From Amycolatopsis albispora (lineage in GTDB: Bacteria > Actinomycetota > Actinomycetes > Mycobacteriales > Pseudonocardiaceae): a stretch of 64,000 bases of DNA. The stretch lies in the NCBI RefSeq assembly GCF_003312875.1, contig NZ_CP015163.1, positions 186,001 through 250,000 on the forward strand. Reading direction: 5' to 3'. Both the position numbers and the translations under genes were made by a program. Shown here piece by piece: positions 1 through 64,000 of this stretch; position 1 is the first letter of the stretch; every line of letters begins with the position of its first letter. The notes under the pieces are model-generated. The model saw nothing but the letters and a program-made list of their open reading frames with translations. It did not search any database and was not told where the DNA came from.

Positions 1-387
1 CCGGTGGTCGAGCAGCCCGGCCGCGGCCAGCACGAAGGCGCCGGTGCACACCGAGCCGTACCGGCGGCTCCGCCCGGCCAGGCGGCGGAGCTGGCCCAGC
101 AGCGCCTCGTCGTGGGCGGCGGTCTCGGCCCCGGCGCCGCCGATGACGAGCAGGGTGTCGATCCGCCCGGTCACCTCGGCGATCCGCCGGGCACCGCCGA
201 GCTGGAGGCCGGACGAAGTGCGGATCGTGTTGCTCCTCGCGGTGACCAGCTCGACGGTGTAGAGCGGGTCGGCGCCGTGGGAGTTGGCTATTTCCAGGGC
301 ACCCGCCGGGCAGGCCGCGTCCAGGATCTGCGCGTCCTCGTAGGCCACCAGCACGACCCGGCGACGCGATCTCACTCCAGTCGGCAC
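1..387 (-). CDS. GlxA/AraC-family transcriptional regulator, N-terminal part (cut by window edge)
   Basis: The reading frame begins at GTG 387 (alternative GTG 375) and runs off the left edge. About 129 residues are visible and form a DJ-1/PfpI-like amidase-fold domain: an opening strand VVLVAYEDAQILD, then a nucleophile-elbow-like GSVCTGAFVLAAAGLL near the cut end, with the family's conserved Cys in CTG. In GlxA-type regulators this domain is followed by an AraC-type helix-turn-helix, which would lie outside the window. The gene follows the CoA-transferase pair on the same strand, with a large palindrome between them. The family assignment is firm; the effector is unknown. Confidence 0.8.
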   Translation of the reverse strand, partial: MPTGVRSRRRVVLVAYEDAQILDAACPAGALEIANSHGADPLYTVELVTARSNTIRTSSGLQLGGARRIAEVTGRIDTLLVIGGAGAETAAHDEALLGQLRRLAGRSRRYGSVCTGAFVLAAAGLLDHR

Positions 388-427
388 CTGGCCCAGAGTA
401 GAGGGTTTCCGAACGTGTTCGCCCCGG

Positions 428-482
428 TGTCACGAATGTGGCTTTCGGGACGAAAAACGTCCCGAAAGCCACATTCGTGACA
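428..482. repeat. Dispersed palindrome 1 (GAATGTGGCTTTC family)
   Basis: Perfect inverted repeat with 25-bp arms (428-452 and 458-482) around an AAAAA loop; the arm core is GAATGTGGCTTTCGGGACG. It sits after the CoA-transferase B gene and before the GlxA-like regulator. Two relatives lie at 3660-3712 and 7007-7057. It could fold as a transcription terminator hairpin, but there is no T-run, and the shared core argues for a dispersed REP-like element. Confidence 0.9.
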
Positions 483-508
483 TCCGCGGGGGCCGGGCGA
501 GCCGGGGG

Positions 509-1147
509 CTATCCGGTCGGGACGCGAAGCGGGGCGTCCGTGGCGGCCTGGACCTCGGCTTCGCTGACACCCGGTGCGGTTTCGACCAGTGCCAGCCCGT
601 CCGGGGTGACGTCGATGACGGCGAGGTCGGTGATGATGCGGTTCACCACGCCCCGCCCGGTGTAGGGCAGGGTGTTCTCCCGCAGGATCTTCGGTAAACC
701 GTCCTTTGTGGTGTGTTCCATCAGCACGATCACCCGCCGCGCGCCGTGGACCAGGTCCATCGCGCCGCCCATGCCCTTGACCAGTTTCCCCGGCACCGCC
801 CAGTTCGACAGGTCGCCGCGCGCGGACACCTGCATCGCGCCCAGCACGGCCACGTCCAGGTGACCGCCGCGGATGACGCCGAAGGACAACGCGGAATCGA
901 AGAACGACGCGCCGGGGCGCACGGTCACCGTTTCCTTGCCCGCGTTGATCAGGTCCGGGTCGACCGCGTCCGGCGCCGGGTACGGGCCGGTGCCGAGAAT
1001 GCCGTTTTCGCTGTGCAGCACCACATGCACGTCTTCGGGCAGGAAGCCCGGGATCAGCGTGGGCAGGCCGATGCCGAGGTTGACGTACTCGCCGTCGCGC
1101 AGTTCCGCGGCCGCGCGGGCAGCCATCTGGGTGCGGGTGAGGCTCAT
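509..1147 (-). CDS. scoB: 3-oxoacid CoA-transferase subunit B
   Basis: A 212-residue protein with the SCOT/PcaJ beta-subunit fold. The signature LHSENGILG near residue 45 contains the catalytic glutamate that forms the glutamyl-CoA intermediate. Together with subunit A it should move CoA from succinyl-CoA to a 3-oxo acid (acetoacetate or 3-oxoadipate) in the cytoplasm. ATG 1147 overlaps the stop of the subunit A gene by 4 nt, so the two are translationally coupled. Which 3-oxo acid is used cannot be told from sequence alone; the divergent IclR regulator is compatible with an aromatic (beta-ketoadipate) pathway. Confidence 0.92.
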
Positions 1148-1896
1148 CGGCCGACCTCCGTCACGGTCCTCTTCTCGATGCGTTTTTCGACGTCCGGCGC
1201 GTGTACGACGTGCTGCACAAAAACCCCGGGCAGGTGCACTTCGGCGGGGTCGAGTTCACCCGGCTCCACCAGTTCCCGCACCTCGGCCACGGTGATCCGG
1301 CCCGCCATGGCGCACAGCGGGTTGAAGTTCTGCGCGGACTTCTCGAACACGAGGTTGCCGTGCCGGTCGCCCTTCGCCGCGGCGACCAGCGCGTAGTCGG
1401 TCACGATGGCCTCTTCCAGCACGTGCTCGACGCCGCCGAATTCACGGGTTTCCTTGGCGGGGGAGGAAACCGCGACCGAACCGTCCGGGGCGTAGCGCCA
1501 GGGCAGGCCGCCGTCGGCGATCTGCGTGCCGACACCGGCGGGCGTGAAGAACGCCGGAATGCCGCAGCCACCGGCCCGCAGCCGTTCCGCGAGCGTCCCT
1601 TGTGGACAGAGTTCCAGCTCCAGCTCCCCGCTGAGGTACTGGCGGGCGAACTCCTTGTTCTCGCCGACGTAGGAGCCGGTGACACGGCTGATCCGGCGGT
1701 CGTTGAGCAGGATGCCGAGGCCCCAGTCGTCCACCCCGCAGTTGTTCGACACCACCCGCAGGCCGGTGGCGCCGGTCCGGTGCACGGTCTCGATCAGGGT
1801 TTGCGGGATGCCGCAGAGACCGAAGCCGCCGACGGCGATGGAGGCGCCGTCGGGGAGACCGGTCAGCGCGTGCTCGGCGGTGACTGCTTTGTCCAT
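1144..1896 (-). CDS. scoA: 3-oxoacid CoA-transferase subunit A
   Basis: A 250-residue alpha subunit. The N-terminal [13 protein letters not shown] loop and the [12 protein letters not shown] segment are typical of the CoA-binding alpha subunit of SCOT/PcaI enzymes. ATG 1896 is chosen because GGAAGAG lies just upstream; a longer frame to 1995 would run through the divergent promoter. It forms an operon with subunit B (ATGA-type overlap) and is divergent from the IclR gene at 2037. Confidence 0.9.
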
Positions 1897-2008
1897 GGCC
1901 CACTCTTCCGTCTGTTCAGCGAACGTGCGCGAGTCAACGTCCCGGGGTTGCGGGCCGTCAATACCCGGCCGGTGAAGCTCTCGCCCAGCGAGCACCGCGA
2001 TCGCGGGC

Positions 2009-2023
2009 GTTCACTGAGTGAAC
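2009..2023. promoter_or_regulatory. Candidate IclR operator
   Basis: The palindrome GTTCACT-G-AGTGAAC lies 14 bp before the IclR start, in the 140-bp divergent region. A weaker relative, GTTC-AGC-GAAC, lies at 1914-1924 just upstream of the CoA-transferase start. IclR-family regulators usually control an adjacent divergent operon and themselves, so two related sites in this gap fit. Binding is inferred. Confidence 0.5.
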
Positions 2024-2036
2024 GTAAGATCGGTGC

Positions 2037-2807
2037 ATGACCGCTCCGCCGCCGCATGTGATCGGCCGGATCGCCGCCGTGCTCCGCGCGCTGTCCGCCG
2101 CGCAGCAGACCGGCGCGTCCACCTCGGCGGTGGCGCGCGCGAGCGGGCTGGCCCGCCCGACCACGCACCGGCTGCTGGTGGCGCTGGCGGACGAGGGGTA
2201 CGTGGATCGCGACCACCGCACCGGCCAGTGGTTCCTCGGGCCGGAGCTGTACCTGCTCGGCGGGGTCGCCGCGAACCGCTACGACGTGACCAGGCACGCC
2301 CGCGCCAGCGTGCACCGGCTTGCCACCGCGACCGGCGAGAGCGCCTTCTTCTCCGCACGCCGCGGCGACGAGACGGTGTGCCTGCTGCGCGAGGACGGCG
2401 CGTTCCCGATTCGCTCGTTTGTGCTCTTCGAAGGCGCGCGGTTCCCGCTGGGTGTGGTTTCCGCCGGTCAGGTCGTGCTGGCGATGCTGCCGGACCGCGA
2501 GATCGACGAGTACCTGGCGCGGACCGACCTCACCGCGCAGTGGGGCCCGCGGCACGAGGCGGACGCGGTGCGCGAGCGGATCGCCAGCACCCGTGAACTC
2601 GGTTACGCGGTCAATCCCGGGCTGGTGGTCGAAGGCAGCTGGGGCATGGCCGCCGCGGTGTTCGACCAGGCGGGCGCACCCGCGTGGGCGCTGACCCTCA
2701 CCGGCGTCGAATCCCGCTTCCGCGACGACCGCCGCCCGGAACTCGGGGCGCTCCTGCTGGAGGAAGCCCACCTGCTGACCAAGCAGCTGCACACCCGGCA
2801 GGCCTGA
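2037..2807 (+). CDS. IclR family transcriptional regulator
   Basis: A 256-residue protein with an N-terminal winged helix-turn-helix (about residues 8-65; STSAVARASGLARPTTHRLL is the recognition region) and a C-terminal GAF-like IclR effector domain (about 80-250; LGVVSAGQVVLAMLP and GYAVNPGLVVEGSWGMAAAV are family motifs). It is divergent from the CoA-transferase operon and probably regulates it in response to a small carboxylic or aromatic ligand. The start is ATG 2037, 14 bp after a perfect palindrome. Confidence 0.9.
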   Translation: MTAPPPHVIGRIAAVLRALSAAQQTGASTSAVARASGLARPTTHRLLVALADEGYVDRDHRTGQWFLGPELYLLGGVAANRYDVTRHARASVHRLATATGESAFFSARRGDETVCLLREDGAFPIRSFVLFEGARFPLGVVSAGQVVLAMLPDREIDEYLARTDLTAQWGPRHEADAVRERIASTRELGYAVNPGLVVEGSWGMAAAVFDQAGAPAWALTLTGVESRFRDDRRPELGALLLEEAHLLTKQLHTRQA

Positions 2808-2892
2808 GCCTTGGCCGCTTCCGGCCGCATGCGGTGTGTGCCGGGTGACGTGCCCGAGAATGAGCTGGTCGGTTCGTCGAAGGAGGCACCCC

Positions 2893-3639
2893 GTGGCACG
2901 CCGGATCATCGCGTTTGTGCTGGCGGGCGTGCTGGGCTTGCTGGTGCTGGTCGGTGCCGTGCGGCAGCTCACCCGCGACACCGTGCGCGACGTCGTGCTG
3001 AGCGAGTCGGCCCGGCTGGAGACCCTGCGGCAGGAGTTCGCGCGGCTGGACCAGACCCTGCCGCCGCCGGGACGGGCCATGGGTACCTCCTGTCGTCCCG
3101 GGCCGCGGGTTTCCTATAGCGCCACGGAGTCCTACCGGAACCCCATCGACGTGGTGATGCGTGACCGGCTGGCGGATCCGTTGCGTGCGCCCGGTTTTTA
3201 TGATTTCGGCAGGTCCACGCTGGCGGACCTGGTGAGCATGCCGTTGCCGGGTTACCGCGAACGGGACGAGGATTCCGACCGCGTCGACGACGCGGAGGCC
3301 GAGCAGCTCCGGCGGTTCCTCAACGCCGGGACCGTTGTGGTGCTGCAGTTCGCCGACCTGCGGCCCGGGACACTGGCGCCCGGCTCGTCGGCGTTCTTCA
3401 CCCCGGGCTCGGTCACCGTCGAGGCGCTTCTTGTGGAGCTGGGCACCGGCAACGTCCTGTGCACGGCGCGAACGCCCGCGCGCAACCGCGGTGAGATGGA
3501 CTTCCTGGCTTCACCGGCTTCGGACCGCGCGACGAGCGCGCAGGAGAAACTGGCCTACGACCTGCGCGGACAGGCAGCCACGGCGATTGCCGCGGAGCTG
3601 GCTTCGCGGGGCGTCGGAGATTTCTCCTTCAACGTCTGA
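2893..3639 (+). CDS. Membrane-anchored protein of unknown function
   Basis: GTG 2893 is chosen because AGGAGG lies 8 nt upstream (2881-2886). The 248-residue product begins with two Arg followed by a single hydrophobic helix (about residues 5-24, IIAFVLAGVLGLLVLVGAV) and an extracytoplasmic domain with no motif I recognise. The topology is a signal anchor with the bulk outside. Its 3' end faces the palindrome at 3660 and the convergent regulator gene. Confidence 0.75.
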   Translation: MARRIIAFVLAGVLGLLVLVGAVRQLTRDTVRDVVLSESARLETLRQEFARLDQTLPPPGRAMGTSCRPGPRVSYSATESYRNPIDVVMRDRLADPLRAPGFYDFGRSTLADLVSMPLPGYRERDEDSDRVDDAEAEQLRRFLNAGTVVVLQFADLRPGTLAPGSSAFFTPGSVTVEALLVELGTGNVLCTARTPARNRGEMDFLASPASDRATSAQEKLAYDLRGQAATAIAAELASRGVGDFSFNV

Positions 3640-3659
3640 CCCCGGGTGGCGGCGCTCTG

Positions 3660-3712
3660 GACACGAATGTGGCTTTGGGGGCGGATTTCGCTCCGAAAGC
3701 CACATTCGTGTC
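3660..3712. repeat. Dispersed palindrome 2 (GAATGTGGCTTTC family)
   Basis: Inverted repeat with about 20-bp arms (3660-3681 and 3693-3712) sharing ACGAATGTGGCTTT with palindrome 1 but with a different loop. It lies between two convergent genes, where it could act as a bidirectional terminator. Confidence 0.85.
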
Positions 3713-3805
3713 GCTTCCGCGTGACAGGAGACGGGCGGATGTCACCGGCCTGGTCGCTGGAGCGGGTTGCTGGGGCTGGTTGCCGAGGTTGGTTGCTGGC
3801 GCTGC

Positions 3806-4717
3806 TCAGCGGGCTAAGGCTGCCCGCTGGGTCGCGGTGAGCCGGTCCTCTCGCGCGATGAGGGTGTACTTGCCCGGCGCCGCGGTGTTCAGGGTGAGCG
3901 GGTCGGCGATGGCGGGCTGCCGCCGGAGCGTGGTCAGTGCGGTAGCCACGCGTCTGCCCGGCCAGCCGAGGGCGGTGGCCAGCGCGGTCCGGGTGAGCGG
4001 GCGGCCGGCGTGCGCTAGGGCGGCCATCACGGTCAGCGCGTCCTCCCCGGCCTCGCGGGTGTCCATCTGGGCGCTGAGCTGCGCGAAGAACTCACCCATG
4101 GTGGCCAGCCGCGCGCCGGCCGCGGTTCTCGGGCCGACGATCGCCGCGCCTTGGCGGGCGGCGTCGGCGATTTCGCGGTGCGTGCCGGTGTCGGACCGCC
4201 ACGCCCGCAGCCAGGCATCATCGGTGATGAGGTACCGCTCGCGACGCGTGCCGGGTTCGTGCCGCCGCGTGACGATCTCCATGCCTTCGAGCGCGCCGAT
4301 CGCCTTCGACACCGACGCCGGGCTGACTTCCAGCTGCCGCACCAGGTCGGCCGCCGCCCAGCCCGCCGGGCCCGCGGTGATCAGGCAAGCGAACACCCGC
4401 GCGGTCATCCGGGGCAGGCCGGTCGCGGCGAGCAGGGCCGCGAACCGCTCCTGGAACTCGCGCACCGCCGGTTGCTCGTCGCCGGAGGAACCGCGGGGCG
4501 GAGCCGGGCGGCGCCTGCGGGCGCGGTGGCCGGCGTTCTGCTGTGCCTGCGCGGCCCGGTAGTCACCCGCCGCGCTGTTCCTGGCGACTTCCCGGCTGAT
4601 GGTCGAAGTAGGACGGTCGAGCCGCCGTCCTATTTCGGCGTAACCGAGCCCATCGGCGAGCCACGCCGCGATCCGCCGTCGTTCTTCGTAGGTCAGCCTG
4701 CCGCCCGGCACCGGCAC
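3806..4717 (-). CDS. Regulator with N-terminal HTH and GbsR/MarR-like winged helix
   Basis: A 303-residue protein. Residues about 7-50 (LTYEERRRIAAWLADGLGYA, then IGRRLDRPTSTISREVARN) form an HTH_38-type helix-turn-helix as seen at the N-terminus of IS30-type proteins, but no transposase domain follows. The middle (about 90-180) is a GbsR/MarR-like winged helix (LPRMTARVFACLITAGPAGW), and a further winged-helix-like segment follows at the C-terminus. It is divergent from the small gene at 4871; the gap holds a GCAACG-CC-CGTTGC palindrome. Probably an autoregulator; ligand unknown. Confidence 0.75.
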   Translation of the reverse strand: MPVPGGRLTYEERRRIAAWLADGLGYAEIGRRLDRPTSTISREVARNSAAGDYRAAQAQQNAGHRARRRRPAPPRGSSGDEQPAVREFQERFAALLAATGLPRMTARVFACLITAGPAGWAAADLVRQLEVSPASVSKAIGALEGMEIVTRRHEPGTRRERYLITDDAWLRAWRSDTGTHREIADAARQGAAIVGPRTAAGARLATMGEFFAQLSAQMDTREAGEDALTVMAALAHAGRPLTRTALATALGWPGRRVATALTTLRRQPAIADPLTLNTAAPGKYTLIAREDRLTATQRAALAR

Positions 4718-4748
4718 CTCCTCGCTGTGCGTTCACCCACAGTACAGT

Positions 4749-4762
4749 GCAACGCCCGTTGC
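4749..4762. promoter_or_regulatory. Candidate operator in divergent promoter
   Basis: A perfect inverted repeat GCAACG-CC-CGTTGC. A further GCAACG half-site lies near 4831, closer to the small rightward gene. It is the obvious binding-site candidate for the regulator encoded at 3806-4717. Confidence 0.45.
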
Positions 4763-4870
4763 GTTCAGCGGCACCGCGGTTGCAATTTTTTCGGCATCCA
4801 CAAGGGTTTTTCGTTGCCGACAGTCGAAACGCAACGTAGCTTTTCGCCGTCCGGAAAGGAAGGGAACCCG

Positions 4871-5131
4871 ATGACCCACGTACTGGCCGTGTCCACGGTC
4901 ACCGATGACGGCGCGTTCTGGCAGGCGCTGAAGAAGGCATACGCGCAACTGCCCAAGGGTGCGAAATGGAAGCTGGCCGTCGCCAGCAAGGACGGCGGCA
5001 AGGCGGTGAACGTGCTCACCCACGACTCAGTCCACAGTGTACGGGAGTTCTTCGAGGCACACGCCGGTGCGCACGCCACCACCGAGTACTTCGAAGCCGA
5101 CGCCGCCAACGCGGTCGGCCTGCCGCGATGA
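4871..5131 (+). CDS. Small conserved-looking protein of unknown function
   Basis: An 86-residue protein from ATG 4871, preceded by a purine-rich GGAAAGGAAGGG. It has no signal peptide or membrane segment, and an overall alpha/beta look. Its stop overlaps the start of the serine hydrolase gene (ATGA at 5128-5131), so the two are co-translated, and it is divergent from the two-HTH regulator. Function not recognised. Confidence 0.7.
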   Translation: MTHVLAVSTVTDDGAFWQALKKAYAQLPKGAKWKLAVASKDGGKAVNVLTHDSVHSVREFFEAHAGAHATTEYFEADAANAVGLPR

Positions 5132-6510
5132 CCATCGACCTGGGCCGCGTCCGCGACCGCGTCACCGGGCTCCTCGCCGAGTACGGGATCCCAGGCGCCG
5201 CGATCGGCGTGTCGCACCACGGGGAAATCGCCGAATTCGCGGTCGGCGTGAAGAATGTGGAAACCCGCGAACCGGCGACGATCGGCACGGTGTACCAGCT
5301 CGGCTCGATGACCAAAACCTGGACCGCGCTGGCCTTCCGGCAACTGGCCGACGAGGGCCGCGTCGCGCTGGACGAGCCGGTGCGGACCTACCTGCCCGGC
5401 TTCCGCGTGGCCGACCCGGTGACCACCGCCGAGGTCACGCCGCGCCAGTTGCTCAACCACACCAACGGAATCGAAGAAGCCTACGGTGATCCCGGCGAGG
5501 GCGACGACGTGTACGAGCGCATGGTCGCCAACATCACCGAGGCGCCGCAGGTCTTCCCGCTCGGGCACACCCACGGCTACAGCGCGGCGCTCGGTTACGC
5601 GATCCTCGCCCGGATCATGGAGGTCGCCGACGGGAAACCATGAGACGAGGTGATGCGCACCCGGCTTTTCGAGCCCATGGGACTGGTGCACACGAACAGC
5701 CGGCCCGAGCAGGCCGACCCCGCCACCGCCGCGACCGGGCACCTCCTGCGGTCACTGGCGGAAGGCCCGATCGTCACGCCGATGGACCACCTGCCACGCG
5801 AGTACGGGCCCGGTGGCGGCATCACCTCGACCACGCGTGAAGTGCTGGCCATGGCACACGTCCTGCTCAACGACGGGGTGGCCGAGAACGGGCGGCGCAT
5901 CGTCCCGGCGGACGGCCTGCGAGAGCTGATGCGGTCGCGGGTGCCCGTGCCCGACCCGTACCTGTTCGGTCCACAATGGGCACTCGGGCTGATGGTGTGC
6001 GACTGGCACGGGGAAACCGTCTACGCCACCGACGGCAGCACGATCGGCCAGCACGCCCGGCTGCGGTTGCTACCGGACTCGGGGACCGCCGTCGTGCTGC
6101 TGGCCAACGGCGGCCCCCGTGACGGTTTCTATCGCGCGGTATACCACGAGATCCTGACCGAGCTGGGCCAGGTCACCCCGCCCGCGCTGCCCGCGCCGGA
6201 CCCCGCGCTGCGCCTGGATCCGTTGCGGTACACCGGGATCTACGAGCGCCCCGGCACGCGCTACGAGGTCACCGCCGAGGCGGGAAAGCTGTACCTGACC
6301 CTGGCGCTCGACCCGGTGCAGGCGAGCTTCCTCGGCAGGCCCGACCACCTCACCTACGAGTTGCTCCCGGTCAGCGACACGCATTTTGTGCTGCCGCCGG
6401 CCAGTCCACTGGAGGACCCGCAGACGGTCGCGATCTACGACTTCGCCGGCGGCGCCGCCCGGTACCTGCACACCAACGGCCGGGTGCATCCCCGCGCCGT
6501 CACTGGCTGA
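5128..6510 (+). pseudogene. Serine hydrolase (class C beta-lactamase fold) interrupted by an in-frame TGA
   Basis: The frame reads as one beta-lactamase/esterase-type protein of about 460 residues, except for TGA at 5641-5643 where TGG (Trp) would fit: GKP-stop-DEVMRTRLFEPMGL. Both sides are intact and in the same frame. The nucleophile motif S60-M-T-K is present; the expected Tyr motif appears as YSA (residue 151) instead of YSN. The C-terminal half carries a lipocalin-like extension. It is either a recent nonsense mutation or a sequencing error. It is coupled to the small gene upstream and converges with the SnoaL-like gene, overlapping it by 11 bp. Confidence 0.85.
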
Positions 6511-6928
6511 AGGCCCGCGCGACGCTGAGGCTGTCCTCGTAGACGTGGTACCGGGTGATCAGTCCATTTTCGACGGTCAGTCGCAGTGCGCACCGGGCGG
6601 TGTAGGGGCGCCCGGTGGCTCGCACGGTTTGCCGGATTTCGCCGAGCACCACGGCATCCCGGCCGTCGGCGAGCACTTCCGGCACCACGGCGCCGCGCCG
6701 GTCCGGCACGTGGAATTCGTTGAGCGCGCGGAAGTGGTCGGCGACCTCGGCGCGGGTGGACCGGGCGCGGATCCACGGCACGGCTGGATGGCCATCGGTG
6801 GGCCAGTCGAGCGCCCAGTCCACGTGATCGGCGAACAGTTCGGCTATCCGGTCCGGGTCCCCGTCGGACAGGCGGCGGAGGAATTCCGCCACCGTCGCGC
6901 GGGTGTTTTCAGTGTTCATGATCGGCAC
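6500..6928 (-). CDS. Nuclear transport factor 2 / SnoaL-like family protein
   Basis: A 142-residue single-domain protein with the NTF2-like cone fold pattern: an N-terminal helix VAEFLRRLSDGDPDRIAELFADHVDW, then strands ending in LRLTVENGLITRYHVYEDSLSVARAF. Such proteins are small ligand-binding or isomerase-type enzymes; the substrate is not predictable. The start is ATG 6928, or ATG 6919 two codons later. It converges on the broken serine hydrolase. Confidence 0.8.
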   Translation of the reverse strand: MPIMNTENTRATVAEFLRRLSDGDPDRIAELFADHVDWALDWPTDGHPAVPWIRARSTRAEVADHFRALNEFHVPDRRGAVVPEVLADGRDAVVLGEIRQTVRATGRPYTARCALRLTVENGLITRYHVYEDSLSVARAFSQ

Positions 6929-7006
6929 GCTAGGCCGGGGTCACTGACACCTTCTGTCAGCGTCTGATCGGCGGCACCGGCGGCCTGACCCGCGCCCTGG
7001 CCCCGT

Positions 7007-7057
7007 CAATGAATGTGGCTTTCATTGCGCCAGACGCTATGAAAGCCACATTCATTG
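7007..7057. repeat. Dispersed palindrome 3 (GAATGTGGCTTTC family)
   Basis: Inverted repeat with 19-bp arms (7007-7025 and 7039-7057), reading CAATGAATGTGGCTTTCAT and its complement. It has the same core as the copies at 428 and 3660 with different outer bases. It lies in the 210-bp gap between the SnoaL-like gene start and the monooxygenase stop, where I see no other feature. Confidence 0.85.
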
Positions 7058-7138
7058 CACGGGTCTGTGGCGACAGGGCCCCTACGCCGGGTCTCGCCGC
7101 ATCGGGTGGAGGGTGGGTCGTCCGGTAGGTGGAAGGGG

Positions 7139-8692
7139 CTACCCCGGTGCCGGTAGCCCTCCCGTTCGTACAGCGCCGCCGCGCGCAGGCCGCCAGTGCA
7201 GGGTCCGCAGCACTCCGCGCACGGTGGCGGCCGGGTCGACGGGCAGCCCGGCCGCGCGCCAGGCGACGAACCCGTCGGGCCGCACCAGGAGGGCGCCGTC
7301 GGCCAGGTCGGGGAACACCGCCCCGGGCACCGCGACCACGCGCACACCATCGATCGGGGTCGCCTGCCAACCCTCACCGGTCAGCAGAGCCCAGCCGGAA
7401 CCCACCAGATCGAGCGTGGACCGCGTGCCGCCGTCCAGCCACCGGTGCGGCAGACGGCGGCCGGGCACCGCGCGGTCGTCGAGCACATCCGGCGCGCCCG
7501 CGTCGTCGGTAACCACGGCACCCGACTCGTAGTGGTGGAACATCATGCCGCGCAGGTAATCGGCGGCGAGCCGGGCGTACAACTCGTTGGTGTCCTGCCC
7601 GTCCTGGTAACCGCGGTGCAAGCGGAAGGACAGCGCCAGCGACGCCTCGGCGGCAGCACGGCGTTCGGGCTCGTAACTGTCCAGCAGCGCCTCGTCCGCG
7701 TGTCCATTGAGGACGGCCGCGAGCTTCCACGCGAGGTTGTGCCCGTCCTGGATGCCGGTGTTCATGCCGAGCCCACCGGCCGAACTCTGCACGTGCGCGG
7801 CGTCGCCCGCCAGGAAGACCCGCCCGTGGCGGAACGCCGAGGCGATGCCGATGGCCGCTTCCCAGGCGTTGCACGAGATCAGCTCGATCGGCACGGTGTC
7901 GTCACCGATCGCCGCGCGCAGCAGGTGCAGGGTCTGCTCCGGGGTCAGCTCACCCGGCTGGTCCATCAGGTGCGACGACCAGTGGTCACCCGCCGCGCTC
8001 TTGGCGAACAGGGTGCAGTGGACGTGCTCGTTGCGGACGAAGCAGGCGTGCGTCGCCGACTCCGGCAGCAGACGGCCGAGGTCCGCGCGGAAGAACGCGG
8101 TGTTGAGCCGGGCGGCGACCCGCCGGTCGGGCACGTCGATACCGCACGCGGCCCGCACCCGGCTCCGGGCGCCGTCCGCTCCGACCAGGTAGTGGCCCGT
8201 CACTTCCCGGGTGCGGCCGGACTCGACCACTCGGGCGCGCACGGCGTCCGCGTCGCTGGAGACGTCCACCACCTCGGCACCGAACCGGACGTCCGCATCG
8301 AGCTGCCGCAGCCGGTCCAGCGCCAGCAACTGCACCTCGTACTGCGTCAGCGTCCGCCGGATGTCGATCGGGCTGCACGTCTCCAGCCGTTCCGCGTACC
8401 GCGCCGGTGGTCCCGCGCGATGCCGGACCGCCCCGGCCGCGCTGTCCTTGACCACCGACCGCAGCGGCGCCGGGCCGTTCCACGCCAGCTCGTCCACCCG
8501 CGCGCCGAGCCCGATCGAGCGGAACAGTTCGAGCGTGCGGACGCTGGCCCCGGCCCGCGGCGGGCCGGTCAGCGGGTCCCGCTTGTCCACCACCAGCACC
8601 CGCACCCCGCGCTCGGCCAGGAACAACGCGGCCGACAGGCCCACCGGCCCGGCGCCGGCCACCACCACCTCGTAGGGCTTCTCTTCGCTCAT
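7139..8692 (-). CDS. FAD-dependent aromatic monooxygenase
   Basis: A 517-residue flavoprotein of the PheA/TetX (UbiH-like) class. A Rossmann GxGxxG (VAGAGPVGLSAALFLAERG) lies near residue 10; the DG motif (YLVGADGARSRVR) is near 165; the second FAD motif (GRVFLAGDAAHVQSSAGG) is near 290. The C-terminal part has the thioredoxin-like shape common in rifampicin and polyketide hydroxylases. It should hydroxylate an aromatic or polyketide substrate using NAD(P)H and oxygen. It is divergent from a MerR regulator with a MerR-type operator between them, suggesting inducible detoxification. Confidence 0.88.
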   Translation of the reverse strand: MSEEKPYEVVVAGAGPVGLSAALFLAERGVRVLVVDKRDPLTGPPRAGASVRTLELFRSIGLGARVDELAWNGPAPLRSVVKDSAAGAVRHRAGPPARYAERLETCSPIDIRRTLTQYEVQLLALDRLRQLDADVRFGAEVVDVSSDADAVRARVVESGRTREVTGHYLVGADGARSRVRAACGIDVPDRRVAARLNTAFFRADLGRLLPESATHACFVRNEHVHCTLFAKSAAGDHWSSHLMDQPGELTPEQTLHLLRAAIGDDTVPIELISCNAWEAAIGIASAFRHGRVFLAGDAAHVQSSAGGLGMNTGIQDGHNLAWKLAAVLNGHADEALLDSYEPERRAAAEASLALSFRLHRGYQDGQDTNELYARLAADYLRGMMFHHYESGAVVTDDAGAPDVLDDRAVPGRRLPHRWLDGGTRSTLDLVGSGWALLTGEGWQATPIDGVRVVAVPGAVFPDLADGALLVRPDGFVAWRAAGLPVDPAATVRGVLRTLHWRPARGGAVRTGGLPAPG

Positions 8693-8708
8693 GCCGTCAC
8701 GGTGCCCG

Positions 8709-8733
8709 CTCAAGCCAGCTTGAGTGCAAGCTG
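8709..8733. promoter_or_regulatory. MerR-type operator between monooxygenase and merR genes
   Basis: Two overlapping inverted repeats: CTCAAG-CCAG-CTTGAG (8709-8724) and CAGCTTG-AGTG-CAAGCTG (8716-8733). MerR regulators bind dyads in the long spacer of the promoter they control. The position, just upstream of both genes, fits control of the leftward monooxygenase and autoregulation. Confidence 0.6.
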
Positions 8734-8746
8734 TGATCCTGGTGGG

Positions 8747-9190
8747 GTGCACTACACGATCAGCGAAGTGGCGCGGCATTTCGGCCTCGCGGTGTCCGCG
8801 TTGCGTTACTACGACGAGATCGGCCTGCTGGCCCCGGCGGGCAGGCGCGGCACGGTCCGCACCTACGGACGCGGCGAGCTGCGACGGCTCGCCCTGGTCC
8901 AGCTCCTCCACCACGACGGCCTGATGAGCCTGGCGGACACGGCCACCGCGCTGTCCGCGGACCAGGCCGGGCCCAGGACCGTCATCGAGGACGCCATCGG
9001 CGTGATGCGGGAGCAGGTCGAGCGCCTCCAGGCCGCGCAGCGCGTGCTCGAGCACCTGCTCACCTGCCCGCGTGACGATCCGGTGCGGGACTGCCCCGTG
9101 CTGGCCGAACAGCTCGAGCAGACCGTCGAGCACGCATTGGCCGGGGCTAGCGGGCCGCTTCCCGGAGCAGGGAAACCAGCAGGCCGGTGA
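8747..9190 (+). CDS. MerR family transcriptional regulator
   Basis: A 147-residue protein starting at GTG 8747. A MerR winged helix-turn-helix occupies residues 1-70 (YTISEVARHFGLAVSALRYY, then DEIGLLAPAGRRGTVRTYG), followed by a dimerisation coiled coil. Cysteines in the C-terminal part (CPRDDPVRDC) could be ligand contacts, but the spacing is not that of a known metal sensor. It is divergent from the FAD monooxygenase. Its 3' end overlaps the end of the convergent LysR gene by 44 bp. Confidence 0.88.
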   Translation: MHYTISEVARHFGLAVSALRYYDEIGLLAPAGRRGTVRTYGRGELRRLALVQLLHHDGLMSLADTATALSADQAGPRTVIEDAIGVMREQVERLQAAQRVLEHLLTCPRDDPVRDCPVLAEQLEQTVEHALAGASGPLPGAGKPAGR

Positions 9191-10055
9191 ACTGCATGGC
9201 CGAGGACGGCAGGCGCCTGCCCAGCATGGTCTGCACCTGCGCCTCGCGCTGCCGGAACACGGGGTGGTCGAGCCGCACGTAGGCCACGCCGTCGCCGGTG
9301 GTGCCGCGGTCCAGGTCGCCCAGATCACCGACGAGCGCGATGCCACCGCCGCCGCGGACGAACTCGTACAGCGGCGCCAGCCCGTCGCAGACGAGCACCG
9401 GCGCCACTTCGAGCCCTTCCATGCGCGCGCCCAGGTCGAACAGTTCGCGCTGGCTGGTCCGCGACGACGCCAGCGCCAGCGGGTGCGCGCACAGCTCCGC
9501 CAGCCCGATCCGCTCCCGCCCGGCCAGCTCGTGTCCACCAGGGACAACCGCGACCACCTCGGTGACGACCGCGCACTCCACGCGGACGTCGTGCTGCGGG
9601 CCCATCGTGTAGGTGACCGCGACGTCGGCGATGCCGTCCACCACCCGGCGGGTCGCCTCCTCCCTGGGCACGATGTCGAGCTGGAAGGTGACGCCGGGGT
9701 GCTCGCGGCGGAAGGCGGCCATCGCGCGCGGCACGATCCGCCTGCCGAAACCCTCCGAGCACGCCACCACCACGCGGCGAGCCTCGGAGCCGTCGCCCTG
9801 GCGCAGTTCGCCGACGAGCGCGGCGGACTCGGCCTCGGTGCGGCGCGCGTGGGCGAGCAGCCGCGCGCCCGCGTCGGTCAGCGTCATGCCACGCGGATGC
9901 CTCGCGAACAGCGGCACACCGAGGTCGGCCTCCAGCTTCGCGATCTGCCTGCTGATCGCGGACGGCGCCACGGTCAGCGCCCTGGCGGCCTCGGTGACCG
10001 AGCCCGCGCGGGCGACCTCGGCGAAGTACGTCAGGCCCACCGGCAGCAGCTGCAT
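9147..10055 (-). CDS. LysR family transcriptional regulator
   Basis: A 302-residue LTTR. The N-terminal winged helix-turn-helix (residues 5-65; YFAEVARAGSVTEAARALTV, APSAISRQIAKLE) is followed by a periplasmic-binding-like effector domain. ATG 10055 is the family-like start. It is divergent from the M20 peptidase/MHS transporter operon at 10173 and is the likely regulator of it. Confidence 0.9.
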   Translation of the reverse strand: MQLLPVGLTYFAEVARAGSVTEAARALTVAPSAISRQIAKLEADLGVPLFARHPRGMTLTDAGARLLAHARRTEAESAALVGELRQGDGSEARRVVVACSEGFGRRIVPRAMAAFRREHPGVTFQLDIVPREEATRRVVDGIADVAVTYTMGPQHDVRVECAVVTEVVAVVPGGHELAGRERIGLAELCAHPLALASSRTSQRELFDLGARMEGLEVAPVLVCDGLAPLYEFVRGGGGIALVGDLGDLDRGTTGDGVAYVRLDHPVFRQREAQVQTMLGRRLPSSAMQFTGLLVSLLREAAR

Positions 10056-10172
10056 CGAACCCGCCTTTCGTCCGGTTTGCCGATAGTAGAACGCTCGATG
10101 ACAAAATCGGCAATGGTGGTGACGCCGGAACCGGCTTAGCCTGCTCGGTGCCACCGACCACCGGAGTTGCCA

Positions 10173-11549
10173 GTGATCCCGCAGAACCTGCGCCGTGCAG
10201 CCGAAAACCACGTGGACTCCGGCGCGTTCCGCGCGCACCTCGCCGAGCTCGTCGGCTATCCGACGGAGAGCACCACCGAACGCGGCAACGTTGCGCTCAG
10301 GGCATACCTCGACCACGTGCTCACGCCGCTGCTCACCGACCTCGGCTGCACGGTGACCGAGCACCCCAACCCGGATCCGGCGGGCGGCCCGTTCCTGCTC
10401 GGCACGCGTGCCGAGTCGCCGGACCTGCCGACCGTGCTGTGCTACGGCCACGCCGACGTGGTCGATGGCCACAGTGGACAGTGGAGCGACGGCCGCGACC
10501 CGTGGACGCTGACCGTGGACGGCGAGCGCTGGTACGGCCGCGGTACCGCCGACAACAAGGGGCAGCACCTGGTCAACCTCACCGCGTTGCGCCTGCTGCT
10601 GACCGAAACCGGCTCGCTGGGGTTCAACCTGAAGTTCCTGTTCGAGACCGGCGAGGAGATCGGTTCGCCGGGGATCGCCGAGTTCGCCGCGGCGCACCGC
10701 GAACTGCTGCGGGCCGACGTGCTCATCGCCTCCGACGGCCCGCGCCTGGACGCCGCCACGCCGACGCTGTTCCTCGGCTCGCGAGGCGGCCTGAACTTCG
10801 AACTCGACGCCGATCTGCGGCCCGATTCGTACCACTCCGGCAACTGGGGCGGTGTGCTGCGCAATCCCGCCACCACGCTGGCCGGGGCGATCGGCACCCT
10901 CGTCGACGGGCACGGGCGCATCCAGATCCCCGGCCTGCTGCCGCCGGAAATCCCGGACGCGGTGCGCGCGGCGCTGGCCGGGATCACCGTGGCGAACAGC
11001 CCCGGCGACCCGGCACCCGACGCGGGCTGGGGCGCCCAGGACCTCACCGCGGCCGAACGGCTCTACGGCTGGAACACGCTCGAAGTGCTCGCCATCGGCG
11101 CTGCCGACATCGACCACCCGGTCAACGCGATCCCCGGCCGCGCCCGTGCCGCGCTGCAGCTGCGGTACGTCTCCGGCACCGACGTCAGCGACGCGCGGCG
11201 TGTGCTGACTGAGCACCTCGCCGCCCACGGTTACCCGATGGTCGAGGTCCGCATCACCGGCGACTTTCCCGCCAGCCGCACGGAAATCGACGCACCGTGG
11301 CCGCGCTGGGCGGCCGGCGTGCTCGAGGAGGTCACCGGCGGGCCGGTCGCCGTGCTGCCCAACATCGGCGGCTCGCTGCCGAACTTCGTGTTCACCGAAA
11401 TACTGGGCATTCCCGCGTTGTGGGTGCCGCACTCCTATCCCGGCTGCCTCCAGCACGCGCCCGACGAGCACCTGCTCGCGCCGATCGCGCGCGAGGGCCT
11501 GGTGCTGGCGACCGCCCTCTTCCACGCCGTCGGAAGGGCACCGCGATGA
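10173..11549 (+). CDS. M20 family metallopeptidase
   Basis: A 458-residue zinc amidohydrolase/peptidase. Metal-site motifs are GHADVVDG (His and Asp ligand) near residue 92, GTADNKGQHL near 122 and ETGEEIGSPG near 160 with the catalytic Glu-Glu. The family includes carboxypeptidases, N-acyl-amino-acid deacylases and dipeptidases. GTG 10173 is preferred over TTG 10167 because CCGGAG at 10161 is correctly spaced. The stop overlaps the start of the MHS transporter gene (ATGA), implying that the transporter imports the substrate or product. Confidence 0.88.
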   Translation: MIPQNLRRAAENHVDSGAFRAHLAELVGYPTESTTERGNVALRAYLDHVLTPLLTDLGCTVTEHPNPDPAGGPFLLGTRAESPDLPTVLCYGHADVVDGHSGQWSDGRDPWTLTVDGERWYGRGTADNKGQHLVNLTALRLLLTETGSLGFNLKFLFETGEEIGSPGIAEFAAAHRELLRADVLIASDGPRLDAATPTLFLGSRGGLNFELDADLRPDSYHSGNWGGVLRNPATTLAGAIGTLVDGHGRIQIPGLLPPEIPDAVRAALAGITVANSPGDPAPDAGWGAQDLTAAERLYGWNTLEVLAIGAADIDHPVNAIPGRARAALQLRYVSGTDVSDARRVLTEHLAAHGYPMVEVRITGDFPASRTEIDAPWPRWAAGVLEEVTGGPVAVLPNIGGSLPNFVFTEILGIPALWVPHSYPGCLQHAPDEHLLAPIAREGLVLATALFHAVGRAPR

Positions 11550-12802
11550 CCACCACCGCACCCACCTCCACGCGGCGCGCCATCGCCGCCGCCACCATCG
11601 GGAACGCGCTCGAATGGTTCGACCTCGCGGTGTACGCGCTGATGGCGAGCTACATCGGCCGGACCTTCTTCCCCGAAGGCGATCCCGGCGTCCAGCTGGT
11701 GCAGGCGTACGCCGTGTTCGGCGTGACCTACCTGATCCGGCCGCTCGGCGGGCTGGTGATCGGCGCCTACGCCGACCGGCACGGGCGCAAGAAGGCGCTG
11801 ATGCTGACCATCTGGCTGATGGTGGCGGGCACCTTGCTGCTCGCCGTGCTGCCGGGGTACGACACGCTCGGCATTCTCGCCCCGCTGGCGGTCGTGGTGG
11901 CGCGCCTGCTGCAGGGCTTCGCGGCCGGTGGTGAGTTCGGCGCGGCGACCTCGTTCCTGGTCGAGCAGAACGAGGGCCGCAAGGGCTTTCTCGGCAGTTT
12001 CCAGTTCGCCAGCCAGGGGCTCTCGACGCTGATGGCGGCCGGGTTCGCGGCCGTGCTGACCGCGGTGCTCTCCGACGAGGCGATGACCGCGTGGGGCTGG
12101 CGGGTGCCGTTCGTGTTCGGCCTGCTGATCGGGCCGGTCGGGTACTACATCCGCCGTTATGTCGACGAATCGCCCGCGCTGCGTGACGAGGAGCCGGTGC
12201 CGTCGCCGATCCTGTCGGTGTTCCGGCACCACTGGGGCGGACTGCTCATCGCGGGCGGCTCGCTGGTGGTGTCCACCGCGCTGAACTTCATCCTCCAGTA
12301 CCTGCCCACCTTCGGCGTCGAGGAACTCGGCCTCGACGACTCACTGTCGTTCGTGGCGCTCTTCGTCACCGGCGTGATCCTGACCTTCGGCACGCCGGTG
12401 GTCGGGCTGCTGGCCGACCGGTTCGGCAGGCTCGTGCTGATGGTGCCGGCGGCGGTGCTGATCGGGGTCGGCGTGGTGCCGTTGTTCGCGTGGGTCACCG
12501 CGGCGCCTTCGTTCCTCACGCTCACCGCGGTCATGACCATCCTGGGGCTGCTCAAGGCGGTGTACTTCGGCGCGCTGCCGTCGGTGATGGCGGACGCTTT
12601 CCCGGTGAGGGCGCGCGCGACCGGGCTGTCGTTCAGCTACAACACCGCCGTCGGCATCTTCGGCGGCTTCACCCCGACGATCGCCACGGCGCTCATCGCG
12701 AGCACCGGTTCGCAGCTCGCGCCGGGTTACTACCTGCTCGCGGTGTCGTTCGTCAGCATCGCGGCGCTGGCGGCCGGGTACCGCACTCGCGGCATCCGCT
12801 GA
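11546..12802 (+). CDS. MHS-family major facilitator transporter
   Basis: A 418-residue membrane protein with 12 predicted helices. The N-terminus TIGNALEWFDLAVYALMASY and the loop motif GAYADRHGRKKAL are typical of the metabolite:H+ symporter (ProP/ShiA/KgtP) branch. It is coupled to the M20 peptidase by a 4-nt overlap and is probably regulated by the divergent LysR. Substrate is unknown; a carboxylate or peptide-like compound is plausible from the operon. Confidence 0.88.
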   Translation: MTTTAPTSTRRAIAAATIGNALEWFDLAVYALMASYIGRTFFPEGDPGVQLVQAYAVFGVTYLIRPLGGLVIGAYADRHGRKKALMLTIWLMVAGTLLLAVLPGYDTLGILAPLAVVVARLLQGFAAGGEFGAATSFLVEQNEGRKGFLGSFQFASQGLSTLMAAGFAAVLTAVLSDEAMTAWGWRVPFVFGLLIGPVGYYIRRYVDESPALRDEEPVPSPILSVFRHHWGGLLIAGGSLVVSTALNFILQYLPTFGVEELGLDDSLSFVALFVTGVILTFGTPVVGLLADRFGRLVLMVPAAVLIGVGVVPLFAWVTAAPSFLTLTAVMTILGLLKAVYFGALPSVMADAFPVRARATGLSFSYNTAVGIFGGFTPTIATALIASTGSQLAPGYYLLAVSFVSIAALAAGYRTRGIR

Positions 12803-12841
12803 CGCACGTTTCCGGCCGTTCCCGGCGGGTAGCCGACGGTG

Positions 12842-13018
12842 ATGAAGAACACCCCCGAAATCGATCCGGTGACCGCCGAAAGCATGGAGCAGGACGCCGA
12901 CATCGGCGGTGAGCACACCGAACCGACCTACCGCGACCAGGAACCGCGCCCCGGCGACCCGGAACCGGACGAGCGGCGTGGCGACAGCGGCGGCATGGAA
13001 CCGGAAGGAACGAGCTGA
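12842..13018 (+). CDS. Small acidic protein of unknown function
   Basis: A 58-residue, highly charged protein (many Glu, Asp and Pro) without hydrophobic segments, from ATG 12842. Its stop overlaps the start of the zinc-ribbon gene (TGATG at 13016-13020), so the two are coupled. Probably disordered. Function not recognised. Confidence 0.6.
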   Translation: MKNTPEIDPVTAESMEQDADIGGEHTEPTYRDQEPRPGDPEPDERRGDSGGMEPEGTS

Positions 13019-13191
13019 TGGCCAACCGAATCGAGTTCAGCGAGCACAGCGAAGGACTGCCCTGCAAGGAATGCGGGTTCTCCACCCTGCGCGTGGCCAG
13101 CATCGTCGGCGACGACGGCAGCGTGGTCGGCCGGACGGTCGTCTGCACTTCCTGCCACCAGAGCAGGCACCGCGCCGCCGAAGCGGCGTGA
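13018..13191 (+). CDS. Small zinc-ribbon protein
   Basis: A 57-residue protein with two CxxC knuckles (CKECGF near residue 17 and CTSCH near 45), the pattern of a small zinc ribbon. ATG 13018 overlaps the stop of the preceding small gene. It may be a nucleic-acid-binding or adaptor protein; the role is unknown. Confidence 0.65.
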   Translation: MANRIEFSEHSEGLPCKECGFSTLRVASIVGDDGSVVGRTVVCTSCHQSRHRAAEAA

Positions 13192-13193
13192 GC

Positions 13194-13404
13194 CGTGCTC
13201 AGAGGGGTAGCGGCCCGCGAGCACGCGCTTGGCAGGGGCTGACCGGCGTGGACCGACGGGCAGCCTGCCTGGCGGCGGTCAAGGAAGGTGACCGGCTGGC
13301 GCTCGACGCGCTGGTAGCCGACATGACGCCGCTCGGCTGACACGTGGCGCGCGGGCAGGGCTGGACCACCGGGCGTGCTCAGGGGTAGCGGCCCGCGAGC
13401 ACGC
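13194..13404. repeat. Direct repeat of the VOC gene 3' end (two copies)
   Basis: GGGGTAGCGGCCCGCGAGCA with flanking GTGCTCA occurs at about 13194-13226 and again at about 13374-13404. The right copy is the true 3' end of the VOC gene cut by the prophage; the left copy has two extra bases (AG) and is not attached to a longer VOC reading frame. It may be a duplication remnant of the integration locus. The 13192-13559 stretch otherwise holds only the fragments listed here and the attL site. Confidence 0.7.
13248..13340 (+). pseudogene. Possible fragment of a sigma-70 family gene
   Basis: A 30-codon frame from GTG 13248 reads like the first helix of an actinobacterial sigma factor (LAAVKEGDRLALDALVADMTPL), then stops at TGA 13340 where sigma factors continue. 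No further sigma sequence follows. Too short to be sure. Confidence 0.3.
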
Positions 13405-13421
13405 AGAACTCGTTGCCCTCC
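13379..13421 (-). pseudogene. 3' end of the VOC-family gene, left of the prophage
   Basis: Read on the minus strand the bases give E-G-N-E-F-C-V-L-A-G-R-Y-P-stop, the usual end of a VOC (glyoxalase/bleomycin-resistance fold) protein. The missing N-terminal part is at 59444-59797 and ends at ...LTDPEG, so joining the two at the shared CCCTCCG restores DPEGNEFCVL. This pins the bacterial attachment site. Confidence 0.92.
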
Positions 13422-13441
13422 GCAATACCCCACATGTGACA
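13416..13441. other. attL: core CCCTCCG and right arm of attP
   Basis: Core CCCTCCG at 13416-13422 is shared with attR (59448-59454). The phage-side arm CACATGTGACA at 13431-13441 is the inverted partner of TGTCACATGTG at attR. Bases left of the core belong to the host VOC gene. This is the layout of a large serine integrase product site. Confidence 0.9.
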
Positions 13442-13559
13442 TCTTTTCTCCAAGGCCCCTCCCGGGGCTCTAAAACCGTTGTGGGACAAGGGTTAAGTGC
13501 CGTTGAAGAGATCCTAGCCTGCTGCTCGCCATGAGCCGAGCAGGCCGCTCCGTGCCCTG

Positions 13560-13766
13560 CTAGGCGCTGGCGGCGGGGTCGTCCGGCTCAGCCTGTCGTC
13601 GGCTGGTCTGCTCGTGGATGAGTGCGGCGCGGACGTAGGCGTCAACCTCCCAGTCAGGGACGGAGTGATCGGCCAAGACTTCGCAGGTGCCGTCGGCGTC
13701 GAACCTGATCGCTATGGATCTCAGTCCACCGAGGTCGACGCGCGTCAACGTGTACTCGTCCGTCAC
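13560..13766 (-). CDS. Small phage protein of unknown function
   Basis: A 68-residue protein from GTG 13766 with GGGAGGGG upstream. It is the outermost gene at the left prophage end, leftward, after the repressor gene. No motif recognised. The 119 bp between attL and its stop hold a short GCCCC/GGGGC hairpin (13455-13468) and nothing else I can name. Confidence 0.6.
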   Translation of the reverse strand: MTDEYTLTRVDLGGLRSIAIRFDADGTCEVLADHSVPDWEVDAYVRAALIHEQTSRRQAEPDDPAASA

Positions 13767-13916
13767 AGGCCCACACCCCTCCCGCCCCATCGGAGGCCAG
13801 CGGTCGAAGGCTTCGCCGCAGCCCCTGTGGCATCCCCTGACCGGACGGTAACAATCGCCCGATCGTCCTACCACCTTGGTACTTACGGGTGTTAACGGTC
13901 GGGGGTATCTCGGCAA

Positions 13917-14366
13917 CTAAGCAGTTTCCGCAGGTAATGACGCATCTTTCGGCAGGACAACGCGGAGATTTGTCGCGTTTTCGAACGCGTTGAGCACATC
14001 CTGCGGGGTTTCGTCATCTGGGGTGATGATCACCCAGCGTTCACCCGGTTGGCCCCCTACTTCCGGGTTCGTACCACCCGTATGGATGCGGGCATTCTTG
14101 ACGTGAACGTCGACTACGTTGCGTTGTTGCAGGTTGAGCGACTCCAGGGCGGCTGCCGCTACCACGTCGGGCTCGACCTCCAACGCGGCGGCGACGCCCA
14201 TGATCGTCTTCGTGCGGGGGAAGTCCTGCATCGGCCGGTCCGGGTTGCCCAGGTGGAACAGGCCAGTCGGTACCGGGGCACCCTTCTGCCGCGCACGATC
14301 CGCGAGTTCGCGCCAGGTAAGGCCGTCGCGATCTTTGATCATGTTGATCAGTTCGCAGAGATTCAC
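13917..14366 (-). CDS. HTH protein, likely prophage immunity repressor
   Basis: A 149-residue protein from GTG 14366 (alternative GTG 14369). The N-terminal half has an XRE-like helix-turn-helix arrangement (LCELINMIKDRDGLTWRELA followed by RTKTIMGVAAALEVEPDVVA). The C-terminal half has no peptidase motif, so it is not a LexA-type self-cleaving repressor. It is divergent from a second HTH gene at 14575, the classical repressor/Cro layout, with two 17-bp palindromes in the gap. The assignment as immunity repressor is inference. Confidence 0.6.
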   Translation of the reverse strand: MNLCELINMIKDRDGLTWRELADRARQKGAPVPTGLFHLGNPDRPMQDFPRTKTIMGVAAALEVEPDVVAAAALESLNLQQRNVVDVHVKNARIHTGGTNPEVGGQPGERWVIITPDDETPQDVLNAFENATNLRVVLPKDASLPAETA

Positions 14367-14406
14367 CACACCGCCCCTAGGCCCCGACGTGGCCCACGTC
14401 GCAGGA

Positions 14407-14462
14407 ATTAAAGCACGTTTAACTGACTGTAACCGTTGCGGCCGTGTTGAAACCAATTTAAC
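14407..14462. promoter_or_regulatory. Two immunity operators (O1 14446-14462, O2 14407-14423)
   Basis: O1 is GTTGAAACCAATTTAAC. O2 is the same pattern on the other strand, GTTAAACGTGCTTTAAT. Both are 17 bp of the form GTTRAA-N5-TTTAAY, centres 39 bp apart, in the repressor/Cro-like gap. Matching sites occur at 52150-52166 and 59411-59427. The region is unusually AT-rich and should hold divergent promoters. Confidence 0.7.
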
Positions 14463-14574
14463 GTGGAGATCAGACACGGTCTTTACGGCCCTTGACCAGG
14501 GCCAATGACGCGGTCGGCGGATCTTGGGCCGCCGCGCGGATCACCCATGCTTGCTAACCCAACAGGAGTTCGTC

Positions 14575-14886
14575 GTGGCTACATACGTGCGAGCGTCAGA
14601 CGCTAGCGCACTTCGGGAGCTTGTCGAAGCGACCGGTCGGCATGCGGACGTGGCGTTCCGTGCGGGCATCTCGCCGGTTCGGCTGAGCCAGGTGTTGAAC
14701 GGGGCATCGCCGGTGATTCCGCTCCAGCAGGCGGCAAAGCTGGAAGACGTTCTCGGCGTGCCGCACGGCACCTTCTTCGTGGTCGACGACCCGGCCGCGA
14801 GCCCGGAGCTGATCGGCCCCTACCTCGCGCGCGGCGACGCCACCGACGAAGACGAAGAGGACGACGGCGCGTCGGGTGCGGCATGA
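14575..14886 (+). CDS. Cro-like HTH protein, first gene of the early operon
   Basis: A 103-residue protein from GTG 14575 with CAGGAG 6 nt upstream. An XRE-type helix-turn-helix fills residues 10-65 (VAFRAGISPVRLSQVLNGAS), followed by a very acidic tail (DEDEEDDG). It is divergent from the likely repressor and starts the rightward early operon, overlapping the next gene by 4 nt. Confidence 0.7.
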   Translation: MATYVRASDASALRELVEATGRHADVAFRAGISPVRLSQVLNGASPVIPLQQAAKLEDVLGVPHGTFFVVDDPAASPELIGPYLARGDATDEDEEDDGASGAA

Positions 14887-15071
14887 CCGGAAAGCCAGCC
14901 CAGCCGGTGCTCTCCGATGGCGACCTCGAACGGCTCGGCATCAGTCGCAACCTCGCCGAGTACGTCGCTGACATCGCCGATGACCACGGCCCTTTGACTC
15001 CCGCGCAGCGGGACCAGCTGGCGGTCCTGCTGCGGCCGGACCCCACCAAGCGCCTGGCCCGTGGCGCATAG
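14883..15071 (+). CDS. Small early phage protein
   Basis: A 62-residue protein from ATG 14883, overlapping the Cro-like gene (ATGA). Helical, no motif recognised. Its stop is followed by a 15-bp hairpin. Confidence 0.6.
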   Translation: MTGKPAQPVLSDGDLERLGISRNLAEYVADIADDHGPLTPAQRDQLAVLLRPDPTKRLARGA

Positions 15072-15081
15072 CGGACCAGGC

Positions 15082-15128
15082 GGGAGCTGGCCGACGGGTA
15101 GCCCCCGACATCTCGTCGGCCAGCTCCC
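15082..15128 (+). terminator. Hairpin in the early operon (attenuator or terminator)
   Basis: Perfect 15-bp stem GGGAGCTGGCCGACG (15082-15096) with its complement (15114-15128), loop 17 nt, no T-run. Its place after the first two early genes suggests an attenuation point. Confidence 0.6.
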
Positions 15129-15156
15129 GATCTCTCTGACCGGATCGGAGCTACGG

Positions 15157-15333
15157 ATGACCACCCCCATCACGCAGCAGCACGACGACCAGGAAGGCAG
15201 GCACGTGCTTCACGAAGCGGACGAGTGCACCCGACGGGATGTGGTGTACCTGTACGGCGAGATCACCAACCTGGTCATGCCCGTACCCCGACGCGACGCG
15301 CCCGCACGGCACTGGAATGGGCAGGTCGCGTGA
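15157..15333 (+). CDS. Small early phage protein
   Basis: A 58-residue protein from ATG 15157 with GGAG 7 nt upstream. Central segment DVVYLYGEITNLVMPVP; no known motif. The next gene begins in its stop codon. Confidence 0.55.
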   Translation: MTTPITQQHDDQEGRHVLHEADECTRRDVVYLYGEITNLVMPVPRRDAPARHWNGQVA

Positions 15334-15527
15334 TGGCCGCCCGCCTGCTTGCTCCCGCCCCAACCGGCCGCCACGCCCGGCTGAGCACGCTCGACCGCTG
15401 GCGAACCGCGCTCCGCCGGTCGGCGATGACCGCCCGAGCGCTGCCGCGGGCCATCGTCGGTGTCGTCGCCGCTATGGCGTGCCTGGGTTTCGCCCTCGGC
15501 TTCACGATCGCCGGGGTTGTCCTGTGA
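15333..15527 (+). CDS. Small phage membrane protein
   Basis: A 64-residue protein, basic N-terminal half and one hydrophobic helix near the C-terminus (IVGVVAAMACLGFALGFTIA). ATG 15333 overlaps the previous stop; its own stop overlaps the next GTG. Role unknown. Confidence 0.55.
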   Translation: MAARLLAPAPTGRHARLSTLDRWRTALRRSAMTARALPRAIVGVVAAMACLGFALGFTIAGVVL

Positions 15528-15787
15528 ACGACGAGACCGAGACGGAGAAGACTGTGACCGAGACCGCCCAGGACAACGCCGAGACGACCGAGCTGCCGAA
15601 CCCGGTGACTGACGAAGTCGTTCTCCCGCTGACTGTTCAGTGGCAGAAGCGCGATCCCGACACTCCGGTGTTCAACGAGACGATGGACGAGCTGGCCGAC
15701 CAGCTTCCCTCCTTCGACACCACCGGCGGCTCGCCGGCTGACGCACCCGCCTCCGACGACGACCGCGACGGCGGTGAGCAGGACTGA
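15524..15787 (+). CDS. Acidic early phage protein
   Basis: An 87-residue, strongly acidic, Thr/Glu/Asp-rich protein from GTG 15524. No hydrophobic segment; likely flexible. It overlaps the preceding membrane-protein gene by 4 nt. Function not recognised. Confidence 0.55.
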   Translation: MNDETETEKTVTETAQDNAETTELPNPVTDEVVLPLTVQWQKRDPDTPVFNETMDELADQLPSFDTTGGSPADAPASDDDRDGGEQD

Positions 15788-15808
15788 CGGCGACCCGACG
15801 AAGGAACC

Positions 15809-16011
15809 ATGACTGCCCCGGAGGTTGTGGGCGGCAGGTCAAGCCCGAGTTCTACGCCTGCCGGACGTGCTGGCTACGGCTTCCGCAGTCGCTCCGCGAG
15901 GCGATCACGACCGCGAACAAGCGGAAGACGACCGCGCACTCCGTCGCCATGTACGACGCGCACGAGTGGTTCCGCGCCCATCCGCTGACCGTTCAAGTCG
16001 GTGATCAGTGA
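15809..16011 (+). pseudogene. Zinc-finger phage protein with an apparent 1-base frameshift at its start
   Basis: A well-formed coding frame (CPGGCGRQV, then YACRTCWLRLP, about 65 residues, two paired-Cys knuckles) ends at TGA 16011, but it has no start codon after the upstream in-frame stop at 15775. ATG 15809, with a good ribosome binding site AAGGAACC, is one base out of frame: ATG-AC-TGC-CCC. Adding one base would give M-T-C-P-G-G-C-G. Either a real frameshift or a sequence error. Confidence 0.55.
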
Positions 16012-16392
16012 TTGCCCCGCGCGTTCTACCACTTCACCTGCGAACACCGGGCGCGCTCGATCCAGCGAAGCCTTGAGCTGCGCCCGAACCGACACCCGCT
16101 GCTCGGACACTGGCTGGTCTGGCTGACGGACCTGCCGCAGCCCGACCGCTGGGGGCTGGGCCTCACGTCCAACTGGCTCACCTGCGACCGCACGGCTGTG
16201 CGGGTGTCGGTCCAGCCGACGGACGACATCGTTCGCTGGTCAGCTTGGGCGCTGTGGCACAAGGTCCCGCCGGTCATGCTCGACGTTCTCCACGAGAATG
16301 CCCGGCCTGAGCACTGGTGGGTCGCGACGGTTCCGCTCCGCATCAGCGACGTTGCCGCGGCTACCTCCCGCGGTTTGCGGAGGACGTCGTGA
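16012..16392 (+). CDS. Phage protein with ART-like N-terminal signature, function unknown
   Basis: A 126-residue protein from TTG 16012. The opening FYHFTCEHRARSIQRS and the later WLTDLPQPDRWGLGLTS recall the first conserved blocks of ADP-ribosyltransferase-like proteins (Tyr-His-Phe-Thr, then a short solvent-exposed loop). I cannot identify the catalytic Glu with confidence. It lies between the zinc-finger fragment and the YqaJ exonuclease, overlapping the latter by 4 nt. Confidence 0.55.
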   Translation: MPRAFYHFTCEHRARSIQRSLELRPNRHPLLGHWLVWLTDLPQPDRWGLGLTSNWLTCDRTAVRVSVQPTDDIVRWSAWALWHKVPPVMLDVLHENARPEHWWVATVPLRISDVAAATSRGLRRTS

Positions 16393-17387
16393 CGGCCGGG
16401 AAGCTGGACGCCCCGGTCGTGCTTCCAGCCGGGGCGAGCCAGGACGACTGGGAGTTCGCGCGCACCTTCGGCCTTGGCGGCTCCGACGTTGCCGCCGCTG
16501 CCGGGCTGAACCCGTGGAAGACGCCGTTCCAGCTCTGGTTGGAGAAGACCCGGCGGGTCGAAGCCGAGTTCGACGAAGTCGCCACCGAGCGCATGTACTG
16601 GGGCCACGTGCTCGAACCGGTGCTGCTGCGCGAATGGGACAACCGGCACCCCGAGTACGTGCTGACCGGGGGCGAGGGCGTCTACGGCAACCGCGACCAC
16701 ACGTGGATGCTCGGCAACGTCGACGGGCTGGCGTGGGAGTACTCCGGCGAGCTGGCCGGGATCGTCGAGGCGAAGACCGGCGGACATCGGGCCGTCGCCG
16801 AATGGGCCGAGGACGACGTTCCGGTCCACTACGTCTGCCAGGTCCAGTGGTACATGCACCTGCTCGGCGCACCCCGGACCTTCGTCGTCGCGCTGCTCGA
16901 CACGAACACCTACCTCGAACGGATCATCGACCGCGACGACGAGCTGATCGCCGACCTCGTGGACGCCGCGACCGAGTTCTGGGGTCACGTACAGCGGGAC
17001 GAACCGCCCCCGGCTGACGCCTCCGAGATCACCCGCCGAGCGCTGGCGCGCTGGCCTGCGGTGTCAGGCGAGACAGTCGAGCTGGACCCGTTGTGGCACA
17101 AGCATCTTGCGCGCCGCCACGAGCTGAGCGAACAGATCAAAGCGCTGGAGTCCGAGCGCACCGGCATCGACAACCGGTTGCGCGCGGAGATGGGCCAGGC
17201 CGAGGAAGCCCGGCTCGACGGGGAGAAGGTCGCGACTCATCGGGCTCCGGCGAAGCCTTCGCGGTCCGTCGACCACGAGGCGTTCGCCGTCGAGCGCCCG
17301 GACCTGTACGCGCTCTACGTCACCGAGCGGCCAGCGGGCCGACGCCTGACCTACGCCATCACCACAGCCAGGAGGGATCAGCAGTAA
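16389..17387 (+). CDS. YqaJ-family phage exonuclease
   Basis: A 332-residue lambda-exonuclease-type recombinase nuclease. Family motifs are GLGGSDVAAAAGLNPWKTP near residue 30, WGHVLEPVLLREW near 75, GNVDG near 110 and the catalytic E-A-K (IVEAKTG) near 125, then YVCQVQWYMHLLG. It degrades one strand of duplex ends so that the adjacent RecT can load. GTG 16389 overlaps the previous stop. A predicted coiled coil lies near residues 235-275. Confidence 0.9.
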   Translation: MTAGKLDAPVVLPAGASQDDWEFARTFGLGGSDVAAAAGLNPWKTPFQLWLEKTRRVEAEFDEVATERMYWGHVLEPVLLREWDNRHPEYVLTGGEGVYGNRDHTWMLGNVDGLAWEYSGELAGIVEAKTGGHRAVAEWAEDDVPVHYVCQVQWYMHLLGAPRTFVVALLDTNTYLERIIDRDDELIADLVDAATEFWGHVQRDEPPPADASEITRRALARWPAVSGETVELDPLWHKHLARRHELSEQIKALESERTGIDNRLRAEMGQAEEARLDGEKVATHRAPAKPSRSVDHEAFAVERPDLYALYVTERPAGRRLTYAITTARRDQQ

Positions 17388-18217
17388 GCAACTCGAACAC
17401 CAAGGCCGCGCTCGCGCAGCGGAAGTCCAGCTCGGCGTCGTCCGGCGGCGACTTGCGGACGCTCATCGAACGGCAGAAGCCGGAGATCGCCCGCGCTTTG
17501 CACGGCACCGCGTTGAATCCCGAGCGGTTCACGCGGGTCGCGTTGACCGTGATCAAGCAGAACAACGACCTGATGCGGTGTCGCCCCGAATCGCTCCTCG
17601 GCGCGCTCATGACCTCCGCGCAGCTCGGGCTCGAACCCGGCCCGCTGGGCGAGGCGTACTTGGTTCCGTACGGGGACCAGGTGACGTTCATCCCCGGCTA
17701 CCGGGGCTTGATCAAGCTCGCGTGGAACAGCGGCCAGCTCCGCAACATCTCCGCTCGGGTCGTCCACGAGGCCGACGAGTTCGAGTACTCGTACGGGCTG
17801 CATCCCGACCTGGTGCACCGGCCCGCGCGAGGAGACCGCGGTGGCATCACTGATGTCTACGCCGCCGCCACCCTCGTTGACGGCGGGGCCGAGTTCGAGG
17901 TGCTCGACGTCGGCAGCGTCGAATCGATCCGAGGTCGCTCCCGCGCGGGCAAGAAGGGGCCGTGGGTCACCGACTGGGAGGCGATGGCCCGCAAGACAGC
18001 CGTTCGCCAGCTCGCGAAGTGGCTGCCGATGGCCACGGTCATGAACCGCGCGATCGCGGCCGAGGGCACGGTCCGCACCGATCTCGACGCCGAGGCCCTG
18101 GACGACGTCGCCTCCGATTTCGACGGGGAGGTGATCGACGCCGAGCCCGCCGAGGACACCAGCGAACCGCAGCCGTCCGCCGACGAGATCCCGCCCGAGG
18201 AGCCCGCCACCCCATGA
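17384..18217 (+). CDS. recT: RecT-family single-strand annealing protein (start codon GTA)
   Basis: The RecT core runs from about residue 35 to 215: LLGALMTSAQLGLEPGPLGE, then EAYLVPYGDQVTFIPGYRG, then WVTDWEAMARKTAVRQLAKWLP. It pairs with the upstream exonuclease for homologous recombination. No ATG, GTG or TTG exists at the N-terminus: the frame opens at GTA 17384 (S-N-S-N-T-K-A-A-L-A-Q-R-K follows, a typical RecT beginning) with AGGAGGG 7 nt upstream. The same AGGAG-GATCAGCA-GTA junction recurs at 20438. The C-terminal tail is acidic. Confidence 0.88.
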   Translation, partial: VSNSNTKAALAQRKSSSASSGGDLRTLIERQKPEIARALHGTALNPERFTRVALTVIKQNNDLMRCRPESLLGALMTSAQLGLEPGPLGEAYLVPYGDQVTFIPGYRGLIKLAWNSGQLRNISARVVHEADEFEYSYGLHPDLVHRPARGDRGGITDVYAAATLVDGGAEFEVLDVGSVESIRGRSRAGKKGPWVTDWEAMARKTAVRQLAKWLPMATVMNRAIAAEGTVRTDLDAEALDDVASDFDGEVIDAEPAEDTSEPQPSADEIPPEEPATP

Positions 18218-18348
18218 GACGAGCCACCGACACCATCCGGCTGATCACGACCATCTTGCTTTGCATCAGCGCAGGAATCAGCCTCGCCCAGAACATCCGG
18301 CAGCTCATCCGCGAGGAAACCGCTGCTGCCAAGGAGGAACCAGCATGA
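18214..18348 (+). CDS. Very small phage membrane protein
   Basis: A 44-residue protein with one hydrophobic helix (LITTILLCISAGISLA), from ATG 18214 overlapping the recT stop; its own stop overlaps the next ATG. Too short for a family call. Confidence 0.55.
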   Translation: MRRATDTIRLITTILLCISAGISLAQNIRQLIREETAAAKEEPA

Positions 18349-18680
18349 CCGAAGCTGCCACCGAGGCCACGACGGAGCGCGCCGAGCCGCGCGACTTCGC
18401 GGCCTTCTTGATGGAGCACCGGCGCGGGAAGACCCACCAGGAGCTGTCCGAGGCGCTGCGCGACCTCGTGCTGTCCGTGGAGGAGACCCGCAAGGCCGGG
18501 AAGATCACGTACACCCTCACGATCCGACCGCAGGAGCGCACGCCCGGGGCCGTCATGGTCGCCGATCAGATCAAGTGCAGCCTGCCGGAGCACGACCGCT
18601 CCGAGTCGATCTTCTTCGCCACCGACGCTGGCGAACTCGTCCGCAACGACCCGCGCCAGACCGCGCTGTTCTCGGAGTAG
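18345..18680 (+). CDS. Phage early protein of unknown function
   Basis: A 111-residue protein from ATG 18345 in the recombination operon, just before the DUF2303 gene. The central segment ELSEALRDLVLSVEETRKAG looks helical and is followed by beta strands. This arrangement next to DUF2303 is common in actinophages; no biochemical role is known to me. Confidence 0.6.
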   Translation: MTEAATEATTERAEPRDFAAFLMEHRRGKTHQELSEALRDLVLSVEETRKAGKITYTLTIRPQERTPGAVMVADQIKCSLPEHDRSESIFFATDAGELVRNDPRQTALFSE

Positions 18681-18688
18681 GAGCACCC

Positions 18689-19549
18689 GTGCCCGACGAC
18701 ACCACCGATCAGACCGCCGCCGTGGTCGCAGACCTCCAGCGCCGTGCCGACGAGGCCACGCCGCCGCAGCCGTTCGACCTGACACCGGAGAAGTCCGTGG
18801 TCGTGCGGACGCTGCGCAACGACGAGCGGATCGACACCACCGACCTCGAACGCATGCTGGACCAGCCCCGCAGGCCGCGAGGCACCGCGCTGCTCACCGA
18901 GCCGAGCGACTTCGCCGCGTACGTCAACCGGCTGCACACGGCCTCGACCACGGTGTGGGCCGACCAGGACCACTCGCAGGTGACCGCCACCTTCAACGAC
19001 CACTCCAACGGCTACACCGCCGGATGGCGTGACCACGAAGCCGTCCTCAAGCTCAAGCGGGACGAGGACTGGAAGGCGTGGATTCGGCGGGACAACTCGC
19101 TGATGTCGCAGGAGGACTTCGCCGAGCACCTGGAGGACCGGGCGCACACGATCGTCAACCCGGACACCGCGACGATGCTCGAAATCGCGCTGACCTTCCA
19201 GACCCGGCGGAACGCCTCGTTCTCCCGAGGCTCCCGGCTTGACTCCGGCGACGTGCAGCTCTCGTGGAGCGAGGAGACCAAGGCCAAGGCCGGGGCGAGT
19301 GGCCGGCTGGAGGTTCCCGCGGAATTCACGATCGCGGTCGCCCCGTTCGTCGGCCTCCCCGCGACCGAGGTCACCGCCCGGCTGCGCTGGCGCATCCGCG
19401 AAGGCCAGCTCGGCATCGGATACCGGCTCGACCGACCGGATCTCGTCGAACGCCAAGCGTTCGCCGACGTCCGGCAGATGCTCGCGGGCGCGCTCGAAGC
19501 ACCCGTGCTGCTCGGGTCTGCGCCCGTGCTGCACCACCTCGAACACTGA
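18689..19549 (+). CDS. DUF2303 family phage protein
   Basis: A 286-residue protein from GTG 18689. The body LLTEPSDFAAYVNRLHTAST, WRDHEAVLKLKRDEDWKAWIR and MSQEDFAEHLEDRAHTIVNP is characteristic of DUF2303 (YfdQ-like) proteins, found beside recombination genes in many temperate phages. Function unknown. Confidence 0.8.
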   Translation: MPDDTTDQTAAVVADLQRRADEATPPQPFDLTPEKSVVVRTLRNDERIDTTDLERMLDQPRRPRGTALLTEPSDFAAYVNRLHTASTTVWADQDHSQVTATFNDHSNGYTAGWRDHEAVLKLKRDEDWKAWIRRDNSLMSQEDFAEHLEDRAHTIVNPDTATMLEIALTFQTRRNASFSRGSRLDSGDVQLSWSEETKAKAGASGRLEVPAEFTIAVAPFVGLPATEVTARLRWRIREGQLGIGYRLDRPDLVERQAFADVRQMLAGALEAPVLLGSAPVLHHLEH

Positions 19550-19576
19550 CCAACCACCGACGGGGAAAGGCTCTCA

Positions 19577-20455
19577 GTGCCCCGTATCCGCACGATCAAG
19601 CCGAGCTTCTTCCGGTCCGAGGACGTGTCGACGCTGCCATTTCGCGCGCGCCTGACATGGATCGGCCTGTGGACGCATTGCGACGACGCAGGCCGCACCA
19701 AGGACAACGCCCGGCTGATCAAGGGTGACATCTGGCCGCTGGACGACGTGTCCTTGGCCGACATCGAGGAAGACCTGGAGACGCTGGCCGCCCACGAGCG
19801 CATTGTGCGCTACCGCGTGGGCGGTCGGCGGTACCTGGAGATCGTCAACTGGAGCGATCACCAGAGCATCCAGAAGCCCACGCCGTCGAAGATCCCGCCC
19901 GCGTCGGAAGGCACTCCGCTACCTGTCCCGTCCCCCGACAGTAGGGCTACCGGGCTTTCACCGGAGAAATCCCCAGGTTCTCCACAAACTGCAGGTAGCG
20001 AGGCTCCACCTTCGCTACAGCAGGACTCCGGTAGCCCTACCACGGGGAAAGGAAGGGAAAGGAAAGGAAGGGAAGGGGGTGCGCGCGCACGCGGGAGCGC
20101 GCGCGAGGCACCGCCCGACACCGACCAGCGCCCACCCGACCGGTGCATCGACCACGAACACGACCCCGACCCGCCGCCCTGCGGCGTCTGCGCCCGAGCC
20201 CGCGAAGCAGCCCAGCGATGGGACCAGCAAGCCAGCTCACGCGGCGCAGCCCGCCGCACCGAGCAACAGCGAGCCCGCGCGGCCGACCGCGAACGCGCCA
20301 TTGCCAACTGCGACCTGTGCGACGCCAACGGCTACGTCGGAACCCGGCTCTGCCACCACGACCCCGAGGCCGCGGAACGCGCCGCACGCGGCATGGAACT
20401 CGTCCGCGCCGCACTCAAGACCAGCACCACGACAGCCAGGAGTGATCAGCAGTAG
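19577..20455 (+). CDS. Replication-initiator-like phage protein
   Basis: A 292-residue protein from GTG 19577. The N-terminal domain (IRTIKPSFFRSEDVSTLPFR, ARLTWIGLWTHCDDAGR) matches the winged-helix start of phage replisome organisers. The middle (residues 115-190) is low-complexity and Pro/Ser/Gly/Arg-rich, and the C-terminal part has two Cys pairs. The low-complexity DNA contains clustered GCTACC/GGTAGC repeats and a polypurine tract that may be the replication origin, as in lambda O. The exact family is not certain. Confidence 0.7.
   Translation: MPRIRTIKPSFFRSEDVSTLPFRARLTWIGLWTHCDDAGRTKDNARLIKGDIWPLDDVSLADIEEDLETLAAHERIVRYRVGGRRYLEIVNWSDHQSIQKPTPSKIPPASEGTPLPVPSPDSRATGLSPEKSPGSPQTAGSEAPPSLQQDSGSPTTGKGRERKGREGGARARGSAREAPPDTDQRPPDRCIDHEHDPDPPPCGVCARAREAAQRWDQQASSRGAARRTEQQRARAADRERAIANCDLCDANGYVGTRLCHHDPEAAERAARGMELVRAALKTSTTTARSDQQ
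19918..20106. other. Candidate phage replication origin inside the initiator-like gene
   Basis: GCTACC or its complement occurs at 19918, 19946, 19994 and 20030, plus a near match at 20014. The 13-bp arms GTAGGGCTACCGG (19941-19953) and CCGGTAGCCCTAC (20028-20040) form a perfect inverted repeat. A 36-nt all-purine tract (20044-20079) and an alternating GC stretch (20080-20106) follow. Iterons, dyad and unusual-structure DNA within an initiator gene are origin hallmarks. Confidence 0.45.
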
Positions 20456-20961
20456 CCAGGGCCACCACGACCCGCACCCGGGCCGAGATCGGCCGAGCCA
20501 ACCGGGACAAGGGCATCCGCGCCGAGCGCGACGTCGGCCGATACCTCCGTGTCCACGGCTGGCCGGCTGCCGAGCGCAAGGCCGACAACGGCTGGCGCAG
20601 CGCCGACCGGGCGAGCGCCGACCTCGGCGACATCCGAGGCACCGACCGGCTGGTCTGGCAGGTCAAGGCACGCGGCAACCTCTCCACGCTCGACATCGCG
20701 AACATCATCCGCGAGACGAACGACCAGGCCGTCTCCGCCGGGGCCGACTTCGGCATCGTGGTTCAGCGCCGCGACGGCAAGAGCGACCCGGGCACCTGGT
20801 GGGCGTGGCTGCCCGCCGGAGACCTCGCCGCGCTCATCGAGTTCGCCCGCGATCCCGACGCGGTCCAGGTTCCGAACGCTCGGCTCGCCGTGCCCGTGCG
20901 CCTGGAGCTGGCCGACCTGCTGCCCCTGCTGCACGCGGCAGGCTACGGGGAGGCCGAGTGA
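20452..20961 (+). CDS. Holliday-junction-resolvase-like PD-(D/E)XK nuclease (start codon GTA)
   Basis: A 169-residue protein. The pattern NRDKGIRAERDVGRYLR, then AERKADNGW, then DLGDIRG with WQVKARG (D...QVK active site) and ADFGIVVQRR matches actinophage Holliday-junction-resolvase-type nucleases. An in-frame TGA at 20443 closes the frame upstream, and the only codon suitably spaced from AGGAG (20438-20442) is GTA 20452. It overlaps the end of the initiator-like gene. Confidence 0.75.
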   Translation, partial: VARATTTRTRAEIGRANRDKGIRAERDVGRYLRVHGWPAAERKADNGWRSADRASADLGDIRGTDRLVWQVKARGNLSTLDIANIIRETNDQAVSAGADFGIVVQRRDGKSDPGTWWAWLPAGDLAALIEFARDPDAVQVPNARLAVPVRLELADLLPLLHAAGYGEAE

Positions 20962-21062
20962 TGCACCGCCCGCCGCAGCCATCCTGGCCGGAAGCCGCGT
21001 TCATCGCGCTCTGCCTGCTCTGCCTCGTAGCCATCGCCGTCCTGTGGGCGGTGATGGTGTGA
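20961..21062 (+). CDS. Very small phage membrane protein
   Basis: A 33-residue protein, mostly one hydrophobic helix (AAFIALCLLCLVAIAVLWAV), from ATG 20961, coupled to both neighbours by overlapping stop/start codons. Confidence 0.5.
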   Translation: MHRPPQPSWPEAAFIALCLLCLVAIAVLWAVMV

Positions 21063-21232
21063 GCGCACCGAACAGCCTCCCGCGCGCCGGTGCCGTCGGC
21101 TTCACACTGCTGGTCGCGGCCGTGGTGGTGAGCGTCTGGACGTCCGACTGGAAGTGGCTGCTGATCGGCGTCGCCGGGCTGATCACCGCCGCCGTCTGGT
21201 CCGCCGCCGAAGGCGGGAACCGCCATGAGTGA
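21059..21232 (+). CDS. Small phage membrane protein
   Basis: A 57-residue protein with two hydrophobic helices separated by the turn TSDWKW, from GTG 21059. It overlaps the previous gene by 4 nt and the next by 8 nt. Role unknown. Confidence 0.55.
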   Translation: MSAPNSLPRAGAVGFTLLVAAVVVSVWTSDWKWLLIGVAGLITAAVWSAAEGGNRHE

Positions 21233-22046
21233 GCGGAGCTGCGTCACCGGGTGCGGCAGGCCGACGACCGACATGCTGTGCCCCGGCTGCCTCGCCGAGC
21301 TGACCGCCGCGCTGAGGGAACTGATCAGCGACGGCAGCGGCGGGCACGGCCTCCTCGCCGAGCTGGGCATCACGCTCTCCCGGCAGCACACGATGACGCT
21401 CGGGACCGGCGTCGGCGGCCATGCCGCCGAGCGGCCGATGCCGTTTCACGAAGCGGCCAGCGAAGTCGGCTGGGTGTTGGCGAACACCGTCTCGACCTGG
21501 GCACGCGAGGTGCACGAGTGCAATCCGCACCTGCTCCCGCCTGCCGGGTCAACCGCGGGCGCGGTCGCTTGGATGGTCGGCCTGCCCGGACTGCTCGCAC
21601 TGCACCCGGCGGCCGACGAGCTGCACGACGAGATCACTCACGTCGTCGCTCGGGTCCGCCGGGTCGTCGACCGCCCGCCGGACCGGATCTACGCCGGACC
21701 ATGCGATGCGCAGGTCGAAGGCGGGAGGTGTCCCGATCACCTCTACGCCCGCCCCGGTCAGCGCCGGGTGCAGTGCGGCAGTTGCGGTACCGAACACGAC
21801 GTCGACGAGCGCCGGAATTGGATGATCAGCTACGCCGCCGACCTCCGCGTCACCGCGACCGTGGCGCTCGGCTGGGCTCGGCTCCTGCTGGACAAGACCA
21901 TCCCGCGCGGAACCTGGGACTCCTGGGTGAGCCGGGGCAGGATCGTGCCGCACGGCACCGACGGCCGGGGCCGACCGGTCTTCCGGTTCGGAGACGTCCG
22001 CGACCTCGCGCTGGCGCACGTGAGTAAGCCACGCCACGTCGCATGA
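21225..22046 (+). CDS. Zinc-ribbon and HTH phage protein
   Basis: A 273-residue protein, last of the early rightward operon. The N-terminus has C-x3-C (CVTGCGRP) and CPGC; the centre has CDAQ...CPDH and CGSCG, suggesting zinc-ribbon elements. The C-terminal 60 residues (LLLDKTIPRGTWDSWVSRGR, VFRFGDVRDLA) look like a MerR/excisionase-type winged helix. It may be a DNA-binding regulator of the middle or late genes. It converges on the leftward operon. Confidence 0.65.
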   Translation: MSERSCVTGCGRPTTDMLCPGCLAELTAALRELISDGSGGHGLLAELGITLSRQHTMTLGTGVGGHAAERPMPFHEAASEVGWVLANTVSTWAREVHECNPHLLPPAGSTAGAVAWMVGLPGLLALHPAADELHDEITHVVARVRRVVDRPPDRIYAGPCDAQVEGGRCPDHLYARPGQRRVQCGSCGTEHDVDERRNWMISYAADLRVTATVALGWARLLLDKTIPRGTWDSWVSRGRIVPHGTDGRGRPVFRFGDVRDLALAHVSKPRHVA

Positions 22047-22104
22047 ACTTGCCAACGCCCTGACCTGCGTGCAAGATCGATGTCATCACCGTCCGGCAGT
22101 GTGG

Positions 22105-22485
22105 CTACAGCCCCCGGACTACCTCCCCGTAGGTCCCGTTCAACAGGCTCTCCAGCCGCCCGAGCAGGATCGGAACCTCGCCGTATCGGATCTCCAGTTG
22201 AGCCCCGTAAGTGATCACCGGCAGGTGCACGTTCGCGCGACCCGATTCGAGCGTGATCGCGCACGGGCCGACTGGACGACGAGCGTCCTCCTGGTACGCC
22301 TTCGTGGACATGACCAGCTTCAACGCAGCGACGAGACCAGGTAGCGACTCCTCGGGGCAGGAGAAGCCGGTTGTCGGGAACGTGCTCAGATCGCCGGTCT
22401 CGCCTCGATGCAGGTAGAAGCTCTCGCGCCGAGTCTCGACCTGCCAGGCACCCGCTTCCGGCGGCATCTCGTGGATGAACCCCAT
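22105..22485 (-). CDS. Leftward-operon protein, unknown function
   Basis: A 126-residue protein from ATG 22485, last gene of the leftward operon, coupled to the gene upstream (TGATG). Mixed alpha/beta, with a single ESFYLHRGETGD segment; no family recognised. The convergent gap to the early operon (22047-22104) is empty. Confidence 0.65.
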   Translation of the reverse strand: MGFIHEMPPEAGAWQVETRRESFYLHRGETGDLSTFPTTGFSCPEESLPGLVAALKLVMSTKAYQEDARRPVGPCAITLESGRANVHLPVITYGAQLEIRYGEVPILLGRLESLLNGTYGEVVRGL

Positions 22486-22664
22486 CAGCTGACCACCTCG
22501 TCGTTGAACAGGCTGCCTCCCGTGGCGACCGTGTGCCGGACGTCCTTGGCGAACGCGCGGACTTGTTCCGCGAGGTCGTCGCCTCCGAGGTCCCTGATCG
22601 CCTTGGCGCTGGCGTCGATCTGGTCCACGAGGCACAGGGCGAGGTACTTCTCGTTCTCGGTCAT
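22485..22664 (-). CDS. Small helical leftward-operon protein
   Basis: A 59-residue protein from ATG 22664, helical throughout (VDQIDASAKAIRDLGGDDLA, EQVRAFAKDVRHT). It is coupled at both ends by TGATG overlaps. Unknown function. Confidence 0.6.
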   Translation of the reverse strand: MTENEKYLALCLVDQIDASAKAIRDLGGDDLAEQVRAFAKDVRHTVATGGSLFNDEVVS

Positions 22665-23065
22665 CAGTTCACCGCCTCGGCGTCCACGGTCTTCACCGCG
22701 AGGGTCCTGCCCTGGTTGTCGAGCAGTTCCACTCGGTACGGCTCGCCGGCTGCGACTCCAAGGTCCGACGGGGCGAACCGCTCCGGCATCTCGTAGTCGG
22801 GCGGGACCGCCTTCCGGAACTGCTCCACCCAACCGTCTGTCGCCTCATCGAGGCCATCGATCACGAGGACCGTCGGGAAGCTGAACCGCTCGCCTGCCGC
22901 GTAGCGGCGCACAGTGTCCTCGGCCAGCACCAGGGTGGTACCTGCGTTCCCAGCGGGCAGCTTGCCGCTGTTGATCAGATTGTTGATGTTCTGGCGCGAG
23001 CAGCCCACGATCTCGGCCGCCTCGGTCACCGAGACCAGCCGAGGGATCAGCGGGTCACGTACCAT
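22664..23065 (-). CDS. AlpA/excisionase-type HTH protein
   Basis: A 133-residue protein from ATG 23065. Residues 10-60 (VSVTEAAEIVGCSRQNINNL, INSGKLPAG) are a MerR-like HTH_17 (excisionase) domain with a TLVLAEDTVRRYA wing. The C-terminal domain is unfamiliar. It could be a regulator or the recombination directionality factor for the serine integrase; the sequence does not decide. A terminator hairpin lies upstream at 23108, so this gene may have its own promoter. Confidence 0.7.
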   Translation of the reverse strand: MVRDPLIPRLVSVTEAAEIVGCSRQNINNLINSGKLPAGNAGTTLVLAEDTVRRYAAGERFSFPTVLVIDGLDEATDGWVEQFRKAVPPDYEMPERFAPSDLGVAAGEPYRVELLDNQGRTLAVKTVDAEAVN

Positions 23066-23107
23066 CCGGGTGTCTCCCTGCCTTGCTGACTCTTTGCAGG
23101 AAGACAC

Positions 23108-23140
23108 GATAGCCCCGGCCGCCTCGCGACCGGGGCTATC
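23108..23140 (-). terminator. Hairpin between two parts of the leftward operon
   Basis: Perfect 11-bp stem GATAGCCCCGG (23108-23118) with CCGGGGCTATC (23130-23140), 11-nt loop. It lies just after the stop of the ParB-like gene, so it probably terminates or attenuates the leftward transcript there. Confidence 0.65.
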
Positions 23141-23168
23141 GCTTGTCACGGTGTGTTCGCCTCCTCGA

Positions 23169-23576
23169 TCAGAGCGGGATGCGGATGGCCTCTTCGGCGG
23201 CCGGATTCAGCAGGTACGCGGGCAAGGTCTCCCGCCCTTCGGAGAGCGCCCGGTAGATCCGGTGCCATCCGTCGATGACCATCCAGCCGAAGTCTTCGCC
23301 GGACGGACTGCTCAGCGGCGCGAGGATGATCGGCTTGCTGAGATCGGTCTTCGTCATCGCGTACTCGATGTCCACCCGGACCTCGATCAGCTTCAACCGG
23401 CCCTCCGGCGCGGGCTTGAGCGGTAGGAACTGCTCCATGCCGGTGATCAGCACGTGCTCGTGGAAGGTCGCCACCGACTCGTGCACCTCCAGCAGCTCGT
23501 GCGCGCGTTTGATGCACCACCGCCAGGCGGCGAAGTGGAACACCTGGCAGCCGTTGTGTGTCGGCGAGTGCTTCAC
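23169..23576 (-). CDS. ParB/sulfiredoxin-fold-like phage protein
   Basis: A 135-residue protein from GTG 23576. The C-terminal half (WMVIDGWHRIYRALSEGRET, LPAYLL) matches the ParB N-terminal core, where G-x-HR follows a VIDG-type strand. It lacks the HTH domain of a partition protein, so it is more likely a ParB-type nuclease or CTPase-like domain protein as seen in many phages. It overlaps the preceding gene by 4 nt. Confidence 0.65.
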   Translation of the reverse strand: MKHSPTHNGCQVFHFAAWRWCIKRAHELLEVHESVATFHEHVLITGMEQFLPLKPAPEGRLKLIEVRVDIEYAMTKTDLSKPIILAPLSSPSGEDFGWMVIDGWHRIYRALSEGRETLPAYLLNPAAEEAIRIPL

Positions 23577-23836
23577 GGCAGATCACCCCAGCCGAACATC
23601 TCGCGGGTCGCCTGGTCGAGCACGAAGGGCATCGGCTTGCCCTCGTGCATGTGGATGAGCGTCGGCTCACCCCAGCAACCCTCGGCCCAGCGGAAGTAGC
23701 TGCCGTGCCAGACCATGCCGGGAGCCGCCGGATGCGTCGGCTCCCGGACATCGGTCACGTGGAAGTAGTTGCTGGTGAACCCGAGCTGGACGATGTCGCC
23801 CTGGTTTACCGAGATGATCGCGAGCGTCTTATCCAT
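23573..23836 (-). CDS. Leftward-operon protein, unknown function
   Basis: An 87-residue protein from ATG 23836, beta-rich with many aromatic residues (SNYFHVTD, WHGSYFRWAEGCWG). No family recognised. It overlaps both neighbouring genes. Confidence 0.6.
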   Translation of the reverse strand: MDKTLAIISVNQGDIVQLGFTSNYFHVTDVREPTHPAAPGMVWHGSYFRWAEGCWGEPTLIHMHEGKPMPFVLDQATREMFGWGDLP

Positions 23837-24290
23837 CGGTGCCCGCCTTCTCGTCCAGCCGACGCAGCGGTCCACAGATGTTCTTGCGGAGCGCCTCGTA
23901 CAACCCGGTGGTGATGACCACCATCGTCACGTTCACCGGGACCCGGTGAACGTCCGCCGTCTTCCGTACCGCGCGCTTGACCAGCCTCTCCCAACGACCG
24001 GTCTCGATCAGGATCGCGCACATCCCGCACGCCGCCCAGTCACCTCGACTGTGGTGAGTGGACGCATGCGGAACCCGGAAGTCGTTGGCGGGCAACACCG
24101 CGACCGGGTTGTCGGCGAGGCAGAAGTCGCATTGCCCACGCCAGCCATCCGGTGCTTCGACCGGTGCCGGATCGTGGTCGGCATTGACGTGGGCCGGATG
24201 GACGTACCCAACGCCGGACTCGTCGGTGAGCGTGTCCAGCGCTCGGCTGCACATTGCGCAGATGATGGACTTCGCCTTCGGCTTACTCAT
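23829..24290 (-). CDS. Cysteine-rich, probably zinc-binding phage protein
   Basis: A 153-residue protein from ATG 24290 with three CxxC pairs: CAMC (residue 11), CDFC (54) and CGMC (88), plus nearby His. This suggests two zinc sites. Many early phage anti-host proteins are small and zinc-binding, but no homology is evident to me. Confidence 0.6.
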   Translation of the reverse strand: MSKPKAKSIICAMCSRALDTLTDESGVGYVHPAHVNADHDPAPVEAPDGWRGQCDFCLADNPVAVLPANDFRVPHASTHHSRGDWAACGMCAILIETGRWERLVKRAVRKTADVHRVPVNVTMVVITTGLYEALRKNICGPLRRLDEKAGTDG

Positions 24291-24699
24291 CGTCGTGGCC
24301 ACCCAGATCCAGCAGCTCACGCAGCGAGGCGAAACCCTCGCCGTCGTCGATGCGCTCGGCCGCCCGCGGCTTGAAGTATGCGCACACGTAGAGGTAGCCG
24401 TAGCTTCGCCGGGGGTTCGCTTTGATGGCGGCGCGGTCGTCGTCGAACAGCGTGATCTCGCGGTCGCTGCCCACGAAGATCTCGCCCTCCTCGAACATGG
24501 CGGTCGCCTTGGCCATCCACGCGTCACCGCAGTGGTCCCGCAGGTACCCGGTCAGGGTGTGGTGGTCGCCGAAGCCGGACTCGCGGTCCGGCGGAACGTC
24601 GATCCCGAAACCGTCGCCGACGATCGCCCGGCAGCCCCACGCGGTGGTGACCCCGGACGGAAGTCCTTTGTTGTAACCAAACCTGAGCTTGCCGCTCAT
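24283..24699 (-). CDS. Leftward-operon protein, unknown function
   Basis: A 138-residue acidic protein from ATG 24699 with no hydrophobic segment. It overlaps both neighbours (8 nt downstream, 4 nt upstream). Function not recognised. Confidence 0.6.
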   Translation of the reverse strand: MSGKLRFGYNKGLPSGVTTAWGCRAIVGDGFGIDVPPDRESGFGDHHTLTGYLRDHCGDAWMAKATAMFEEGEIFVGSDREITLFDDDRAAIKANPRRSYGYLYVCAYFKPRAAERIDDGEGFASLRELLDLGGHDDE

Positions 24700-24893
24700 C
24701 GAGCATCATCCTTTTCGTTGACCACGGCAGCGAACGCCGTAGCGAGTGCTTTGAGGGCGGCCTCCGCGTCGCGCCACTGCTCGGCAGTGGCGGCGTACTG
24801 GTGAAAGCCACCGGGGAAGATCCGGACCAGATGGGTACGGCCGTCAGCGAAGACGACCGTCCCATCGATCCGCACGGGGTTGTTTCGGTCCAT
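24696..24893 (-). CDS. Small leftward-operon protein
   Basis: A 65-residue protein from ATG 24893 (GTG 24902 is an alternative that would overlap the gene upstream). A short beta N-terminus is followed by one long helix. Function unknown. Confidence 0.55.
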   Translation of the reverse strand: MDRNNPVRIDGTVVFADGRTHLVRIFPGGFHQYAATAEQWRDAEAALKALATAFAAVVNEKDDAR

Positions 24894-24898
24894 CCCGG

Positions 24899-25054
24899 TC
24901 ACCCGCCGTGCGCCGCGAGCTGGCCACCGATCATCGAGATCACGAACATGATCACGAGACCGGTCGCGCCGACGCGCCAGTTCCGAGTCCAGATCCACCC
25001 CAGCAGCCCGCCGCCGAGCGACAGGGCTGCCAGGGTCGCGAGAATCGCATTCAC
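24899..25054 (-). CDS. Small phage membrane protein
   Basis: A 51-residue protein with two hydrophobic helices (ILATLAALSLGGGLLGWIW and VGATGLVIMFVISMIGG), from GTG 25054, overlapping the first gene of the leftward operon. Confidence 0.55.
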   Translation of the reverse strand: MNAILATLAALSLGGGLLGWIWTRNWRVGATGLVIMFVISMIGGQLAAHGG

Positions 25055-25335
25055 CGCGCGGACCTCAGAACGATTTCCTCCTGGCGGATGTAGGAGTCCT
25101 CGGTGAGCACGCAGGCGGCGATGCCGATGTAGTACTCCCGGCGGGCGTCGGTGAGCTTGGCCCAAGCGATCACGCCGCCCCTTCCGTCGTGGCAGTCGGT
25201 GCCGCCGTAGTAGGCCGCTTTCCCTACCCGTTCCGCCTCTTCCGGTGAGAGCTGTTCGACCGTCCGGGGTTCCGCCCGGGGTGGCCGGGGAGGTTCGTGG
25301 TTTGGCCGGATGTTCCGGCCTCTCCGGAGCTTCAC
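25051..25335 (-). CDS. First gene of the leftward operon, unknown function
   Basis: A 94-residue protein from GTG 25335, with GGGAGA correctly upstream. Basic, Pro/Arg-rich N-terminus, then LSPEEAERVGKAAYYGGTDC in a helical C-terminal half. It sits next to the divergent operator region at 25394-25447. Confidence 0.6.
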   Translation of the reverse strand: MKLRRGRNIRPNHEPPRPPRAEPRTVEQLSPEEAERVGKAAYYGGTDCHDGRGGVIAWAKLTDARREYYIGIAACVLTEDSYIRQEEIVLRSAR

Positions 25336-25393
25336 TGCCTGTCTCCCTTGCTGGTGTGGTGCCTTGCTGACCTCCCCAGCATGGGAACAGTGA

Positions 25394-25447
25394 TTGCCAA
25401 TCGTCAATTAACTGTGTCTTGAATCACAATGATTTGCCAATCGGCAA
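25394..25447. promoter_or_regulatory. Paired operators in a divergent phage promoter
   Basis: TTGCCAATCGTCAA (25394-25407) and TTGCCAATCGGCAA (25434-25447) are copies of one palindrome (TTGCC-N4-GGCAA), exactly 40 bp apart, flanking an AT-rich block. They lie between the leftward operon and the DUF932 gene and probably allow a looping or cooperative regulator to control both. Confidence 0.65.
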
Positions 25448-25506
25448 CTCTGGTGTGCATGCTTGTGGAGTCAGCAAGGCAGCCACAACACACCAGGGAG
25501 ATCCAA

Positions 25507-26637
25507 GTGGCACATGAGCTTGAACTGTTCGCCGATGGCAGCACCGCTTTCGCTGCCGCCCGTGAGCCGGGCTGGCACCGGCTCGGCACCGTGGCCCCCG
25601 GTCCCATGACCGCACAGGAAGTGCTGGACCTGGCCCAGTTGTCCAACTGGAACATTCGGAAGTCGCTCGGTCTCACCGCCGTGGTGCCGGGTGAGAAGTG
25701 CCAGGAGTGCAACCGAAAGATCGGTGCCAAGCACACCCAGAAGTGCCCCGTTCCGCAGGAGCCGGACCGTGGTTCCGATGATCTGATGGTGTCCGAAGAG
25801 GACACCGCCCAGCTTCTCCCCGTGGATGGATGGGTGAGCACCTACCGGACCACTCCGGTCACCGGGGAGCTTCAGAATCTCGGCATCGTGTCCGGTGAGT
25901 ACCCGATCATTCAGCCGGAAGAGTTCGCCGAGTTCATGCAGACCATTGTGGACACTTCCGGTGCTGTGTTCGACACCGGAGGTTCGCTCCGCAATGGTCG
26001 GGACATCTTCCTCACCATGCAGCTTCCGCAGGCCGTGACCATCGGTGGTGTCGATGAGATCGGCCTGTTCATGGCCGGTTTCAACAACTACTCCGGACAG
26101 GGGAAGCTCAAGGTGGTCACCACCCCGGTCCGGGTGGTCTGTGCCAACACCGAAAGGGCTGCACTCCGGAACTTCCGCAGTGAGTACACCTTCCGGCACA
26201 GCAAGGGGCTACAGGGCCGGATCGCCGAAGCCCGTGAAGCCCTCAAGATCAATTTCGAGTGGACAGAGGTCTTCAAGGCCGAAGCTGAAAGCATGATCAA
26301 CACCGAGATGTCGGCCGACACCTTCGGTGACCTGATCAAGGCCGTGTGGCCCGAAAAGTTCTCGAAGCCGATGGATGACTGGAAAAAGCCCGAGCATGAC
26401 CACTGGGACTCGCTCAATGGTCTGTTCAAGAATGCCGACACTCAGGAGAACATCCGGGGAACCGTGTGGGCCGGGTACAACTCGATCACTGAGTACCTGG
26501 ACTGGGAAATTCCGGTCCCCGGTGTCGGCACCGATGCCGCCGAACTGGCCAGGGCTGACCGTGCTTTCCTCGGTCAGTACAACAAGCTCAAGCACCTGGC
26601 CTTTTCCAAGTCGCTCGACATCGTGGCCGCCAAGTGA
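25507..26637 (+). CDS. DUF932 family phage/plasmid protein
   Basis: A 376-residue protein from GTG 25507 with GGGAGA upstream. Family features include FAAAREPGWHRLGTV near residue 15, a central FMAGFNNYSGQGKLKVVTTP and VRVVCANTERAAL. DUF932 proteins are common in actinophages and plasmids; their function is unknown. An inserted CxxC...C segment (CQECNRKIGAKHTQKC) may bind zinc. Base composition is slightly lower in GC than the neighbours. Confidence 0.8.
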   Translation: MAHELELFADGSTAFAAAREPGWHRLGTVAPGPMTAQEVLDLAQLSNWNIRKSLGLTAVVPGEKCQECNRKIGAKHTQKCPVPQEPDRGSDDLMVSEEDTAQLLPVDGWVSTYRTTPVTGELQNLGIVSGEYPIIQPEEFAEFMQTIVDTSGAVFDTGGSLRNGRDIFLTMQLPQAVTIGGVDEIGLFMAGFNNYSGQGKLKVVTTPVRVVCANTERAALRNFRSEYTFRHSKGLQGRIAEAREALKINFEWTEVFKAEAESMINTEMSADTFGDLIKAVWPEKFSKPMDDWKKPEHDHWDSLNGLFKNADTQENIRGTVWAGYNSITEYLDWEIPVPGVGTDAAELARADRAFLGQYNKLKHLAFSKSLDIVAAK

Positions 26638-26709
26638 CCCACCGTGCCGCTCAGTGCCCCTCTGCCGAACAGGTAGGGGGGCACTGCCCTATCCCGGGTT
26701 TCCCTGCCG

Positions 26710-26791
26710 CTGGTGTATTTCCGGCCGCTGAGAGCCCCGTGCAGGTGTGTATTTCGGTCCCCCTGGTGTCCCTGCCCCTGGTGTATTTCCG
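26710..26791. repeat. Three repeats at exact 34-bp spacing upstream of the HNH gene
   Basis: GTGTATTTC occurs at 26713, 26747 and 26781, exactly 34 bp apart; copies 1 and 3 are identical over CTGGTGTATTTCCG. They occupy the only non-coding stretch (26638-26821) between DUF932 and the HNH/terminase region. Possible terminase (cos or pac) recognition repeats or regulator sites. Confidence 0.6.
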
Positions 26792-26821
26792 TTGCCCTGT
26801 AGGGCAGGCAGGGGGCAAGGC

Positions 26822-27220
26822 ATGCCGTACCGTGCCCCCGCACCGTGCACCGTGCCCGGTTGTGGTGAGCCTGCCCCAGGTGGGGGCCGCTGTGCTGAGC
26901 ATGCACAGCAGGCAGCAGCCCGCCGCAGGCTCGACCCTGCACAGCAGGGGTACCGCACAGCAGGGCACCGGGCATTCCGGGCCGCAGTGCTCGACCGTGA
27001 CCCCGTGTGCCGATGCACTGATGCCGGGTGCACCGGGCATCCGGGCCGCCCGTGTGTGCAACCGTCCACAGTGGCCGATCACTGGCCGGTCACTCGTCGG
27101 GCACTCGTCCGGCAAGGGCTCGACCCGGACCGGCCGGAGCATGGCCGGGGACTCTGCCAGCCGTGCCACAACCGATACACCGCCCGGGACCCCGTCACCC
27201 GTGGAGGAGGGACCCGGTGA
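26822..27220 (+). CDS. HNH endonuclease
   Basis: A 132-residue protein from ATG 26822. The N-terminal CTVPGCGEPAPGGGRCAEH has two Cys pairs. The HNH core is AFRAAVLDRDPVC, then ADHWPVTRRALV and GRGLCQPCHNRYTA with its C-x2-C-H. Small HNH proteins encoded near the terminase often assist DNA cleavage at packaging in cos phages. It is upstream of, though not adjacent to, terS. Confidence 0.85.
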   Translation: MPYRAPAPCTVPGCGEPAPGGGRCAEHAQQAAARRRLDPAQQGYRTAGHRAFRAAVLDRDPVCRCTDAGCTGHPGRPCVQPSTVADHWPVTRRALVRQGLDPDRPEHGRGLCQPCHNRYTARDPVTRGGGTR

Positions 27221-27453
27221 ACCGGGCCGCGCCGACGAGGCCGCCGACCGACCGCCGGTCCGGAAAGTGCCGGCAGTTCCCGCCCGCGCCGGAACGGACT
27301 CGGCCGCAGCCCGCGCTCGCCGCGGGACCTGGACCCAGGGGGGCACCCCTCCCCACCCCCGGCAAGGCCGATCGTCAGCCAGGCCCGTCCGTGTCCCGAC
27401 AAATTTCCGACACCGCTCCGGCACGTCGGCCGGGAGGTGGTAGCCGGTGGTGA
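27217..27453 (+). CDS. Possible Pro/Arg-rich phage protein
   Basis: A 78-residue frame from GTG 27217 (overlapping the HNH stop, GTGA) to a stop overlapping the next gene. Its place in a tight operon supports it; its low-complexity Pro/Arg/Ala composition makes it doubtful. Confidence 0.4.
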   Translation: MNRAAPTRPPTDRRSGKCRQFPPAPERTRPQPALAAGPGPRGAPLPTPGKADRQPGPSVSRQISDTAPARRPGGGSRW

Positions 27454-28184
27454 TCAACCCGAATGCCGATCAGACCGCCCCGGTGCTTATCGACGGGGTC
27501 ACGCCGTCGGCCGAGATCCGGGAGGAGCTGGCCCGCAAGGGCATTCCGGTCCTGCTGGCGTTCAGCCGGGGGAAGGACTCGCTCGCCGCTTGGCTCGCCC
27601 TCCGGGATGCGGACGTGGAGGTCCGGCCGTTTCACCTGTACCTCGTGCCGGGTCTTGAGTTCGTGGACGAGTCGCTGGTGGACTACGAGAAGTTCTTCGG
27701 AACGACGATCCCGCAGCTTCCGCACCCGAGCCTCTTCCGGTGGCTGAACAACCTCACGTTCCAGGTCCCCGAACGGCGGCTGATCATCGAAGCCGCTCAG
27801 CTTCCCGAGCCGGACTACGTCGACATCTCACGGGTGCTGTGCAGCGAGTACTACGACCTCGACCCGGAGGTCACCTTCACCGCCGACGGCATCCGTGCCG
27901 CGGATTCCCCAAACCGCCGCACGGCGTTGAAGGGACACGGCCCCGTTCGGGAGCACGTGATGAAGGTGAGCCCGGTGTGGGACTGGCGTATCCGGCACGT
28001 CCGCGCCGCGCTCGCCGACCACCGATGTCCGCTGCCGGTCGACTACGAACTGTTCAACCGAACCTTCGACGGCCTGGATCTCCGCTTCCTGGCCCCGATC
28101 AAGGAGCGCTTCCCCCGGGACTACGAGCGCATCTTGGAGTGGTTCCCGCTGGCGGACTTGGAGCTGTTCCGTGCCGGACTCTAA
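27447..28184 (+). CDS. PAPS-reductase-like PP-loop protein
   Basis: A 245-residue protein from GTG 27447 (or GTG 27450). The nucleotide loop is LLAFSRGKDSLAAWLAL near residue 35, a variant of the SGGKDS PP-loop of phosphoadenosine-phosphosulfate reductases and DndC. The C-terminal catalytic Cys motif of true PAPS reductases is not evident. Relatives in phages lie beside ParB-like and small partner genes and may act in nucleotide or DNA sulfur chemistry. That role is inference. Confidence 0.7.
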   Translation: MVINPNADQTAPVLIDGVTPSAEIREELARKGIPVLLAFSRGKDSLAAWLALRDADVEVRPFHLYLVPGLEFVDESLVDYEKFFGTTIPQLPHPSLFRWLNNLTFQVPERRLIIEAAQLPEPDYVDISRVLCSEYYDLDPEVTFTADGIRAADSPNRRTALKGHGPVREHVMKVSPVWDWRIRHVRAALADHRCPLPVDYELFNRTFDGLDLRFLAPIKERFPRDYERILEWFPLADLELFRAGL

Positions 28185-28554
28185 CGACGACGTGATGGCC
28201 CAGCTCGCCGGTTCGGCCGCCCCGATGGGCGGGTCGAACGACGACCTGTTGGCCCAGCTCAACGCGGAGCCGGAGCCGGACCCGCTGGCCGATGTCGAGT
28301 ACACCGGAGACGTACCGGAGGACTCCCGTAGGGAGCTGACAGCCCTACAGCAAGGGTTCCGGGACCGCGCGAAGCGCGAGGCCGAACGATTCCGCCTGGC
28401 AACCGACTCCGAGTACTGGTTGGCGATCTGCTTCAAGTCCCGCGAGGACAAGGAGAAGTTCCTCCGGAACGCGAAGCTGCTGCACGTCGGCGACAAGTAC
28501 ATGGACGGCTACGCCGTGGCCCGCCTGCTCGGCGTGCCAATGGACGACGAGTAA
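28171..28554 (+). CDS. Partner protein of the PAPS-reductase-like gene, unknown function
   Basis: A 127-residue protein from GTG 28171, overlapping the PP-loop gene by 14 nt. It is acidic at the N-terminus, with a helical centre and a C-terminal EYWLAICFKSREDKEKFLR segment that resembles a single-strand-binding or ferredoxin-like strand-helix. The overlap suggests a complex with the PP-loop protein. Confidence 0.6.
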   Translation: MPDSNDDVMAQLAGSAAPMGGSNDDLLAQLNAEPEPDPLADVEYTGDVPEDSRRELTALQQGFRDRAKREAERFRLATDSEYWLAICFKSREDKEKFLRNAKLLHVGDKYMDGYAVARLLGVPMDDE

Positions 28555-28572
28555 GGGAGAGGAGGAGACACC

Positions 28573-28680
28573 ATGCGTCGGACGCTCACCCGCGTCAGCG
28601 GGGCGATGATCCGGGGTGCCGCGCGTCGGCTCGGCATCCGGTCGCCGGGTGCTGCCGGTGGCCGCAGCTCCGGTACCTGA
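28573..28680 (+). CDS. Very small basic phage protein
   Basis: A 35-residue Arg/Gly-rich protein from ATG 28573 with a strong GAGAGGAGGAGA ribosome binding site. It is directly followed by the terminator at 28693. Confidence 0.45.
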   Translation: MRRTLTRVSGAMIRGAARRLGIRSPGAAGGRSSGT

Positions 28681-28692
28681 TCCCCTCGAACC

Positions 28693-28740
28693 ACGACGAA
28701 GCCCCCGACCCCCTTCCCCCTCGGTCGGGGGCTTCGTCGT
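28693..28740 (+). terminator. Strong terminator before the packaging genes
   Basis: Perfect 17-bp stem ACGACGAAGCCCCCGAC (28693-28709) with its complement (28724-28740), 14-nt loop. It separates the early/middle operon from the terminase genes, so the late genes may need antitermination or their own promoter. Confidence 0.8.
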
Positions 28741-28767
28741 GCCCATCACCCGTGAAGGAGGTCGAAC

Positions 28768-29226
28768 GTGGGAGCACGCGGTGCGAAGCCGAAGCCGACA
28801 GCGCTCAAGGTGCTGCACGGCGACCGCCCTGACCGGATCAACCACGCCGAGCCGATCCCGCCCGAGGGCGAGGTCCAGCCGCCCGCCGAACTCTCCGACG
28901 ACGCCCGCGCGGTCTGGGACCGGCTCGCGCCGGGCCTCATCACCGTCGGCGTCCTGACGAGCTGGGACATCGACGCCTTCGTCATCGTCTGCGAAGCCCT
29001 CGCGCGCTACCGGCAGGCGACCAAGCTCGTCAACGGCTCCGCGCTGCTGGTGCAGGGGCCGAACGGCTTCGTGAAGAACCCCGCGCTGGTCGTTCAGCGT
29101 GAGGCCGAGACGACGTTCGCGCAGTACGGCGCGAGGTTCGGACTCACCCCGTCCGACCGCACGCAGTTGAAGGTTGACGCTCCGGGTGCCGCCAAGGGGC
29201 CGAGCGCCGAGCGCCTCCTCTCGTAA
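28768..29226 (+). CDS. terS: Terminase small subunit (P27 family)
   Basis: A 152-residue protein from GTG 28768 with GAAGGAGG upstream. Features: basic N-terminus GARGAKPKPTALKVLHGD, then PPAELSDDARAVWDRLAPGL and the helical core typical of P27/Terminase_4 small subunits, which recognise the packaging site. It overlaps the large subunit gene. Confidence 0.88.
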   Translation: MGARGAKPKPTALKVLHGDRPDRINHAEPIPPEGEVQPPAELSDDARAVWDRLAPGLITVGVLTSWDIDAFVIVCEALARYRQATKLVNGSALLVQGPNGFVKNPALVVQREAETTFAQYGARFGLTPSDRTQLKVDAPGAAKGPSAERLLS

Positions 29227-30877
29227 GCCTCGGCTGCCGGAGTGCGGGTTCACCCTCGACGGGCGGACCTGCCGCAAACGCGGCGATCACTTCTGCCGAC
29301 CGCGTGCCGCGCATGCGGTCGCGTTCTGCTCCGAGCTGTGTGTCCACACGAAGGACAAGTGGGCTCGCCGGCCGTTCGAACTCGCGTCGTGGCAGCGCAA
29401 GGACATCATCGAGCCGCTGTTCGGCGAGGTCACGTGGGATCCCGAATGGGAGTCCTACGTTCGCCGGTACCAGATCGGCTGGATCGAGCTGGCGCGCAAG
29501 AACGGCAAGAGCGAGCTGCTGGCGTTCATCGCGCTCTACCTCCTCGTCGGTGACGGCGTGGAGGGCGCGGAGATCTACGGCTGCGCGATGGACCGGGGCC
29601 AGGCCGCGAAAGTGTTCGATGTCGCGGCGCGCATGGTGAAGCTGTCGCCGGTCTTGTCCGCCCGCCTGGTCGTGAAGGACCACATCAAGCGGATCATCGA
29701 CGAACGCACCGGCAGCTACTACGAAGTGGTCGCGGCCGACGCAGCCGGGAACCTCGGTCACAACCCGCACGGCGTGGTCTTCGACGAGGTGCTGACCCAG
29801 CGGGACGCCCGGCTGTGGGACGCGATGCGGACCGGTATGGGCACCCGCGCGCAGCCCATGATGATCGCCGCCACCACGGCCGGTGACGACCCGGCCAGCT
29901 TCGCCCGCTCCGAGCACGACGAGTGCGTTCGCATCCAGGATGACCCGGACCGCGCCCGGCACCGGTTCGCGTACGTCCGCAACGTTCCCGAAGACGCCGA
30001 CCCGTGGGACGAGAAGAACTGGGCGCTGGCGAATCCCGCGCTCGGCGACTTCCTCTCGATCCGGTCGCTACGCCAGGAAGCGGCCGAGGCCAGGAACGAT
30101 CCGTCCAAAGAGAATTCGTTCCGGCAGTACCGGCTCAACCAATGGGTGCAGCAGGCGCACAGGTGGATGCCGATGCACTTGTACCGGCAGTGCGCGGGCA
30201 CCGTTGCCCCGGCACCGGACTGGCTGCGCGCCGAGCTGGCCGGACGCCGGGCCTACGGCGGACTCGACCTCGCGGCCAAGCTCGACATGACCGCGTGGTC
30301 GCTGCTCATCCCAGACGGCCTGGACGGCGTTCCGTCGATGCTCTGGCGGTTCTGGCTGCCCGAGGCCGCGGTGCGGTTCCTCGACGGCCGGACGAACGGC
30401 CGGGTCTCCCAATGGGCTGACGGCGGCTGGATCACCGTCACGCCCGGCGACGTCATCGACTACGACGTGATCTACGCCGACATCGCCGAGGACTGCCGGA
30501 CCTTCAAGGTCATGGCGGCCGGATACGACGAGTGGTCCGGCGAGCCGGTCCGGCAGGAGATCCAGAAGAAGACCCGGATCGACCTCGCGCCGATCCCGCA
30601 GACCTACCGGGGGCTCACGTTCGGCATGACCGAGCTGATGGCGCTCACCAAGTCCCGGAACTGGACGCACCACGCCAACCCGGTCGCCGAGTGGTGCTTC
30701 GACGCCGTGGCGGTCCGCCACCCGGCCGGGGACGCCGACCAGCTCCGACCGGACAAGCCCGACCGCCAGGCCGTCGGCAAGCGCATCGACGCCGTGCCGA
30801 CGGCTGCGATGGCGATCACGCGCTGGCGCGAGCTGGCGCAGAAGCATGCCCGGTCGGGCCGGATGGTCATTCGGTGA
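29174..30877 (+). CDS. terL: Terminase large subunit
   Basis: A 567-residue packaging ATPase and nuclease. The Walker A-like loop is ARKNGKSELLA near residue 108; the Walker B-like segment is PHGVVFDEV near 200; the nuclease domain begins at GGLDLAAKLDMTAW near 360 with its metal-binding Asp. TTG 29174 is the only start upstream of the conserved body, and it overlaps terS by 53 nt. The N-terminal Cys-rich segment (CGFTLDGRTCRKRGDHFC) is unusual and could bind zinc. Confidence 0.92.
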   Translation: MTLRVPPRGRAPSASSRKPRLPECGFTLDGRTCRKRGDHFCRPRAAHAVAFCSELCVHTKDKWARRPFELASWQRKDIIEPLFGEVTWDPEWESYVRRYQIGWIELARKNGKSELLAFIALYLLVGDGVEGAEIYGCAMDRGQAAKVFDVAARMVKLSPVLSARLVVKDHIKRIIDERTGSYYEVVAADAAGNLGHNPHGVVFDEVLTQRDARLWDAMRTGMGTRAQPMMIAATTAGDDPASFARSEHDECVRIQDDPDRARHRFAYVRNVPEDADPWDEKNWALANPALGDFLSIRSLRQEAAEARNDPSKENSFRQYRLNQWVQQAHRWMPMHLYRQCAGTVAPAPDWLRAELAGRRAYGGLDLAAKLDMTAWSLLIPDGLDGVPSMLWRFWLPEAAVRFLDGRTNGRVSQWADGGWITVTPGDVIDYDVIYADIAEDCRTFKVMAAGYDEWSGEPVRQEIQKKTRIDLAPIPQTYRGLTFGMTELMALTKSRNWTHHANPVAEWCFDAVAVRHPAGDADQLRPDKPDRQAVGKRIDAVPTAAMAITRWRELAQKHARSGRMVIR

Positions 30878-31325
30878 TCGGCGGCTCACCGGCTTCGTCC
30901 AGGGACTCGTCGGTGCCCTTCTTCGCGAGCGCGAGCACCGTGTTCGCGACCTCGGGTGTCATCTTGAAGCGGTAGGTGTCGCCGACCTGGTCGCGCTCGA
31001 ACGGCACCTGCCCGCCAAGGCGTTTCTGCGCAGCGCCGAGCATGCCTGCTCCCTTCCGGCGGTCGATGCTGATCATGTCGCAGAGGTGCTTCCAGTCCAC
31101 CCAATCACCTTGCGCCACAAGGGATTCATGGGCCAGCGCCTTGAGGAACGCGCGCCAGTGCTCGTTGACACCGCTGTTGTAGGCGTTCGCGACGGCTTCT
31201 GGGGCGGTCGGGTCACCAGCTTCCTTGGCGGTAGCTTGTGATGCGTAGTTCGCTGCATGCTTCGCCATCGCGGGAATGCTCCAATCTGGGACTGTAGCGG
31301 TGAAAGTCACCCAGTTCGTTGTCAT
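30867..31325 (-). CDS. Antisense-oriented moron in the packaging region
   Basis: A 152-residue cytoplasmic protein from ATG 31325 with GAGGAG 7 nt upstream. It is encoded against the late operon, between terL (11-bp convergent overlap) and portal. Three contiguous 11-bp repeats form its promoter region. Mostly helical; CDMISIDRRKGAGMLGAAQK may be a winged-helix element. A gene with its own promoter inserted in a late operon is the definition of a moron, likely expressed from the prophage. Confidence 0.7.
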   Translation of the reverse strand: MTTNWVTFTATVPDWSIPAMAKHAANYASQATAKEAGDPTAPEAVANAYNSGVNEHWRAFLKALAHESLVAQGDWVDWKHLCDMISIDRRKGAGMLGAAQKRLGGQVPFERDQVGDTYRFKMTPEVANTVLALAKKGTDESLDEAGEPPITE

Positions 31326-31348
31326 GTCGACTCCTCATCAGCCGCCGG

Positions 31349-31381
31349 TCTAGATACCTCTAAGGTACCTTAAAGATACCT
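31349..31381 (-). promoter_or_regulatory. Three tandem 11-bp repeats upstream of the moron
   Basis: Read on the minus strand: AGGTATCTTTA, AGGTACCTTAG, AGGTATCTAGA, without gaps (consensus AGGTAYCT). The 11-bp period places the repeats on one helix face. They also overlap the region just before portal, so a regulator bound here could affect late genes as well. Confidence 0.65.
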
Positions 31382-31400
31382 TGCGAGCAAGGGGGTGCCT

Positions 31401-32846
31401 GTGGCGACTGGCGACGTGCCCTCCGCGATCGACATGCAGTGGATCAACCGGCTGACGCTCGCGCACAACTACGAGCTGCCCGAGCTGCGCAGGTTGCTCG
31501 ACTACTACGAGGGACGCCAGAAGCTCTCGTACATGCACCCCGAGCTGGAAGCCACGCTCGATGAGCGGGTTCGGCAGGTGGTAATCAACTGGCCGCGTCT
31601 GGTCGTCGACGCGCTGGAGGAACGGATCGACCTCAACGGTTTCCGCCTCGGCGGAAAGCCGGACGTCGACCGCGAATTGGACCACGTCGCGCAGTACAAC
31701 GACCTGGACGCGGGATACCAGCAGGCGCACGTGACCGCGATGGTCATGAAGCGGGCGTACGCGATCGTCGGCACGAATCCGCGGCGCGCGGACGCGAAGT
31801 ACCCGCTGGTGACAATCGAGTCGCCGCTTGAGGTCCACGTCGAGCTGGACCCGGCCACGCGCCGGGTGATCGCGGCGATCAAGCGTTGGCACGACGTCGC
31901 GCCGGACGGCGCGCTGCGCTGGTACGTGACCTTGTACCGGCCGGACTACACCGTGACCTTCGTGGCCGCGCCGGAGGCCGGTGGCTACGTCGAGGTGTCC
32001 CGCGATGACCACCTGCTCGGCGAGGTCCTGGTGGTCCCGATCGTGAACCGGCCGCAGCTGTGGGCTCCGCTGGGCACGAGCGAGCTGGCCGACGTGATCC
32101 CGCTGTCGGACGCGGCCTGCAAGGTCGCCACCGACATGATGATCAGCGGCGAGTTCCACGCGATGCCCCGGCGCTGGGCGCTCGGCTTCGACGAGGACGA
32201 CTTCACCGACAAGGACGGGAAGAAGGTCTCCGTCTGGCAGACCATCGCGGGCAAGATCTGGTCGACGTCGAAGACGAAGAAGGACGACGGGGTGGAGGTC
32301 GGCCAGTTCAACGAGGCCGACCTGACGAACTTCCACAACACGCTCCGCGCCTTGGCGACGATGGTGTCCACCGTCTCCGGGCTCAGCCTGCACAACCTCG
32401 GCTACTCCAGCGATAACCCGGCCTCCGCCGACGGCATCCGCGCGGCCGAGGCCCGGCACGTGAAGCGTGCCGAGCGGCGGATCAAGGGCTTCGAGACCGC
32501 GTGGGAGCGGATCATGCGCCTGGTCATGCTGGTGCGCGACGGCTCGGTGCCGGACGACGCGCGCTGGATGGAGACTTCCTGGGCGGACTGCGCGACGCCG
32601 ACGTTCGCGCAGAAGTCCGACGCGGTGGTCAAGCTCTACCAGGCCGACAAGCTGGTGCCGCGCAGGATGGCTCGCCGGACCCTCGGATACAGCCCGACTC
32701 AGATCGCCGACATGGAGCGTGAGGACCGCGAGGACGTCACTCGCACGCTCTACGACCCGGCGACCGAGTTCGGCATGAAGCCGTCCACCGACGATCCGCC
32801 GGCGAGCGTCCGCGCTCCGGAGCCCGTCGGCGCGGGACGGGCGTAA
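31401..32846 (+). CDS. Portal protein (SPP1 gp6-like)
   Basis: A 481-residue protein from GTG 31401 (alternative GTG 31395), with AAGGGGG upstream. The N-terminal LRRLLDYYEGRQKL and central EVLVVPIVNRPQLWAPLGTS, then GLSLHNLGYSSDNPASADGI, are typical of SPP1-like siphovirus portals. It forms the dodecameric DNA entry ring at one capsid vertex. Confidence 0.92.
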   Translation: MATGDVPSAIDMQWINRLTLAHNYELPELRRLLDYYEGRQKLSYMHPELEATLDERVRQVVINWPRLVVDALEERIDLNGFRLGGKPDVDRELDHVAQYNDLDAGYQQAHVTAMVMKRAYAIVGTNPRRADAKYPLVTIESPLEVHVELDPATRRVIAAIKRWHDVAPDGALRWYVTLYRPDYTVTFVAAPEAGGYVEVSRDDHLLGEVLVVPIVNRPQLWAPLGTSELADVIPLSDAACKVATDMMISGEFHAMPRRWALGFDEDDFTDKDGKKVSVWQTIAGKIWSTSKTKKDDGVEVGQFNEADLTNFHNTLRALATMVSTVSGLSLHNLGYSSDNPASADGIRAAEARHVKRAERRIKGFETAWERIMRLVMLVRDGSVPDDARWMETSWADCATPTFAQKSDAVVKLYQADKLVPRRMARRTLGYSPTQIADMEREDREDVTRTLYDPATEFGMKPSTDDPPASVRAPEPVGAGRA

Positions 32847-32849
32847 CCG

Positions 32850-33830
32850 GTGACGGTCGCGCTCGCGCCCCGGGCCGGGCTCGAACACCTCGACGCCACC
32901 CAGGTCGTCGTCCGTCGACAGGTCGACCAGGTCCAGCGGGCCTGGCGGGGCCTGGACCCCGGCGGTCTCCGCGCGAGCTTCACCGCGTTGGTCGGGCCGG
33001 TCATGCTCGCCGCGATCGCCGCAGGACAGGTCGAAGCCGCCGCGTTGGCGACGCCGTACGTGAACGCTGTCCTGGCCGACGAGCCACCCGACGCGGTTCC
33101 GCCGTCGATCTCGGCCAGCGCCTTCGCCGGATTCACTTCGGCGGGGCTACCGCTCTCGTCCCTGGCAGACCTCCTGATCGTGCGGCTGCTGACCGAGATC
33201 GGAGCGGGCATGTCCACCACGGACGCGATGCTCGCCGGACTACGCCGCGCCCTGACCTACACGGCCACGGAGATCACCGACGCCGGACGCACCGCGACGC
33301 ACGTCCGGCTCATCGCCGACACACGCGCGGCCGGGTATGAGCGCGTCGTGAAACTGCCCGCCTGCGACCGCTGCATCATCCTGGCCGGTCGGCTCTACCG
33401 TTACTCGCAAGGCTTCCGGCGTCACCCTCGATGCGATTGCACGATGATGCCGGTAACCCGCCAGCAATGGCGGGAGTCCAATATGGACAACCATCCCCGT
33501 GCCCTCTTCGACGCGATGAGCGAACACGAGCAGAACGTGCGCTTCGGCGCGGGCAACGCTGCCGCGATCCGAGCCGGTGCCGATCTCTCACAGGTCGTCA
33601 ACGCCCGGCGCGGTGCCCTGCCCGTTGCCGGGCGTTGGACCACCACACAGGGCACCAGCTCCCGGGGCCTGGCCGGAACGCGGGTGGGCGAGCTGCGCAA
33701 GCAGCCCGGCCGCCGCTACCGGATGTCCCAGGCGTCCCGCCCCACCGCCGGACAGGTCATCAACGACTTCTCCGGAGGCACCCGCGAGGAGCTGACCGCA
33801 GCACTCCGCCGCTACGGCTACCTGCTGTGA
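32850..33830 (+). CDS. MuF-like minor capsid / capsid maturation protein
   Basis: A 326-residue protein from GTG 32850, directly after portal. The conserved segment LPACDRCIILAGRLYRYSQG, then FRRHPRCDCTMMPV, with paired Cys/His, is typical of the MuF/VG15-like proteins of actinophages. In some phages such proteins carry protease or toxin domains. The 90-bp gap to the scaffold gene has no feature. Confidence 0.82.
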   Translation: MTVALAPRAGLEHLDATQVVVRRQVDQVQRAWRGLDPGGLRASFTALVGPVMLAAIAAGQVEAAALATPYVNAVLADEPPDAVPPSISASAFAGFTSAGLPLSSLADLLIVRLLTEIGAGMSTTDAMLAGLRRALTYTATEITDAGRTATHVRLIADTRAAGYERVVKLPACDRCIILAGRLYRYSQGFRRHPRCDCTMMPVTRQQWRESNMDNHPRALFDAMSEHEQNVRFGAGNAAAIRAGADLSQVVNARRGALPVAGRWTTTQGTSSRGLAGTRVGELRKQPGRRYRMSQASRPTAGQVINDFSGGTREELTAALRRYGYLL

Positions 33831-33920
33831 CTCTCGCGCCGCACGGCGCTCACCACCCCACAACACCGGGCAGGCGCACGCCGACGCCCGGCGATCCCGC
33901 ACGGGAGGAACACCACAGCC

Positions 33921-34562
33921 ATGTCCGACACCACCGACGCGCCCGCGGAAAGCGGGAACACCGACACCAGCACGCAACAGACCGAGCCCGAGCAGCAGCC
34001 GGCCACCTCCTCGCACGGGCAGAAACCCGAGCAGGACGAGGAGAAGGACTTCCGCAAGCTCTACGAGCAGGCGGTTACCCAGTCCCGCAAGTGGGAGTCC
34101 CGCGCTCGCGAGAACCGCGACAAGGCGAAGAAGTGGGACGAGGCCGAGGAAGCCAACCGCAGCGAGGCCGAGAAGTCCGCCGCACGCGCCGAGGCGGCCG
34201 AAGCTCGCGCCAAGGCGGCGATCACCGCCGCGATCAACGCGGAGATCCGCGCCGCCGCCCACGGCTGGGCCACCCCCGCCGACGCCCCGCGCTACCTGGA
34301 TGAGAAGGACCGTTACGTCACCGACGACGGCGAGATCGACACCAAGGCGATCTCCGAGGACGTGGCCGCGGTGCTCAAGGAACGCCCGCACCTCGCAGCG
34401 GCCGAAGGCGGCCGTCGGGGACCGAACCCCGATCCAGGGCAAGGCCACCGGGGCGGCGTCTCGGTCGCGGACCAGATCCGCGAAGCCGAGGGCAAGGGCG
34501 ACCATCGGGAAGCGCTGCGGTTGAAGACCCAGCAGTTGCTCGACCGCAAGAGCGGTCGATGA
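33921..34562 (+). CDS. Capsid scaffolding protein
   Basis: A 213-residue, highly charged helical protein from ATG 33921. Residues 40-110 form a long coiled coil (DFRKLYEQAVTQSRKWESRA; then E/A/K-rich heptads). Composition, position just before the capsid gene and length match siphovirus scaffolds. Confidence 0.88.
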   Translation: MSDTTDAPAESGNTDTSTQQTEPEQQPATSSHGQKPEQDEEKDFRKLYEQAVTQSRKWESRARENRDKAKKWDEAEEANRSEAEKSAARAEAAEARAKAAITAAINAEIRAAAHGWATPADAPRYLDEKDRYVTDDGEIDTKAISEDVAAVLKERPHLAAAEGGRRGPNPDPGQGHRGGVSVADQIREAEGKGDHREALRLKTQQLLDRKSGR

Positions 34563-34612
34563 GGTGCTGAGCCGGTGCCGAGCGTCGCAAACCGCTCAGG
34601 AGTGATCACTGA

Positions 34613-35602
34613 ATTCCCGGTATCGCTGGAATGCTCGATACGTTCAACAGCCCGAATTTCGTCGGGGAACTGTTCGGCGTCACGCCGACCGACACCCCAC
34701 TGCTGTCCTCGATCGGCGGCCTGACCGGCGGCCAGTCGACGGACAGCACGATCTTCACCTGGCAGTCCTACGACCTGCGGGACCCGGACGCCAACCGGCA
34801 GCGCCTCGAAGGCGCTGACGCTCCGGCACCCGAGGCCCGCAAGCGGCAGAACGCCTTCAACGTGGTGGAGATCCACCAGGAGGCCCTGTCCATCAGCTAC
34901 ACCCGCGAAGCGGCGAACGGACAGTTCGCGGGCACCGGGTCGGCCGTGCCGACGTCGGCAGGTGTCACCGGCACCAACCCCGTCGGCGACGAGCTGGCGT
35001 GGCAGACCCAGCGGCACCTTGAGCAGATCGCCCGCGACATCGAGGTCAGCTTCATCAGCGGCACGTTCGCGCAGCCGACGGACAACACCGCGCCCCGCAA
35101 GACGCGCGGCCTGCTCCAGGCGATCCAGACCAACGTGATCACCCACGCCACCCCGACCGCCCTCACCGAGGACGTCGTGGTCGATCTCCTCCAGGAGACG
35201 TGGGAGAACGGTGGCATCTCGGTCTCGGAGACGGCGACGCTGGTCTGCGGCGCGCACCAGAAGCGCATGCTCACCAAGGCGTTCATCACCGACAAGGGCT
35301 ACCGCGAGCAGACCCGCAACGTCGGCGGCGTCCAGCTCCAGACGATCGAGACGGATTTCGGGCGGCTCAACATCATGTTGAACCGGTACATGCCCACCGA
35401 CACGGTGGTGGTCGCGAGCCTGGACGAGCTGGCCCCGGTCTTCCTGCGCATCCCCGGCCGCGGCTTCCTGTTCACGGAACCGCTGGCGAAGACCGGCTCC
35501 AGCGACAAGTACCAGATCTACGGCGAGGTCGGCCTGCGCTACGGCAACGAACGCAACCACGGCAAGATCACCGGGCTCTCCACCACCTCGGAAGGGGCGT
35601 GA
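34613..35602 (+). CDS. Major capsid protein, SU10-like (start codon ATT)
   Basis: The HK97-fold capsid protein of about 329 residues: GMLDTFNSPNFVGELFGVTP near the N-terminus, then LLSSIGGLTGG, DIEVSFISGTFAQP and a C-terminal KYQIYGEVGLRYGNERNHGK. An in-frame TGA at 34610-34612 closes the frame; ATT 34613 follows AGGAG (34598-34602) at 10 nt. The next possible start, ATG 34631, has only a weak ribosome binding site and would remove P-G-I-A-G. The most abundant virion protein thus appears to start at ATT or to rely on a poor ATG. Confidence 0.9.
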   Translation: MPGIAGMLDTFNSPNFVGELFGVTPTDTPLLSSIGGLTGGQSTDSTIFTWQSYDLRDPDANRQRLEGADAPAPEARKRQNAFNVVEIHQEALSISYTREAANGQFAGTGSAVPTSAGVTGTNPVGDELAWQTQRHLEQIARDIEVSFISGTFAQPTDNTAPRKTRGLLQAIQTNVITHATPTALTEDVVVDLLQETWENGGISVSETATLVCGAHQKRMLTKAFITDKGYREQTRNVGGVQLQTIETDFGRLNIMLNRYMPTDTVVVASLDELAPVFLRIPGRGFLFTEPLAKTGSSDKYQIYGEVGLRYGNERNHGKITGLSTTSEGA

Positions 35603-35718
35603 TCCGCATGGGAGGCCAGCCGAGCAAGGGCACTCCGAAGGACAAGCGGATCTCCGGGCGCGGTCAGAAGCCCGGCCCGAAGAAGGGCAGCCACAACAAG
35701 AAAGGGGGCGGGTCGTGA
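35599..35718 (+). CDS. Small Lys/Gly-rich basic phage protein
   Basis: A 39-residue basic protein from GTG 35599 (ATG 35608 possible), coupled to the capsid gene. Rich in Lys, Gly and Pro (GRGQKPGPKKGSHNKKGGG). Possibly a DNA- or capsid-associated peptide. Confidence 0.5.
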   Translation: MIRMGGQPSKGTPKDKRISGRGQKPGPKKGSHNKKGGGS

Positions 35719-35924
35719 AGTTCGTCAGCGAGCAGAACCCCGGGCTGGTCGTGCGCGACCTCGGCGTGCGGTTCGTCGACGGCGAAGCCGAGGTGGACGG
35801 TAAGACCGCTGCCGAGCTGCGCAAGCTCCCGCCCGAACTCGGCGTCCGCGAGGCGGGCAAGTCCGACACCGACGAGTCGGCCGCCGGTACCGGCGCAAAG
35901 CCCCGACGGGCGCGGCCGGAGTAG
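35715..35924 (+). CDS. Small head-region protein
   Basis: A 69-residue protein from GTG 35715. The first half (KFVSEQNPGLVVRDLGVRFV, DGEAEVDG) is beta-rich. Similar short genes between capsid and connector genes are common in actinophages; the role is unknown. Confidence 0.6.
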   Translation: MKFVSEQNPGLVVRDLGVRFVDGEAEVDGKTAAELRKLPPELGVREAGKSDTDESAAGTGAKPRRARPE

Positions 35925-35927
35925 CCG

Positions 35928-36287
35928 GTGGTCGAGCTGTTCACGGCCGCGACGCTCGCCGCGCTGTCCGGCCGCCCGGTCTCCGACGAGACCGCCGCCG
36001 TCATCCACACCTGGGTGCTGGCGGAGATCACGGGTGAGATCGGCGAACTGCCGGACCCGGTGCCCCCGGGCGTCGCGGCCGTGGCGCTGGAGCTGGGCAA
36101 GGCCGCCGTTCCCGCTCCCGGCGGAGCGGCGTCGACGACCATCGGCCCGTACTCGGCCACCTACGCCAGCGGCGGTCCCGGCGGCACCCTCGGCCGGGAC
36201 GCCCGGATGAGGCTCCGCCGAGCGGTCGGCCGCAACAGGGCGTTCACCATCGAGACAACTGCTACGTCCACTGTGGACTCCGTGTGA
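35928..36287 (+). CDS. Head-to-tail adaptor
   Basis: A 119-residue protein from GTG 35928, helical at the start (VIHTWVLAEITGEIGELP), the pattern of gp6-type connector proteins that extend the portal. Assignment rests on position, size and composition. Confidence 0.7.
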   Translation: MVELFTAATLAALSGRPVSDETAAVIHTWVLAEITGEIGELPDPVPPGVAAVALELGKAAVPAPGGAASTTIGPYSATYASGGPGGTLGRDARMRLRRAVGRNRAFTIETTATSTVDSV

Positions 36288-36616
36288 CACCGGAAGGGTT
36301 ATTCGGCCAACGGTTGTCGGTGTCCCGGCCCGCAGGCACCAACCGCTACGGCGACCCGCTGCCTGCGACCGAGCACACCGTGGACGACTGCGTGCTGGCA
36401 CCGGGCGGCTCGTCGGAGATCACCGATCGGGCAGACCAGGTCACCGCACGGATGACCGTCTACGCCGGACTCACCGCTGACTTCGAAGCGGTCGACCGCG
36501 TGACGCTGCCCGACGGCACACGGTGGCAGGTCGCTGGTGCGCCGCAGCGCTACCGGAGCCCATTCGTCCCGGATTCCGGAGTGTGCGTGATCAACCTGGA
36601 AAGGGTGACTGGCTGA
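36284..36616 (+). CDS. Head-to-tail stopper
   Basis: A 110-residue beta-rich protein: LFGQRLSVSRPAGTNRYGDP at the start and RVTLPDGTRWQVAGAPQRYR in the middle, typical of siphovirus stopper proteins. It starts in an overlap with the adaptor gene and ends in the start of the next gene. Confidence 0.75.
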   Translation: MTPEGLFGQRLSVSRPAGTNRYGDPLPATEHTVDDCVLAPGGSSEITDRADQVTARMTVYAGLTADFEAVDRVTLPDGTRWQVAGAPQRYRSPFVPDSGVCVINLERVTG

Positions 36617-36933
36617 TGGCCGACGTCGAGTTCGTGCCCGACCACAAGGGGTTGGCCGCGTTGCTGCGAGGCCCCGAGGTACACGACCTGATCATGGACC
36701 GGGCGCGCGGCGGGGCCGAATTCGCGCAGCGGATCGCGCCGCGTCAGACCGGCGAGTACGCCGCCGGAATTCGCGCGGAAGACGGCGGCCTCGGAGGTCG
36801 CCGCCACGATCGACCGGTCGGGCTGATCGTGGCGACCGCGCCGCACTCGGCAGCCGTGGAGTGGGGCAACGACCACCAGACCCATCCTCACCACGTGCTC
36901 GGCCGGACGCTCGACATCGTGGAGGCGGGCTGA
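36616..36933 (+). CDS. Neck/tail-completion protein (HK97 gp10-like)
   Basis: A 105-residue protein from ATG 36616. RARGGAEFAQRIAPRQTGEY, then VEWGNDHQTHPHHVL is the conserved ending of gp10/gp13-type tail-completion proteins ("...EFGN...HP..."). Coupled to the stopper gene. Confidence 0.75.
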   Translation: MADVEFVPDHKGLAALLRGPEVHDLIMDRARGGAEFAQRIAPRQTGEYAAGIRAEDGGLGGRRHDRPVGLIVATAPHSAAVEWGNDHQTHPHHVLGRTLDIVEAG

Positions 36934-36934
36934 G

Positions 36935-37321
36935 GTGGGCATGGTCCTGCCGCCGTTTCCCGACGCGGAAACGGTGGTCCTGGCCCTGCTCGAACCGGTC
37001 GCGCCGACCGTCACCGCCACCCCGGCCGACCTCACGCCGCCGCTGATCCGCGTGCAACGCGTCGGTGGCTCCGACGACCGGATCACCGACCACCCGCGCA
37101 TGGAGATCGCCTGCTACGGCAGCGATCGCGCGGACGCCTGGCAGCTCGCCGAGCAGTGCCGACAGCTGATCCTCGGCAGCATCCGGACACGGGTGGCCGG
37201 CGTGCTCATCGACTCCGCGCGCACGGACAACCCGCCCACGCAGGTGCCGTACGCGACGACCGAGGACGTCCGGCGCGTCCTGGGCTATTACCGCTTGTCC
37301 TGGCGTCGAGGCAGGTCATGA
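36935..37321 (+). CDS. Tail terminator
   Basis: A 128-residue protein from GTG 36935 (ATG 36941 possible). DAETVVLALLEPVAPTVT, LIRVQRVGGSDDRITDHPRM and a closing VRRVLGYYRLSWRR are typical of tail terminator proteins. Its 3' end overlaps the antisense moron by 6 bp. Confidence 0.78.
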   Translation: MGMVLPPFPDAETVVLALLEPVAPTVTATPADLTPPLIRVQRVGGSDDRITDHPRMEIACYGSDRADAWQLAEQCRQLILGSIRTRVAGVLIDSARTDNPPTQVPYATTEDVRRVLGYYRLSWRRGRS

Positions 37322-37882
37322 ATCCTTACGGAGCTTTTCGTCGAAAGACGCCACAGCGTCGAGAGTTGCCTGCACCGATAGCTTTTCCGCGCGGACTGTT
37401 GAACCGTCGCCAAGGTGCGCGACGGCCGTAAACCACCCAGCACCGTCAATCTTGCCGCGCGTGAGAATGTTCAGGGCCTCGAAGGCGGTGATCTTGAAGT
37501 GGCGAGTCGAAGCAGGCTCCAGCTTCAAGGGAAACGCGTTCTCCTTATCGAGAAAAGGTATTGACGAACCCTGCGGGCCTACCTCGATTGAAGCTGTGTT
37601 GACCTCGATCGGCGATCGTCCAGTGTTCCGAAGTTCGACAAATAGCAGAATGCGCTTTGTTGTGCGGGTATCGGCCTCGGACATCCTGTTCGTGACGTTG
37701 GAGAACATCGGGGGGAACGCGCCGGTCAACTCCTCCACCGGAGCAACGAAGGTGCCGCTGGAAATCCTGATCTTCACCTGCGGTCCGGTTCGCCTGAACG
37801 AGTGGACGTTCCAGAGTAGGGAACCAGCGGATACCGCAAGGGACAGCGCCGAAACTCCCAACGCCCACCAAGCCACGTTCAC
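37316..37882 (-). CDS. Membrane-anchored moron inside the structural operon
   Basis: A 188-residue protein from GTG 37882 with GAGAGGG upstream. One N-terminal transmembrane helix (AWWALGVSALSLAVSAGSLL) is followed by a beta-rich domain. It is encoded against the late genes between tail terminator and tail tube. The DNA is visibly lower in GC than its neighbours, a sign of separate acquisition. Single-helix membrane morons are often superinfection-exclusion factors; that is inference. Confidence 0.7.
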   Translation of the reverse strand: MNVAWWALGVSALSLAVSAGSLLWNVHSFRRTGPQVKIRISSGTFVAPVEELTGAFPPMFSNVTNRMSEADTRTTKRILLFVELRNTGRSPIEVNTASIEVGPQGSSIPFLDKENAFPLKLEPASTRHFKITAFEALNILTRGKIDGAGWFTAVAHLGDGSTVRAEKLSVQATLDAVASFDEKLRKDS

Positions 37883-37950
37883 GTCAATCCCTCTCGTCGA
37901 AGACGACGAGCATGTTATCCGCTCGACCGCACAGGGAGGCTGAGTACAAG

Positions 37951-38640
37951 CTGACCGCACCGACAACGACCACCTACGAGGCTTTGAAGAAGAAGCAGAG
38001 CGATCTGATCCGCAAGGCGCTCGAAGGCAGCATCTTCATCGCTGACGACACCGCGGACCTGCCCACCGCGCTCACGTCCGGCGACGCCGCCAACCTGCTC
38101 GCGCTGCCGCCCGGCTACGACGACATCGGCTGGGTCGACAAGGGCGACGGCGCGACCTGGAGCCGATCCGTCGACACCTCCGACGTGAACTCCTGGGGCG
38201 CGGTCGAGCCGACCCGCACCGACATCACGTCGCAGACCGACGGCCTCAAGTTCACGGCTCAGGAGACCAAGCGCCGCACGCTGGAGCTGTACGAGGGCGT
38301 GAACCTTGCGGGCGTGACCCCGGACGCGACGAGCGGCGAAGTGCACTTCGACCGTCCCGCCCGTCCGGCGACGCGCTACTTCCGCGCCTTCGGCCTGTTC
38401 GTCGACGGCGTCGGCCCGGACACGATCTACGTCGCCAAGCTCGCGCCGAAGGCGTCCGTCACCGACACGGGCGACCAGAAGTGGTCCGACGGCGACGACC
38501 CCGTGGGGTACGAGGTCACGCTCACCGCCAAGTACGACGAAGAGGCGGGCACCGCGATGCGCTTCTTCTTCGGCGGCCCCGGCTGGAAGGCGCTTCTGGA
38601 GGAGATGGGCTTCGCCACGACTCCTCCGGCGGGCGGCTGA
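37951..38640 (+). CDS. Major tail (tube) protein (start codon CTG)
   Basis: A 229-residue protein if read from CTG 37951, giving M-T-A-P-T-T-T-T-Y-E-A-L-K-K-K, which looks like a natural N-terminus, with AGGGAGG 11 nt upstream. The only canonical in-frame start is ATG 37912, inside the moron promoter region and without a good ribosome binding site. The body includes IGWVDKGDGATWSRS and a closing EVTLTAKYDEEAGTAMRFFF, as in actinophage tail tubes. A hairpin follows. Confidence 0.85.
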   Translation: MTAPTTTTYEALKKKQSDLIRKALEGSIFIADDTADLPTALTSGDAANLLALPPGYDDIGWVDKGDGATWSRSVDTSDVNSWGAVEPTRTDITSQTDGLKFTAQETKRRTLELYEGVNLAGVTPDATSGEVHFDRPARPATRYFRAFGLFVDGVGPDTIYVAKLAPKASVTDTGDQKWSDGDDPVGYEVTLTAKYDEEAGTAMRFFFGGPGWKALLEEMGFATTPPAGG

Positions 38641-38670
38641 GCGCACAAACGTGGCGCGGCGCTCACGGTT

Positions 38671-38697
38671 GGGGTGGCCGTGGCGTCGCGCCACCCC
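38671..38697 (+). terminator. Hairpin after the tail tube gene
   Basis: 8-bp stem GGGGTGGC (38671-38678) with GCCACCCC (38690-38697), followed by a short pyrimidine run. Partial terminators here set the high ratio of tube protein to downstream tail proteins in many phages. Confidence 0.55.
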
Positions 38698-38749
38698 CTT
38701 CGCACCCCGAATCCGACCGCCCCGGCCGATTCCCGACAGGAGATCCACG

Positions 38750-38941
38750 ATGACGACCCTGCGCGCGCCCGACGGCCGCGAGTACCGCACGGAGAACGAG
38801 CACGAGGTGAAGAACCTGACGCTCGGCCACGGCTATGCCGTCGTCCGCGACGAGACCGAACAGCCCAAGCCCGCCACCCCGCGCGCCCGGCGCACACCGC
38901 AGCCGGCCACCCCCGAGCACGCCGACACCACCGACGCCTGA
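38750..38941 (+). CDS. Small tail-region protein
   Basis: A 63-residue protein from ATG 38750 with ACAGGAG upstream. N-terminal beta segment (LRAPDGREYRTEN) and a Pro/Thr-rich C-terminus. Its place between the tube and the chaperone is common; role unknown. Confidence 0.6.
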   Translation: MTTLRAPDGREYRTENEHEVKNLTLGHGYAVVRDETEQPKPATPRARRTPQPATPEHADTTDA

Positions 38942-38963
38942 CCGTTGTAGGAGAGACCACCCC

Positions 38964-39269
38964 CTGAGCAAGAAGTACAAGTTCAACCGCTACGTCCGCG
39001 AGGCGAAGGCCGACCCCTTCGTCCTGGAACTCGACGACGACCAGGAACTCAGCATCCCGGCACCCGACGGGGACACCGTGCTGGAGATCGAAGAGTCGCG
39101 CAGCTCCCGCCGCACGCTGGAACTGCTGACCGGAGACTACTTCGATCAGGTCTTCGACCTCGTACGGCACCAGCCCGCCAGCGTGCTCAACGGCCTGGTC
39201 GGCGACATGGTCGACCACTTCGGCCTGTCGGCGGCACCGCCGGGGGGTACACGCGCCTCGTCGCGCTGA
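38964..39269 (+). CDS. Tail assembly chaperone, short form (gpG-like; start codon CTG)
   Basis: A 101-residue protein. The frame opens at CTG 38964 (S-K-K-Y-K-F-N-R-Y-V-R follows) with GGAGAG 8 nt upstream; there is no ATG, GTG or TTG before residue 80. The domain is typical of siphovirus gpG-like chaperones. Near its end a slippery heptamer at 39242-39248 allows a longer product. Confidence 0.82.
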   Translation: MSKKYKFNRYVREAKADPFVLELDDDQELSIPAPDGDTVLEIEESRSSRRTLELLTGDYFDQVFDLVRHQPASVLNGLVGDMVDHFGLSAAPPGGTRASSR

Positions 39270-39715
39270 TCGAGGAGTACGGCGAGGCGATCGAGTACGA
39301 CCTTCAACACGAACTCGGACTCGACCTGCTGGCGTTCTTCCGCGCCGAGCGGCCCTGGACGCAGCTCCTCCGGCTCGTCGAGCGGCTGCCCGACCACAGC
39401 CATTACAAGGTCGCGATACACGACGACGACGAGCTGGCCCGTCGCCAGCGCGACGCCGAGCTGGCCGACGGGAAGAAACGACCGGCCCGGCCGCGCACGG
39501 TGGACGCGCACTCCTGGACCCCCGAGCGTGCCGCGCTGACCGATGTCGCCGACATCCTGCTGACCATCCGGTCATCGCTGGAGGCGCAGCGCACGGGCAA
39601 GAGCCAGAAGGCCACGCCGATGCCTCGGCCCCGTCTGGCCCGGGATCGCCTGGAGATCGCCGACAGCCACCAGCGCCACCGTGACCGCGTTCGTCTGATG
39701 CTCGGCAGGGGGTGA
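38964..39715 (+). CDS. Tail assembly chaperone, -1 frameshift form (gpG-T-like)
   Basis: A product of about 250 residues made by a -1 shift at G-GGG-GGT (39242-39248): ...SAAPPGG then Y-T-R-L-V-A-L-I-E-E-Y-G-E-A-I-E-Y. The second frame runs from 39248 to TGA 39713-39715 and has no start codon of its own. The gpG/gpT pair acts as chaperone for the tape measure protein, whose gene follows 6 nt later. Confidence 0.85.
39242..39248 (+). promoter_or_regulatory. Slippery heptamer G-GGG-GGT for -1 frameshifting
   Basis: It fits X-XXY-YYZ in the zero frame (CCG GGG GGT) and joins the two chaperone frames. Position just before the tape measure gene is the standard place for this recoding event. Confidence 0.85.
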
Positions 39716-39721
39716 CCCTGC

Positions 39722-42700
39722 TTGGCGTACTCGGCCGGTGCCGCCTATGTCCAGCTGCTGCCAACGCTGCGCGGGTTCGGCAGCTCGGCTGCGTCGCAGA
39801 TCAACTCCCAGCTCGCCAACGTCGGCGGCCCGGCCGGTCAACGTGTCGGCCGGAACCTCGGCGAGGGAGCAGACACCGGGCTTTCCGCCACCCTGACCCG
39901 CCTGCGCGGGAGGTTCGAGGAGGTGAGCCGCTCCGGCTCGGACTCCATGTCCCGGCTGGCGCGCGGCACCGCTCCCGTGCTCGACCAGCTCGCCAAGGTG
40001 AGCCCCGTCCTCGGCCGCGTGCGAGACGGCTTCCAGTCCGGGCAGGTCGCCGCGTCGGCGTTCTCCGGCGCGGCTGGCTCGGTCGGCGGACATCTCCGGA
40101 CGATCACGGACGCGACCGGACGCGTGGGTGCGGGCTTCGGCTCGATGGCCACGCTCAGCGAGTCCGCGCTGAGCCGGACCGGCTCGGCGATCAACCGCGG
40201 CCTGCTCGCACCCGTCCGGGGCGCGAGCACGATCCTCGCGGGCTACGGCCTCACGGCCGGGACCGTGTTCACCGGAGCTGGCGTCGCCGCGGTTGCGATG
40301 GGCGTGAAGTTCGCGGCCAGCCAGGAGCAGGCCGAGATGGCGTTCACGACCATGCTCGGCAGCGCGCAGAAGGCGCAGGCATTCGTCGCGCAGCTCCAGG
40401 ACTTCGCGGCGAAGACGCCGTTCGACCTGCCGAGCGTCACGACCGGAGCGCAGCGGTTGATGGCCTTCGGGTTTGCGGCCAAGGACGTGCTGCCGACCCT
40501 GACCGCGATCGGCGACGCCGTAGCGGGGATGGGCGGTTCTGCCGAGCAGATCAACCAAGTCGTGCTCGCCGTCGGCCAGATGTCGGCCAAGGGCAAGGTC
40601 CAGGGCGACGAGATCTTGCAGCTCACCGAGGCCGGTATCCCTGCCCTGCGCATCCTGGCCAACCAGTTCGGGGTCACGACGGCCGCGATGCAGGACATGA
40701 TCTCCAAGGGGCTCGTCAGCAGCGCCGACGCGATCCCGAAGCTGATGTCCGGCATCGAGCAGGGCACGCGCGGCGCGGCCGGGGAGACTCAGGCGTTCGC
40801 CGGGATGATGGCCAACCAGGCCACGACCCTCAACGGCATCTGGTCGAACTTCACCGACAACCTCAACAAGGCGCTCGGCCAGCTCGTCACGCCAGCGCTG
40901 CCCGCGATCAAGAGCGGCCTCGCCGTCCTGTCCGACGGCCTGGGCGCGCTGCCCGCGCTCATCGCGCGGTTCCAGGAAGCGGCCCGCCCCGTGGGAGCGG
41001 TCGCCGGAGCGGCCTTCCGCGACCTCGGCGCGTTCATCACCGGCTCTGTCGTTCCCGCGCTGCGCAACCTGTGGACAGCGGTCCAGCCGGTCGCGGTCAT
41101 CGTCGGCGGAGCCCTGCTGGCTGCGCTCCGCGCCACCGGACAGCTGCTGCGGGAGGTCGTCGGCCCGGCGCTCGTCGTGGTCAGCGGTTGGCTGCGTCCG
41201 CTGATGCCGGTCATCGTCGGCATCGCAGCGGCCTTCCTCGCCTGGTACGCGGTGGCCGCTGCGGTCAGCGCGGTGACCAAGGCCGTCGAGCTGGTGCGCG
41301 GGGCCATCCTCGCCGTCCGGATCGCCTGGACGTTGCTGAGCCTCGCCTTCACCGCCTCACCGATCGGCTTGATCATCGCCCTGGTCGCGGGCCTGGTCGC
41401 CGGGATCATCTACGCCTGGAACAACTTCGAGGGCTTCCGCAACGTCGTGCTGACGGTCTGGGAGGCGATCCAGACCGCTGCGCTGTGGGCCTGGAACAAC
41501 GCGCTCAAGCCCGCGTTCGACGGCATCGTAACGGCCGCGCAGGCGGTCGGCTCGGCGGCCGTGTGGCTCTGGCAGAACGCGATCGTCCCGGCCTTCAACG
41601 CGATCGTCTCGGCCGTGCAGGCGGTCGGTGCCGCCGCGAACTGGTTGTGGCAGAACGTCTTCTCGCCGGTCTTCAATTTCATCAGCGTCGTGGTCCAGCA
41701 CGTCGCCGCGATCCTCTTCACCGTCCTCATCGGACCGGCGATCCTCCTGTTCCGCGCGCTCGCGGCAGCCGTGATGTGGCTGTGGACCAACGCCGTGCAG
41801 CCGGTCTTCACGTTCATCGGCCAGATCGTCGCCTGGGCCTGGAACACGATCATCAAGCCCTACCTCGACGCCTGGGTCTGGGTCCTGACACAGGTCGGGA
41901 ACGGCTTTGTCTGGCTGTGGAACAACGCGATCAAGCCCGCCTGGGACGGCCTGGTCGCCGGGATCTCGTGGGCCTGGACCAACCTGCTCAAGCCGACCTT
42001 CGACGGTTTCGTCTGGGTCATCGGCCAGATCGGCGACTTCTTCGTGTGGCTGTGGAACGTCGCCGTCCGCCCGGCCTGGGACGGCCTGGTCGCTGGTGTC
42101 TCGTGGGCGTGGGCGAACGTGCTCCGGCCTGCCCTCGACGGCCTCGGCATCGCCGTTCGAGCGGTCGGCGACTTCTTCGGCTGGCTCTGGAATTCCGCGG
42201 TGAAGCCTGCATGGAACGCGCTGACCGGAGCGCTGCAATGGGCCTGGGACAACGTGATCCGCCCGGTGTTCGACTTCTTCAAGGGCGCGGTCGACAAGAT
42301 CGGCGACGCCTTCACGTCCATGAAGGACATCGTCAAGGGCGTCTTCGACTCCGTCGTGGAGTTCGTGAAGAAGCCCATCCAGGTCGTCATCGACGTGGTG
42401 TGGAACAACGGCCTCCGCCAGGTCTACAACACGGCCGCCGACCTGCTGCCCGGAGTCGAGCCGCTGCCGGAGCTGCGGTTGGCCGGCGGGGGCGTGGTCC
42501 CCGGTTACGCACCCGGGCGCGACGTCGTGCCTGCCGTGCTCTCGCCCGGCGAAGCCGTTCTCGTCCCCGAGCTGGTGCGCGCGATCGGTGCCCGGAACAT
42601 CCTCGCGGCCAACGCGAAGGCCATGCAGGGCCGGGCGTTCGCCCGAGGTGGCATCGTCGCGCGCTTCGCCGACGGCGGGATCGTCGGCGCGGCACCCGAC

Positions 42701-44641
42701 CCGAGCGCGACCATCACGCCGTCGGCGACGTCGTTGACCGCCGACCAGGCGGCAATGGAAGCCACCGACGCCGCAGCCGCAGCGCTCGCGGCCACGCTGG
42801 ACACCGTGCTCGCTCCGGCGCTCGCCGCCGTCGAGCTGCACATCGGGACTCTGCTGGTGCAGGCGAACGCCGGGCTCACCGTCAGCACGAACAAGCTGCG
42901 CGACGACCAAGCGGCGGCCTGGACAGCTGTCGCGGCCACGGTCGCCTCGGCCGGTAACGCGATCGCTGCCCGGAACAACACGCTGCACGGTCAGCTCAAC
43001 GCCTCCTGGGCGGCCATCGCGGCGTCCGTGTGGGCTTCGGTCAACAATCAGGGCAACGCGTTCGGGTCTCTCCAAAGTGGACTGAACGCGGTACGCGGAG
43101 CGGTCTCCTTCACCGCCGGGTGGGTGCACGATCGTTTCCTGGAGATGCAGGGCCACGCCGCCAACCCTGTGCGCTGGATCTTGCAGTGGCCCTTCAACGC
43201 CGGGCTCGTGGCAGCCTGGAACCGGCTGAACGCGGATTTCGCGCTGAATAAGGCGATCGGGCCAGTGCCCCTGGCGTTCGCGCTCGGCGGCTCGGTTCCC
43301 GGCGCGGGGACCGGCGACACCGTGCCCGCGATGCTGACGCCCGGGGAGTACGTCCTTCCGGTCGACGTCGTTGACCGCTGGGGCCTCGACAACATCCGGG
43401 CCGCTCACCTGGCCGCATTGCGTGACGACTTCCCCGGCCTGGAGGGCATGTTCGGGCCGGATCTCCGGTTGGCGCAGCGAGTCCGCGGCTACGCCGACGG
43501 CGGCCTGGTCGCCGACACGGGGTCGCAGGTCAACGCCGCCGTGCTCCGAGCGCAGCAGTTCGCCCGCCAGTTCCACGGCCGCACATACAAGTGGGCCGGG
43601 GTCGGCCCCGACGGGTTCGACTGCTCGGGCTTCATGAGCGCCATCACGAACGTGCTGCGCGGCGAGTCCCCGCACAAGCGCCGGTTCACGACGGCATCCT
43701 TCGCCGCTGGACCGGTCGACGGCTTCGTGCGCGGACTGTCCTCGGCCTTCGCCATCGGCGTCAAGCAGGGCAACCCTGGACACATGGCTGGCACCCTCGG
43801 TGGGGTCAACGTCGAGTCCGGTGGACCGAAGAACCAAACCAGCTACGGTCCGCCGGCTGCCGGAGCCGACAGCCCGCAGTTCACGGCGCAGTTCTCCCTG
43901 CCAGTCGTCGGCGGGCGGTTCGTGCCCGGCGGGGGCGGTGGCGTCGACGTCGGCCAGCTCGTCAACGAGGCGTTCGCCAACACCTACCGGCTCATCGGCG
44001 ACATCGGCCGGACTTTCCCCGGCAACCTCATGGCCGCGCAGGGCTCAGGCATCGCCACGCAGGCCGCAGACCGGGTGAAGCAGTTCGCGATGGACAAGAT
44101 CGCGGCCCTCTATGCCACCACCTCGGCGTCGGCCGGGTCACCGGAAGTCGTCGCGGCGGTCCGTGCGGTCGCCGCTCGCTTCGGCTGGGGCACCGGCCCG
44201 CAGTGGGACGCGCTGAACTGGGTCATCGGTCGGGAGTCCGGCTGGAACCCGGCAGCGGCCAACCCGCGCAGCAGCGCGCGCGGCCTGTTCCAGAAGATGA
44301 CCTCGGTACACGGTCCGTTGGAAGCGACTCCGGCCGGGCAGGCGGAGTGGGGCTTGAACTACATCCGCTCACGGTACGTCGACCCCGTCGGGGCACAGCG
44401 GTTCTGGCAGCAGCACGGCTGGTACGACGAGGGCGGATGGCTCCCGCCGGGAATGTCCACTGTGTACAACGGCACCGGCAAGCCGGAGGCCGTGTTCACG
44501 GCCGAGCAGTTCGACGCCATCAGCCGCGCCGTGGACCGGCCGGACCAGCCTCACATCACGGTGTACGCCCGCACTGACGCCGACCCGGAGCACATCGCGC
44601 ACTCGGTGGATCGCCACCTCGCCCTCGGAGCCCGGCTGTAG
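39722..44641 (+). CDS. Tape measure protein with two cell-wall hydrolase domains
   Basis: A 1639-residue protein from TTG 39722; length sets tail length. The N-terminal part carries the TMP core (FAASQEQAEMAFTTMLGSAQ, then MGGSAEQINQVVLAVGQMSA). Residues about 560-860 are Trp-rich repeats (WLWNNAIKPAWDGLVAGISW and variants) with membrane-like helices. GD-VPAxLxPGExV blocks recur near 935 and 1200. Near residue 1280-1380 is an NlpC/P60-type domain (KWAGVGPDGFDCSGF with the catalytic Cys), and near 1480-1590 a lytic-transglycosylase-like domain (VIGRESGWNP with Glu; ARGLFQKM). These should open the peptidoglycan during DNA entry. Confidence 0.93.
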   Translation: MAYSAGAAYVQLLPTLRGFGSSAASQINSQLANVGGPAGQRVGRNLGEGADTGLSATLTRLRGRFEEVSRSGSDSMSRLARGTAPVLDQLAKVSPVLGRVRDGFQSGQVAASAFSGAAGSVGGHLRTITDATGRVGAGFGSMATLSESALSRTGSAINRGLLAPVRGASTILAGYGLTAGTVFTGAGVAAVAMGVKFAASQEQAEMAFTTMLGSAQKAQAFVAQLQDFAAKTPFDLPSVTTGAQRLMAFGFAAKDVLPTLTAIGDAVAGMGGSAEQINQVVLAVGQMSAKGKVQGDEILQLTEAGIPALRILANQFGVTTAAMQDMISKGLVSSADAIPKLMSGIEQGTRGAAGETQAFAGMMANQATTLNGIWSNFTDNLNKALGQLVTPALPAIKSGLAVLSDGLGALPALIARFQEAARPVGAVAGAAFRDLGAFITGSVVPALRNLWTAVQPVAVIVGGALLAALRATGQLLREVVGPALVVVSGWLRPLMPVIVGIAAAFLAWYAVAAAVSAVTKAVELVRGAILAVRIAWTLLSLAFTASPIGLIIALVAGLVAGIIYAWNNFEGFRNVVLTVWEAIQTAALWAWNNALKPAFDGIVTAAQAVGSAAVWLWQNAIVPAFNAIVSAVQAVGAAANWLWQNVFSPVFNFISVVVQHVAAILFTVLIGPAILLFRALAAAVMWLWTNAVQPVFTFIGQIVAWAWNTIIKPYLDAWVWVLTQVGNGFVWLWNNAIKPAWDGLVAGISWAWTNLLKPTFDGFVWVIGQIGDFFVWLWNVAVRPAWDGLVAGVSWAWANVLRPALDGLGIAVRAVGDFFGWLWNSAVKPAWNALTGALQWAWDNVIRPVFDFFKGAVDKIGDAFTSMKDIVKGVFDSVVEFVKKPIQVVIDVVWNNGLRQVYNTAADLLPGVEPLPELRLAGGGVVPGYAPGRDVVPAVLSPGEAVLVPELVRAIGARNILAANAKAMQGRAFARGGIVARFADGGIVGAAPDPSATITPSATSLTADQAAMEATDAAAAALAATLDTVLAPALAAVELHIGTLLVQANAGLTVSTNKLRDDQAAAWTAVAATVASAGNAIAARNNTLHGQLNASWAAIAASVWASVNNQGNAFGSLQSGLNAVRGAVSFTAGWVHDRFLEMQGHAANPVRWILQWPFNAGLVAAWNRLNADFALNKAIGPVPLAFALGGSVPGAGTGDTVPAMLTPGEYVLPVDVVDRWGLDNIRAAHLAALRDDFPGLEGMFGPDLRLAQRVRGYADGGLVADTGSQVNAAVLRAQQFARQFHGRTYKWAGVGPDGFDCSGFMSAITNVLRGESPHKRRFTTASFAAGPVDGFVRGLSSAFAIGVKQGNPGHMAGTLGGVNVESGGPKNQTSYGPPAAGADSPQFTAQFSLPVVGGRFVPGGGGGVDVGQLVNEAFANTYRLIGDIGRTFPGNLMAAQGSGIATQAADRVKQFAMDKIAALYATTSASAGSPEVVAAVRAVAARFGWGTGPQWDALNWVIGRESGWNPAAANPRSSARGLFQKMTSVHGPLEATPAGQAEWGLNYIRSRYVDPVGAQRFWQQHGWYDEGGWLPPGMSTVYNGTGKPEAVFTAEQFDAISRAVDRPDQPHITVYARTDADPEHIAHSVDRHLALGARL

Positions 44642-44650
44642 GAGGTGGCG

Positions 44651-45598
44651 ATGCCTCAAGGTGCCCACGTATGGACGCTCGACTGGCTGACGATGCACCC
44701 CGACGGCGACGTGCGCGACTCGGCGGGTGTGCAGTGGATTCTCACGCAGGAGAAGGGGTTCTGGGGAACGCCGGGGACGAACGCGGAGTTCTCGTCCAGG
44801 CTCGCGCGCCACGGCGCGTACCGCTCGCCCGGTTGGAAGAAGCAGCGCACGATCAGCTTGACTGGCCGGGCGTACGCGGACGACTACGCCGTCCTGCGGC
44901 AGGCCGAGGCGAACGTCCTCGGCCTGCTGTCGGACCCACGTGCACCAGCCGCCCTGACCTGCTTCTCGGAGCTGGGCGCGCTCACCTGTGACGTGTTCCT
45001 GGACGACGAGATCCTGTGCACGCCACTGAAAGTCGTCAGCGAGCCCGGCTTCGAGTTCAGCCTCCAGGTCGTCGCGCCGGACCCGGCGAAGTACTCGGTC
45101 GAACGGCAGACGATGACCGCGAGCCTGCCGCGCGATTCGGGCGACGGCCTGGATTTCAGTCAGGTGGTGCAGCCCGACGCCAACCAAGGGCTCTACTTCG
45201 GGATCGGTGCCGACGACGACGGGCTGAGCTTCGGCACGTCGAACGCCTCGGGCTTCATGCGGCTGACCAATCGCGGGTCCGCGCCGACGACACCGGTCTA
45301 CACCCTCTACGGTCCGCTGACGAACCCGATCCTCACCGCTGAGACCGCGACGATGCGCTACAACGGCACGCTCGGGGCCGGGGAATTCGTCGTGATCGAT
45401 CCCAACGCCCCCAGCGTGCTGCTCGGCGGTACGGCGGTGCGCCGCCAGTTACTCAACCCCGCGCAGTTCAACGGCTTCGCGATCCCGCCGGCCAGCCGAA
45501 CCGGCGGTCCCGGCGTGCTGTCGGTCGGCCTCACGCACAGCGGCGCGGCGACGGACGCCGGGTACGTCACCGCGGTCTTCCGCTCCGCGTGGTTCTGA
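44651..45598 (+). CDS. Distal tail protein (Dit-like)
   Basis: A 315-residue protein from ATG 44651 with AGGAGG 5 nt upstream, right after the tape measure. The galectin-like and beta-rich composition, with LLSDPRAPAALTCFSELGAL and GFEFSLQVVAPDPAKYSVER, is typical of Dit proteins that form the baseplate hub. Confidence 0.8.
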   Translation: MPQGAHVWTLDWLTMHPDGDVRDSAGVQWILTQEKGFWGTPGTNAEFSSRLARHGAYRSPGWKKQRTISLTGRAYADDYAVLRQAEANVLGLLSDPRAPAALTCFSELGALTCDVFLDDEILCTPLKVVSEPGFEFSLQVVAPDPAKYSVERQTMTASLPRDSGDGLDFSQVVQPDANQGLYFGIGADDDGLSFGTSNASGFMRLTNRGSAPTTPVYTLYGPLTNPILTAETATMRYNGTLGAGEFVVIDPNAPSVLLGGTAVRRQLLNPAQFNGFAIPPASRTGGPGVLSVGLTHSGAATDAGYVTAVFRSAWF

Positions 45599-45630
45599 CC
45601 TCCATTCCATCCCACGAAAGGGGATCACTC

Positions 45631-45966
45631 ATGGGTGTGTACAGCGACGAGCCTGATCCGCCGGTCTACTACCAGGCGGTCGAGGCAACCGACTGCGTGC
45701 GGTACACCGACGTGAGCCAGGCGAAGTGGTTCCAGGACAGGATCAATTACGCGTTCGGCGGGCAGTCGAGCACGAACGTGCGGATGGCCGACGATGGCAC
45801 GACGATCCGGTGGTTCGGGTACTACTGGCTGCGGCTCGGCGATTGGCTGTACAAGGGCAACACCGCGATCACCGACGAGGTTCTTCGCGCGTCGGGCCTG
45901 CGGCCGATCCTGACCACCTGGCCGGAAGATCCGCCGCCGCAGCCCGACCCGGAACCGGAGGCGTAG
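45631..45966 (+). CDS. Small minor tail-region protein
   Basis: A 111-residue protein from ATG 45631. It is aromatic-rich (VYYQAVEATDCVRYTD, WFGYYWLRLGDWLY) with a Pro/Glu-rich tail. Located between Dit and a minor tail gene; probably virion-associated. Confidence 0.6.
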   Translation: MGVYSDEPDPPVYYQAVEATDCVRYTDVSQAKWFQDRINYAFGGQSSTNVRMADDGTTIRWFGYYWLRLGDWLYKGNTAITDEVLRASGLRPILTTWPEDPPPQPDPEPEA

Positions 45967-45969
45967 CCG

Positions 45970-47169
45970 GTGGTCTCCCTCGGAGCCTCGGCAGCCTCGG
46001 CCGTCGACCCCTGGGCCGTCCAGTCGCGTATCGGGCTCACTGATGCGCGCCTGGCGCTCGATTCCGTGTTGATGCCGCGTCCGAACTTGAGCTTCATCGA
46101 CTACCGCAGTGGGGTCATGGCCAGCGGTGACACCGGTGGTGTCGGCGGCAGCTCGCACATGGCGATGCGGGTCAAGCCCGCCAGCTCGGGCCTCGCGGTC
46201 ACGGTCGAGATGGGCAACGCGGTGATCAACACCCCGTCGATGGGCGCGTACATGTGCGCCTTGGACTCGGTTAAGACGCTGAACCTCGCGGCGGCCAGCT
46301 CGACGACGAACCGGATCGACTTGGTGATCGCCAGGGTCTACGACGACCTCAACCCGGCCATCGCGTCGGCCTCGGGCGTCCGGAAGTTCGTCGTCGAGGT
46401 GTGGCAGGGCGACCCGGCCACGGGCACGCCGTCGGTGCCGACCCCGACCCCGACGTCCGGTTGGACGCCGCTGGCCGCCGTCACCGTGGCCAAGGGCGTG
46501 ACCGCGCTTGCCACGGCCGACATCAAGGACATGCGCGGTCCCGGACTCGTCGCGCGCGGCGGTCTCCGCGCGCTCTACGGAGAGGACGCGAAGCCGACCT
46601 CCACGGCGTTCAAGGAGATCGGCGCGTACCCGGGCGAGCAAAGGTGGGTGCAGGCCCCGGGTTTCCAGCACCAGGCGTGGTACGGCGCGGGCTCCGACGC
46701 GTCGAACAGCGGCTGGCGCGGCGTTTTCAACTGCATCAGGTACTACGCCGCCGCGCCTCCCGGCGAGTTCAGCTTCGTCTCCGGTTTCGGCGTCGCCCGG
46801 GAGATCTGCCGGGTGAACATCGCCGATCCGGGCGTGCCCTACTTCGTGTACCCGACCGGTCGCGCCGCGATCACATTGTCCGCCCAGTCGGCGGCGGATC
46901 TCCGGATGAACGTCGGCTCGCTCACCGGCACCGACATCAACTGGACCCGATTCGACACCTACGGGGCCAATGTGGACAAACTGCAAGTACCCAACGTGGC
47001 CCCGATGCACTACGGGCCGATGACCGGTGCGCAGAGCATCGTCCTGAGCTGCGGCATGCGGGACAGCGCGTCGCAGTACTCCGGCTTCGGGTACCGAGGG
47101 AACGACGCGGGAGCCAACGTGCTCTCAGTGCTGGTCATGCCGTCGACCGTGCAGCCGCCGCCGGTCTGA
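45970..47169 (+). CDS. Minor tail protein
   Basis: A 399-residue protein from GTG 45970. Residues 30-160 resemble the baseplate N-terminal domain of actinophage minor tail proteins (ARLALDSVLMPRPN, MAMRVKPASSGLAVTVEMGN, NRIDLVIARVYDD); the C-terminal half is a beta-rich fibre-like domain that may bind the host surface. Confidence 0.75.
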   Translation: MVSLGASAASAVDPWAVQSRIGLTDARLALDSVLMPRPNLSFIDYRSGVMASGDTGGVGGSSHMAMRVKPASSGLAVTVEMGNAVINTPSMGAYMCALDSVKTLNLAAASSTTNRIDLVIARVYDDLNPAIASASGVRKFVVEVWQGDPATGTPSVPTPTPTSGWTPLAAVTVAKGVTALATADIKDMRGPGLVARGGLRALYGEDAKPTSTAFKEIGAYPGEQRWVQAPGFQHQAWYGAGSDASNSGWRGVFNCIRYYAAAPPGEFSFVSGFGVAREICRVNIADPGVPYFVYPTGRAAITLSAQSAADLRMNVGSLTGTDINWTRFDTYGANVDKLQVPNVAPMHYGPMTGAQSIVLSCGMRDSASQYSGFGYRGNDAGANVLSVLVMPSTVQPPPV

Positions 47170-48308
47170 TGAGCACCGAGTGGCGGGTCATGGTCGCGGA
47201 GACGACGACCGGCCTGCTGCTCGCCGACGTCACGCCCCGGGATCTCCCGTCGTTCTCCCGCAAGCTCACCGACCGGGGGCAGTGGACCGTCAACGTCATC
47301 CCCGACGACGCCGCGAACGCGAGCCTGGACTTCCACTCCCTCACCGACGCGGGCCGGTTCACCTGGATCGTCATGTGCGGCTCGATCGTCGCCCAGGCCG
47401 GGCCGACGTTCACGCACTCGTTCGACGAGAACTCACGGACGCTCTCGGTCTCCGGCACCGGGATAGCCGGCCTGTTCGACCGGCGGGTCTTACGGAACTC
47501 GGTCCCGTACACGTCGATCGTCAACCCGTCCGAGGACCTCACGATCTCCAACCGGAGCCTCCGGGGCATCGCCCGCGAGATCGTGGCGTCCAACCTGGCG
47601 CAGACCGGATACGGGCTCCCGATCGACCTTCCCGCCCCGGAAACCGGCACGAACACCCGGACCTACTACGGCTACGACCTGGCGATGGTCTGGGATCGGC
47701 TCGACGACCTGTCGAAGGTGATCGGCGGTCCCGAGATCGACTTCTGGCCGTACCTCGTTCCGGGGGAGAACAAGCTGCGCTGGCAGATGCTCATCGGCAC
47801 ACCGCTGCTCGGCGACCAGCAGTCCGCGGCCGTCTGGGATTACGGCGGCGCGCTGTCGGCGATCGACGTGGACGTGAACGGCAGCGCGTCACCGTGCACC
47901 CGCGTCTGGGTCAAGGGCTCGGGCACCGAGCGGGGCCTGCTCACCGGCTACGCGGAGAACGGGTCCCTCGTCGGCCTCGGCTTCCCGCCGACCGACTACG
48001 TGGACGGCGACCACACGTCGGTCACCGAGGCCAGCACGCTCAAGGGCTACGCGGACGCGGACCTCGCGCAGTTCAACGCTCCCACCGAGACGTGGAAGTG
48101 CTCGATCCGTATCGACGGCGCGACCGGCAGCGGCTTCGAGGTCTCGCCCGCCCTCGGCAACTGGGGGCTCGGCGACGCTCCGACCTTCGGGGTCAGCGGT
48201 CACCCGTGGATTCCCGACGGCCAGTACCGGCGACGCATCCTGGCGTTCAACAGCAAGGACGAAGCATCGGTGTCCCTTGAGCTGCAACCCACTCCGGCGG
48301 CGCTCTGA
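47169..48308 (+). CDS. Minor tail protein, tail-associated (Gp37-like)
   Basis: A 379-residue protein from ATG 47169, overlapping the previous stop. The layout FSRKLTDRGQWTVNVIPDD, then LRGIAREIVASNLAQTGYGL and AMVWDRLDDLSKVIGGPEID matches the siphovirus Gp37-like/Tal family found after Dit. It forms part of the tail tip. Confidence 0.78.
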   Translation: MSTEWRVMVAETTTGLLLADVTPRDLPSFSRKLTDRGQWTVNVIPDDAANASLDFHSLTDAGRFTWIVMCGSIVAQAGPTFTHSFDENSRTLSVSGTGIAGLFDRRVLRNSVPYTSIVNPSEDLTISNRSLRGIAREIVASNLAQTGYGLPIDLPAPETGTNTRTYYGYDLAMVWDRLDDLSKVIGGPEIDFWPYLVPGENKLRWQMLIGTPLLGDQQSAAVWDYGGALSAIDVDVNGSASPCTRVWVKGSGTERGLLTGYAENGSLVGLGFPPTDYVDGDHTSVTEASTLKGYADADLAQFNAPTETWKCSIRIDGATGSGFEVSPALGNWGLGDAPTFGVSGHPWIPDGQYRRRILAFNSKDEASVSLELQPTPAAL

Positions 48309-48844
48309 TGCCGCAGCCCCCGGGCTCGGGCACGCTCGCGGACCAGATCCGCGCGCTGGCCAACCGCCTCGACGAGCTGGCGCGCGCGAAGCCGAATCTC
48401 CCGGCCTGCGTGGTGCGGCTGACCGGAGATGCGAACCTCGCGGCCGGGGCCGACACCTTCGCACAGCTCGGCTGGAGCGCGACGCACGACCCGCTCGCCC
48501 AGTTCGTCACCGGCGCGGCCGGGGTGCCTGCCTATATCCAGATCGCGCGGGCCGGTTACTACCGCGTCCACTTCCACAGCGCGGTGACCGGAGCGAACGC
48601 GGTTGCCGCCGCGAAGGTCTCCACCAGCGGCTCGAACGTCGGCAACTCCATCGCCACGGACGCCGCGCCGATCGTCCAGGCGGGATCGGACGGTGCGGTG
48701 CTCGACGCGCTGCGGTCACGGATCTACCTGAACTCCGGCGACAAGCTCTACTGGTCGAACTGGTGCAACGCCGCCGCCACAGTGAAGGGGTCGCTGTTCG
48801 GCGTGCCCACCGAGATCTCCGTGCAGTACGTGAGCGCCCAGTGA
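48308..48844 (+). CDS. Tail fibre-type protein
   Basis: A 178-residue protein from ATG 48308, overlapping the previous stop. A short N-terminal coiled coil (ADQIRALANRLDELARAKPN) leads into a C1q/TNF-like beta-sandwich pattern (YIQIARAGYYRVHFHSAVTG and SGDKLYWSNWCNAAATVKGS). Probably a trimeric receptor-contacting tip. Confidence 0.7.
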   Translation: MPQPPGSGTLADQIRALANRLDELARAKPNLPACVVRLTGDANLAAGADTFAQLGWSATHDPLAQFVTGAAGVPAYIQIARAGYYRVHFHSAVTGANAVAAAKVSTSGSNVGNSIATDAAPIVQAGSDGAVLDALRSRIYLNSGDKLYWSNWCNAAATVKGSLFGVPTEISVQYVSAQ

Positions 48845-48862
48845 ACGAGAAGGGGTGTTGAG

Positions 48863-49123
48863 GTGCTGCCACGCCCGCTGGTGACGGCGCTGACCATCCT
48901 GATCTCGGTTGCCTGGACCGGAAACGTCGTCGTCGGCTTCATCTACCCCGACCGGCACGACCCGACCATCAACGCCATCTTCGCGATCGTCGTGGGCGCG
49001 GTGTACGCCCTGGGACACCGGAACACGGCGAAGTTCAAGGAAGCTCGCCGCAGGCTCGCCGACATGATCGCCGGAGACGAGAAGGAAGAAACCCCCGACG
49101 AGCAGGACAGCCCCGATGAGTGA
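48863..49123 (+). CDS. Holin-like membrane protein
   Basis: An 86-residue protein from GTG 48863 with two hydrophobic helices (LVTALTILISVAWTGNVVVG and NAIFAIVVGAVYALGH) and a charged C-terminus. It is the first of the lysis cassette; which of the three membrane proteins here is the true holin is uncertain. Confidence 0.65.
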   Translation: MLPRPLVTALTILISVAWTGNVVVGFIYPDRHDPTINAIFAIVVGAVYALGHRNTAKFKEARRRLADMIAGDEKEETPDEQDSPDE

Positions 49124-49634
49124 GCTGTGGAACTACGTCTTCGAGTCGGCCGGTTGGGCAGTGCTCGGGTTCCTCGGCGGGTTCCTCGTCGGCCGCGCCG
49201 CCCGGGACGTTCATCGGGTCGCGACCGCCATCACCTCGGAGGAGCCCGTGCCCGACGACCAGACATCACCGCGGCCTCGTTGGCGCGTCCCGACAGGACA
49301 GTTCGTGCTCGGCGTCGTCGTCGTGCTGCTCGGCATCATCACCGTGGCGCAGGGCATCGTCACGAACTCGACGACACGCCGGATCACCGAGTGCCAGGCC
49401 GCCTACAGCAACGGGTTCGCTGACGCACTCGATGCTCGCGCCTCGGCGACGGCCGACGCGCAAACGGCGCTCGACGAGCTGATGAAGGCGATCAGCGGAT
49501 ACCTCGCCAGCCCTCCGGTCCCGCCCGACAAGGTCCGCGCCGCCATCGGCGACTACCTCGACTCACGCGAACGTGCCGACGCCGAGCGCCAGCAGCATCC
49601 GTACCCGCCGCCGCCACGAGACCTGTGCAAGTGA
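49116..49634 (+). CDS. Lysis-cassette membrane protein
   Basis: A 172-residue protein from ATG 49116 with hydrophobic helices near residues 10-30 and 65-85, then a helical, Ala-rich periplasmic part and a Pro-rich C-terminus. It could act as a spanin-like or antiholin component; no family recognised. Confidence 0.6.
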   Translation: MSELWNYVFESAGWAVLGFLGGFLVGRAARDVHRVATAITSEEPVPDDQTSPRPRWRVPTGQFVLGVVVVLLGIITVAQGIVTNSTTRRITECQAAYSNGFADALDARASATADAQTALDELMKAISGYLASPPVPPDKVRAAIGDYLDSRERADAERQQHPYPPPPRDLCK

Positions 49635-49645
49635 AGGAGGAATCG

Positions 49646-49792
49646 ATGATCGAACCGGGTTCGCCCACCGACGAACCGCCGGCCGCCACCGCTGGCGAGG
49701 AGTCCCACGAGGACATCACCGAGTTCGTCGGCCAGGAAGCCAACGCGCCGGAGGACTCCGGCCGAGCAGCAGACAAGGACGGTGACGCCTGA
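49646..49792 (+). CDS. Small acidic lysis-cassette protein
   Basis: A 48-residue Glu/Asp-rich protein from ATG 49646 with GAAGGAGG upstream. No hydrophobic segment. The endolysin TTG start follows in its stop region. Confidence 0.5.
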   Translation: MIEPGSPTDEPPAATAGEESHEDITEFVGQEANAPEDSGRAADKDGDA

Positions 49793-50452
49793 TTGGCGTG
49801 GCGTCTCGCCAGCGCACTCGCAGATCTGCGTACGGAAGTGAACACCCGCTGGCCGAAGCGGGACAAGACGAGCGACGGCACGATCGGCGACGCGGCCCAC
49901 GCGAGCCGGTCCAGTGATCACAACCCGTGGGTCAAGGACGCGGCCGGAGTCGGCGTGGTCCGTGCGATCGACATCGACGTGGACGGCATCGACGCGGCAT
50001 GGCTGGCCGAGCACCTGCGCCAGCGCGGCCGGAACGGCGACCGTCGGCTGACCGACGGCGGGTACGTCATCCTGAACCGCCGGATCACCAACGCCGACTT
50101 CTCCGGCTGGCACGCGTACACCGGCAGCAATCCCCACACCAGCCACGTACACGTCTCGTTCTCCCGCAGCCGCTACGACGACCGAGGTACCTGGGGGATC
50201 GTCGGTGGAGGCGGTAGCACCCCACCGCCGTCGACCGGCCGCTCGACCCTGCGCCAGGGTTCGACCGGACAGGCCGTGAAGGACCTCCAGGCGTTCCTCA
50301 ACCGCGCGTACCCGGCCTACTCGAAGCTCGTCGTGGACGGGGCCTTCGGCCCGAAGACCACGGCCGTGGTGAAGGAGTTCCAGCGCCGCTCCGGGATCGC
50401 GAGCGACGGCATCGTGGGGCCGCAGACCTGGACGAAGCTCGGGTTCCGGTGA
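49793..50452 (+). CDS. Endolysin: M15-like peptidase with PG-binding domain
   Basis: A 219-residue protein from TTG 49793. Residues 30-125 resemble zinc D,D/L,D-carboxypeptidases of the M15 type: SDHNPW (H43), VVRAIDIDVDG (Asp near 60) and SHVHVSF (H118/H120) as likely zinc ligands. The C-terminal 65 residues are a PG_binding_1 domain (LRQGSTGQAVKDLQAFLNRA, DGIVGPQTWTKLG). It cuts peptide cross-links of the cell wall at lysis. Confidence 0.85.
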   Translation: MAWRLASALADLRTEVNTRWPKRDKTSDGTIGDAAHASRSSDHNPWVKDAAGVGVVRAIDIDVDGIDAAWLAEHLRQRGRNGDRRLTDGGYVILNRRITNADFSGWHAYTGSNPHTSHVHVSFSRSRYDDRGTWGIVGGGGSTPPPSTGRSTLRQGSTGQAVKDLQAFLNRAYPAYSKLVVDGAFGPKTTAVVKEFQRRSGIASDGIVGPQTWTKLGFR

Positions 50453-50769
50453 TGCCCGTGGACGACTACAGGACTCGACCGCGACCGATCCTCGACGCAA
50501 TCCGTGGCGGGGCATGGAAGACGGTGCTCGGTACCCTGATCGCCGCAGCGGTCTCGTTCGGACTGCTGAACGCTGAACAGGCGACGTTGCTCGACAACAT
50601 CGTTGCTGCGCTGGCCACGCTGATCACACTGGTGACGTCCTTCGTGGCACAGCTCCACGTTCTCGGACGAGCGGAACCTCGGGTCACTCCGGTATCAGAT
50701 CCGCGCGACAACGCTGGCGCACCACTGTTCCCGACGACCTCCGGACCGCCTGAGCCGCCGCTGACCTGA
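50452..50769 (+). CDS. Holin
   Basis: A 105-residue protein from ATG 50452 with two hydrophobic helices (TVLGTLIAAAVSFGLLNAEQ and NIVAALATLITLVTSFVAQL) and a Pro-rich tail. Position immediately after the endolysin and the two-helix topology fit an actinophage holin. It overlaps the endolysin stop. Confidence 0.72.
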   Translation: MPVDDYRTRPRPILDAIRGGAWKTVLGTLIAAAVSFGLLNAEQATLLDNIVAALATLITLVTSFVAQLHVLGRAEPRVTPVSDPRDNAGAPLFPTTSGPPEPPLT

Positions 50770-50817
50770 CCGCCGTTGCTACAGTTCCAGTGCGGCGATC
50801 ACCCGCAGGGGAACAAG

Positions 50818-50857
50818 AGCCCCCGTCTGTCCCGAGTGGACAGGCGGGGGCTTTTTT
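50818..50857 (+). terminator. Rho-independent terminator of the late operon
   Basis: 15-bp stem AGCCCCCGTCTGTCC (50818-50832) with GGACAGGCGGGGGCT (50838-50852), one G-T pair, followed by six T. It ends the late transcript and also faces the leftward genes after it. Confidence 0.9.
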
Positions 50858-50862
50858 CTTGT

Positions 50863-51210
50863 TCAGCAAGCCTTCTGACTCGCGTAGACCTCGGTCGGCT
50901 CCGGGCACGTCTCGAAGTTCGGCATGGCTTCCTTCATCACGACGACCAGGACACCGCGTCGCTGGAACAGCTTGGCTGCCTCACGGACGTGGGATGGAGA
51001 CGGGCCGAACGCTTCCGGCTTCGCGACGCGGACCTCATCACCAGGTCGGACACGATCCAACAAGCGGTCCAGACCCGGCGGCCGGTGCGGTCCCTGCCAG
51101 ATGTCCGCCACGACCTCCGAGCAGCCGAGGAAGCGCATCCACCAGCTCAGCATGTCGGCAGTACCCGCGATCGCCTGGGGGTTCACACGCAGGTAGCCGA
51201 AGACGGTCAC
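50863..51210 (-). CDS. Serine-resolvase-like protein lacking catalytic residues
   Basis: A 115-residue protein from ATG 51210. Its layout follows the resolvase catalytic domain: FGYLRV at the start, RPPGLDRLLDRVRPGDEVRV in the middle, and RRGVLVVVM at the end. The catalytic Ser (YxRVS) is Asn (YLRVN), and the DRLGR arginine motif is replaced by KPEAFG. No DNA-binding domain follows. It overlaps the lsr2 gene by 4 nt. It is probably not a recombinase; it could modulate the integrase or bind Lsr2. Confidence 0.65.
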   Translation of the reverse strand: MTVFGYLRVNPQAIAGTADMLSWWMRFLGCSEVVADIWQGPHRPPGLDRLLDRVRPGDEVRVAKPEAFGPSPSHVREAAKLFQRRGVLVVVMKEAMPNFETCPEPTEVYASQKAC

Positions 51211-51692
51211 GCCAACCCCACGGCGGCCGGGCCGACCGGCAACCCCTTCTCGCGGCGGTATGCCTCGTACTCCGTGTAGACCTCTTCGGCCACGATCCCG
51301 CGGCTACCGATGTCGAAGCCGTTCTCGCGGCCCCACTGCTTCGCCAGGTCGCGGTACTGCTTCTTGGCACGCTCGACCTCGCGAGTTCCGCTGCGATCGG
51401 ACTTGTACCAAGGCTTCCCGTTGGACATCGGTACCGCGTCGGCGGGCGCGGGCACAGATTTCGCCGAGGGTGCTGAGCCGTTCTTCCTTGCGGTCGGCAC
51501 GCGGCGCTCCGGCTTGAACTTGCCGATTTTCGTTGCTACATCACGAAACGGTGCAATCGCCTCCCGCAACTCCTCGGCGTGCTCGTCGCTGAGGTCCGCC
51601 GCGAAGGCGTCACCGTCGATCGCGAACAGGACGGTCTCGCTGGCTGGCGTCTCGTGATCGAAGTCGTCGACCAGGAGGACTTTCTTCGCCAC
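51207..51692 (-). CDS. lsr2: Lsr2-family nucleoid-associated protein
   Basis: A 161-residue protein from GTG 51692 with GAGGAGG upstream. The N-terminal dimerisation domain (KKVLLVDDFDHETPASETVL) and C-terminal DNA-binding domain (AKQWGRENGFDIGSRGIVAE, EVYTEY) are both Lsr2-like, with a longer linker than host Lsr2. In place of the host R-G-R minor-groove clasp it has S-R-G-I. Phage Lsr2 may silence lytic genes in lysogeny or interfere with host Lsr2. Confidence 0.85.
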   Translation of the reverse strand: MAKKVLLVDDFDHETPASETVLFAIDGDAFAADLSDEHAEELREAIAPFRDVATKIGKFKPERRVPTARKNGSAPSAKSVPAPADAVPMSNGKPWYKSDRSGTREVERAKKQYRDLAKQWGRENGFDIGSRGIVAEEVYTEYEAYRREKGLPVGPAAVGLA

Positions 51693-51709
51693 GCAGCATC
51701 CTCCTCTGC

Positions 51710-52114
51710 TCAGGCGGCAACAGCGTGTGCTGTGCTGCGGTTGTGCCGAACTCCCGGGCGTTTGCGGAGCTTCCGCTTGCCCATGTGCCGCTCGGCAAGG
51801 AACAGCCGGATGTGCTCGCGTGCAACCGGTACCGGCGACAAGTAGCCCTCGACCTCGGGGTACAGGATGCGACGTGCGCCGATGCGGCTCATCGTGTACG
51901 GCTCGCAGAGGTCCACGCCGGGCAGATGGCAGCGGGCGCATTCCAGCTCCTGCCGCCAAACCTCGTCCGGGTGGCCCTCGTTCTGAATGAAGTACGTCCC
52001 GAGCTGGTGAGTCAGGTCCCAGTTGTGGTGGAACAGTCGGCAGCGAAGAAACGCTTCCGGCGCGGACTCCAGGTACTCGCGAACCTCCGGGGGAATCCCG
52101 GACGCCTCGGTCAT
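51710..52114 (-). CDS. Zinc-binding phage protein, unknown function
   Basis: A 134-residue protein from ATG 52114 with GAGAGGG upstream; first gene of the lsr2 group. CRLFHHNWD and CARCHLPGVDLC suggest a zinc site. The promoter contains immunity operator O3. Very basic C-terminus (KRKLRKRPGVRHNR). Confidence 0.65.
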   Translation of the reverse strand: MTEASGIPPEVREYLESAPEAFLRCRLFHHNWDLTHQLGTYFIQNEGHPDEVWRQELECARCHLPGVDLCEPYTMSRIGARRILYPEVEGYLSPVPVAREHIRLFLAERHMGKRKLRKRPGVRHNRSTAHAVAA

Positions 52115-52149
52115 GCAGACCATCCCTCTCGTGTGCGCGTGATCACCCT

Positions 52150-52166
52150 GTTGAAACCGATTTAAC
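52150..52166. promoter_or_regulatory. Immunity operator O3 at the lsr2-group promoter
   Basis: GTTGAAACCGATTTAAC differs from O1 by one base. On the minus strand it overlaps a plausible -10 (TTAAAT) placed 17 nt after TTGCTT, upstream of the gene starting at 52114. Confidence 0.68.
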
Positions 52167-52234
52167 ACACCGTGCGGAGAGTAAGCAACCGGTTCGCGAC
52201 GGAAAGTTTCCACCGGTACCGAACGCAACAGACG

Positions 52235-52273
52235 ACAAAGGCCCCGTCGCTCACCGAGCGACGGGGCCTTTGT
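52235..52273. terminator. Bidirectional terminator
   Basis: Perfect 17-bp stem ACAAAGGCCCCGTCGCT (52235-52251) with its complement (52257-52273), loop CACCG. It follows the leftward DUF397 gene, which ends at 52285, and precedes the lsr2-group promoter, insulating the cargo region from the phage genes. Confidence 0.85.
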
Positions 52274-52284
52274 TGCGTCAGGCG

Positions 52285-52665
52285 CTACGCGGCGAATGCT
52301 GCCGCGTCGAACTCGTAATGCCTTACGCCGAGCCAGAACTTGTCGGCCTCAGACTCAGTGAAGACCAGCTCGACGTCGCTCGCGACGGCCGCACGGAACA
52401 CGTGCAGACCGTCATGGCGGCGAACGACCTCCAGGCAGGTACCGGCGGCCGAACCTGTCGCGCGGTAGGTCTCCAGGAAGGCGTCCCAATCGGCCGCGTC
52501 GAACACGAGCCGGAGATCGTCGGCGGAACCGAACGGCACCGTGTCGTTGCGCAGCTCGACCCGCGCTCCGCGGCGGGCCACGCGCACGCAGTCCTTGTCC
52601 GGCTGGCTGGCGGACGCCTTGCGGAAGTCGTCTTCGCGGAAGGGTGACGGGGTGGCGGTGCTCAT
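52285..52665 (-). CDS. DUF397-domain protein with two tandem DUF397 units
   Basis: A 126-residue protein from ATG 52665. Two DUF397-like units: KDCVRVARRGARVELRNDTV...DWDAFL, then GTCLEVVRRHDGLHVFRAAV...DKFWLG. DUF397 proteins pair with XRE-DUF5753 regulators throughout actinomycetes and act as small partners or antagonists. The XRE gene lies just upstream (36 nt). Most DUF397 proteins have a single unit of about 60 residues, so the tandem form is less usual. Confidence 0.8.
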   Translation of the reverse strand: MSTATPSPFREDDFRKASASQPDKDCVRVARRGARVELRNDTVPFGSADDLRLVFDAADWDAFLETYRATGSAAGTCLEVVRRHDGLHVFRAAVASDVELVFTESEADKFWLGVRHYEFDAAAFAA

Positions 52666-52700
52666 CAGCGATCTCTCCTGGTGGGGTGTCTCTGGAAAGC

Positions 52701-53582
52701 TCAGGCGGCGGCGCGGTAGTCGTCCGCGACGCCTCGAAGGAAGTCGCGGGTCTCGTCGAACTTCAGGGCGGCATTGCTCAGTCGCGCCCACGCGGTCTCG
52801 TACGCCCGCAGCGCCTTGCGGTCGTCGAGATACCTGATCTCGGCTTCGCCCTCGACGTAGGCGAGTTCGAGTGGGCCGGCCGCTCCTGGGGACGGCACGC
52901 GAATCAGCGTGAACGGAGATGCGATCGGCGACCTTCGGCCAGCGGGCTGGTCGAAAGGCATCACCTGGATGTGGACGTTCGGGCGGTTGGACAACTCGAT
53001 CATGTGCTCCACCTGTTCGAGCATCACGCCAGCGTCGCCCCACACCCGCCTCACGCACGACTCCGAAAGGACGAACTGGAGGAGCGGCGGCTCGTCCTTG
53101 GCAAGGATGTCCTGGCGAGCGAGTCGTGCCGCGATCCGGTCGTCGAGCGTGACGCCGTTGATTTCAGGCATGTCGGCATGCAGTGCGCGGACGTACGACT
53201 CGCACTGGAGAAGTCCCGGCGCAACCTCGACCTCTACGCCACGCAGCTGGTCGGCGTGCTTGTCGAGATCGACGCGGAGGCGGATGTCTTCGGAGTACGC
53301 CCGGTTGTGTCCGGTCGTCCAGAAGCCGCGCTTGTGGTTGTCACGTCGCAGCTCGCGTAGAGCCTCCTGATAGCCCTCGTCGGTGAATCCGAGCTTCGTC
53401 GCGAGCAGCACGAGGTCGCCGGGCGCAATGTTGCTGCCCCCGCTGATCAAGCTGGCCATGCGCGGCTGGCTGGTTTCGATGAGCTTCGCGGCCTCCGCCT
53501 GTGAAGCTCCTGCCGTCTCGATCATGTGCGCGATCTCGCGCCCGAGCAGCAGCTTCTTGGCAGTGCGGACGGTAGCGGGCAT
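52701..53582 (-). CDS. XRE-family regulator with DUF5753 domain
   Basis: A 293-residue protein from ATG 53582. The helix-turn-helix spans residues 13-65 (AHMIETAGASQAEAAKLIET, SQPRMASLISG); the C-terminal two-thirds is DUF5753 (EVAPGLLQCESYVRALHA, HMIELSNRPNVHIQVMPFDQ, PLELAYVEGEAEIRYLDD). It forms a pair with the DUF397 gene and is divergent from the RiPP operon at 53788, which it likely controls, with the palindrome at 53691 as operator. Confidence 0.88.
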   Translation of the reverse strand: MPATVRTAKKLLLGREIAHMIETAGASQAEAAKLIETSQPRMASLISGGSNIAPGDLVLLATKLGFTDEGYQEALRELRRDNHKRGFWTTGHNRAYSEDIRLRVDLDKHADQLRGVEVEVAPGLLQCESYVRALHADMPEINGVTLDDRIAARLARQDILAKDEPPLLQFVLSESCVRRVWGDAGVMLEQVEHMIELSNRPNVHIQVMPFDQPAGRRSPIASPFTLIRVPSPGAAGPLELAYVEGEAEIRYLDDRKALRAYETAWARLSNAALKFDETRDFLRGVADDYRAAA

Positions 53583-53690
53583 CTACAGGACCTCTCCGTG
53601 AGCTGAGTTCGTGGCGTTTCTGGATCGGTCGATACCTCCTCTCGCCACAGAGGGTATCGCCCGACGCCACTCGAATGGACGGGTGCTCAA

Positions 53691-53707
53691 GGCTTGATAA
53701 TCAAGCC
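53691..53707. promoter_or_regulatory. Palindromic operator candidate for the XRE regulator
   Basis: GGCTTGAT-A-ATCAAGCC, perfect 8-bp arms, in the 205-bp divergent region between the XRE gene and the RiPP operon. GGTATC half-sites occur at 53629, 53652 and 53712 in the same gap. Confidence 0.55.
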
Positions 53708-53787
53708 GAGCGGTATCAGACTGCATATCTACAAGATCGGAACCATCTAGCTGGAATCAGTCACACTACCGCATGCGAGAGGCAGTT

Positions 53788-54045
53788 ATGTCCGCACCTA
53801 CGACAGCAGTTACACCCGCTCTGACCAGGCGAGAGGTCAAATGTCGCGATGCGGCACGGCGTCCGAGGCACGTCAGCACCTACGTCGGTGAGGGCGTCGT
53901 CGTACTGCTCGCCCCGGCGGCCGAGGCTGCCCAGCTCGACCCGGACAGTGCACGCGAACTCGCGACGAACCTCCGCGAGCACGCCGACGCCGTCGAGGCC
54001 CGCCAGCGAACCTCGGCCGGAGCCGCGCAGCGCACGCGCTTCTAA
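53788..54045 (+). CDS. First gene of the RiPP operon, unknown function
   Basis: An 85-residue protein from ATG 53788 with GAGAGG 5 nt upstream (ATG 53773 possible). Basic first half, then VVVLLAPAAEAAQLDPDSAR and a helical C-terminus (ELATNLREHADAVEARQR). Small proteins of this shape often accompany XRE/DUF397 pairs. The following 192 bp (54046-54237) hold no convincing gene. Confidence 0.55.
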   Translation: MSAPTTAVTPALTRREVKCRDAARRPRHVSTYVGEGVVVLLAPAAEAAQLDPDSARELATNLREHADAVEARQRTSAGAAQRTRF

Positions 54046-54237
54046 GACCTGGCCCGCTTCCTCACCCCCAGAGAGGGACCGGGCTTCCGCAGGCGGGCGG
54101 CGGGACGTCGAGCAAGGCGGCGCGGCCCGGACGCCTGGCTCCGCCCCGCCGCCCCCTACCCCGAGAACGCGGCGGGCCTGACGTGGACCCCGACCTCCGT
54201 CAGGTCCGCCGCACACCACCTCATCAGGACGGTTCAC

Positions 54238-54528
54238 ATGGTTCAGCCCTCGAAGAACGACGAAAACCCCCATAGCGAGGCGCTGCGCCGAGCCGTTGCC
54301 CACGGGTTCGAGCAAGTTCCCATGCCGCTCTCGACGATGGCGGTGTACGAACGGTGGGATCGTCCGGCAGGAATCGTCGAGGTCATCAGCGTGGTCAGCG
54401 ATGACGAGGCGAAGGCGGCTCGGTGGCTGATCGCTGACTACGACTCCGGCGAGCACGGTCCGCGGTGGTCCCGCCAAGGATCACCCGAAGACGTGATCAA
54501 TGCCTTATTCGAGACGGCCGAACCATGA
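54238..54528 (+). CDS. RiPP-operon protein, unknown function
   Basis: A 96-residue protein from ATG 54238. The segment IVEVISVVSDDEAKAARWLI and closing SPEDVINALFETAEP suggest a small alpha/beta fold. Its stop overlaps the next start (ATGA). Confidence 0.6.
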   Translation: MVQPSKNDENPHSEALRRAVAHGFEQVPMPLSTMAVYERWDRPAGIVEVISVVSDDEAKAARWLIADYDSGEHGPRWSRQGSPEDVINALFETAEP

Positions 54529-54941
54529 ACGACGAGTTCATGGCTTCGGAGACCGCTTGGCCCGGTCTCTGGAGCAGCAATCTCTTGCACAAGGTGGTGA
54601 AGGGCAACGAGAGCCGCCTGTCCGCCCAAGGGCGTTCGTTCGGACTCTCCGAATGCGGCGTGGCCTGCGTGCCGTTCCCGACGAAGCGGCCCGGCACGGC
54701 GTACTGCCCGACCTGCTTTCCGAAGTGGCCACGAGAGGTCGAACCCGAGTTTGACGAGGTGCTGCCTCCGCTGCCGAAGAGGATTCCGCAGCAGGTACCG
54801 CCTCGGCGGCCGTTCCGGAGCGACCCGGACAGCCCCTGGTTCAACTCGTTTGAGCAAGCAGACGAGGTTTCCCCAATGAGACGGCGCGAAGTAGTCGCGT
54901 CGGTCGCGATAGTGCCTGAGCACCTGTTCAGGCGTGGATAA
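54525..54941 (+). CDS. Cys-containing RiPP-operon protein, probably zinc-binding
   Basis: A 138-residue protein from ATG 54525. The segment LSECGVACVPFPTKRPGTAY, CPTCFPKWP provides two Cys pairs (CGVAC and CPTC). A HKVV/R-Ls-GRS opening precedes it. The C-terminal part is Pro-rich. It ends 12 nt before the precursor gene. Possibly a regulator or partner of the pathway. Confidence 0.6.
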   Translation: MNDEFMASETAWPGLWSSNLLHKVVKGNESRLSAQGRSFGLSECGVACVPFPTKRPGTAYCPTCFPKWPREVEPEFDEVLPPLPKRIPQQVPPRRPFRSDPDSPWFNSFEQADEVSPMRRREVVASVAIVPEHLFRRG

Positions 54942-54953
54942 GGGAGGTACACG

Positions 54954-55295
54954 ATGACCGCAGTACTGGAGCCCGGTTTCGCCGACGACCCGTTGGCGAC
55001 CCACAGCGCCCAGTTCCCCCTCGGTCAGCTCCACGAGCGCACTGCCACGGACATCCGTTCCGAACCCGGCGTGCGTCCGTGGGGCCTTCGCTGGATGGAG
55101 GAGGGACGGGTGGCCGGCGTGGAGACCCCCCGGGGAACCTACGACCCCGTCAGGCAGGTGTCGGTCGACGCCGAGGGGCGGCCGATGAGCCCCTTCGCCG
55201 CCACAGCGAACTCGGTGTCGAACAACGACGGCGACGAGGGGCCGAGCGAGGACTGGACCTACGACTTCACGCCAGACAACCCGCACCAGGTCTGA
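54954..55295 (+). CDS. tgmA: Graspetide-type RiPP precursor peptide
   Basis: A 113-residue peptide from ATG 54954 with AGGGAGG upstream. The leader carries the two blocks typical of ATP-grasp-modified RiPP precursors: RPWGLRWM (residues 41-48) and TYDPVRQVSVDAEGRPM (62-78). The core (79-113) is rich in acceptors (D92, D94, E95, E99, D100, D104, D108) and donors (S87, S89, S98, T102, T106) and has a D92-G93 step suited to aspartimide formation. Its stop overlaps the ATP-grasp start (TGATG). Confidence 0.85.
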   Translation: MTAVLEPGFADDPLATHSAQFPLGQLHERTATDIRSEPGVRPWGLRWMEEGRVAGVETPRGTYDPVRQVSVDAEGRPMSPFAATANSVSNNDGDEGPSEDWTYDFTPDNPHQV

Positions 55296-56245
55296 TGTCC
55301 GTCCTCATTCTGACCGGGGAACACGACCCGTCCGCTGATCTCATGGTCTCGGCGCTTGAGAAGCGCGAGGCGATCGTCCATCGGGTCGATACGTCCTGGT
55401 TCCCGGGCCAGCTCAGCGTCACCGCTGAGCTGGCCTCGGGCCGCTGGTGCGGCACCTTGCGCACACCGCACCGGACGATCGACCTCGACACCATCACCGC
55501 CGTCTGGTACCGCGAGCCGAAGGCATTCGACTTCCCGGAGATGACGCCCACGGAGCGGATGCACGCGAACATCGAGGCCAAGTACGGCCTCGGCGGCATC
55601 CTGACGACGCTCCCGGTCCTGTGGGTGAACCACCCCGCCCGGGTAGCTGACGCGGCGTACAAGCCGGTCCAGCTCGTCGCTGCCCACCGGGCAGGGCTGA
55701 CCGTGCCGGACACCCTCCTCACGAACGAGGCGGACGCCGCCCGCGAATTCGGCCGCCGGGGACGCACCGTTACCAAGATGCTCGGCGGCGTCTCGCTCGT
55801 GGAAGAAGGTACCCGCCGGTACGCCCGCACCAGGCTGCTCGATCCATCCGACTTCGAGGACATGCGCGGCCTGGAACGGACTATGCACCAGTTCCAGCGG
55901 TGGGCGTCGAAGGCGAAGGAGGTCCGCGTAGTCGCGATTGGCGACCAACTCAACGCCATCGAGATTCACGCCCACAGCGCGAAGGCGTACGTGGACTACC
56001 GATCCGACTACCGGAGCCTGCGGTACCAGCTCACCGACCTACCGGAATCCGTCGAGGTCGGCGTGCGGCAGTTGATGAAGCACCTCGGCCTCCTGTACGG
56101 CGCGATCGACTTCGTGGTCGGTCCCACGAACGAGTGGACGTTCCTGGAGATCAACCCATCTGGCCAGTACGGCTGGTTGGAAAACCATACTGACGCTCCG
56201 TTGACCGACCAGCTCGCCGATCTCCTAGCAGGAGGAACCGCATGA
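55295..56245 (+). CDS. tgmB: ATP-grasp RiPP maturase
   Basis: A 316-residue ATP-grasp ligase. N-terminal domain VLILTGEHDPSADLMVSALE; central ITAVWYREPKAFDFP and LWVNHPARVADAAYKPVQLV; nucleotide/metal-binding C-terminal block LLYGAIDFVVGPTNEWTFLE followed by INPSGQYGWLE. This matches TgmB/graspetide ligases that form ester or amide cross-links between Ser/Thr/Lys and Asp/Glu side chains of the precursor. Coupled to both neighbours. Confidence 0.9.
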   Translation: MSVLILTGEHDPSADLMVSALEKREAIVHRVDTSWFPGQLSVTAELASGRWCGTLRTPHRTIDLDTITAVWYREPKAFDFPEMTPTERMHANIEAKYGLGGILTTLPVLWVNHPARVADAAYKPVQLVAAHRAGLTVPDTLLTNEADAAREFGRRGRTVTKMLGGVSLVEEGTRRYARTRLLDPSDFEDMRGLERTMHQFQRWASKAKEVRVVAIGDQLNAIEIHAHSAKAYVDYRSDYRSLRYQLTDLPESVEVGVRQLMKHLGLLYGAIDFVVGPTNEWTFLEINPSGQYGWLENHTDAPLTDQLADLLAGGTA

Positions 56246-57369
56246 CCGACTGGGAGCCACGCGCCATCGCGCTCGCCGACGAGCTGGCCGCCGCCGGGAA
56301 ACTGACTGACGAGCGCTGGCGCAAGGCGCTCACGAGCGTTCCGAGGCATGTCCTGGTGCCCGAGTACTTTCAGCCGGACCAGGAGGGAGGATGGCGTCGG
56401 GTCAGCACCTCTGCTGGCGAGGGTCTGGATGCCGTCTACTCGAACAAGTCCTTGATCACCGACGTGGACGAGCGGGGTCATGCCGTTTCGTCGTCGAGCA
56501 TGCCGGGCCTGATGGTGCGGATGCTGGAGTTGCTGGAGATCGGGCGGTTCCACCGCGTACTCGAAATCGGTACCGGCACCGGCTACAACGCCGCCTTGAT
56601 CACCGAGTACTTGGGCAACGGGAACAACCTGTTCAGCGTCGACATCGACTACATCGACACAGCGCAGGAACGGCTCGCGAGTCTCGGCTATCACCCGACG
56701 CTGCGGAAGGCCGACGGCGTTGACGGGTTGCCGGACTGGGCTCCGTACGACCGCATCCTCGCCACCGTGGCCGTACCGCGGATTCCGGCAGCCTGGGTCG
56801 CTCAGCTGAACGATGGCGGGCGCATCCTGGCGGACATCAAGGTCGCGGTCTCGGCCGGGAATCTGGTGTTGTTGCGCAAGAACGGCGACACCCTGTCCGG
56901 CCGCTTCGATGGCAGGTACGCGGCGTTCATGGCGATGAGGCACCCGGACCGGGCGCAGCAGCGGCCGAGCCAGCCGGCCACCTCCGGGAACGAAGAACAC
57001 TCGACGACCCACTATGAGCCGATGGCGTGGGAGAACACGGTTGTCTGGTTCCTCGCGGCGCTCCAGTTCCCGGAGGGCACCACCTATGGCATGCAGCTTG
57101 ACAGCGATCACCAGCCGTCGAAGGCCACCTTCTCCAGCGGGGACGGCTCGTGGGCTCGCGTCGACATCAAGGCCGATGCCAACGGTGAGCGGCTGGTGGT
57201 CCAGTCCGGTCCGACAAGCTTGTGGGACGTGATCTCCGACGGCTACAGGCAGTGGGAGGAGGCTGGCCGTCCGACCTGGGACCGCTTCTACCTCACGGTG
57301 AAGCCGGACGGCGAACAGGTCGTATGGCTGGACGATCCGGAGGGGGAGTTCTCCTGGCTGTTGCCTTAA
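56242..57369 (+). CDS. PIMT-family methyltransferase of the RiPP pathway
   Basis: A 375-residue protein from ATG 56242 with AGGAGG upstream. The protein-L-isoaspartate methyltransferase domain covers residues 10-215: SSSSMPGLMVRMLELLE (PIMT substrate loop) and VLEIGTGTGYNAALI (SAM site, residues 107-120). A C-terminal domain of about 150 residues is absent from housekeeping PIMTs (about 220 residues). In known graspetides with such enzymes the PIMT methylates an Asp of the cross-linked peptide, which then closes to an aspartimide. Confidence 0.88.
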   Translation: MTDWEPRAIALADELAAAGKLTDERWRKALTSVPRHVLVPEYFQPDQEGGWRRVSTSAGEGLDAVYSNKSLITDVDERGHAVSSSSMPGLMVRMLELLEIGRFHRVLEIGTGTGYNAALITEYLGNGNNLFSVDIDYIDTAQERLASLGYHPTLRKADGVDGLPDWAPYDRILATVAVPRIPAAWVAQLNDGGRILADIKVAVSAGNLVLLRKNGDTLSGRFDGRYAAFMAMRHPDRAQQRPSQPATSGNEEHSTTHYEPMAWENTVVWFLAALQFPEGTTYGMQLDSDHQPSKATFSSGDGSWARVDIKADANGERLVVQSGPTSLWDVISDGYRQWEEAGRPTWDRFYLTVKPDGEQVVWLDDPEGEFSWLLP

Positions 57370-57433
57370 CCGGGCTTTCTGGAGCGGCCAGCCCCCCGAC
57401 GCTCCCGGTTAGCCCCATGCCAGGATGCAGGAC

Positions 57434-57472
57434 AGGGAGCCCCCGGCGCACGCATCGCGCCGGGGGCTCCCT
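57434..57472. terminator. Terminator of the RiPP operon
   Basis: Perfect 16-bp stem AGGGAGCCCCCGGCGC (57434-57449) with its complement (57457-57472), 7-nt loop, between the convergent PIMT gene and the leftward gene at 57478. Confidence 0.85.
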
Positions 57473-57477
57473 GCTGC

Positions 57478-57690
57478 TCAGACAGTGACGTGACGACCGA
57501 GGATCGCCAGCATCCGTTGCAGGCACTCCAGCAGGTCGCCGAGGTCATCCGCGAGGAAGACGTCAGCGGGGCTGTCCGCCCACACCTTGCTCACGTACTC
57601 GATGTCCCGCTCCAGGCGCTCCGCGTCCTCGGGATGCCCCGAGGTCCGCAGCTCCTCGGCGGACGCCTTCACCTTCTCCTCCAGGGTCAT
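57478..57690 (-). CDS. Small helical protein
   Basis: A 70-residue protein from ATG 57690 with GGAGAGG upstream. Helical, acidic (EEKVKASAEELRTSGHPEDA, then DDLGDLLECLQRMLAILG). Located after the integrase in the leftward direction. Function unknown. Confidence 0.6.
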   Translation of the reverse strand: MTLEEKVKASAEELRTSGHPEDAERLERDIEYVSKVWADSPADVFLADDLGDLLECLQRMLAILGRHVTV

Positions 57691-57768
57691 GCTCGTGCCT
57701 CTCCCCATCGCCTGAAACCGGAACGCCCCCTGATCGGTGCCGTCCTCGCCACTTCGACTTGTAGTTGA

Positions 57769-57864
57769 TCATTCAAGTTCCGGCGGCGAGTCCATCGTCA
57801 CCTTTGGGGTGAACGATGTATCTGAGCGCTCGGTGCCACCACCTGTACTGGCGGACCAGCTCAT
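57769..57864 (-). CDS. 31-residue ORF coupled to the integrase gene
   Basis: It starts at ATG 57864, overlapping the integrase stop (ATGA), and ends at TGA 57769. Ser/Thr/Gly-rich peptide without a clear fold. The coupling suggests it is translated; its role is unknown. Confidence 0.4.
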   Translation of the reverse strand: MSWSASTGGGTERSDTSFTPKVTMDSPPELE

Positions 57865-59333
57865 GCTGCGTCCTTCTTCTCGATGTGGATGCGGTCGCGG
57901 TAGTCGCCCTCCAGATGGCGGGGCTTGCGTCCCTTCTTCCCCTTCAAGATCGTCACCGTGCACAGCGCGTCCACGATCGCCCGCCTGCGCTCGATGGGGG
58001 TCAGCTCCGGGTTCATGAAGACTTCGGCCGGGTTCGGTGCGTCCGCGACTCCGCTGAGCACCGAGCTGGACGCCCGGGAAGCGAGGTCGGTGTTGACCTC
58101 GTCCAGCTTGAGGATGATCTTGTTCCGCTGTCGCAGGAAGGCCGCACGCGATAGCTCGCCGTCGCCCAACATGTCCTCCAGCTCCCTGATGCGCGTTCGG
58201 AGCGAGGTCGCCTGAGTTCGGAGGTCCACGGCGTCTCCGTCGGGCACCTCGATCAGGTTCGCTCCGTGCTTGATGAGCCGCGCGCAGACATAGGTGTTCA
58301 CGATGGAGTCGATGGGAGCGGCCCGAACGGCAAGGTGGAGACCATGCTTGCAGCGGTACGCCGCGTGCTTCTCGCCGCCGGAACCCGACGAGGAGATCCC
58401 GGCCGAGCGCATGAGGTCGGAGCACACGTCGCAGCGGTAGAGGTTCGTGCCCAGCCACTTGAGCGACCGGCTACCCCGGTAGCTTGTCCGGTGCTCGTTG
58501 TCGAGCAGGATCGAGCGGACGGCCAGGTACTCGTCGTCGGTGATGATCGACGGCCAGATGGCCTTCACGTTCTCCAGCACGACGCCGCGGTGCTCCATCA
58601 ACCCCGCATTGCGCGGTCGGGTCAGGATGCGCTTGAGCGTGGCCGGGTACCAGCGTGCCGATCCGCGCGGTGTCGGCACGCCCGACGCGGTCCACCGCTG
58701 GCAGATCGCGTACAGGCTCTCGCCGGAGATCACCCGCTGCACGGCATCCTTGATCATCGCCGCCTCGTGCTCGATGACCTTGATGCCGACCTCTTCGCGG
58801 TTGATCACGTTGCCGTAGGCGTCCCGGATCGTCCCCTGGTAACCGAAGGGACGCGCGCCGCCGATCCACTCGCCGCGTTCGAGGGCCTGTAGCTTCTCCC
58901 GGCACACGCGTTCGCTGATGTCCTCGGCTTCGCCTGCGTCGTTGGCAGCCAGGATGCGAGCGATCCGGCGGCCAGCGGCGGTGTTCAGGTCGAAGCTTGG
59001 CGACGCGACGTACCGGAACTCAGTCCCGTAGGTCTCGGCGAGTTCGATCTGACCTTCATGCTCGCGCGGGCGACGAGTCAGCCGGTTCGAGGTGTAGGAG
59101 GTGATCTTCTGAATGCGGCCACGCTTGGCGTCGGCCAGCAGCCGCTTGTAGTCAGGACGTGGCTTCTTCGATCGGGTCGACGCCCCGATGTCGTTGTCCT
59201 TGTAGATGTCGACCACCGTGTCGCCCTCGCTCGCCGCGAGCTTCCGGCAGTCCTGTTCCTGGCGCTCGACGCCCAGCTCGCGACCTTCACGGTCGTCGCT
59301 GATCCGGAGGTAGATCCCAACCAGCTTACCCAC
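57861..59333 (-). CDS. int: Large serine integrase
   Basis: A 490-residue serine recombinase from GTG 59333. Catalytic domain residues 1-150 with nucleophile S12 (YLRISDD) and TSNRLTRRP; recombinase domain near 170-290 (RPFGYQGT, RILTRPRNAGLMEHRG); zinc ribbon near 300-340 (CDVC ... YRCKHG); coiled coil near 390-440 (LRTRIRELEDMLGDGELSRA). It lies at the attR end, as usual, reading away from attR, with immunity operator O4 in its promoter. It integrated the phage into the VOC gene. Confidence 0.95.
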   Translation of the reverse strand: MGKLVGIYLRISDDREGRELGVERQEQDCRKLAASEGDTVVDIYKDNDIGASTRSKKPRPDYKRLLADAKRGRIQKITSYTSNRLTRRPREHEGQIELAETYGTEFRYVASPSFDLNTAAGRRIARILAANDAGEAEDISERVCREKLQALERGEWIGGARPFGYQGTIRDAYGNVINREEVGIKVIEHEAAMIKDAVQRVISGESLYAICQRWTASGVPTPRGSARWYPATLKRILTRPRNAGLMEHRGVVLENVKAIWPSIITDDEYLAVRSILLDNEHRTSYRGSRSLKWLGTNLYRCDVCSDLMRSAGISSSGSGGEKHAAYRCKHGLHLAVRAAPIDSIVNTYVCARLIKHGANLIEVPDGDAVDLRTQATSLRTRIRELEDMLGDGELSRAAFLRQRNKIILKLDEVNTDLASRASSSVLSGVADAPNPAEVFMNPELTPIERRRAIVDALCTVTILKGKKGRKPRHLEGDYRDRIHIEKKDAA

Positions 59334-59410
59334 GGCGGCCCTCCCCGGACGGGGCAGCGGCGGCCCTGCAAGGCGCTGAGCTGGAGTTATGGTCGTTCAG
59401 TCGGGGTGGT

Positions 59411-59427
59411 GTTGAATCCATTTAAAC
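59411..59427. promoter_or_regulatory. Immunity operator O4 at the integrase promoter
   Basis: GTTGAATCCATTTAAAC, the same 17-bp pattern as O1-O3 with small changes, 78 bp upstream of the integrase start and just left of the attR arm. It likely lets the repressor control the integrase. Confidence 0.62.
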
Positions 59428-59429
59428 AG

Positions 59430-59454
59430 TGTCACATGTGAAGCTATCCCTCCG
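59430..59454. other. attR: left arm of attP and core CCCTCCG
   Basis: Arm TGTCACATGTG at 59430-59440, core CCCTCCG at 59448-59454. Joining to attL gives attP with 11-bp inverted arms spaced 7 and 8 bp from the core. Bases right of the core belong to the host VOC gene. Confidence 0.9.
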
Positions 59455-59797
59455 GGTCGGTGAGGACAACCCAGCTTTCGTCGCCTTGGCCGACGTCGGC
59501 GTAGCGCGCGCCCAGGTCGAGCAGCCGCTGGACCTCTTCGTGCTGCTCGCGGTCGGTGGCGTTGACGTCGATGTGCAGCCGGTTCTTGACGGTCTTGCCC
59601 TCCGGCACGCGCGCGAAGGTCAGCGTCGGCGGCACCGGGCCGGGGCGCTTCCGGCCCTCGGGCACCGCGGGCGAGCCGATGGTGATGAACTCGTCCTGCT
59701 CTTCCTGCACCTCGTAGTCGAGGACCGCGCACCAGAACCGGGCGAGCGCTCGGGGGTCCGCGCAGTCGACGGCTAGCTCGGTGAACTTACTGGCCAC
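59444..59797 (-). pseudogene. VOC-family protein gene, 5' part, truncated by the prophage
   Basis: From ATG 59797: FTELAVDCADPRALARFWCA, VLDYEV, RLHIDVNATDREQHEEVQRL and WVVLTDPEG, then TAG created by phage sequence at attR. VOC domain proteins normally continue with -NEFCVL, which is found at attL. The truncated product lacks the last strand and the metal-ligand Glu region, so it is probably inactive. Original role (small-molecule dioxygenase, glyoxalase or resistance) cannot be told. Confidence 0.9.
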
Positions 59798-59833
59798 GTC
59801 GGGAACTCCTTGTCCGATCAGGCGAATCCGGGG

Positions 59834-60151
59834 TCAGCCGCCCTGCCACCAGCGCTTGCGCGGCTGGTCCAGCGGCGGGGCGAGCTGCGGTCCCGGCGGG
59901 GTTTCGCGGTGGGCGAGCGCCTGCTCGGCCAGGTCGAGGAAAGCGTCCACTTCGTCCTCGACGTAACCGCGCCGCCCGCGGGACGCCTTGGCGAACGCGA
60001 CGTTCCGCACGTCCGCGGGGGTGAGGTGGTCGGCACCGCGCAGGGTCTGCTCGATGCGGTCGAGGAAGGCGTCGACCGCGTCCTCGTCGTAGCCGCGCCT
60101 GCCGAACGAGGGCTTCGAGAAAACCGTGTTCCGGACGTCGTCAGGGGTCAT
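59834..60151 (-). CDS. Protein with two DivIVA-type motifs
   Basis: A 105-residue protein from ATG 60151 with two near-identical units ([29 protein letters not shown] and [29 protein letters not shown]), the actinobacterial DivIVA-domain repeat. Probably a small cell-envelope or polarity-associated protein. It overlaps the end of the response-regulator remnant by 4 nt. Confidence 0.8.
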
Positions 60152-60483
60152 GACCGCCAACCTGCCACGCCGCCGGGCCGCGCGGGGTGCGTTTCGCCCG
60201 GTTCGGTGCCGGGCAACTCGCCCGCGCGCAACACGGCCTGCGTCCGGCTGGTCACGCCGAGCTTGGCCAGCACGTTGCCGACGTGCACCTTGACCGTGCG
60301 CTCGGCCAACCCGAGCCGGTCCGCGATGTCGCGATTGGACAGTCCCGCGCGGGACCACGTCGGCCGGTTCGCCGGTGGTGCCGAGCAGGTCGAGCAGTTC
60401 CGCGCCCCCGGCGCACTGCGCAGCACCATCGCCAGTCCTTCCCGGACCAGCGCGTGGTCGTCGACCACGGCGACACGAACCAT
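60148..60483 (-). pseudogene. LuxR-type response regulator with deleted receiver domain
   Basis: The start [20 protein letters not shown] is the first strand and helix of a NarL-type receiver. The C-terminal [38 protein letters not shown] is a LuxR helix-turn-helix. Between them only about 25 residues remain, and they read in a shifted frame (the other frame gives [17 protein letters not shown], receiver-like), so the phosphorylation site Asp is missing. Deletion plus frameshift. Confidence 0.8.
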
Positions 60484-60507
60484 GGTGATCACTCTACTGT
60501 TCCGCGC

Positions 60508-60816
60508 ATGCTCACCCAGCTGCGCGCCCGCCTGGACCTCGGCATGATCGCGCTGGTCGCGCTGCTGTGCTGGGCCAGCGGGCTGGGCACCGGCAGCTGG
60601 CAGGCGGTGCTGGCGGCCACCGCGCAGTTGCTGCCGCTGGCCGCGCGGCGGCGGGCACCCGGCGTGGTGCTCGCGGTGGTCGGGGCCGCGACCGCGGTGG
60701 TGATGGGCGAGTTCAAGGGCCTGGTGGACGGCACGCTGCTGGCGCTGGTCGCCTTCGGCGTGGCGTGGACGATGGGCCTGGAACGGCGGCGGCACGTCGC
60801 CGACCGCGCCTTCTAG
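60508..60816 (+). pseudogene. N-terminal remnant of a sensor histidine kinase
   Basis: A 102-residue protein from ATG 60508 with about four membrane helices (LGMIALVALLCWASGLGTGS onward), ending in ERRRHVADRAF, the point where NarL-partner kinases continue into the dimerisation domain. A stop follows; no kinase domain is present. It is divergent from the broken response regulator. Confidence 0.7.
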
Positions 60817-60828
60817 TACCTTCGCCGG

Positions 60829-62061
60829 TCAGCGCCGCCAGAACAGCAGCCGCCGTTTCGGGCGGGGCGGCTGCGGCCGGGACTCCGCATACCGCTCGAA
60901 CCGGGCCCGGTCGTTCGCGCCCGCGACCGCCTCGAAGATCCCGGTGGCCTCCTCGGCGAGCGCGCCGTCCTCCCGCACCATCTGGCTGAACAGCAGGTTG
61001 CCGCTGCGCAGGGCGGCTTTCGCGCGGCGGGCGACACCGGCGTCGGCGTGTGACGACAACGTGTGCAGCGGCCGCAGCAACCCCATCGGATCGTCCCGCG
61101 TGAGCCTGGCTTTCAGGGGCGGAAGCAGCTCCAGCGCGACGTACAACTCGACCACGGGCGGTTCCGGAACGCGGGTGATCACCTCCCGGATGCCTTGGGT
61201 GGCAACGGGTTGCGTCCGGGCGACGCGCTCGAGCCCGGCGACGAGCGCCGGGGCGCGTTCACTTTCCTGCCTGGTGGCGGCCTGCCTGATCGCGGAGGCG
61301 TAGATGGACGGGGTCAGCAGGTAGTGGGGGAGGATCCCGTCTCCGGTATCGGGGCCGTTCCTGATCTTTTCCAGCGCCCGCACGGCCCGCCAGCTGACCG
61401 ATTCCTCCTCGTCCAGCGCGAGCAGGAGCAACGCCTCTTCGGCGTCCGGATCGGGCCCGCGCCACGAAGCCAGCAGCCCGTCGGCCACCGCCCAGCGCAC
61501 TTCCCGTGTCGGATCACCGGCCGCCCGGGCGAAGGTCGAAGCGTCGACGGCGCCGTCGGCCGCCAGCCCGGCGAGCACCTCCATCAGGTTCGCCCGGCCC
61601 TGCGGGGAAACCTCGGCGTGGAACCGGTTTTCCACCTTCGCCGGGGAAACCTGGTAGCTCCGCAGCGTGTCGAGGTAGTCGCCGACCATCGAGCCGTTCG
61701 GCACGGCTCGCGCAAGCGCGTCCAGCAGCGCGGGCACCGCGCCCTGGTGGTGGATGTCCTTGAGCGCCAGCGCAGCGCCCCAGGCGCAGGCGTCGTCGGC
61801 GAGGGACGCGGTGAGCACCGGACCGGCCCGCCGGTCTCCGAGCCGGTGCAGCGCCTCGACGAGGCCGCCCTTGAGTTCGTGGCGGTGGCCCGGCGGGGTG
61901 CCGAGCAGGCCTTCGAGCCGCTTGACGAGCACGGGGACCACCTTCGGCCCGCGTGCCTTCAGCGCGGCGATCGCCTCGTCGCGCAGGCTTTCGCCGCCGT
62001 CTTCGCCGGTGCGCCAGTACTCGAGGTGTTCGATCAGGTCGCTCACGTTTTCCTTGGCCAC
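60829..62061 (-). CDS. HEAT-repeat protein
   Basis: A 410-residue helical protein from ATG 62061. Repeated units such as LVEALHRLGDRRAGPVLTAS, WAVADGLLASWRG and WRAVRALEKIRNG follow the HEAT/PBS-lyase repeat pattern. The C-terminus is basic (RPPRPKRRLLFWRR). Likely a protein-binding scaffold; no partner is evident. Confidence 0.8.
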   Translation of the reverse strand: MAKENVSDLIEHLEYWRTGEDGGESLRDEAIAALKARGPKVVPVLVKRLEGLLGTPPGHRHELKGGLVEALHRLGDRRAGPVLTASLADDACAWGAALALKDIHHQGAVPALLDALARAVPNGSMVGDYLDTLRSYQVSPAKVENRFHAEVSPQGRANLMEVLAGLAADGAVDASTFARAAGDPTREVRWAVADGLLASWRGPDPDAEEALLLLALDEEESVSWRAVRALEKIRNGPDTGDGILPHYLLTPSIYASAIRQAATRQESERAPALVAGLERVARTQPVATQGIREVITRVPEPPVVELYVALELLPPLKARLTRDDPMGLLRPLHTLSSHADAGVARRAKAALRSGNLLFSQMVREDGALAEEATGIFEAVAGANDRARFERYAESRPQPPRPKRRLLFWRR

Positions 62062-62110
62062 GCCGGGAAGGTAGCGGTCATCGCGGGGATCGGTCCCGGG
62101 CCACGCCCTT

Positions 62111-62150
62111 GTGATGATACACAGCTACGTGGTAAGTATCAGGATATCAC
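62111..62150. promoter_or_regulatory. Dyad in the lcp promoter region
   Basis: GTGATGATAC at 62111-62120 and GTATC (62136-62140) with ATCAC (62146-62150) form a nested imperfect dyad in an AT-rich stretch 30-70 bp before lcp. TetR-type LcpR repressors control lcp in other genera; the site may serve such a regulator. Inference only. Confidence 0.35.
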
Positions 62151-62181
62151 CGATGTCGGGGGCTCAAGGAGGAGTCAGGCG

Positions 62182-63396
62182 ATGGCGGAGCTGAACAGGC
62201 GCAGGATGCTGGTGTCGGGTGGGGCCCTCGGTGCGCTCGGGGTGCTCGGCATGGCCGTTCCCGCCCGGGCCGCGGGGGCCTGGACGTGGGCCCCCAGCGG
62301 ATCGGTGGCGGGTGCCGGAGCGGGCGCGGATCCGCGGTGGGTGTGGGACGAGGAGGCCGATCCGGTGGTCGCCGCGTTGTTCGAACGCGGTGAGGTGGAA
62401 CTGGTCAACAACCTGCTGTGGAACTGGAACCGCAACGACCAGCCGTTGCCCGGCGGGTTGCCCGCCGACCTGCGGGCGTTCATCGAAAAGGCGCGGCAGC
62501 TGCCGTCGTGGGCCGACCGCGGGAAGCTGGAAACGGCCGCCGAGTTCAACAAGTCGCGCGGGCTGTACCTCAACCTGCTCAACGGGGTCGGCGGCGGCAT
62601 GCTCAGCACCGCCATTCCCAAGGAAGCCCGCTCGGTCTACTACTCGGCCGGTGGCGCGGACATGGAGGACCGCGTCGCGAAGACGAGCATTCTCGGCTTC
62701 GCCGTGGGCGCACTGAACGCCTACCGGCCCGACGGCACCTGCATGGTCAACGCGGTGAAGACGCGGCTGGTGCACGCGGCCGTGCGGCACCTGCTGCCGC
62801 AGTCACCGCACTGGTCGGGGGACATCCCGATCAGCCAGGAGGACATGCTGGTCACCTGGCACACGCTGCCGACCTACGCGATGCGCAAGCTGATCGAGTG
62901 GAAGATCCCGATGAGCGCCGCGGACAAGGCCGCCTACCTGCACGTCTGGCAGGTCACCGCGCACATGCTGGGCATTTCCGACGAGTACATCCCGGCCGAC
63001 TGGGCCGCCGCCAACGCGCAGTCCGACCAGGTGCTGCCGCCGAACATGGGCCCCACCCGCGAAGGCGTCGAGCTGACCGACATCCTGCTGGGCCAGCTCG
63101 CCGAGCAGACCAGCCCGGCCAGCATCAGCAGGCCGCTGTGCAACGCGCTGGCCCGGTTCCTGGTCGGCGAGCAGGTGGCCGACTGGGACGAGATCCCGCG
63201 TGAACCGTTCTGGGAGCAGACGATCCGGACCGTGTGGCCGGTGCTGGTGAAGTTCCGCGAGGGGCTGGTGCCGCTGCCGCTGGTGCCCGAGATCGCGTGG
63301 ACCGTCGACGAGGCGCTGCGGCAGTACATTCTCTTCTACCTCACCAAGGGACAGGAAACGAAGATCGTCATCCCGACCGGCAACCGGCCCGGCTGA
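62182..63396 (+). CDS. lcp: Latex-clearing protein (rubber oxygenase)
   Basis: A 404-residue secreted haem b oxygenase of the DUF2236/Lcp family. Tat signal NRRRMLVSGGALGALGVLGM (twin/triple Arg) at residues 5-30. The body has GGGMLSTAIPKEARSVYYSA, then GALNAYRPDGTCMVNAVKTR and LVHAAVRHLLPQSPHW, which in Lcp enzymes carries the axial His and the Arg/Thr/Lys near the haem. It cleaves poly(cis-1,4-isoprene) to oligo-isoprenoid aldehydes. ATG 62182 has AAGGAGGAG upstream. An oxiA-like gene follows 4 nt later. Confidence 0.9.
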   Translation: MAELNRRRMLVSGGALGALGVLGMAVPARAAGAWTWAPSGSVAGAGAGADPRWVWDEEADPVVAALFERGEVELVNNLLWNWNRNDQPLPGGLPADLRAFIEKARQLPSWADRGKLETAAEFNKSRGLYLNLLNGVGGGMLSTAIPKEARSVYYSAGGADMEDRVAKTSILGFAVGALNAYRPDGTCMVNAVKTRLVHAAVRHLLPQSPHWSGDIPISQEDMLVTWHTLPTYAMRKLIEWKIPMSAADKAAYLHVWQVTAHMLGISDEYIPADWAAANAQSDQVLPPNMGPTREGVELTDILLGQLAEQTSPASISRPLCNALARFLVGEQVADWDEIPREPFWEQTIRTVWPVLVKFREGLVPLPLVPEIAWTVDEALRQYILFYLTKGQETKIVIPTGNRPG

Positions 63397-63400
63397 GGCG

Positions 63401-64000
63401 GTGGTGGAGACCAGCGGGACGGCCGGGTGGCTCGGGCGGCGGCGGTTCCTCGGTTACGTGCTGGCCGCGCCGGCCCTGGTGACCGCCGCGGAAATCGGCG
63501 TGGCACGGCCGGCCGGCGCGCAGCTGCCGTCGCCCGAGATCACCGACGTGGTCGACCTCAACGACATGATGACCCTGGCGGCACTGCCGACCGCGGCGCT
63601 GGTCTCGGTCGAGGTCGAACCGGACGGCACGGTGTCGTTCGCCTTGCCGCGCGCGGAGGTGGGGCAGGGCATCACCACCTCCACGGCGATGCTGATCGCC
63701 GAGGAACTGGCCGTGCCGGTGGACCGGGTGCGAGTTTCGCTCGCCGACGCGCGGCCGGAACTGGTGTTCAACCAGCTGACCGGCGGGTCGAACACCACGA
63801 TCGCGACCTACACGCCGATCCGGGTCGCCGCCGCGCTGGCACGGCAGCGGCTGCTGGTCGCGGCCGCGCGGGAATTCGGCTCGGCGGTGGGTGAGCTGTC
63901 GATGACCGGCGGAGTGATCACCCATCCATCCGGCAGGCGAGTGGAGATCGGTGCCCTGTCGGGGAAAGCGGCGAGCAGCCGGACCCAGCAGGTGCCGGTG
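63401..64000 (+). CDS. oxiA: Molybdopterin-dependent aldehyde dehydrogenase large subunit, start only (oxiA-like)
   Basis: About 200 residues are visible from GTG 63401 before the window ends. Tat-like signal GRRRFLGYVLAAPALVTAA, then the xanthine-dehydrogenase-family opening SFALPRAEVGQGITTSTAML, IAEELAVPVDRVRVSLADA. In rubber-degrading Streptomyces, lcp is followed by oxiA-oxiB, a molybdenum hydroxylase that oxidises the aldehydes made by Lcp. The same order here supports that role; oxiB would lie beyond the edge. Confidence 0.85.
   Translation, partial: MVETSGTAGWLGRRRFLGYVLAAPALVTAAEIGVARPAGAQLPSPEITDVVDLNDMMTLAALPTAALVSVEVEPDGTVSFALPRAEVGQGITTSTAMLIAEELAVPVDRVRVSLADARPELVFNQLTGGSNTTIATYTPIRVAAALARQRLLVAAAREFGSAVGELSMTGGVITHPSGRRVEIGALSGKAASSRTQQVPV

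Follow-up and report, generated by a model that had tools for sequence, protein, structure and literature searches.

Dragos et al. reportedly described phage-carried biosynthetic clusters in 2021. A survey of 2112 actinobacterial prophages gives small putative clusters for 13 of them, with class I lanthipeptides and T3PKS named (PMC10023795). The closest described relatives of the gene set presented here are those of fuscimiditide, amycolimiditide, albusimiditide and SsfA(BM), which, in the account of a 2026 review, share a precursor with a core Asp-Gly, an ATP-grasp enzyme and a PIMT homologue (PMC13001092). That review summarises the aspartimide chemistry of group 13 graspetides and names the linking of aspartimide-bearing RiPPs to biological function as the bigger challenge; the C-terminal domain of graspimiditide PIMT homologues is treated in PMC10787088. 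It has already been published that DUF397/DUF5753 genes may accompany graspetides of groups 11 and 13 (PMC13097080). XRE-DUF397 was once proposed to be a type II toxin-antitoxin system, but 14 S. coelicolor pairs are described as behaving otherwise (PMC10364602). Here, we compare with these systems a set found in the window, i.e. the whole 64-kb stretch of Amycolatopsis albispora DNA that was analysed.

The prophage and its biosynthetic genes

The window contains a 46-kb temperate prophage that looks intact: integrase, att sites and structural genes are all present, and joining the flanks restores the empty site. The prophage interrupts a host glyoxalase-like gene, whose C-terminal end lies left of attL and whose N-terminal part (59455..59797, - strand) reads through in a restored frame once the flanks are joined. 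The rejoined frame ends LTDPEGNEFCVLAGRYP*, as does the uninterrupted gene in 5/5 loci read (L097-L101); the gene has a match at E<=1e-40 in 8 of the 79 other genomes searched. Both edges share the core CCCTCCG (attL 13416..13422, attR 59448..59454), with the phage-side inverted arm CACATGTG at 13431-13438 and CACATGTG at 59433-59440, and the set does lie between attL and attR, as a sequence-only reading of this DNA had placed it. A generic direct-repeat search did not reveal the att sites, and the edges were defined by comparison with a near-identical prophage in A. thailandensis (G074). The 64-kb window holds no tRNA. G+C content sets the prophage apart only slightly.

The A. thailandensis prophage differs at 4 positions over the 5,085 bases of 52285-57369, while a 3-kb control region of the host reaches 75% identity in its best piece. 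That a second species harbours so similar a prophage suggests recent mobility. The A. thailandensis copy also sits in a glyoxalase-like gene, into which the alignment extends slightly beyond both cores (to 13395 and 59578); at the right-hand core it has CCCTCGG instead of CCCTCCG.

Judged by family matches, the genes near the large serine integrase (57861..59333, - strand; PF00239, PF07508; phrog_95 2.5e-78) make up a graspetide set of group 13 ("graspimiditide"): a TIGR04187-type synthetase, a leader-bearing precursor upstream, an extended PIMT and a core Asp-Gly occur together. The 113-aa precursor (54954..55295, + strand) matches TIGR04186 at 30.0 bits (cut-off 25) and PF14408 at 15.6 bits (under the cut-off of 25); a PDB search with it gave nothing useful. 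The ATP-grasp maturase of TgmB/GRASP_SAV_5884 type (55295..56245, + strand) reaches 352.9 bits with TIGR04187 (cut-off 350) and 2.5e-39 with PDB 5ig9. The PIMT-type O-methyltransferase (56242..57369, + strand) matches PF01135 (3.9e-29) and phrog_13505 (5.2e-78); its 332.5 bits with TIGR04188 are under the curated cut-off of 380, but the alignment spans residues 11-359 and hence includes the C-terminal extension. The earlier identification of a TgmA-type leader, a maturase and an extended PIMT thus holds. The presence of the ATP-grasp gene rules out an imiditide or type I pamtide cluster, in which the PIMT stands alone.

The single coupled operon proposed earlier stands for these three genes, which overlap (TGATG at 55293-55297, ATGA at 56242-56245), but it overlooked three small + strand genes upstream. 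The row is headed by a DUF6907-like gene (53773..54045, + strand; PF21848 5.1e-5, 24.2 bits, below the cut-off of 26), followed by a small gene without assigned function (54238..54528, + strand), whose product has relatives at 35-36% in UViG, G185 and G366 and which shares an ATGA overlap with the next. The latter (54525..54941, + strand) is Cys-rich, zinc-ribbon-like by eye and without a Pfam match; tblastn finds pieces of it in L088, L090, G037 and G366, a likeness in G025 was seen by eye, and its relatives also precede other cargo. At both borders of the module, where strong terminators had been claimed, lie strong terminator-like hairpins: on the left in 52230-52282 (assigned to 52231..52279, - strand; -41.6 kcal/mol, z -9.9) and on the right in 57428-57486 (assigned to 57433..57473, + strand; -44.4 kcal/mol, z -7.2), each with 0/200 shuffles equally good. 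A T-run scan lists neither. A scan ill-suited to actinomycetes found no sigma-70-like promoter.

The putative core, T84-V113 with Asp92-Gly93, had been called unfamiliar. This is not so: DGDEGPS is invariant in 8/8 aligned precursors, 5 of them without a known phage location, and we reject the idea of an unusual core. Thr84, D92-G93, Asp100, Asp104 and Asp108 are also invariant in these eight, whereas residue 89 is Ser in the window and Thr in the other 7; the alignment leaves aside L090, L092, L094 and L095, where the precursor frame is short or absent. If it works as in the characterised graspimiditides, the maturase would close side-chain esters that tie hydroxyl residues in the core's N-terminal half (Thr84, residue 89) to the C-terminal acids Asp100, Asp104 and Asp108, giving a stem-loop. 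The PIMT would then methylate Asp92 of Asp92-Gly93, presumably in the loop, which would close to an aspartimide.

Exchange of cargo between related phages

As read from gene content, the region flanked by the lysis/Lsr2 genes on one side and the serine integrase on the other is a slot with swappable cargo. Of 8 distinct prophages of the lineage, two have graspimiditide sets there, which differ in origin, and two a JmjC protein preceded by a short peptide; one has a DddA-like deaminase together with Imm1, one radical-SAM/AlkZ genes, one nothing recognised and one unresolved content. The peptide ahead of the JmjC protein has about 50 residues and ends GGDGHG…GGDGLNIPE; together with the JmjC_2 oxygenase it may form a second RiPP-like set, of which we found no description. 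A sister phage of the window prophage has a TerL 94%, a portal 84% and a capsid 85% identical, and yet its tgmB is at 60% and its PIMT at 45%. dS is 0.41-0.51 for TerL, portal and capsid and 0.89-1.12 for the cluster, although the contrast is less sharp for genes beside the slot (Lsr2 0.82, g51710 0.79, XRE 1.0). In a second lineage, the sibling prophages G044 and G025 share long blocks at 94–97% identity and carry at the same end a graspimiditide and a JmjC-peptide set, respectively; a patch of early genes, whose proteins are 36-57% alike, sets them apart as well. Different cargo at the same place in close relatives suggests that these phages trade it among themselves. In UViG, G037 and G185 the stretches covered contain no integrase to mark the right border of the slot, genes in relatives' regions were called with a custom ORF score, the names zinc-ribbon, APH-like and GntR-like are based on weak Pfam matches or on inspection by eye, and the TerL of G366 is partial (323/567 residues matched).

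Opposite in strand to the biosynthetic genes, as noted earlier, stand an XRE-DUF5753 regulator (52701..53582, - strand; PF19054 1.7e-46) and its DUF397 partner (52285..52668, - strand; PF04149 1.9e-7). The sequence-only reading had assigned this pair to the RiPP pathway as its own regulators. But other phages of this lineage keep the pair beside a JmjC-peptide cassette (G037, XRE 83%) or beside a radical-SAM cassette (G366, XRE 70%), and a RiPP-specific role is rejected. The XRE-DUF5753 gene is probably part of the slot, whose regulator the pair would be, rather than of the set. This bears on the proposal that the peptide is a signal, read by the divergent pair, that tunes lysis-lysogeny or host development: with the pair standing beside unrelated cargo, a dedicated receptor for the window peptide is unlikely, and we consider the proposal improbable.

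Recurrence and the role of the product

Recurrence of the set elsewhere, a check proposed earlier, is seen: it is present in the phage elements G074, UViG 2899332677, G044 and G078, and sets with more distant maturases in G228 and G155. Among the genomes searched, the same cluster was not encountered at the same locus outside an att pair. When the copies in UViG and G044 are compared, dN/dS is ~0.17-0.29 for the three genes (precursor 0.29), which shows purifying selection between phage copies. It is very improbable that the 113-aa ORF is no precursor and that the enzymes modify a protein of the host: PIMT and ATP-grasp families do include enzymes with protein substrates, but the precursor matches its family above cut-off, its core is invariant across eight loci, its dN/dS is 0.29 and the genes overlap at stop and start.

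We think the most probable reading, at a probability of about 0.6, is that the set is graspimiditide-making lysogeny cargo of a temperate actinophage, placed in an exchangeable slot and benefiting the lysogen in competition or exclusion. The + strand gene row would make the precursor, and we infer that the set is expressed in the lysogen. The proposed advantage fits a slot among whose other occupants are further peptide-making sets and a deaminase toxin that comes with Imm1. Against this reading, scans of neighbouring genes recognised no transporter, no protease and no immunity gene. More tentatively, temperate phages of Pseudonocardiaceae might have specialised an attachment-end slot for ribosomal-peptide and toxin modules, with graspimiditide and JmjC sets interchanging between sibling prophages, so that the modified peptide differs from lysogen to lysogen and serves exclusion or kin-type competition.

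A rival reading, rather unlikely in our view, makes the peptide an exclusion factor that is retained in the lysogen and keeps related phages from infecting it, the slot swaps reflecting an arms race among such phages. The set adjoins the integrase, cassettes are exchanged among related phages, no exporter was recognised near the set, and anti-phage systems are given for 227/2112 actinobacterial prophages (PMC10023795). Yet PADLOC found no defence system among 10 proteins scanned (5 from the window), its partial matches (window PIMT residues 93-203 to mad2, the G366 radical-SAM protein to PDC-M51A) covering no protein for most of its length. Moreover, the DddA-like deaminase with Imm1 looks like bacterial competition, and homologues without a known phage location are common.

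These homologues raise the possibility that an ordinary chromosomal cluster was caught by phages by accident and is neutral baggage. Related clusters with the same core exist in Pseudonocardiaceae at loci not shown near a phrog_9 TerL, and since most are not known from phages the product is not phage-specific. The prophage copies are not one clade either, the phage label requiring at least three changes on PIMT trees and at least two on maturase trees. Some placements on the trees are tentative: the fork at which the window maturase meets its closest neighbours is supported at 82/34, in a tree without G012, where the PIMT is absent; a later tree comprises 15/29 earlier and 8/11 additional loci, without L095 (maturase matched in three pieces) and L085 and L091 (repeats of G074 and G044). 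Phage markers were phrog_9 and phrog_104 only, in 32/80 genus genomes, so some "non-phage" loci may lie in other mobile elements. Against neutral baggage, for which we see a small chance, stand the purifying selection between phage copies, the different allele in the same slot of the sister phage and the repeated occupation of the slot by functional-looking cargo. In addition, tgmB lies within 30 kb of TerL in 5/23 rows against 0.15 expected, two of the rows (G000 and G074) being copies of one prophage that are counted separately.

In 37 terminase-bearing genomes, 9/13 JmjC rows have the terminase no more than 30 kb away (0.09 expected), contigs being taken as they are and a JmjC and TerL on separate contigs counting as not near. 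Such proteins are widespread (846 at E<=0.001 among 7,996 candidates scored), mostly without known context, which limits this phage link to genomes chosen for having TerL. The maturase has only two distant matches in phage isolates (31% and 27%) and one relative in viral contigs, the same from the single protein and from an alignment; alignment A1 was built from 6 of the relatives then available. The plasmid search returned 85 records, all <60%. In viral contigs the PIMT search gave no pattern match and the JmjC search nothing confirmed. But the viral contig L158, found via its lysin, does encode a JmjC protein. Single-protein scans of viral contigs thus overlook relatives and their negatives mean little.

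Comparison with described systems

Some phages carry parts of such a set. Austintatiousvirus phages of Streptomyces have a TIGR04188-related PIMT near lysis and immunity genes, that of PapayaSalad scoring 337 bits and thus also below the cut-off of 380. Saccharomonospora phage PIS 136 has one in two pieces, with HTH_31 and DUF397 beside it. Unlike in the window, no ATP-grasp gene is annotated beside these PIMTs; a 48-aa Gly/Ser-rich peptide precedes that of PapayaSalad and a longer reading of the same peptide is found in Alderaan. The XRE-DUF397 pair has the domain make-up and order of the SCO1979-type pairs of actinomycetes (NF058600 match of 143.5 bits, cut-off 350), but it is phage-borne and retained while the cargo changes.

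Class I lanthipeptides in Streptomyces prophages likewise combine a prophage and a small RiPP cluster; graspetides and slot exchange are absent from section 11 of that survey (PMC10023795). In the four characterised graspimiditides, compared here by description and not residue by residue, the cross-links are described as Thr-Asp (PMC13001092), whereas the likely inner ester donor of the window, residue 89, is Ser. The window set also differs from them in its carrier, a temperate phage that has it in a slot with exchangeable content. Graspetides thereby join the cargo that hosts receive from temperate phages, and a new class of JmjC-linked peptides may do so too. With siblings carrying other peptide sets at the same end, matched lysogens would make the function of such peptides directly comparable.

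The gene set and its prophage

The point of interest in this stretch is a setting: an exchangeable slot of temperate phages that takes graspimiditide sets and JmjC-peptide sets. The sequence-only reading had correctly positioned the genes of the window's graspimiditide set, i.e. the precursor (54954-55295, plus strand), the ATP-grasp maturase (55295-56245, plus) and the PIMT homologue (56242-57369, plus), and the divergent XRE-DUF5753 (52701-53582, minus) and DUF397 (52285-52668, minus) genes. All match curated families, and family profiles and structure-database matches agree with the enzyme class it named. Precursor and maturase pass their models (TIGR04186, 30.0 bits for a cut-off of 25; TIGR04187, 352.9 bits for 350), and PIMT scores 332.5 bits with TIGR04188, under the cut-off of 380, in an alignment spanning residues 11 to 359. 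Among solved structures, the maturase matches ATP-grasp ligases of the graspetide type (5ig9, 2.5e-39), the catalytic part of PIMT matches the protein-L-isoaspartate methyltransferase 1dl5, and stop and start codons overlap at the junctions of the three genes. Three small genes lie 5' of the precursor on the plus strand (53773-54045, 54238-54528 and 54525-54941), the last two sharing an ATGA overlap. Strong hairpins are present at both borders of the module, where terminators had been proposed. A PADLOC scan of 10 proteins identified no defence system.

The prophage is intact-looking, with terminase, portal, major head protein, endolysin and serine integrase all identified. CCCTCCG is common to both edges (13416 and 59448), inverted CACATGTG arms lie on the phage side of each, and the host flanks, once joined, again encode a glyoxalase-like protein with the end LTDPEGNEFCVLAGRYP*, whose gene is uninterrupted in the five loci that we read (L097-L101). 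Phage genes, shared edge sequence and restored host gene thus uphold the placement of the gene set inside a prophage. An HTH gene near attL (14524-14886, plus; PF01381, 23.9 bits against 23) is a candidate immunity regulator, distinct from the XRE-DUF397 pair. The tape-measure gene (41390-42282) contains direct repeats of 36-135 nt that appear by eye to be rich in Trp codons. Elsewhere, the host genome carries a second portal gene (phrog_104; C1:7816045-7817469) and hence probably another prophage or remnant.

A second species, A. thailandensis JCM 16380 (G074), carries an element 99.3% identical to the window prophage over 34.5 kb and 97.7% over 11.5 kb, with 4 differing positions between 52285 and 57369. 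The prophages are near-identical, whereas a host control region of 3 kb matched in G074 at 75% identity at best, which suggests that the phage moved recently between species. The right edge in G074 reads CCCTCGG, so the true crossover may fall within CCCTC.

An exchangeable slot

TerL of the window kind (E<=1e-150) was found in 37 of 390 genomes of the family. We compared the slot among close relatives, with TerL 84-95% identical (one TerL being partial), and viral contig 2899332677 (UViG), making eight distinct prophages. The slot lies 3' of the lysis genes, and of an Lsr2-like gene in prophages where one was found. It holds one graspimiditide set in the window prophage and its copy in G074, another in UViG, a short peptide followed by a JmjC_2 protein in G037 and G185 (PF08007, 8.5e-20 and 5.5e-20), a DddA-like deaminase with Imm1 in G397 (L138:11585-12759; PF14428, 2.4e-16; PF14430, 1.3e-9), a kinase/B12-radical-SAM/AlkZ/MazG set in G366, and small genes without recognised cargo in G235. 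In the eighth prophage, G372, neither a related lysin nor a related integrase was found in 40 kb. The slot ends at a related integrase in the window, G074, G366 (86%), G397 (66%) and G235 (59%); none was found in the stretches examined for UViG, G037, G185 and G372. XRE and DUF397 of the window type occur in four of the eight prophages (window, UViG, G037 and G366), beside three kinds of cargo.

The differences in the slot are exchange, beyond mere fast change. Between window and UViG, TerL, portal, capsid and one tail gene have a dS of 0.41-0.51; four later genes, lysin among them, reach 0.58-0.69, g51710 and Lsr2 0.79-0.82, and the three genes of the cluster 0.89-1.12. For XRE the value is 1.0 and for DUF397 0.55. 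Divergence thus climbs towards the slot, and this contrast alone is not decisive. The UViG set is closer to that of G044 (A. roodepoortensis; maturase 76%, PIMT 66%) than to that of the window (60% and 45%), though G044 carries a less related phage, and the window PIMT clusters with sequences of Actinophytocola, Tamaricihabitans and Saccharomonospora (support 100/99). In a second lineage, the prophages of G044 and G025 are 93.6-96.6% identical in five DNA blocks of more than 1.5 kb and 75-89% in shorter aligned blocks, with TerL at 98% and integrase at 91%; the proteins of one early-gene patch are only 36-57% alike. G044 has a graspimiditide set and G025 a JmjC-peptide set at the end away from the integrase gene, and their regulators differ too. 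We infer that this end would adjoin the integrase in the circular phage. The UViG and G044 copies both look used, because dN/dS between them is 0.29 for the precursor, 0.17 for the maturase and 0.23 for PIMT at a dS of about 1.

Peptide sets inside and outside phages

The sequence-only reading had raised the question of recurrence in other phage elements, and graspimiditide sets lie also in those of G074, UViG and G044. A maturase match (E<=0.001) was obtained in 44 of 80 genomes of the genus, the window's own included, many of them weak. We fetched 20 loci and searched 32 genomes with phrog_9 (TerL) and phrog_104 (portal). By position, a terminase lies at most about 26 kb from the maturase in the window's genome, G074, G044 and G078, and a second maturase of G058 (C1:2347525-2348439; 40% identical), perhaps of another phage-borne set, lies 27 kb from a phrog_9 terminase; in the other 17 loci fetched, neither marker lies within such a distance. 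Outside the genus, six of seven genomes with the same core (several of the seven being incomplete) gave no phrog_9 match, and the seventh, G082, gave matches on two contigs not tied to that of the maturase. On the trees the phage label has to change at least three times for PIMT and at least twice for the maturase, so the set must have been captured, or lost, several times.

Other phages carry partial likenesses. In Austintatiousvirus phages of Streptomyces (L073:4768-6107, L074:3705-5107), between lysis and immunity genes and with no annotated ATP-grasp gene adjoining, PIMT lies directly 3' of a Gly/Ser-rich peptide with Asp-Gly, possibly an imiditide-like set; in PapayaSalad the peptide has 48 aa and PIMT scores 337 bits with TIGR04188, below the cut-off of 380. 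In Saccharomonospora phage PIS 136 (L075:4728-6593), HTH_31, DUF397 and a PIMT annotated as two pieces adjoin. Leptospira phage LalZ_80412 (L076:3889-4963) has a distant maturase-like ATP-grasp gene (27%) 3' of a 37-aa ORF.

The JmjC sets pair a peptide bearing GGDGHG..GGDGLNIPE with a JmjC_2 protein (PF08007) of about 400 aa (L133:4442-5962 in G037, L134:1945-3393 in G185, L235-L242, L258-L262). The motif lies at or near the end of a peptide directly 5' of JmjC in seven of eight genus loci, the eighth having a degenerate frame; five further phage-linked loci have it in full (two) or shortened (three). Judging from these sequences, the pair appears RiPP-like and is often near TerL of these phages. 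Among the 37 TerL genomes, 9 of 13 JmjC rows lie within 30 kb of TerL, with 0.09 expected under random placement, and 5 of 23 maturase rows, with 0.15 expected; among the latter, both the window prophage and its G074 copy are counted, but not G078, which has a terminase of a different kind near its maturase. None of the 37 has both sets near TerL. As a family, JmjC proteins of this kind occur widely among actinomycetes. No NCBIfam or Pfam model matched the two associated peptides scanned, and we found no description of the set in NCBIfam or the open-licence literature.

Comparison with known peptide clusters

PMC10023795 reports small BGCs in 13 of 2112 actinobacterial prophages and names class I lanthipeptides, and RiPP-phage links in ocean metagenomes are treated in PMC11118758. 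Among the open-licence papers retrieved on graspetides or RiPPs with prophages or actinophages, no title or abstract opening reports phage-borne graspetides. The window graspimiditide is a further member of an already known class. Its core, which had seemed unfamiliar, is a family trait: in eight aligned precursors, three from phages (window, UViG, G044) and five from other Pseudonocardiaceae records, 14 positions are constant (T84, D92, G93, D94, E95, G96, P97, S98, D100, Y103, D104, P107, D108 and P110), and position 89 has a hydroxyl residue, which is Thr in all but the window precursor, where it is Ser. Published graspimiditides are described as having Thr-Asp esters and a methylated Asp that sits in the loop, followed by Gly (PMC13001092). 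By analogy, T84 and S89 of the window precursor would probably be esterified to C-terminal acids, giving a stem-loop, and the aspartimide would form at D92.
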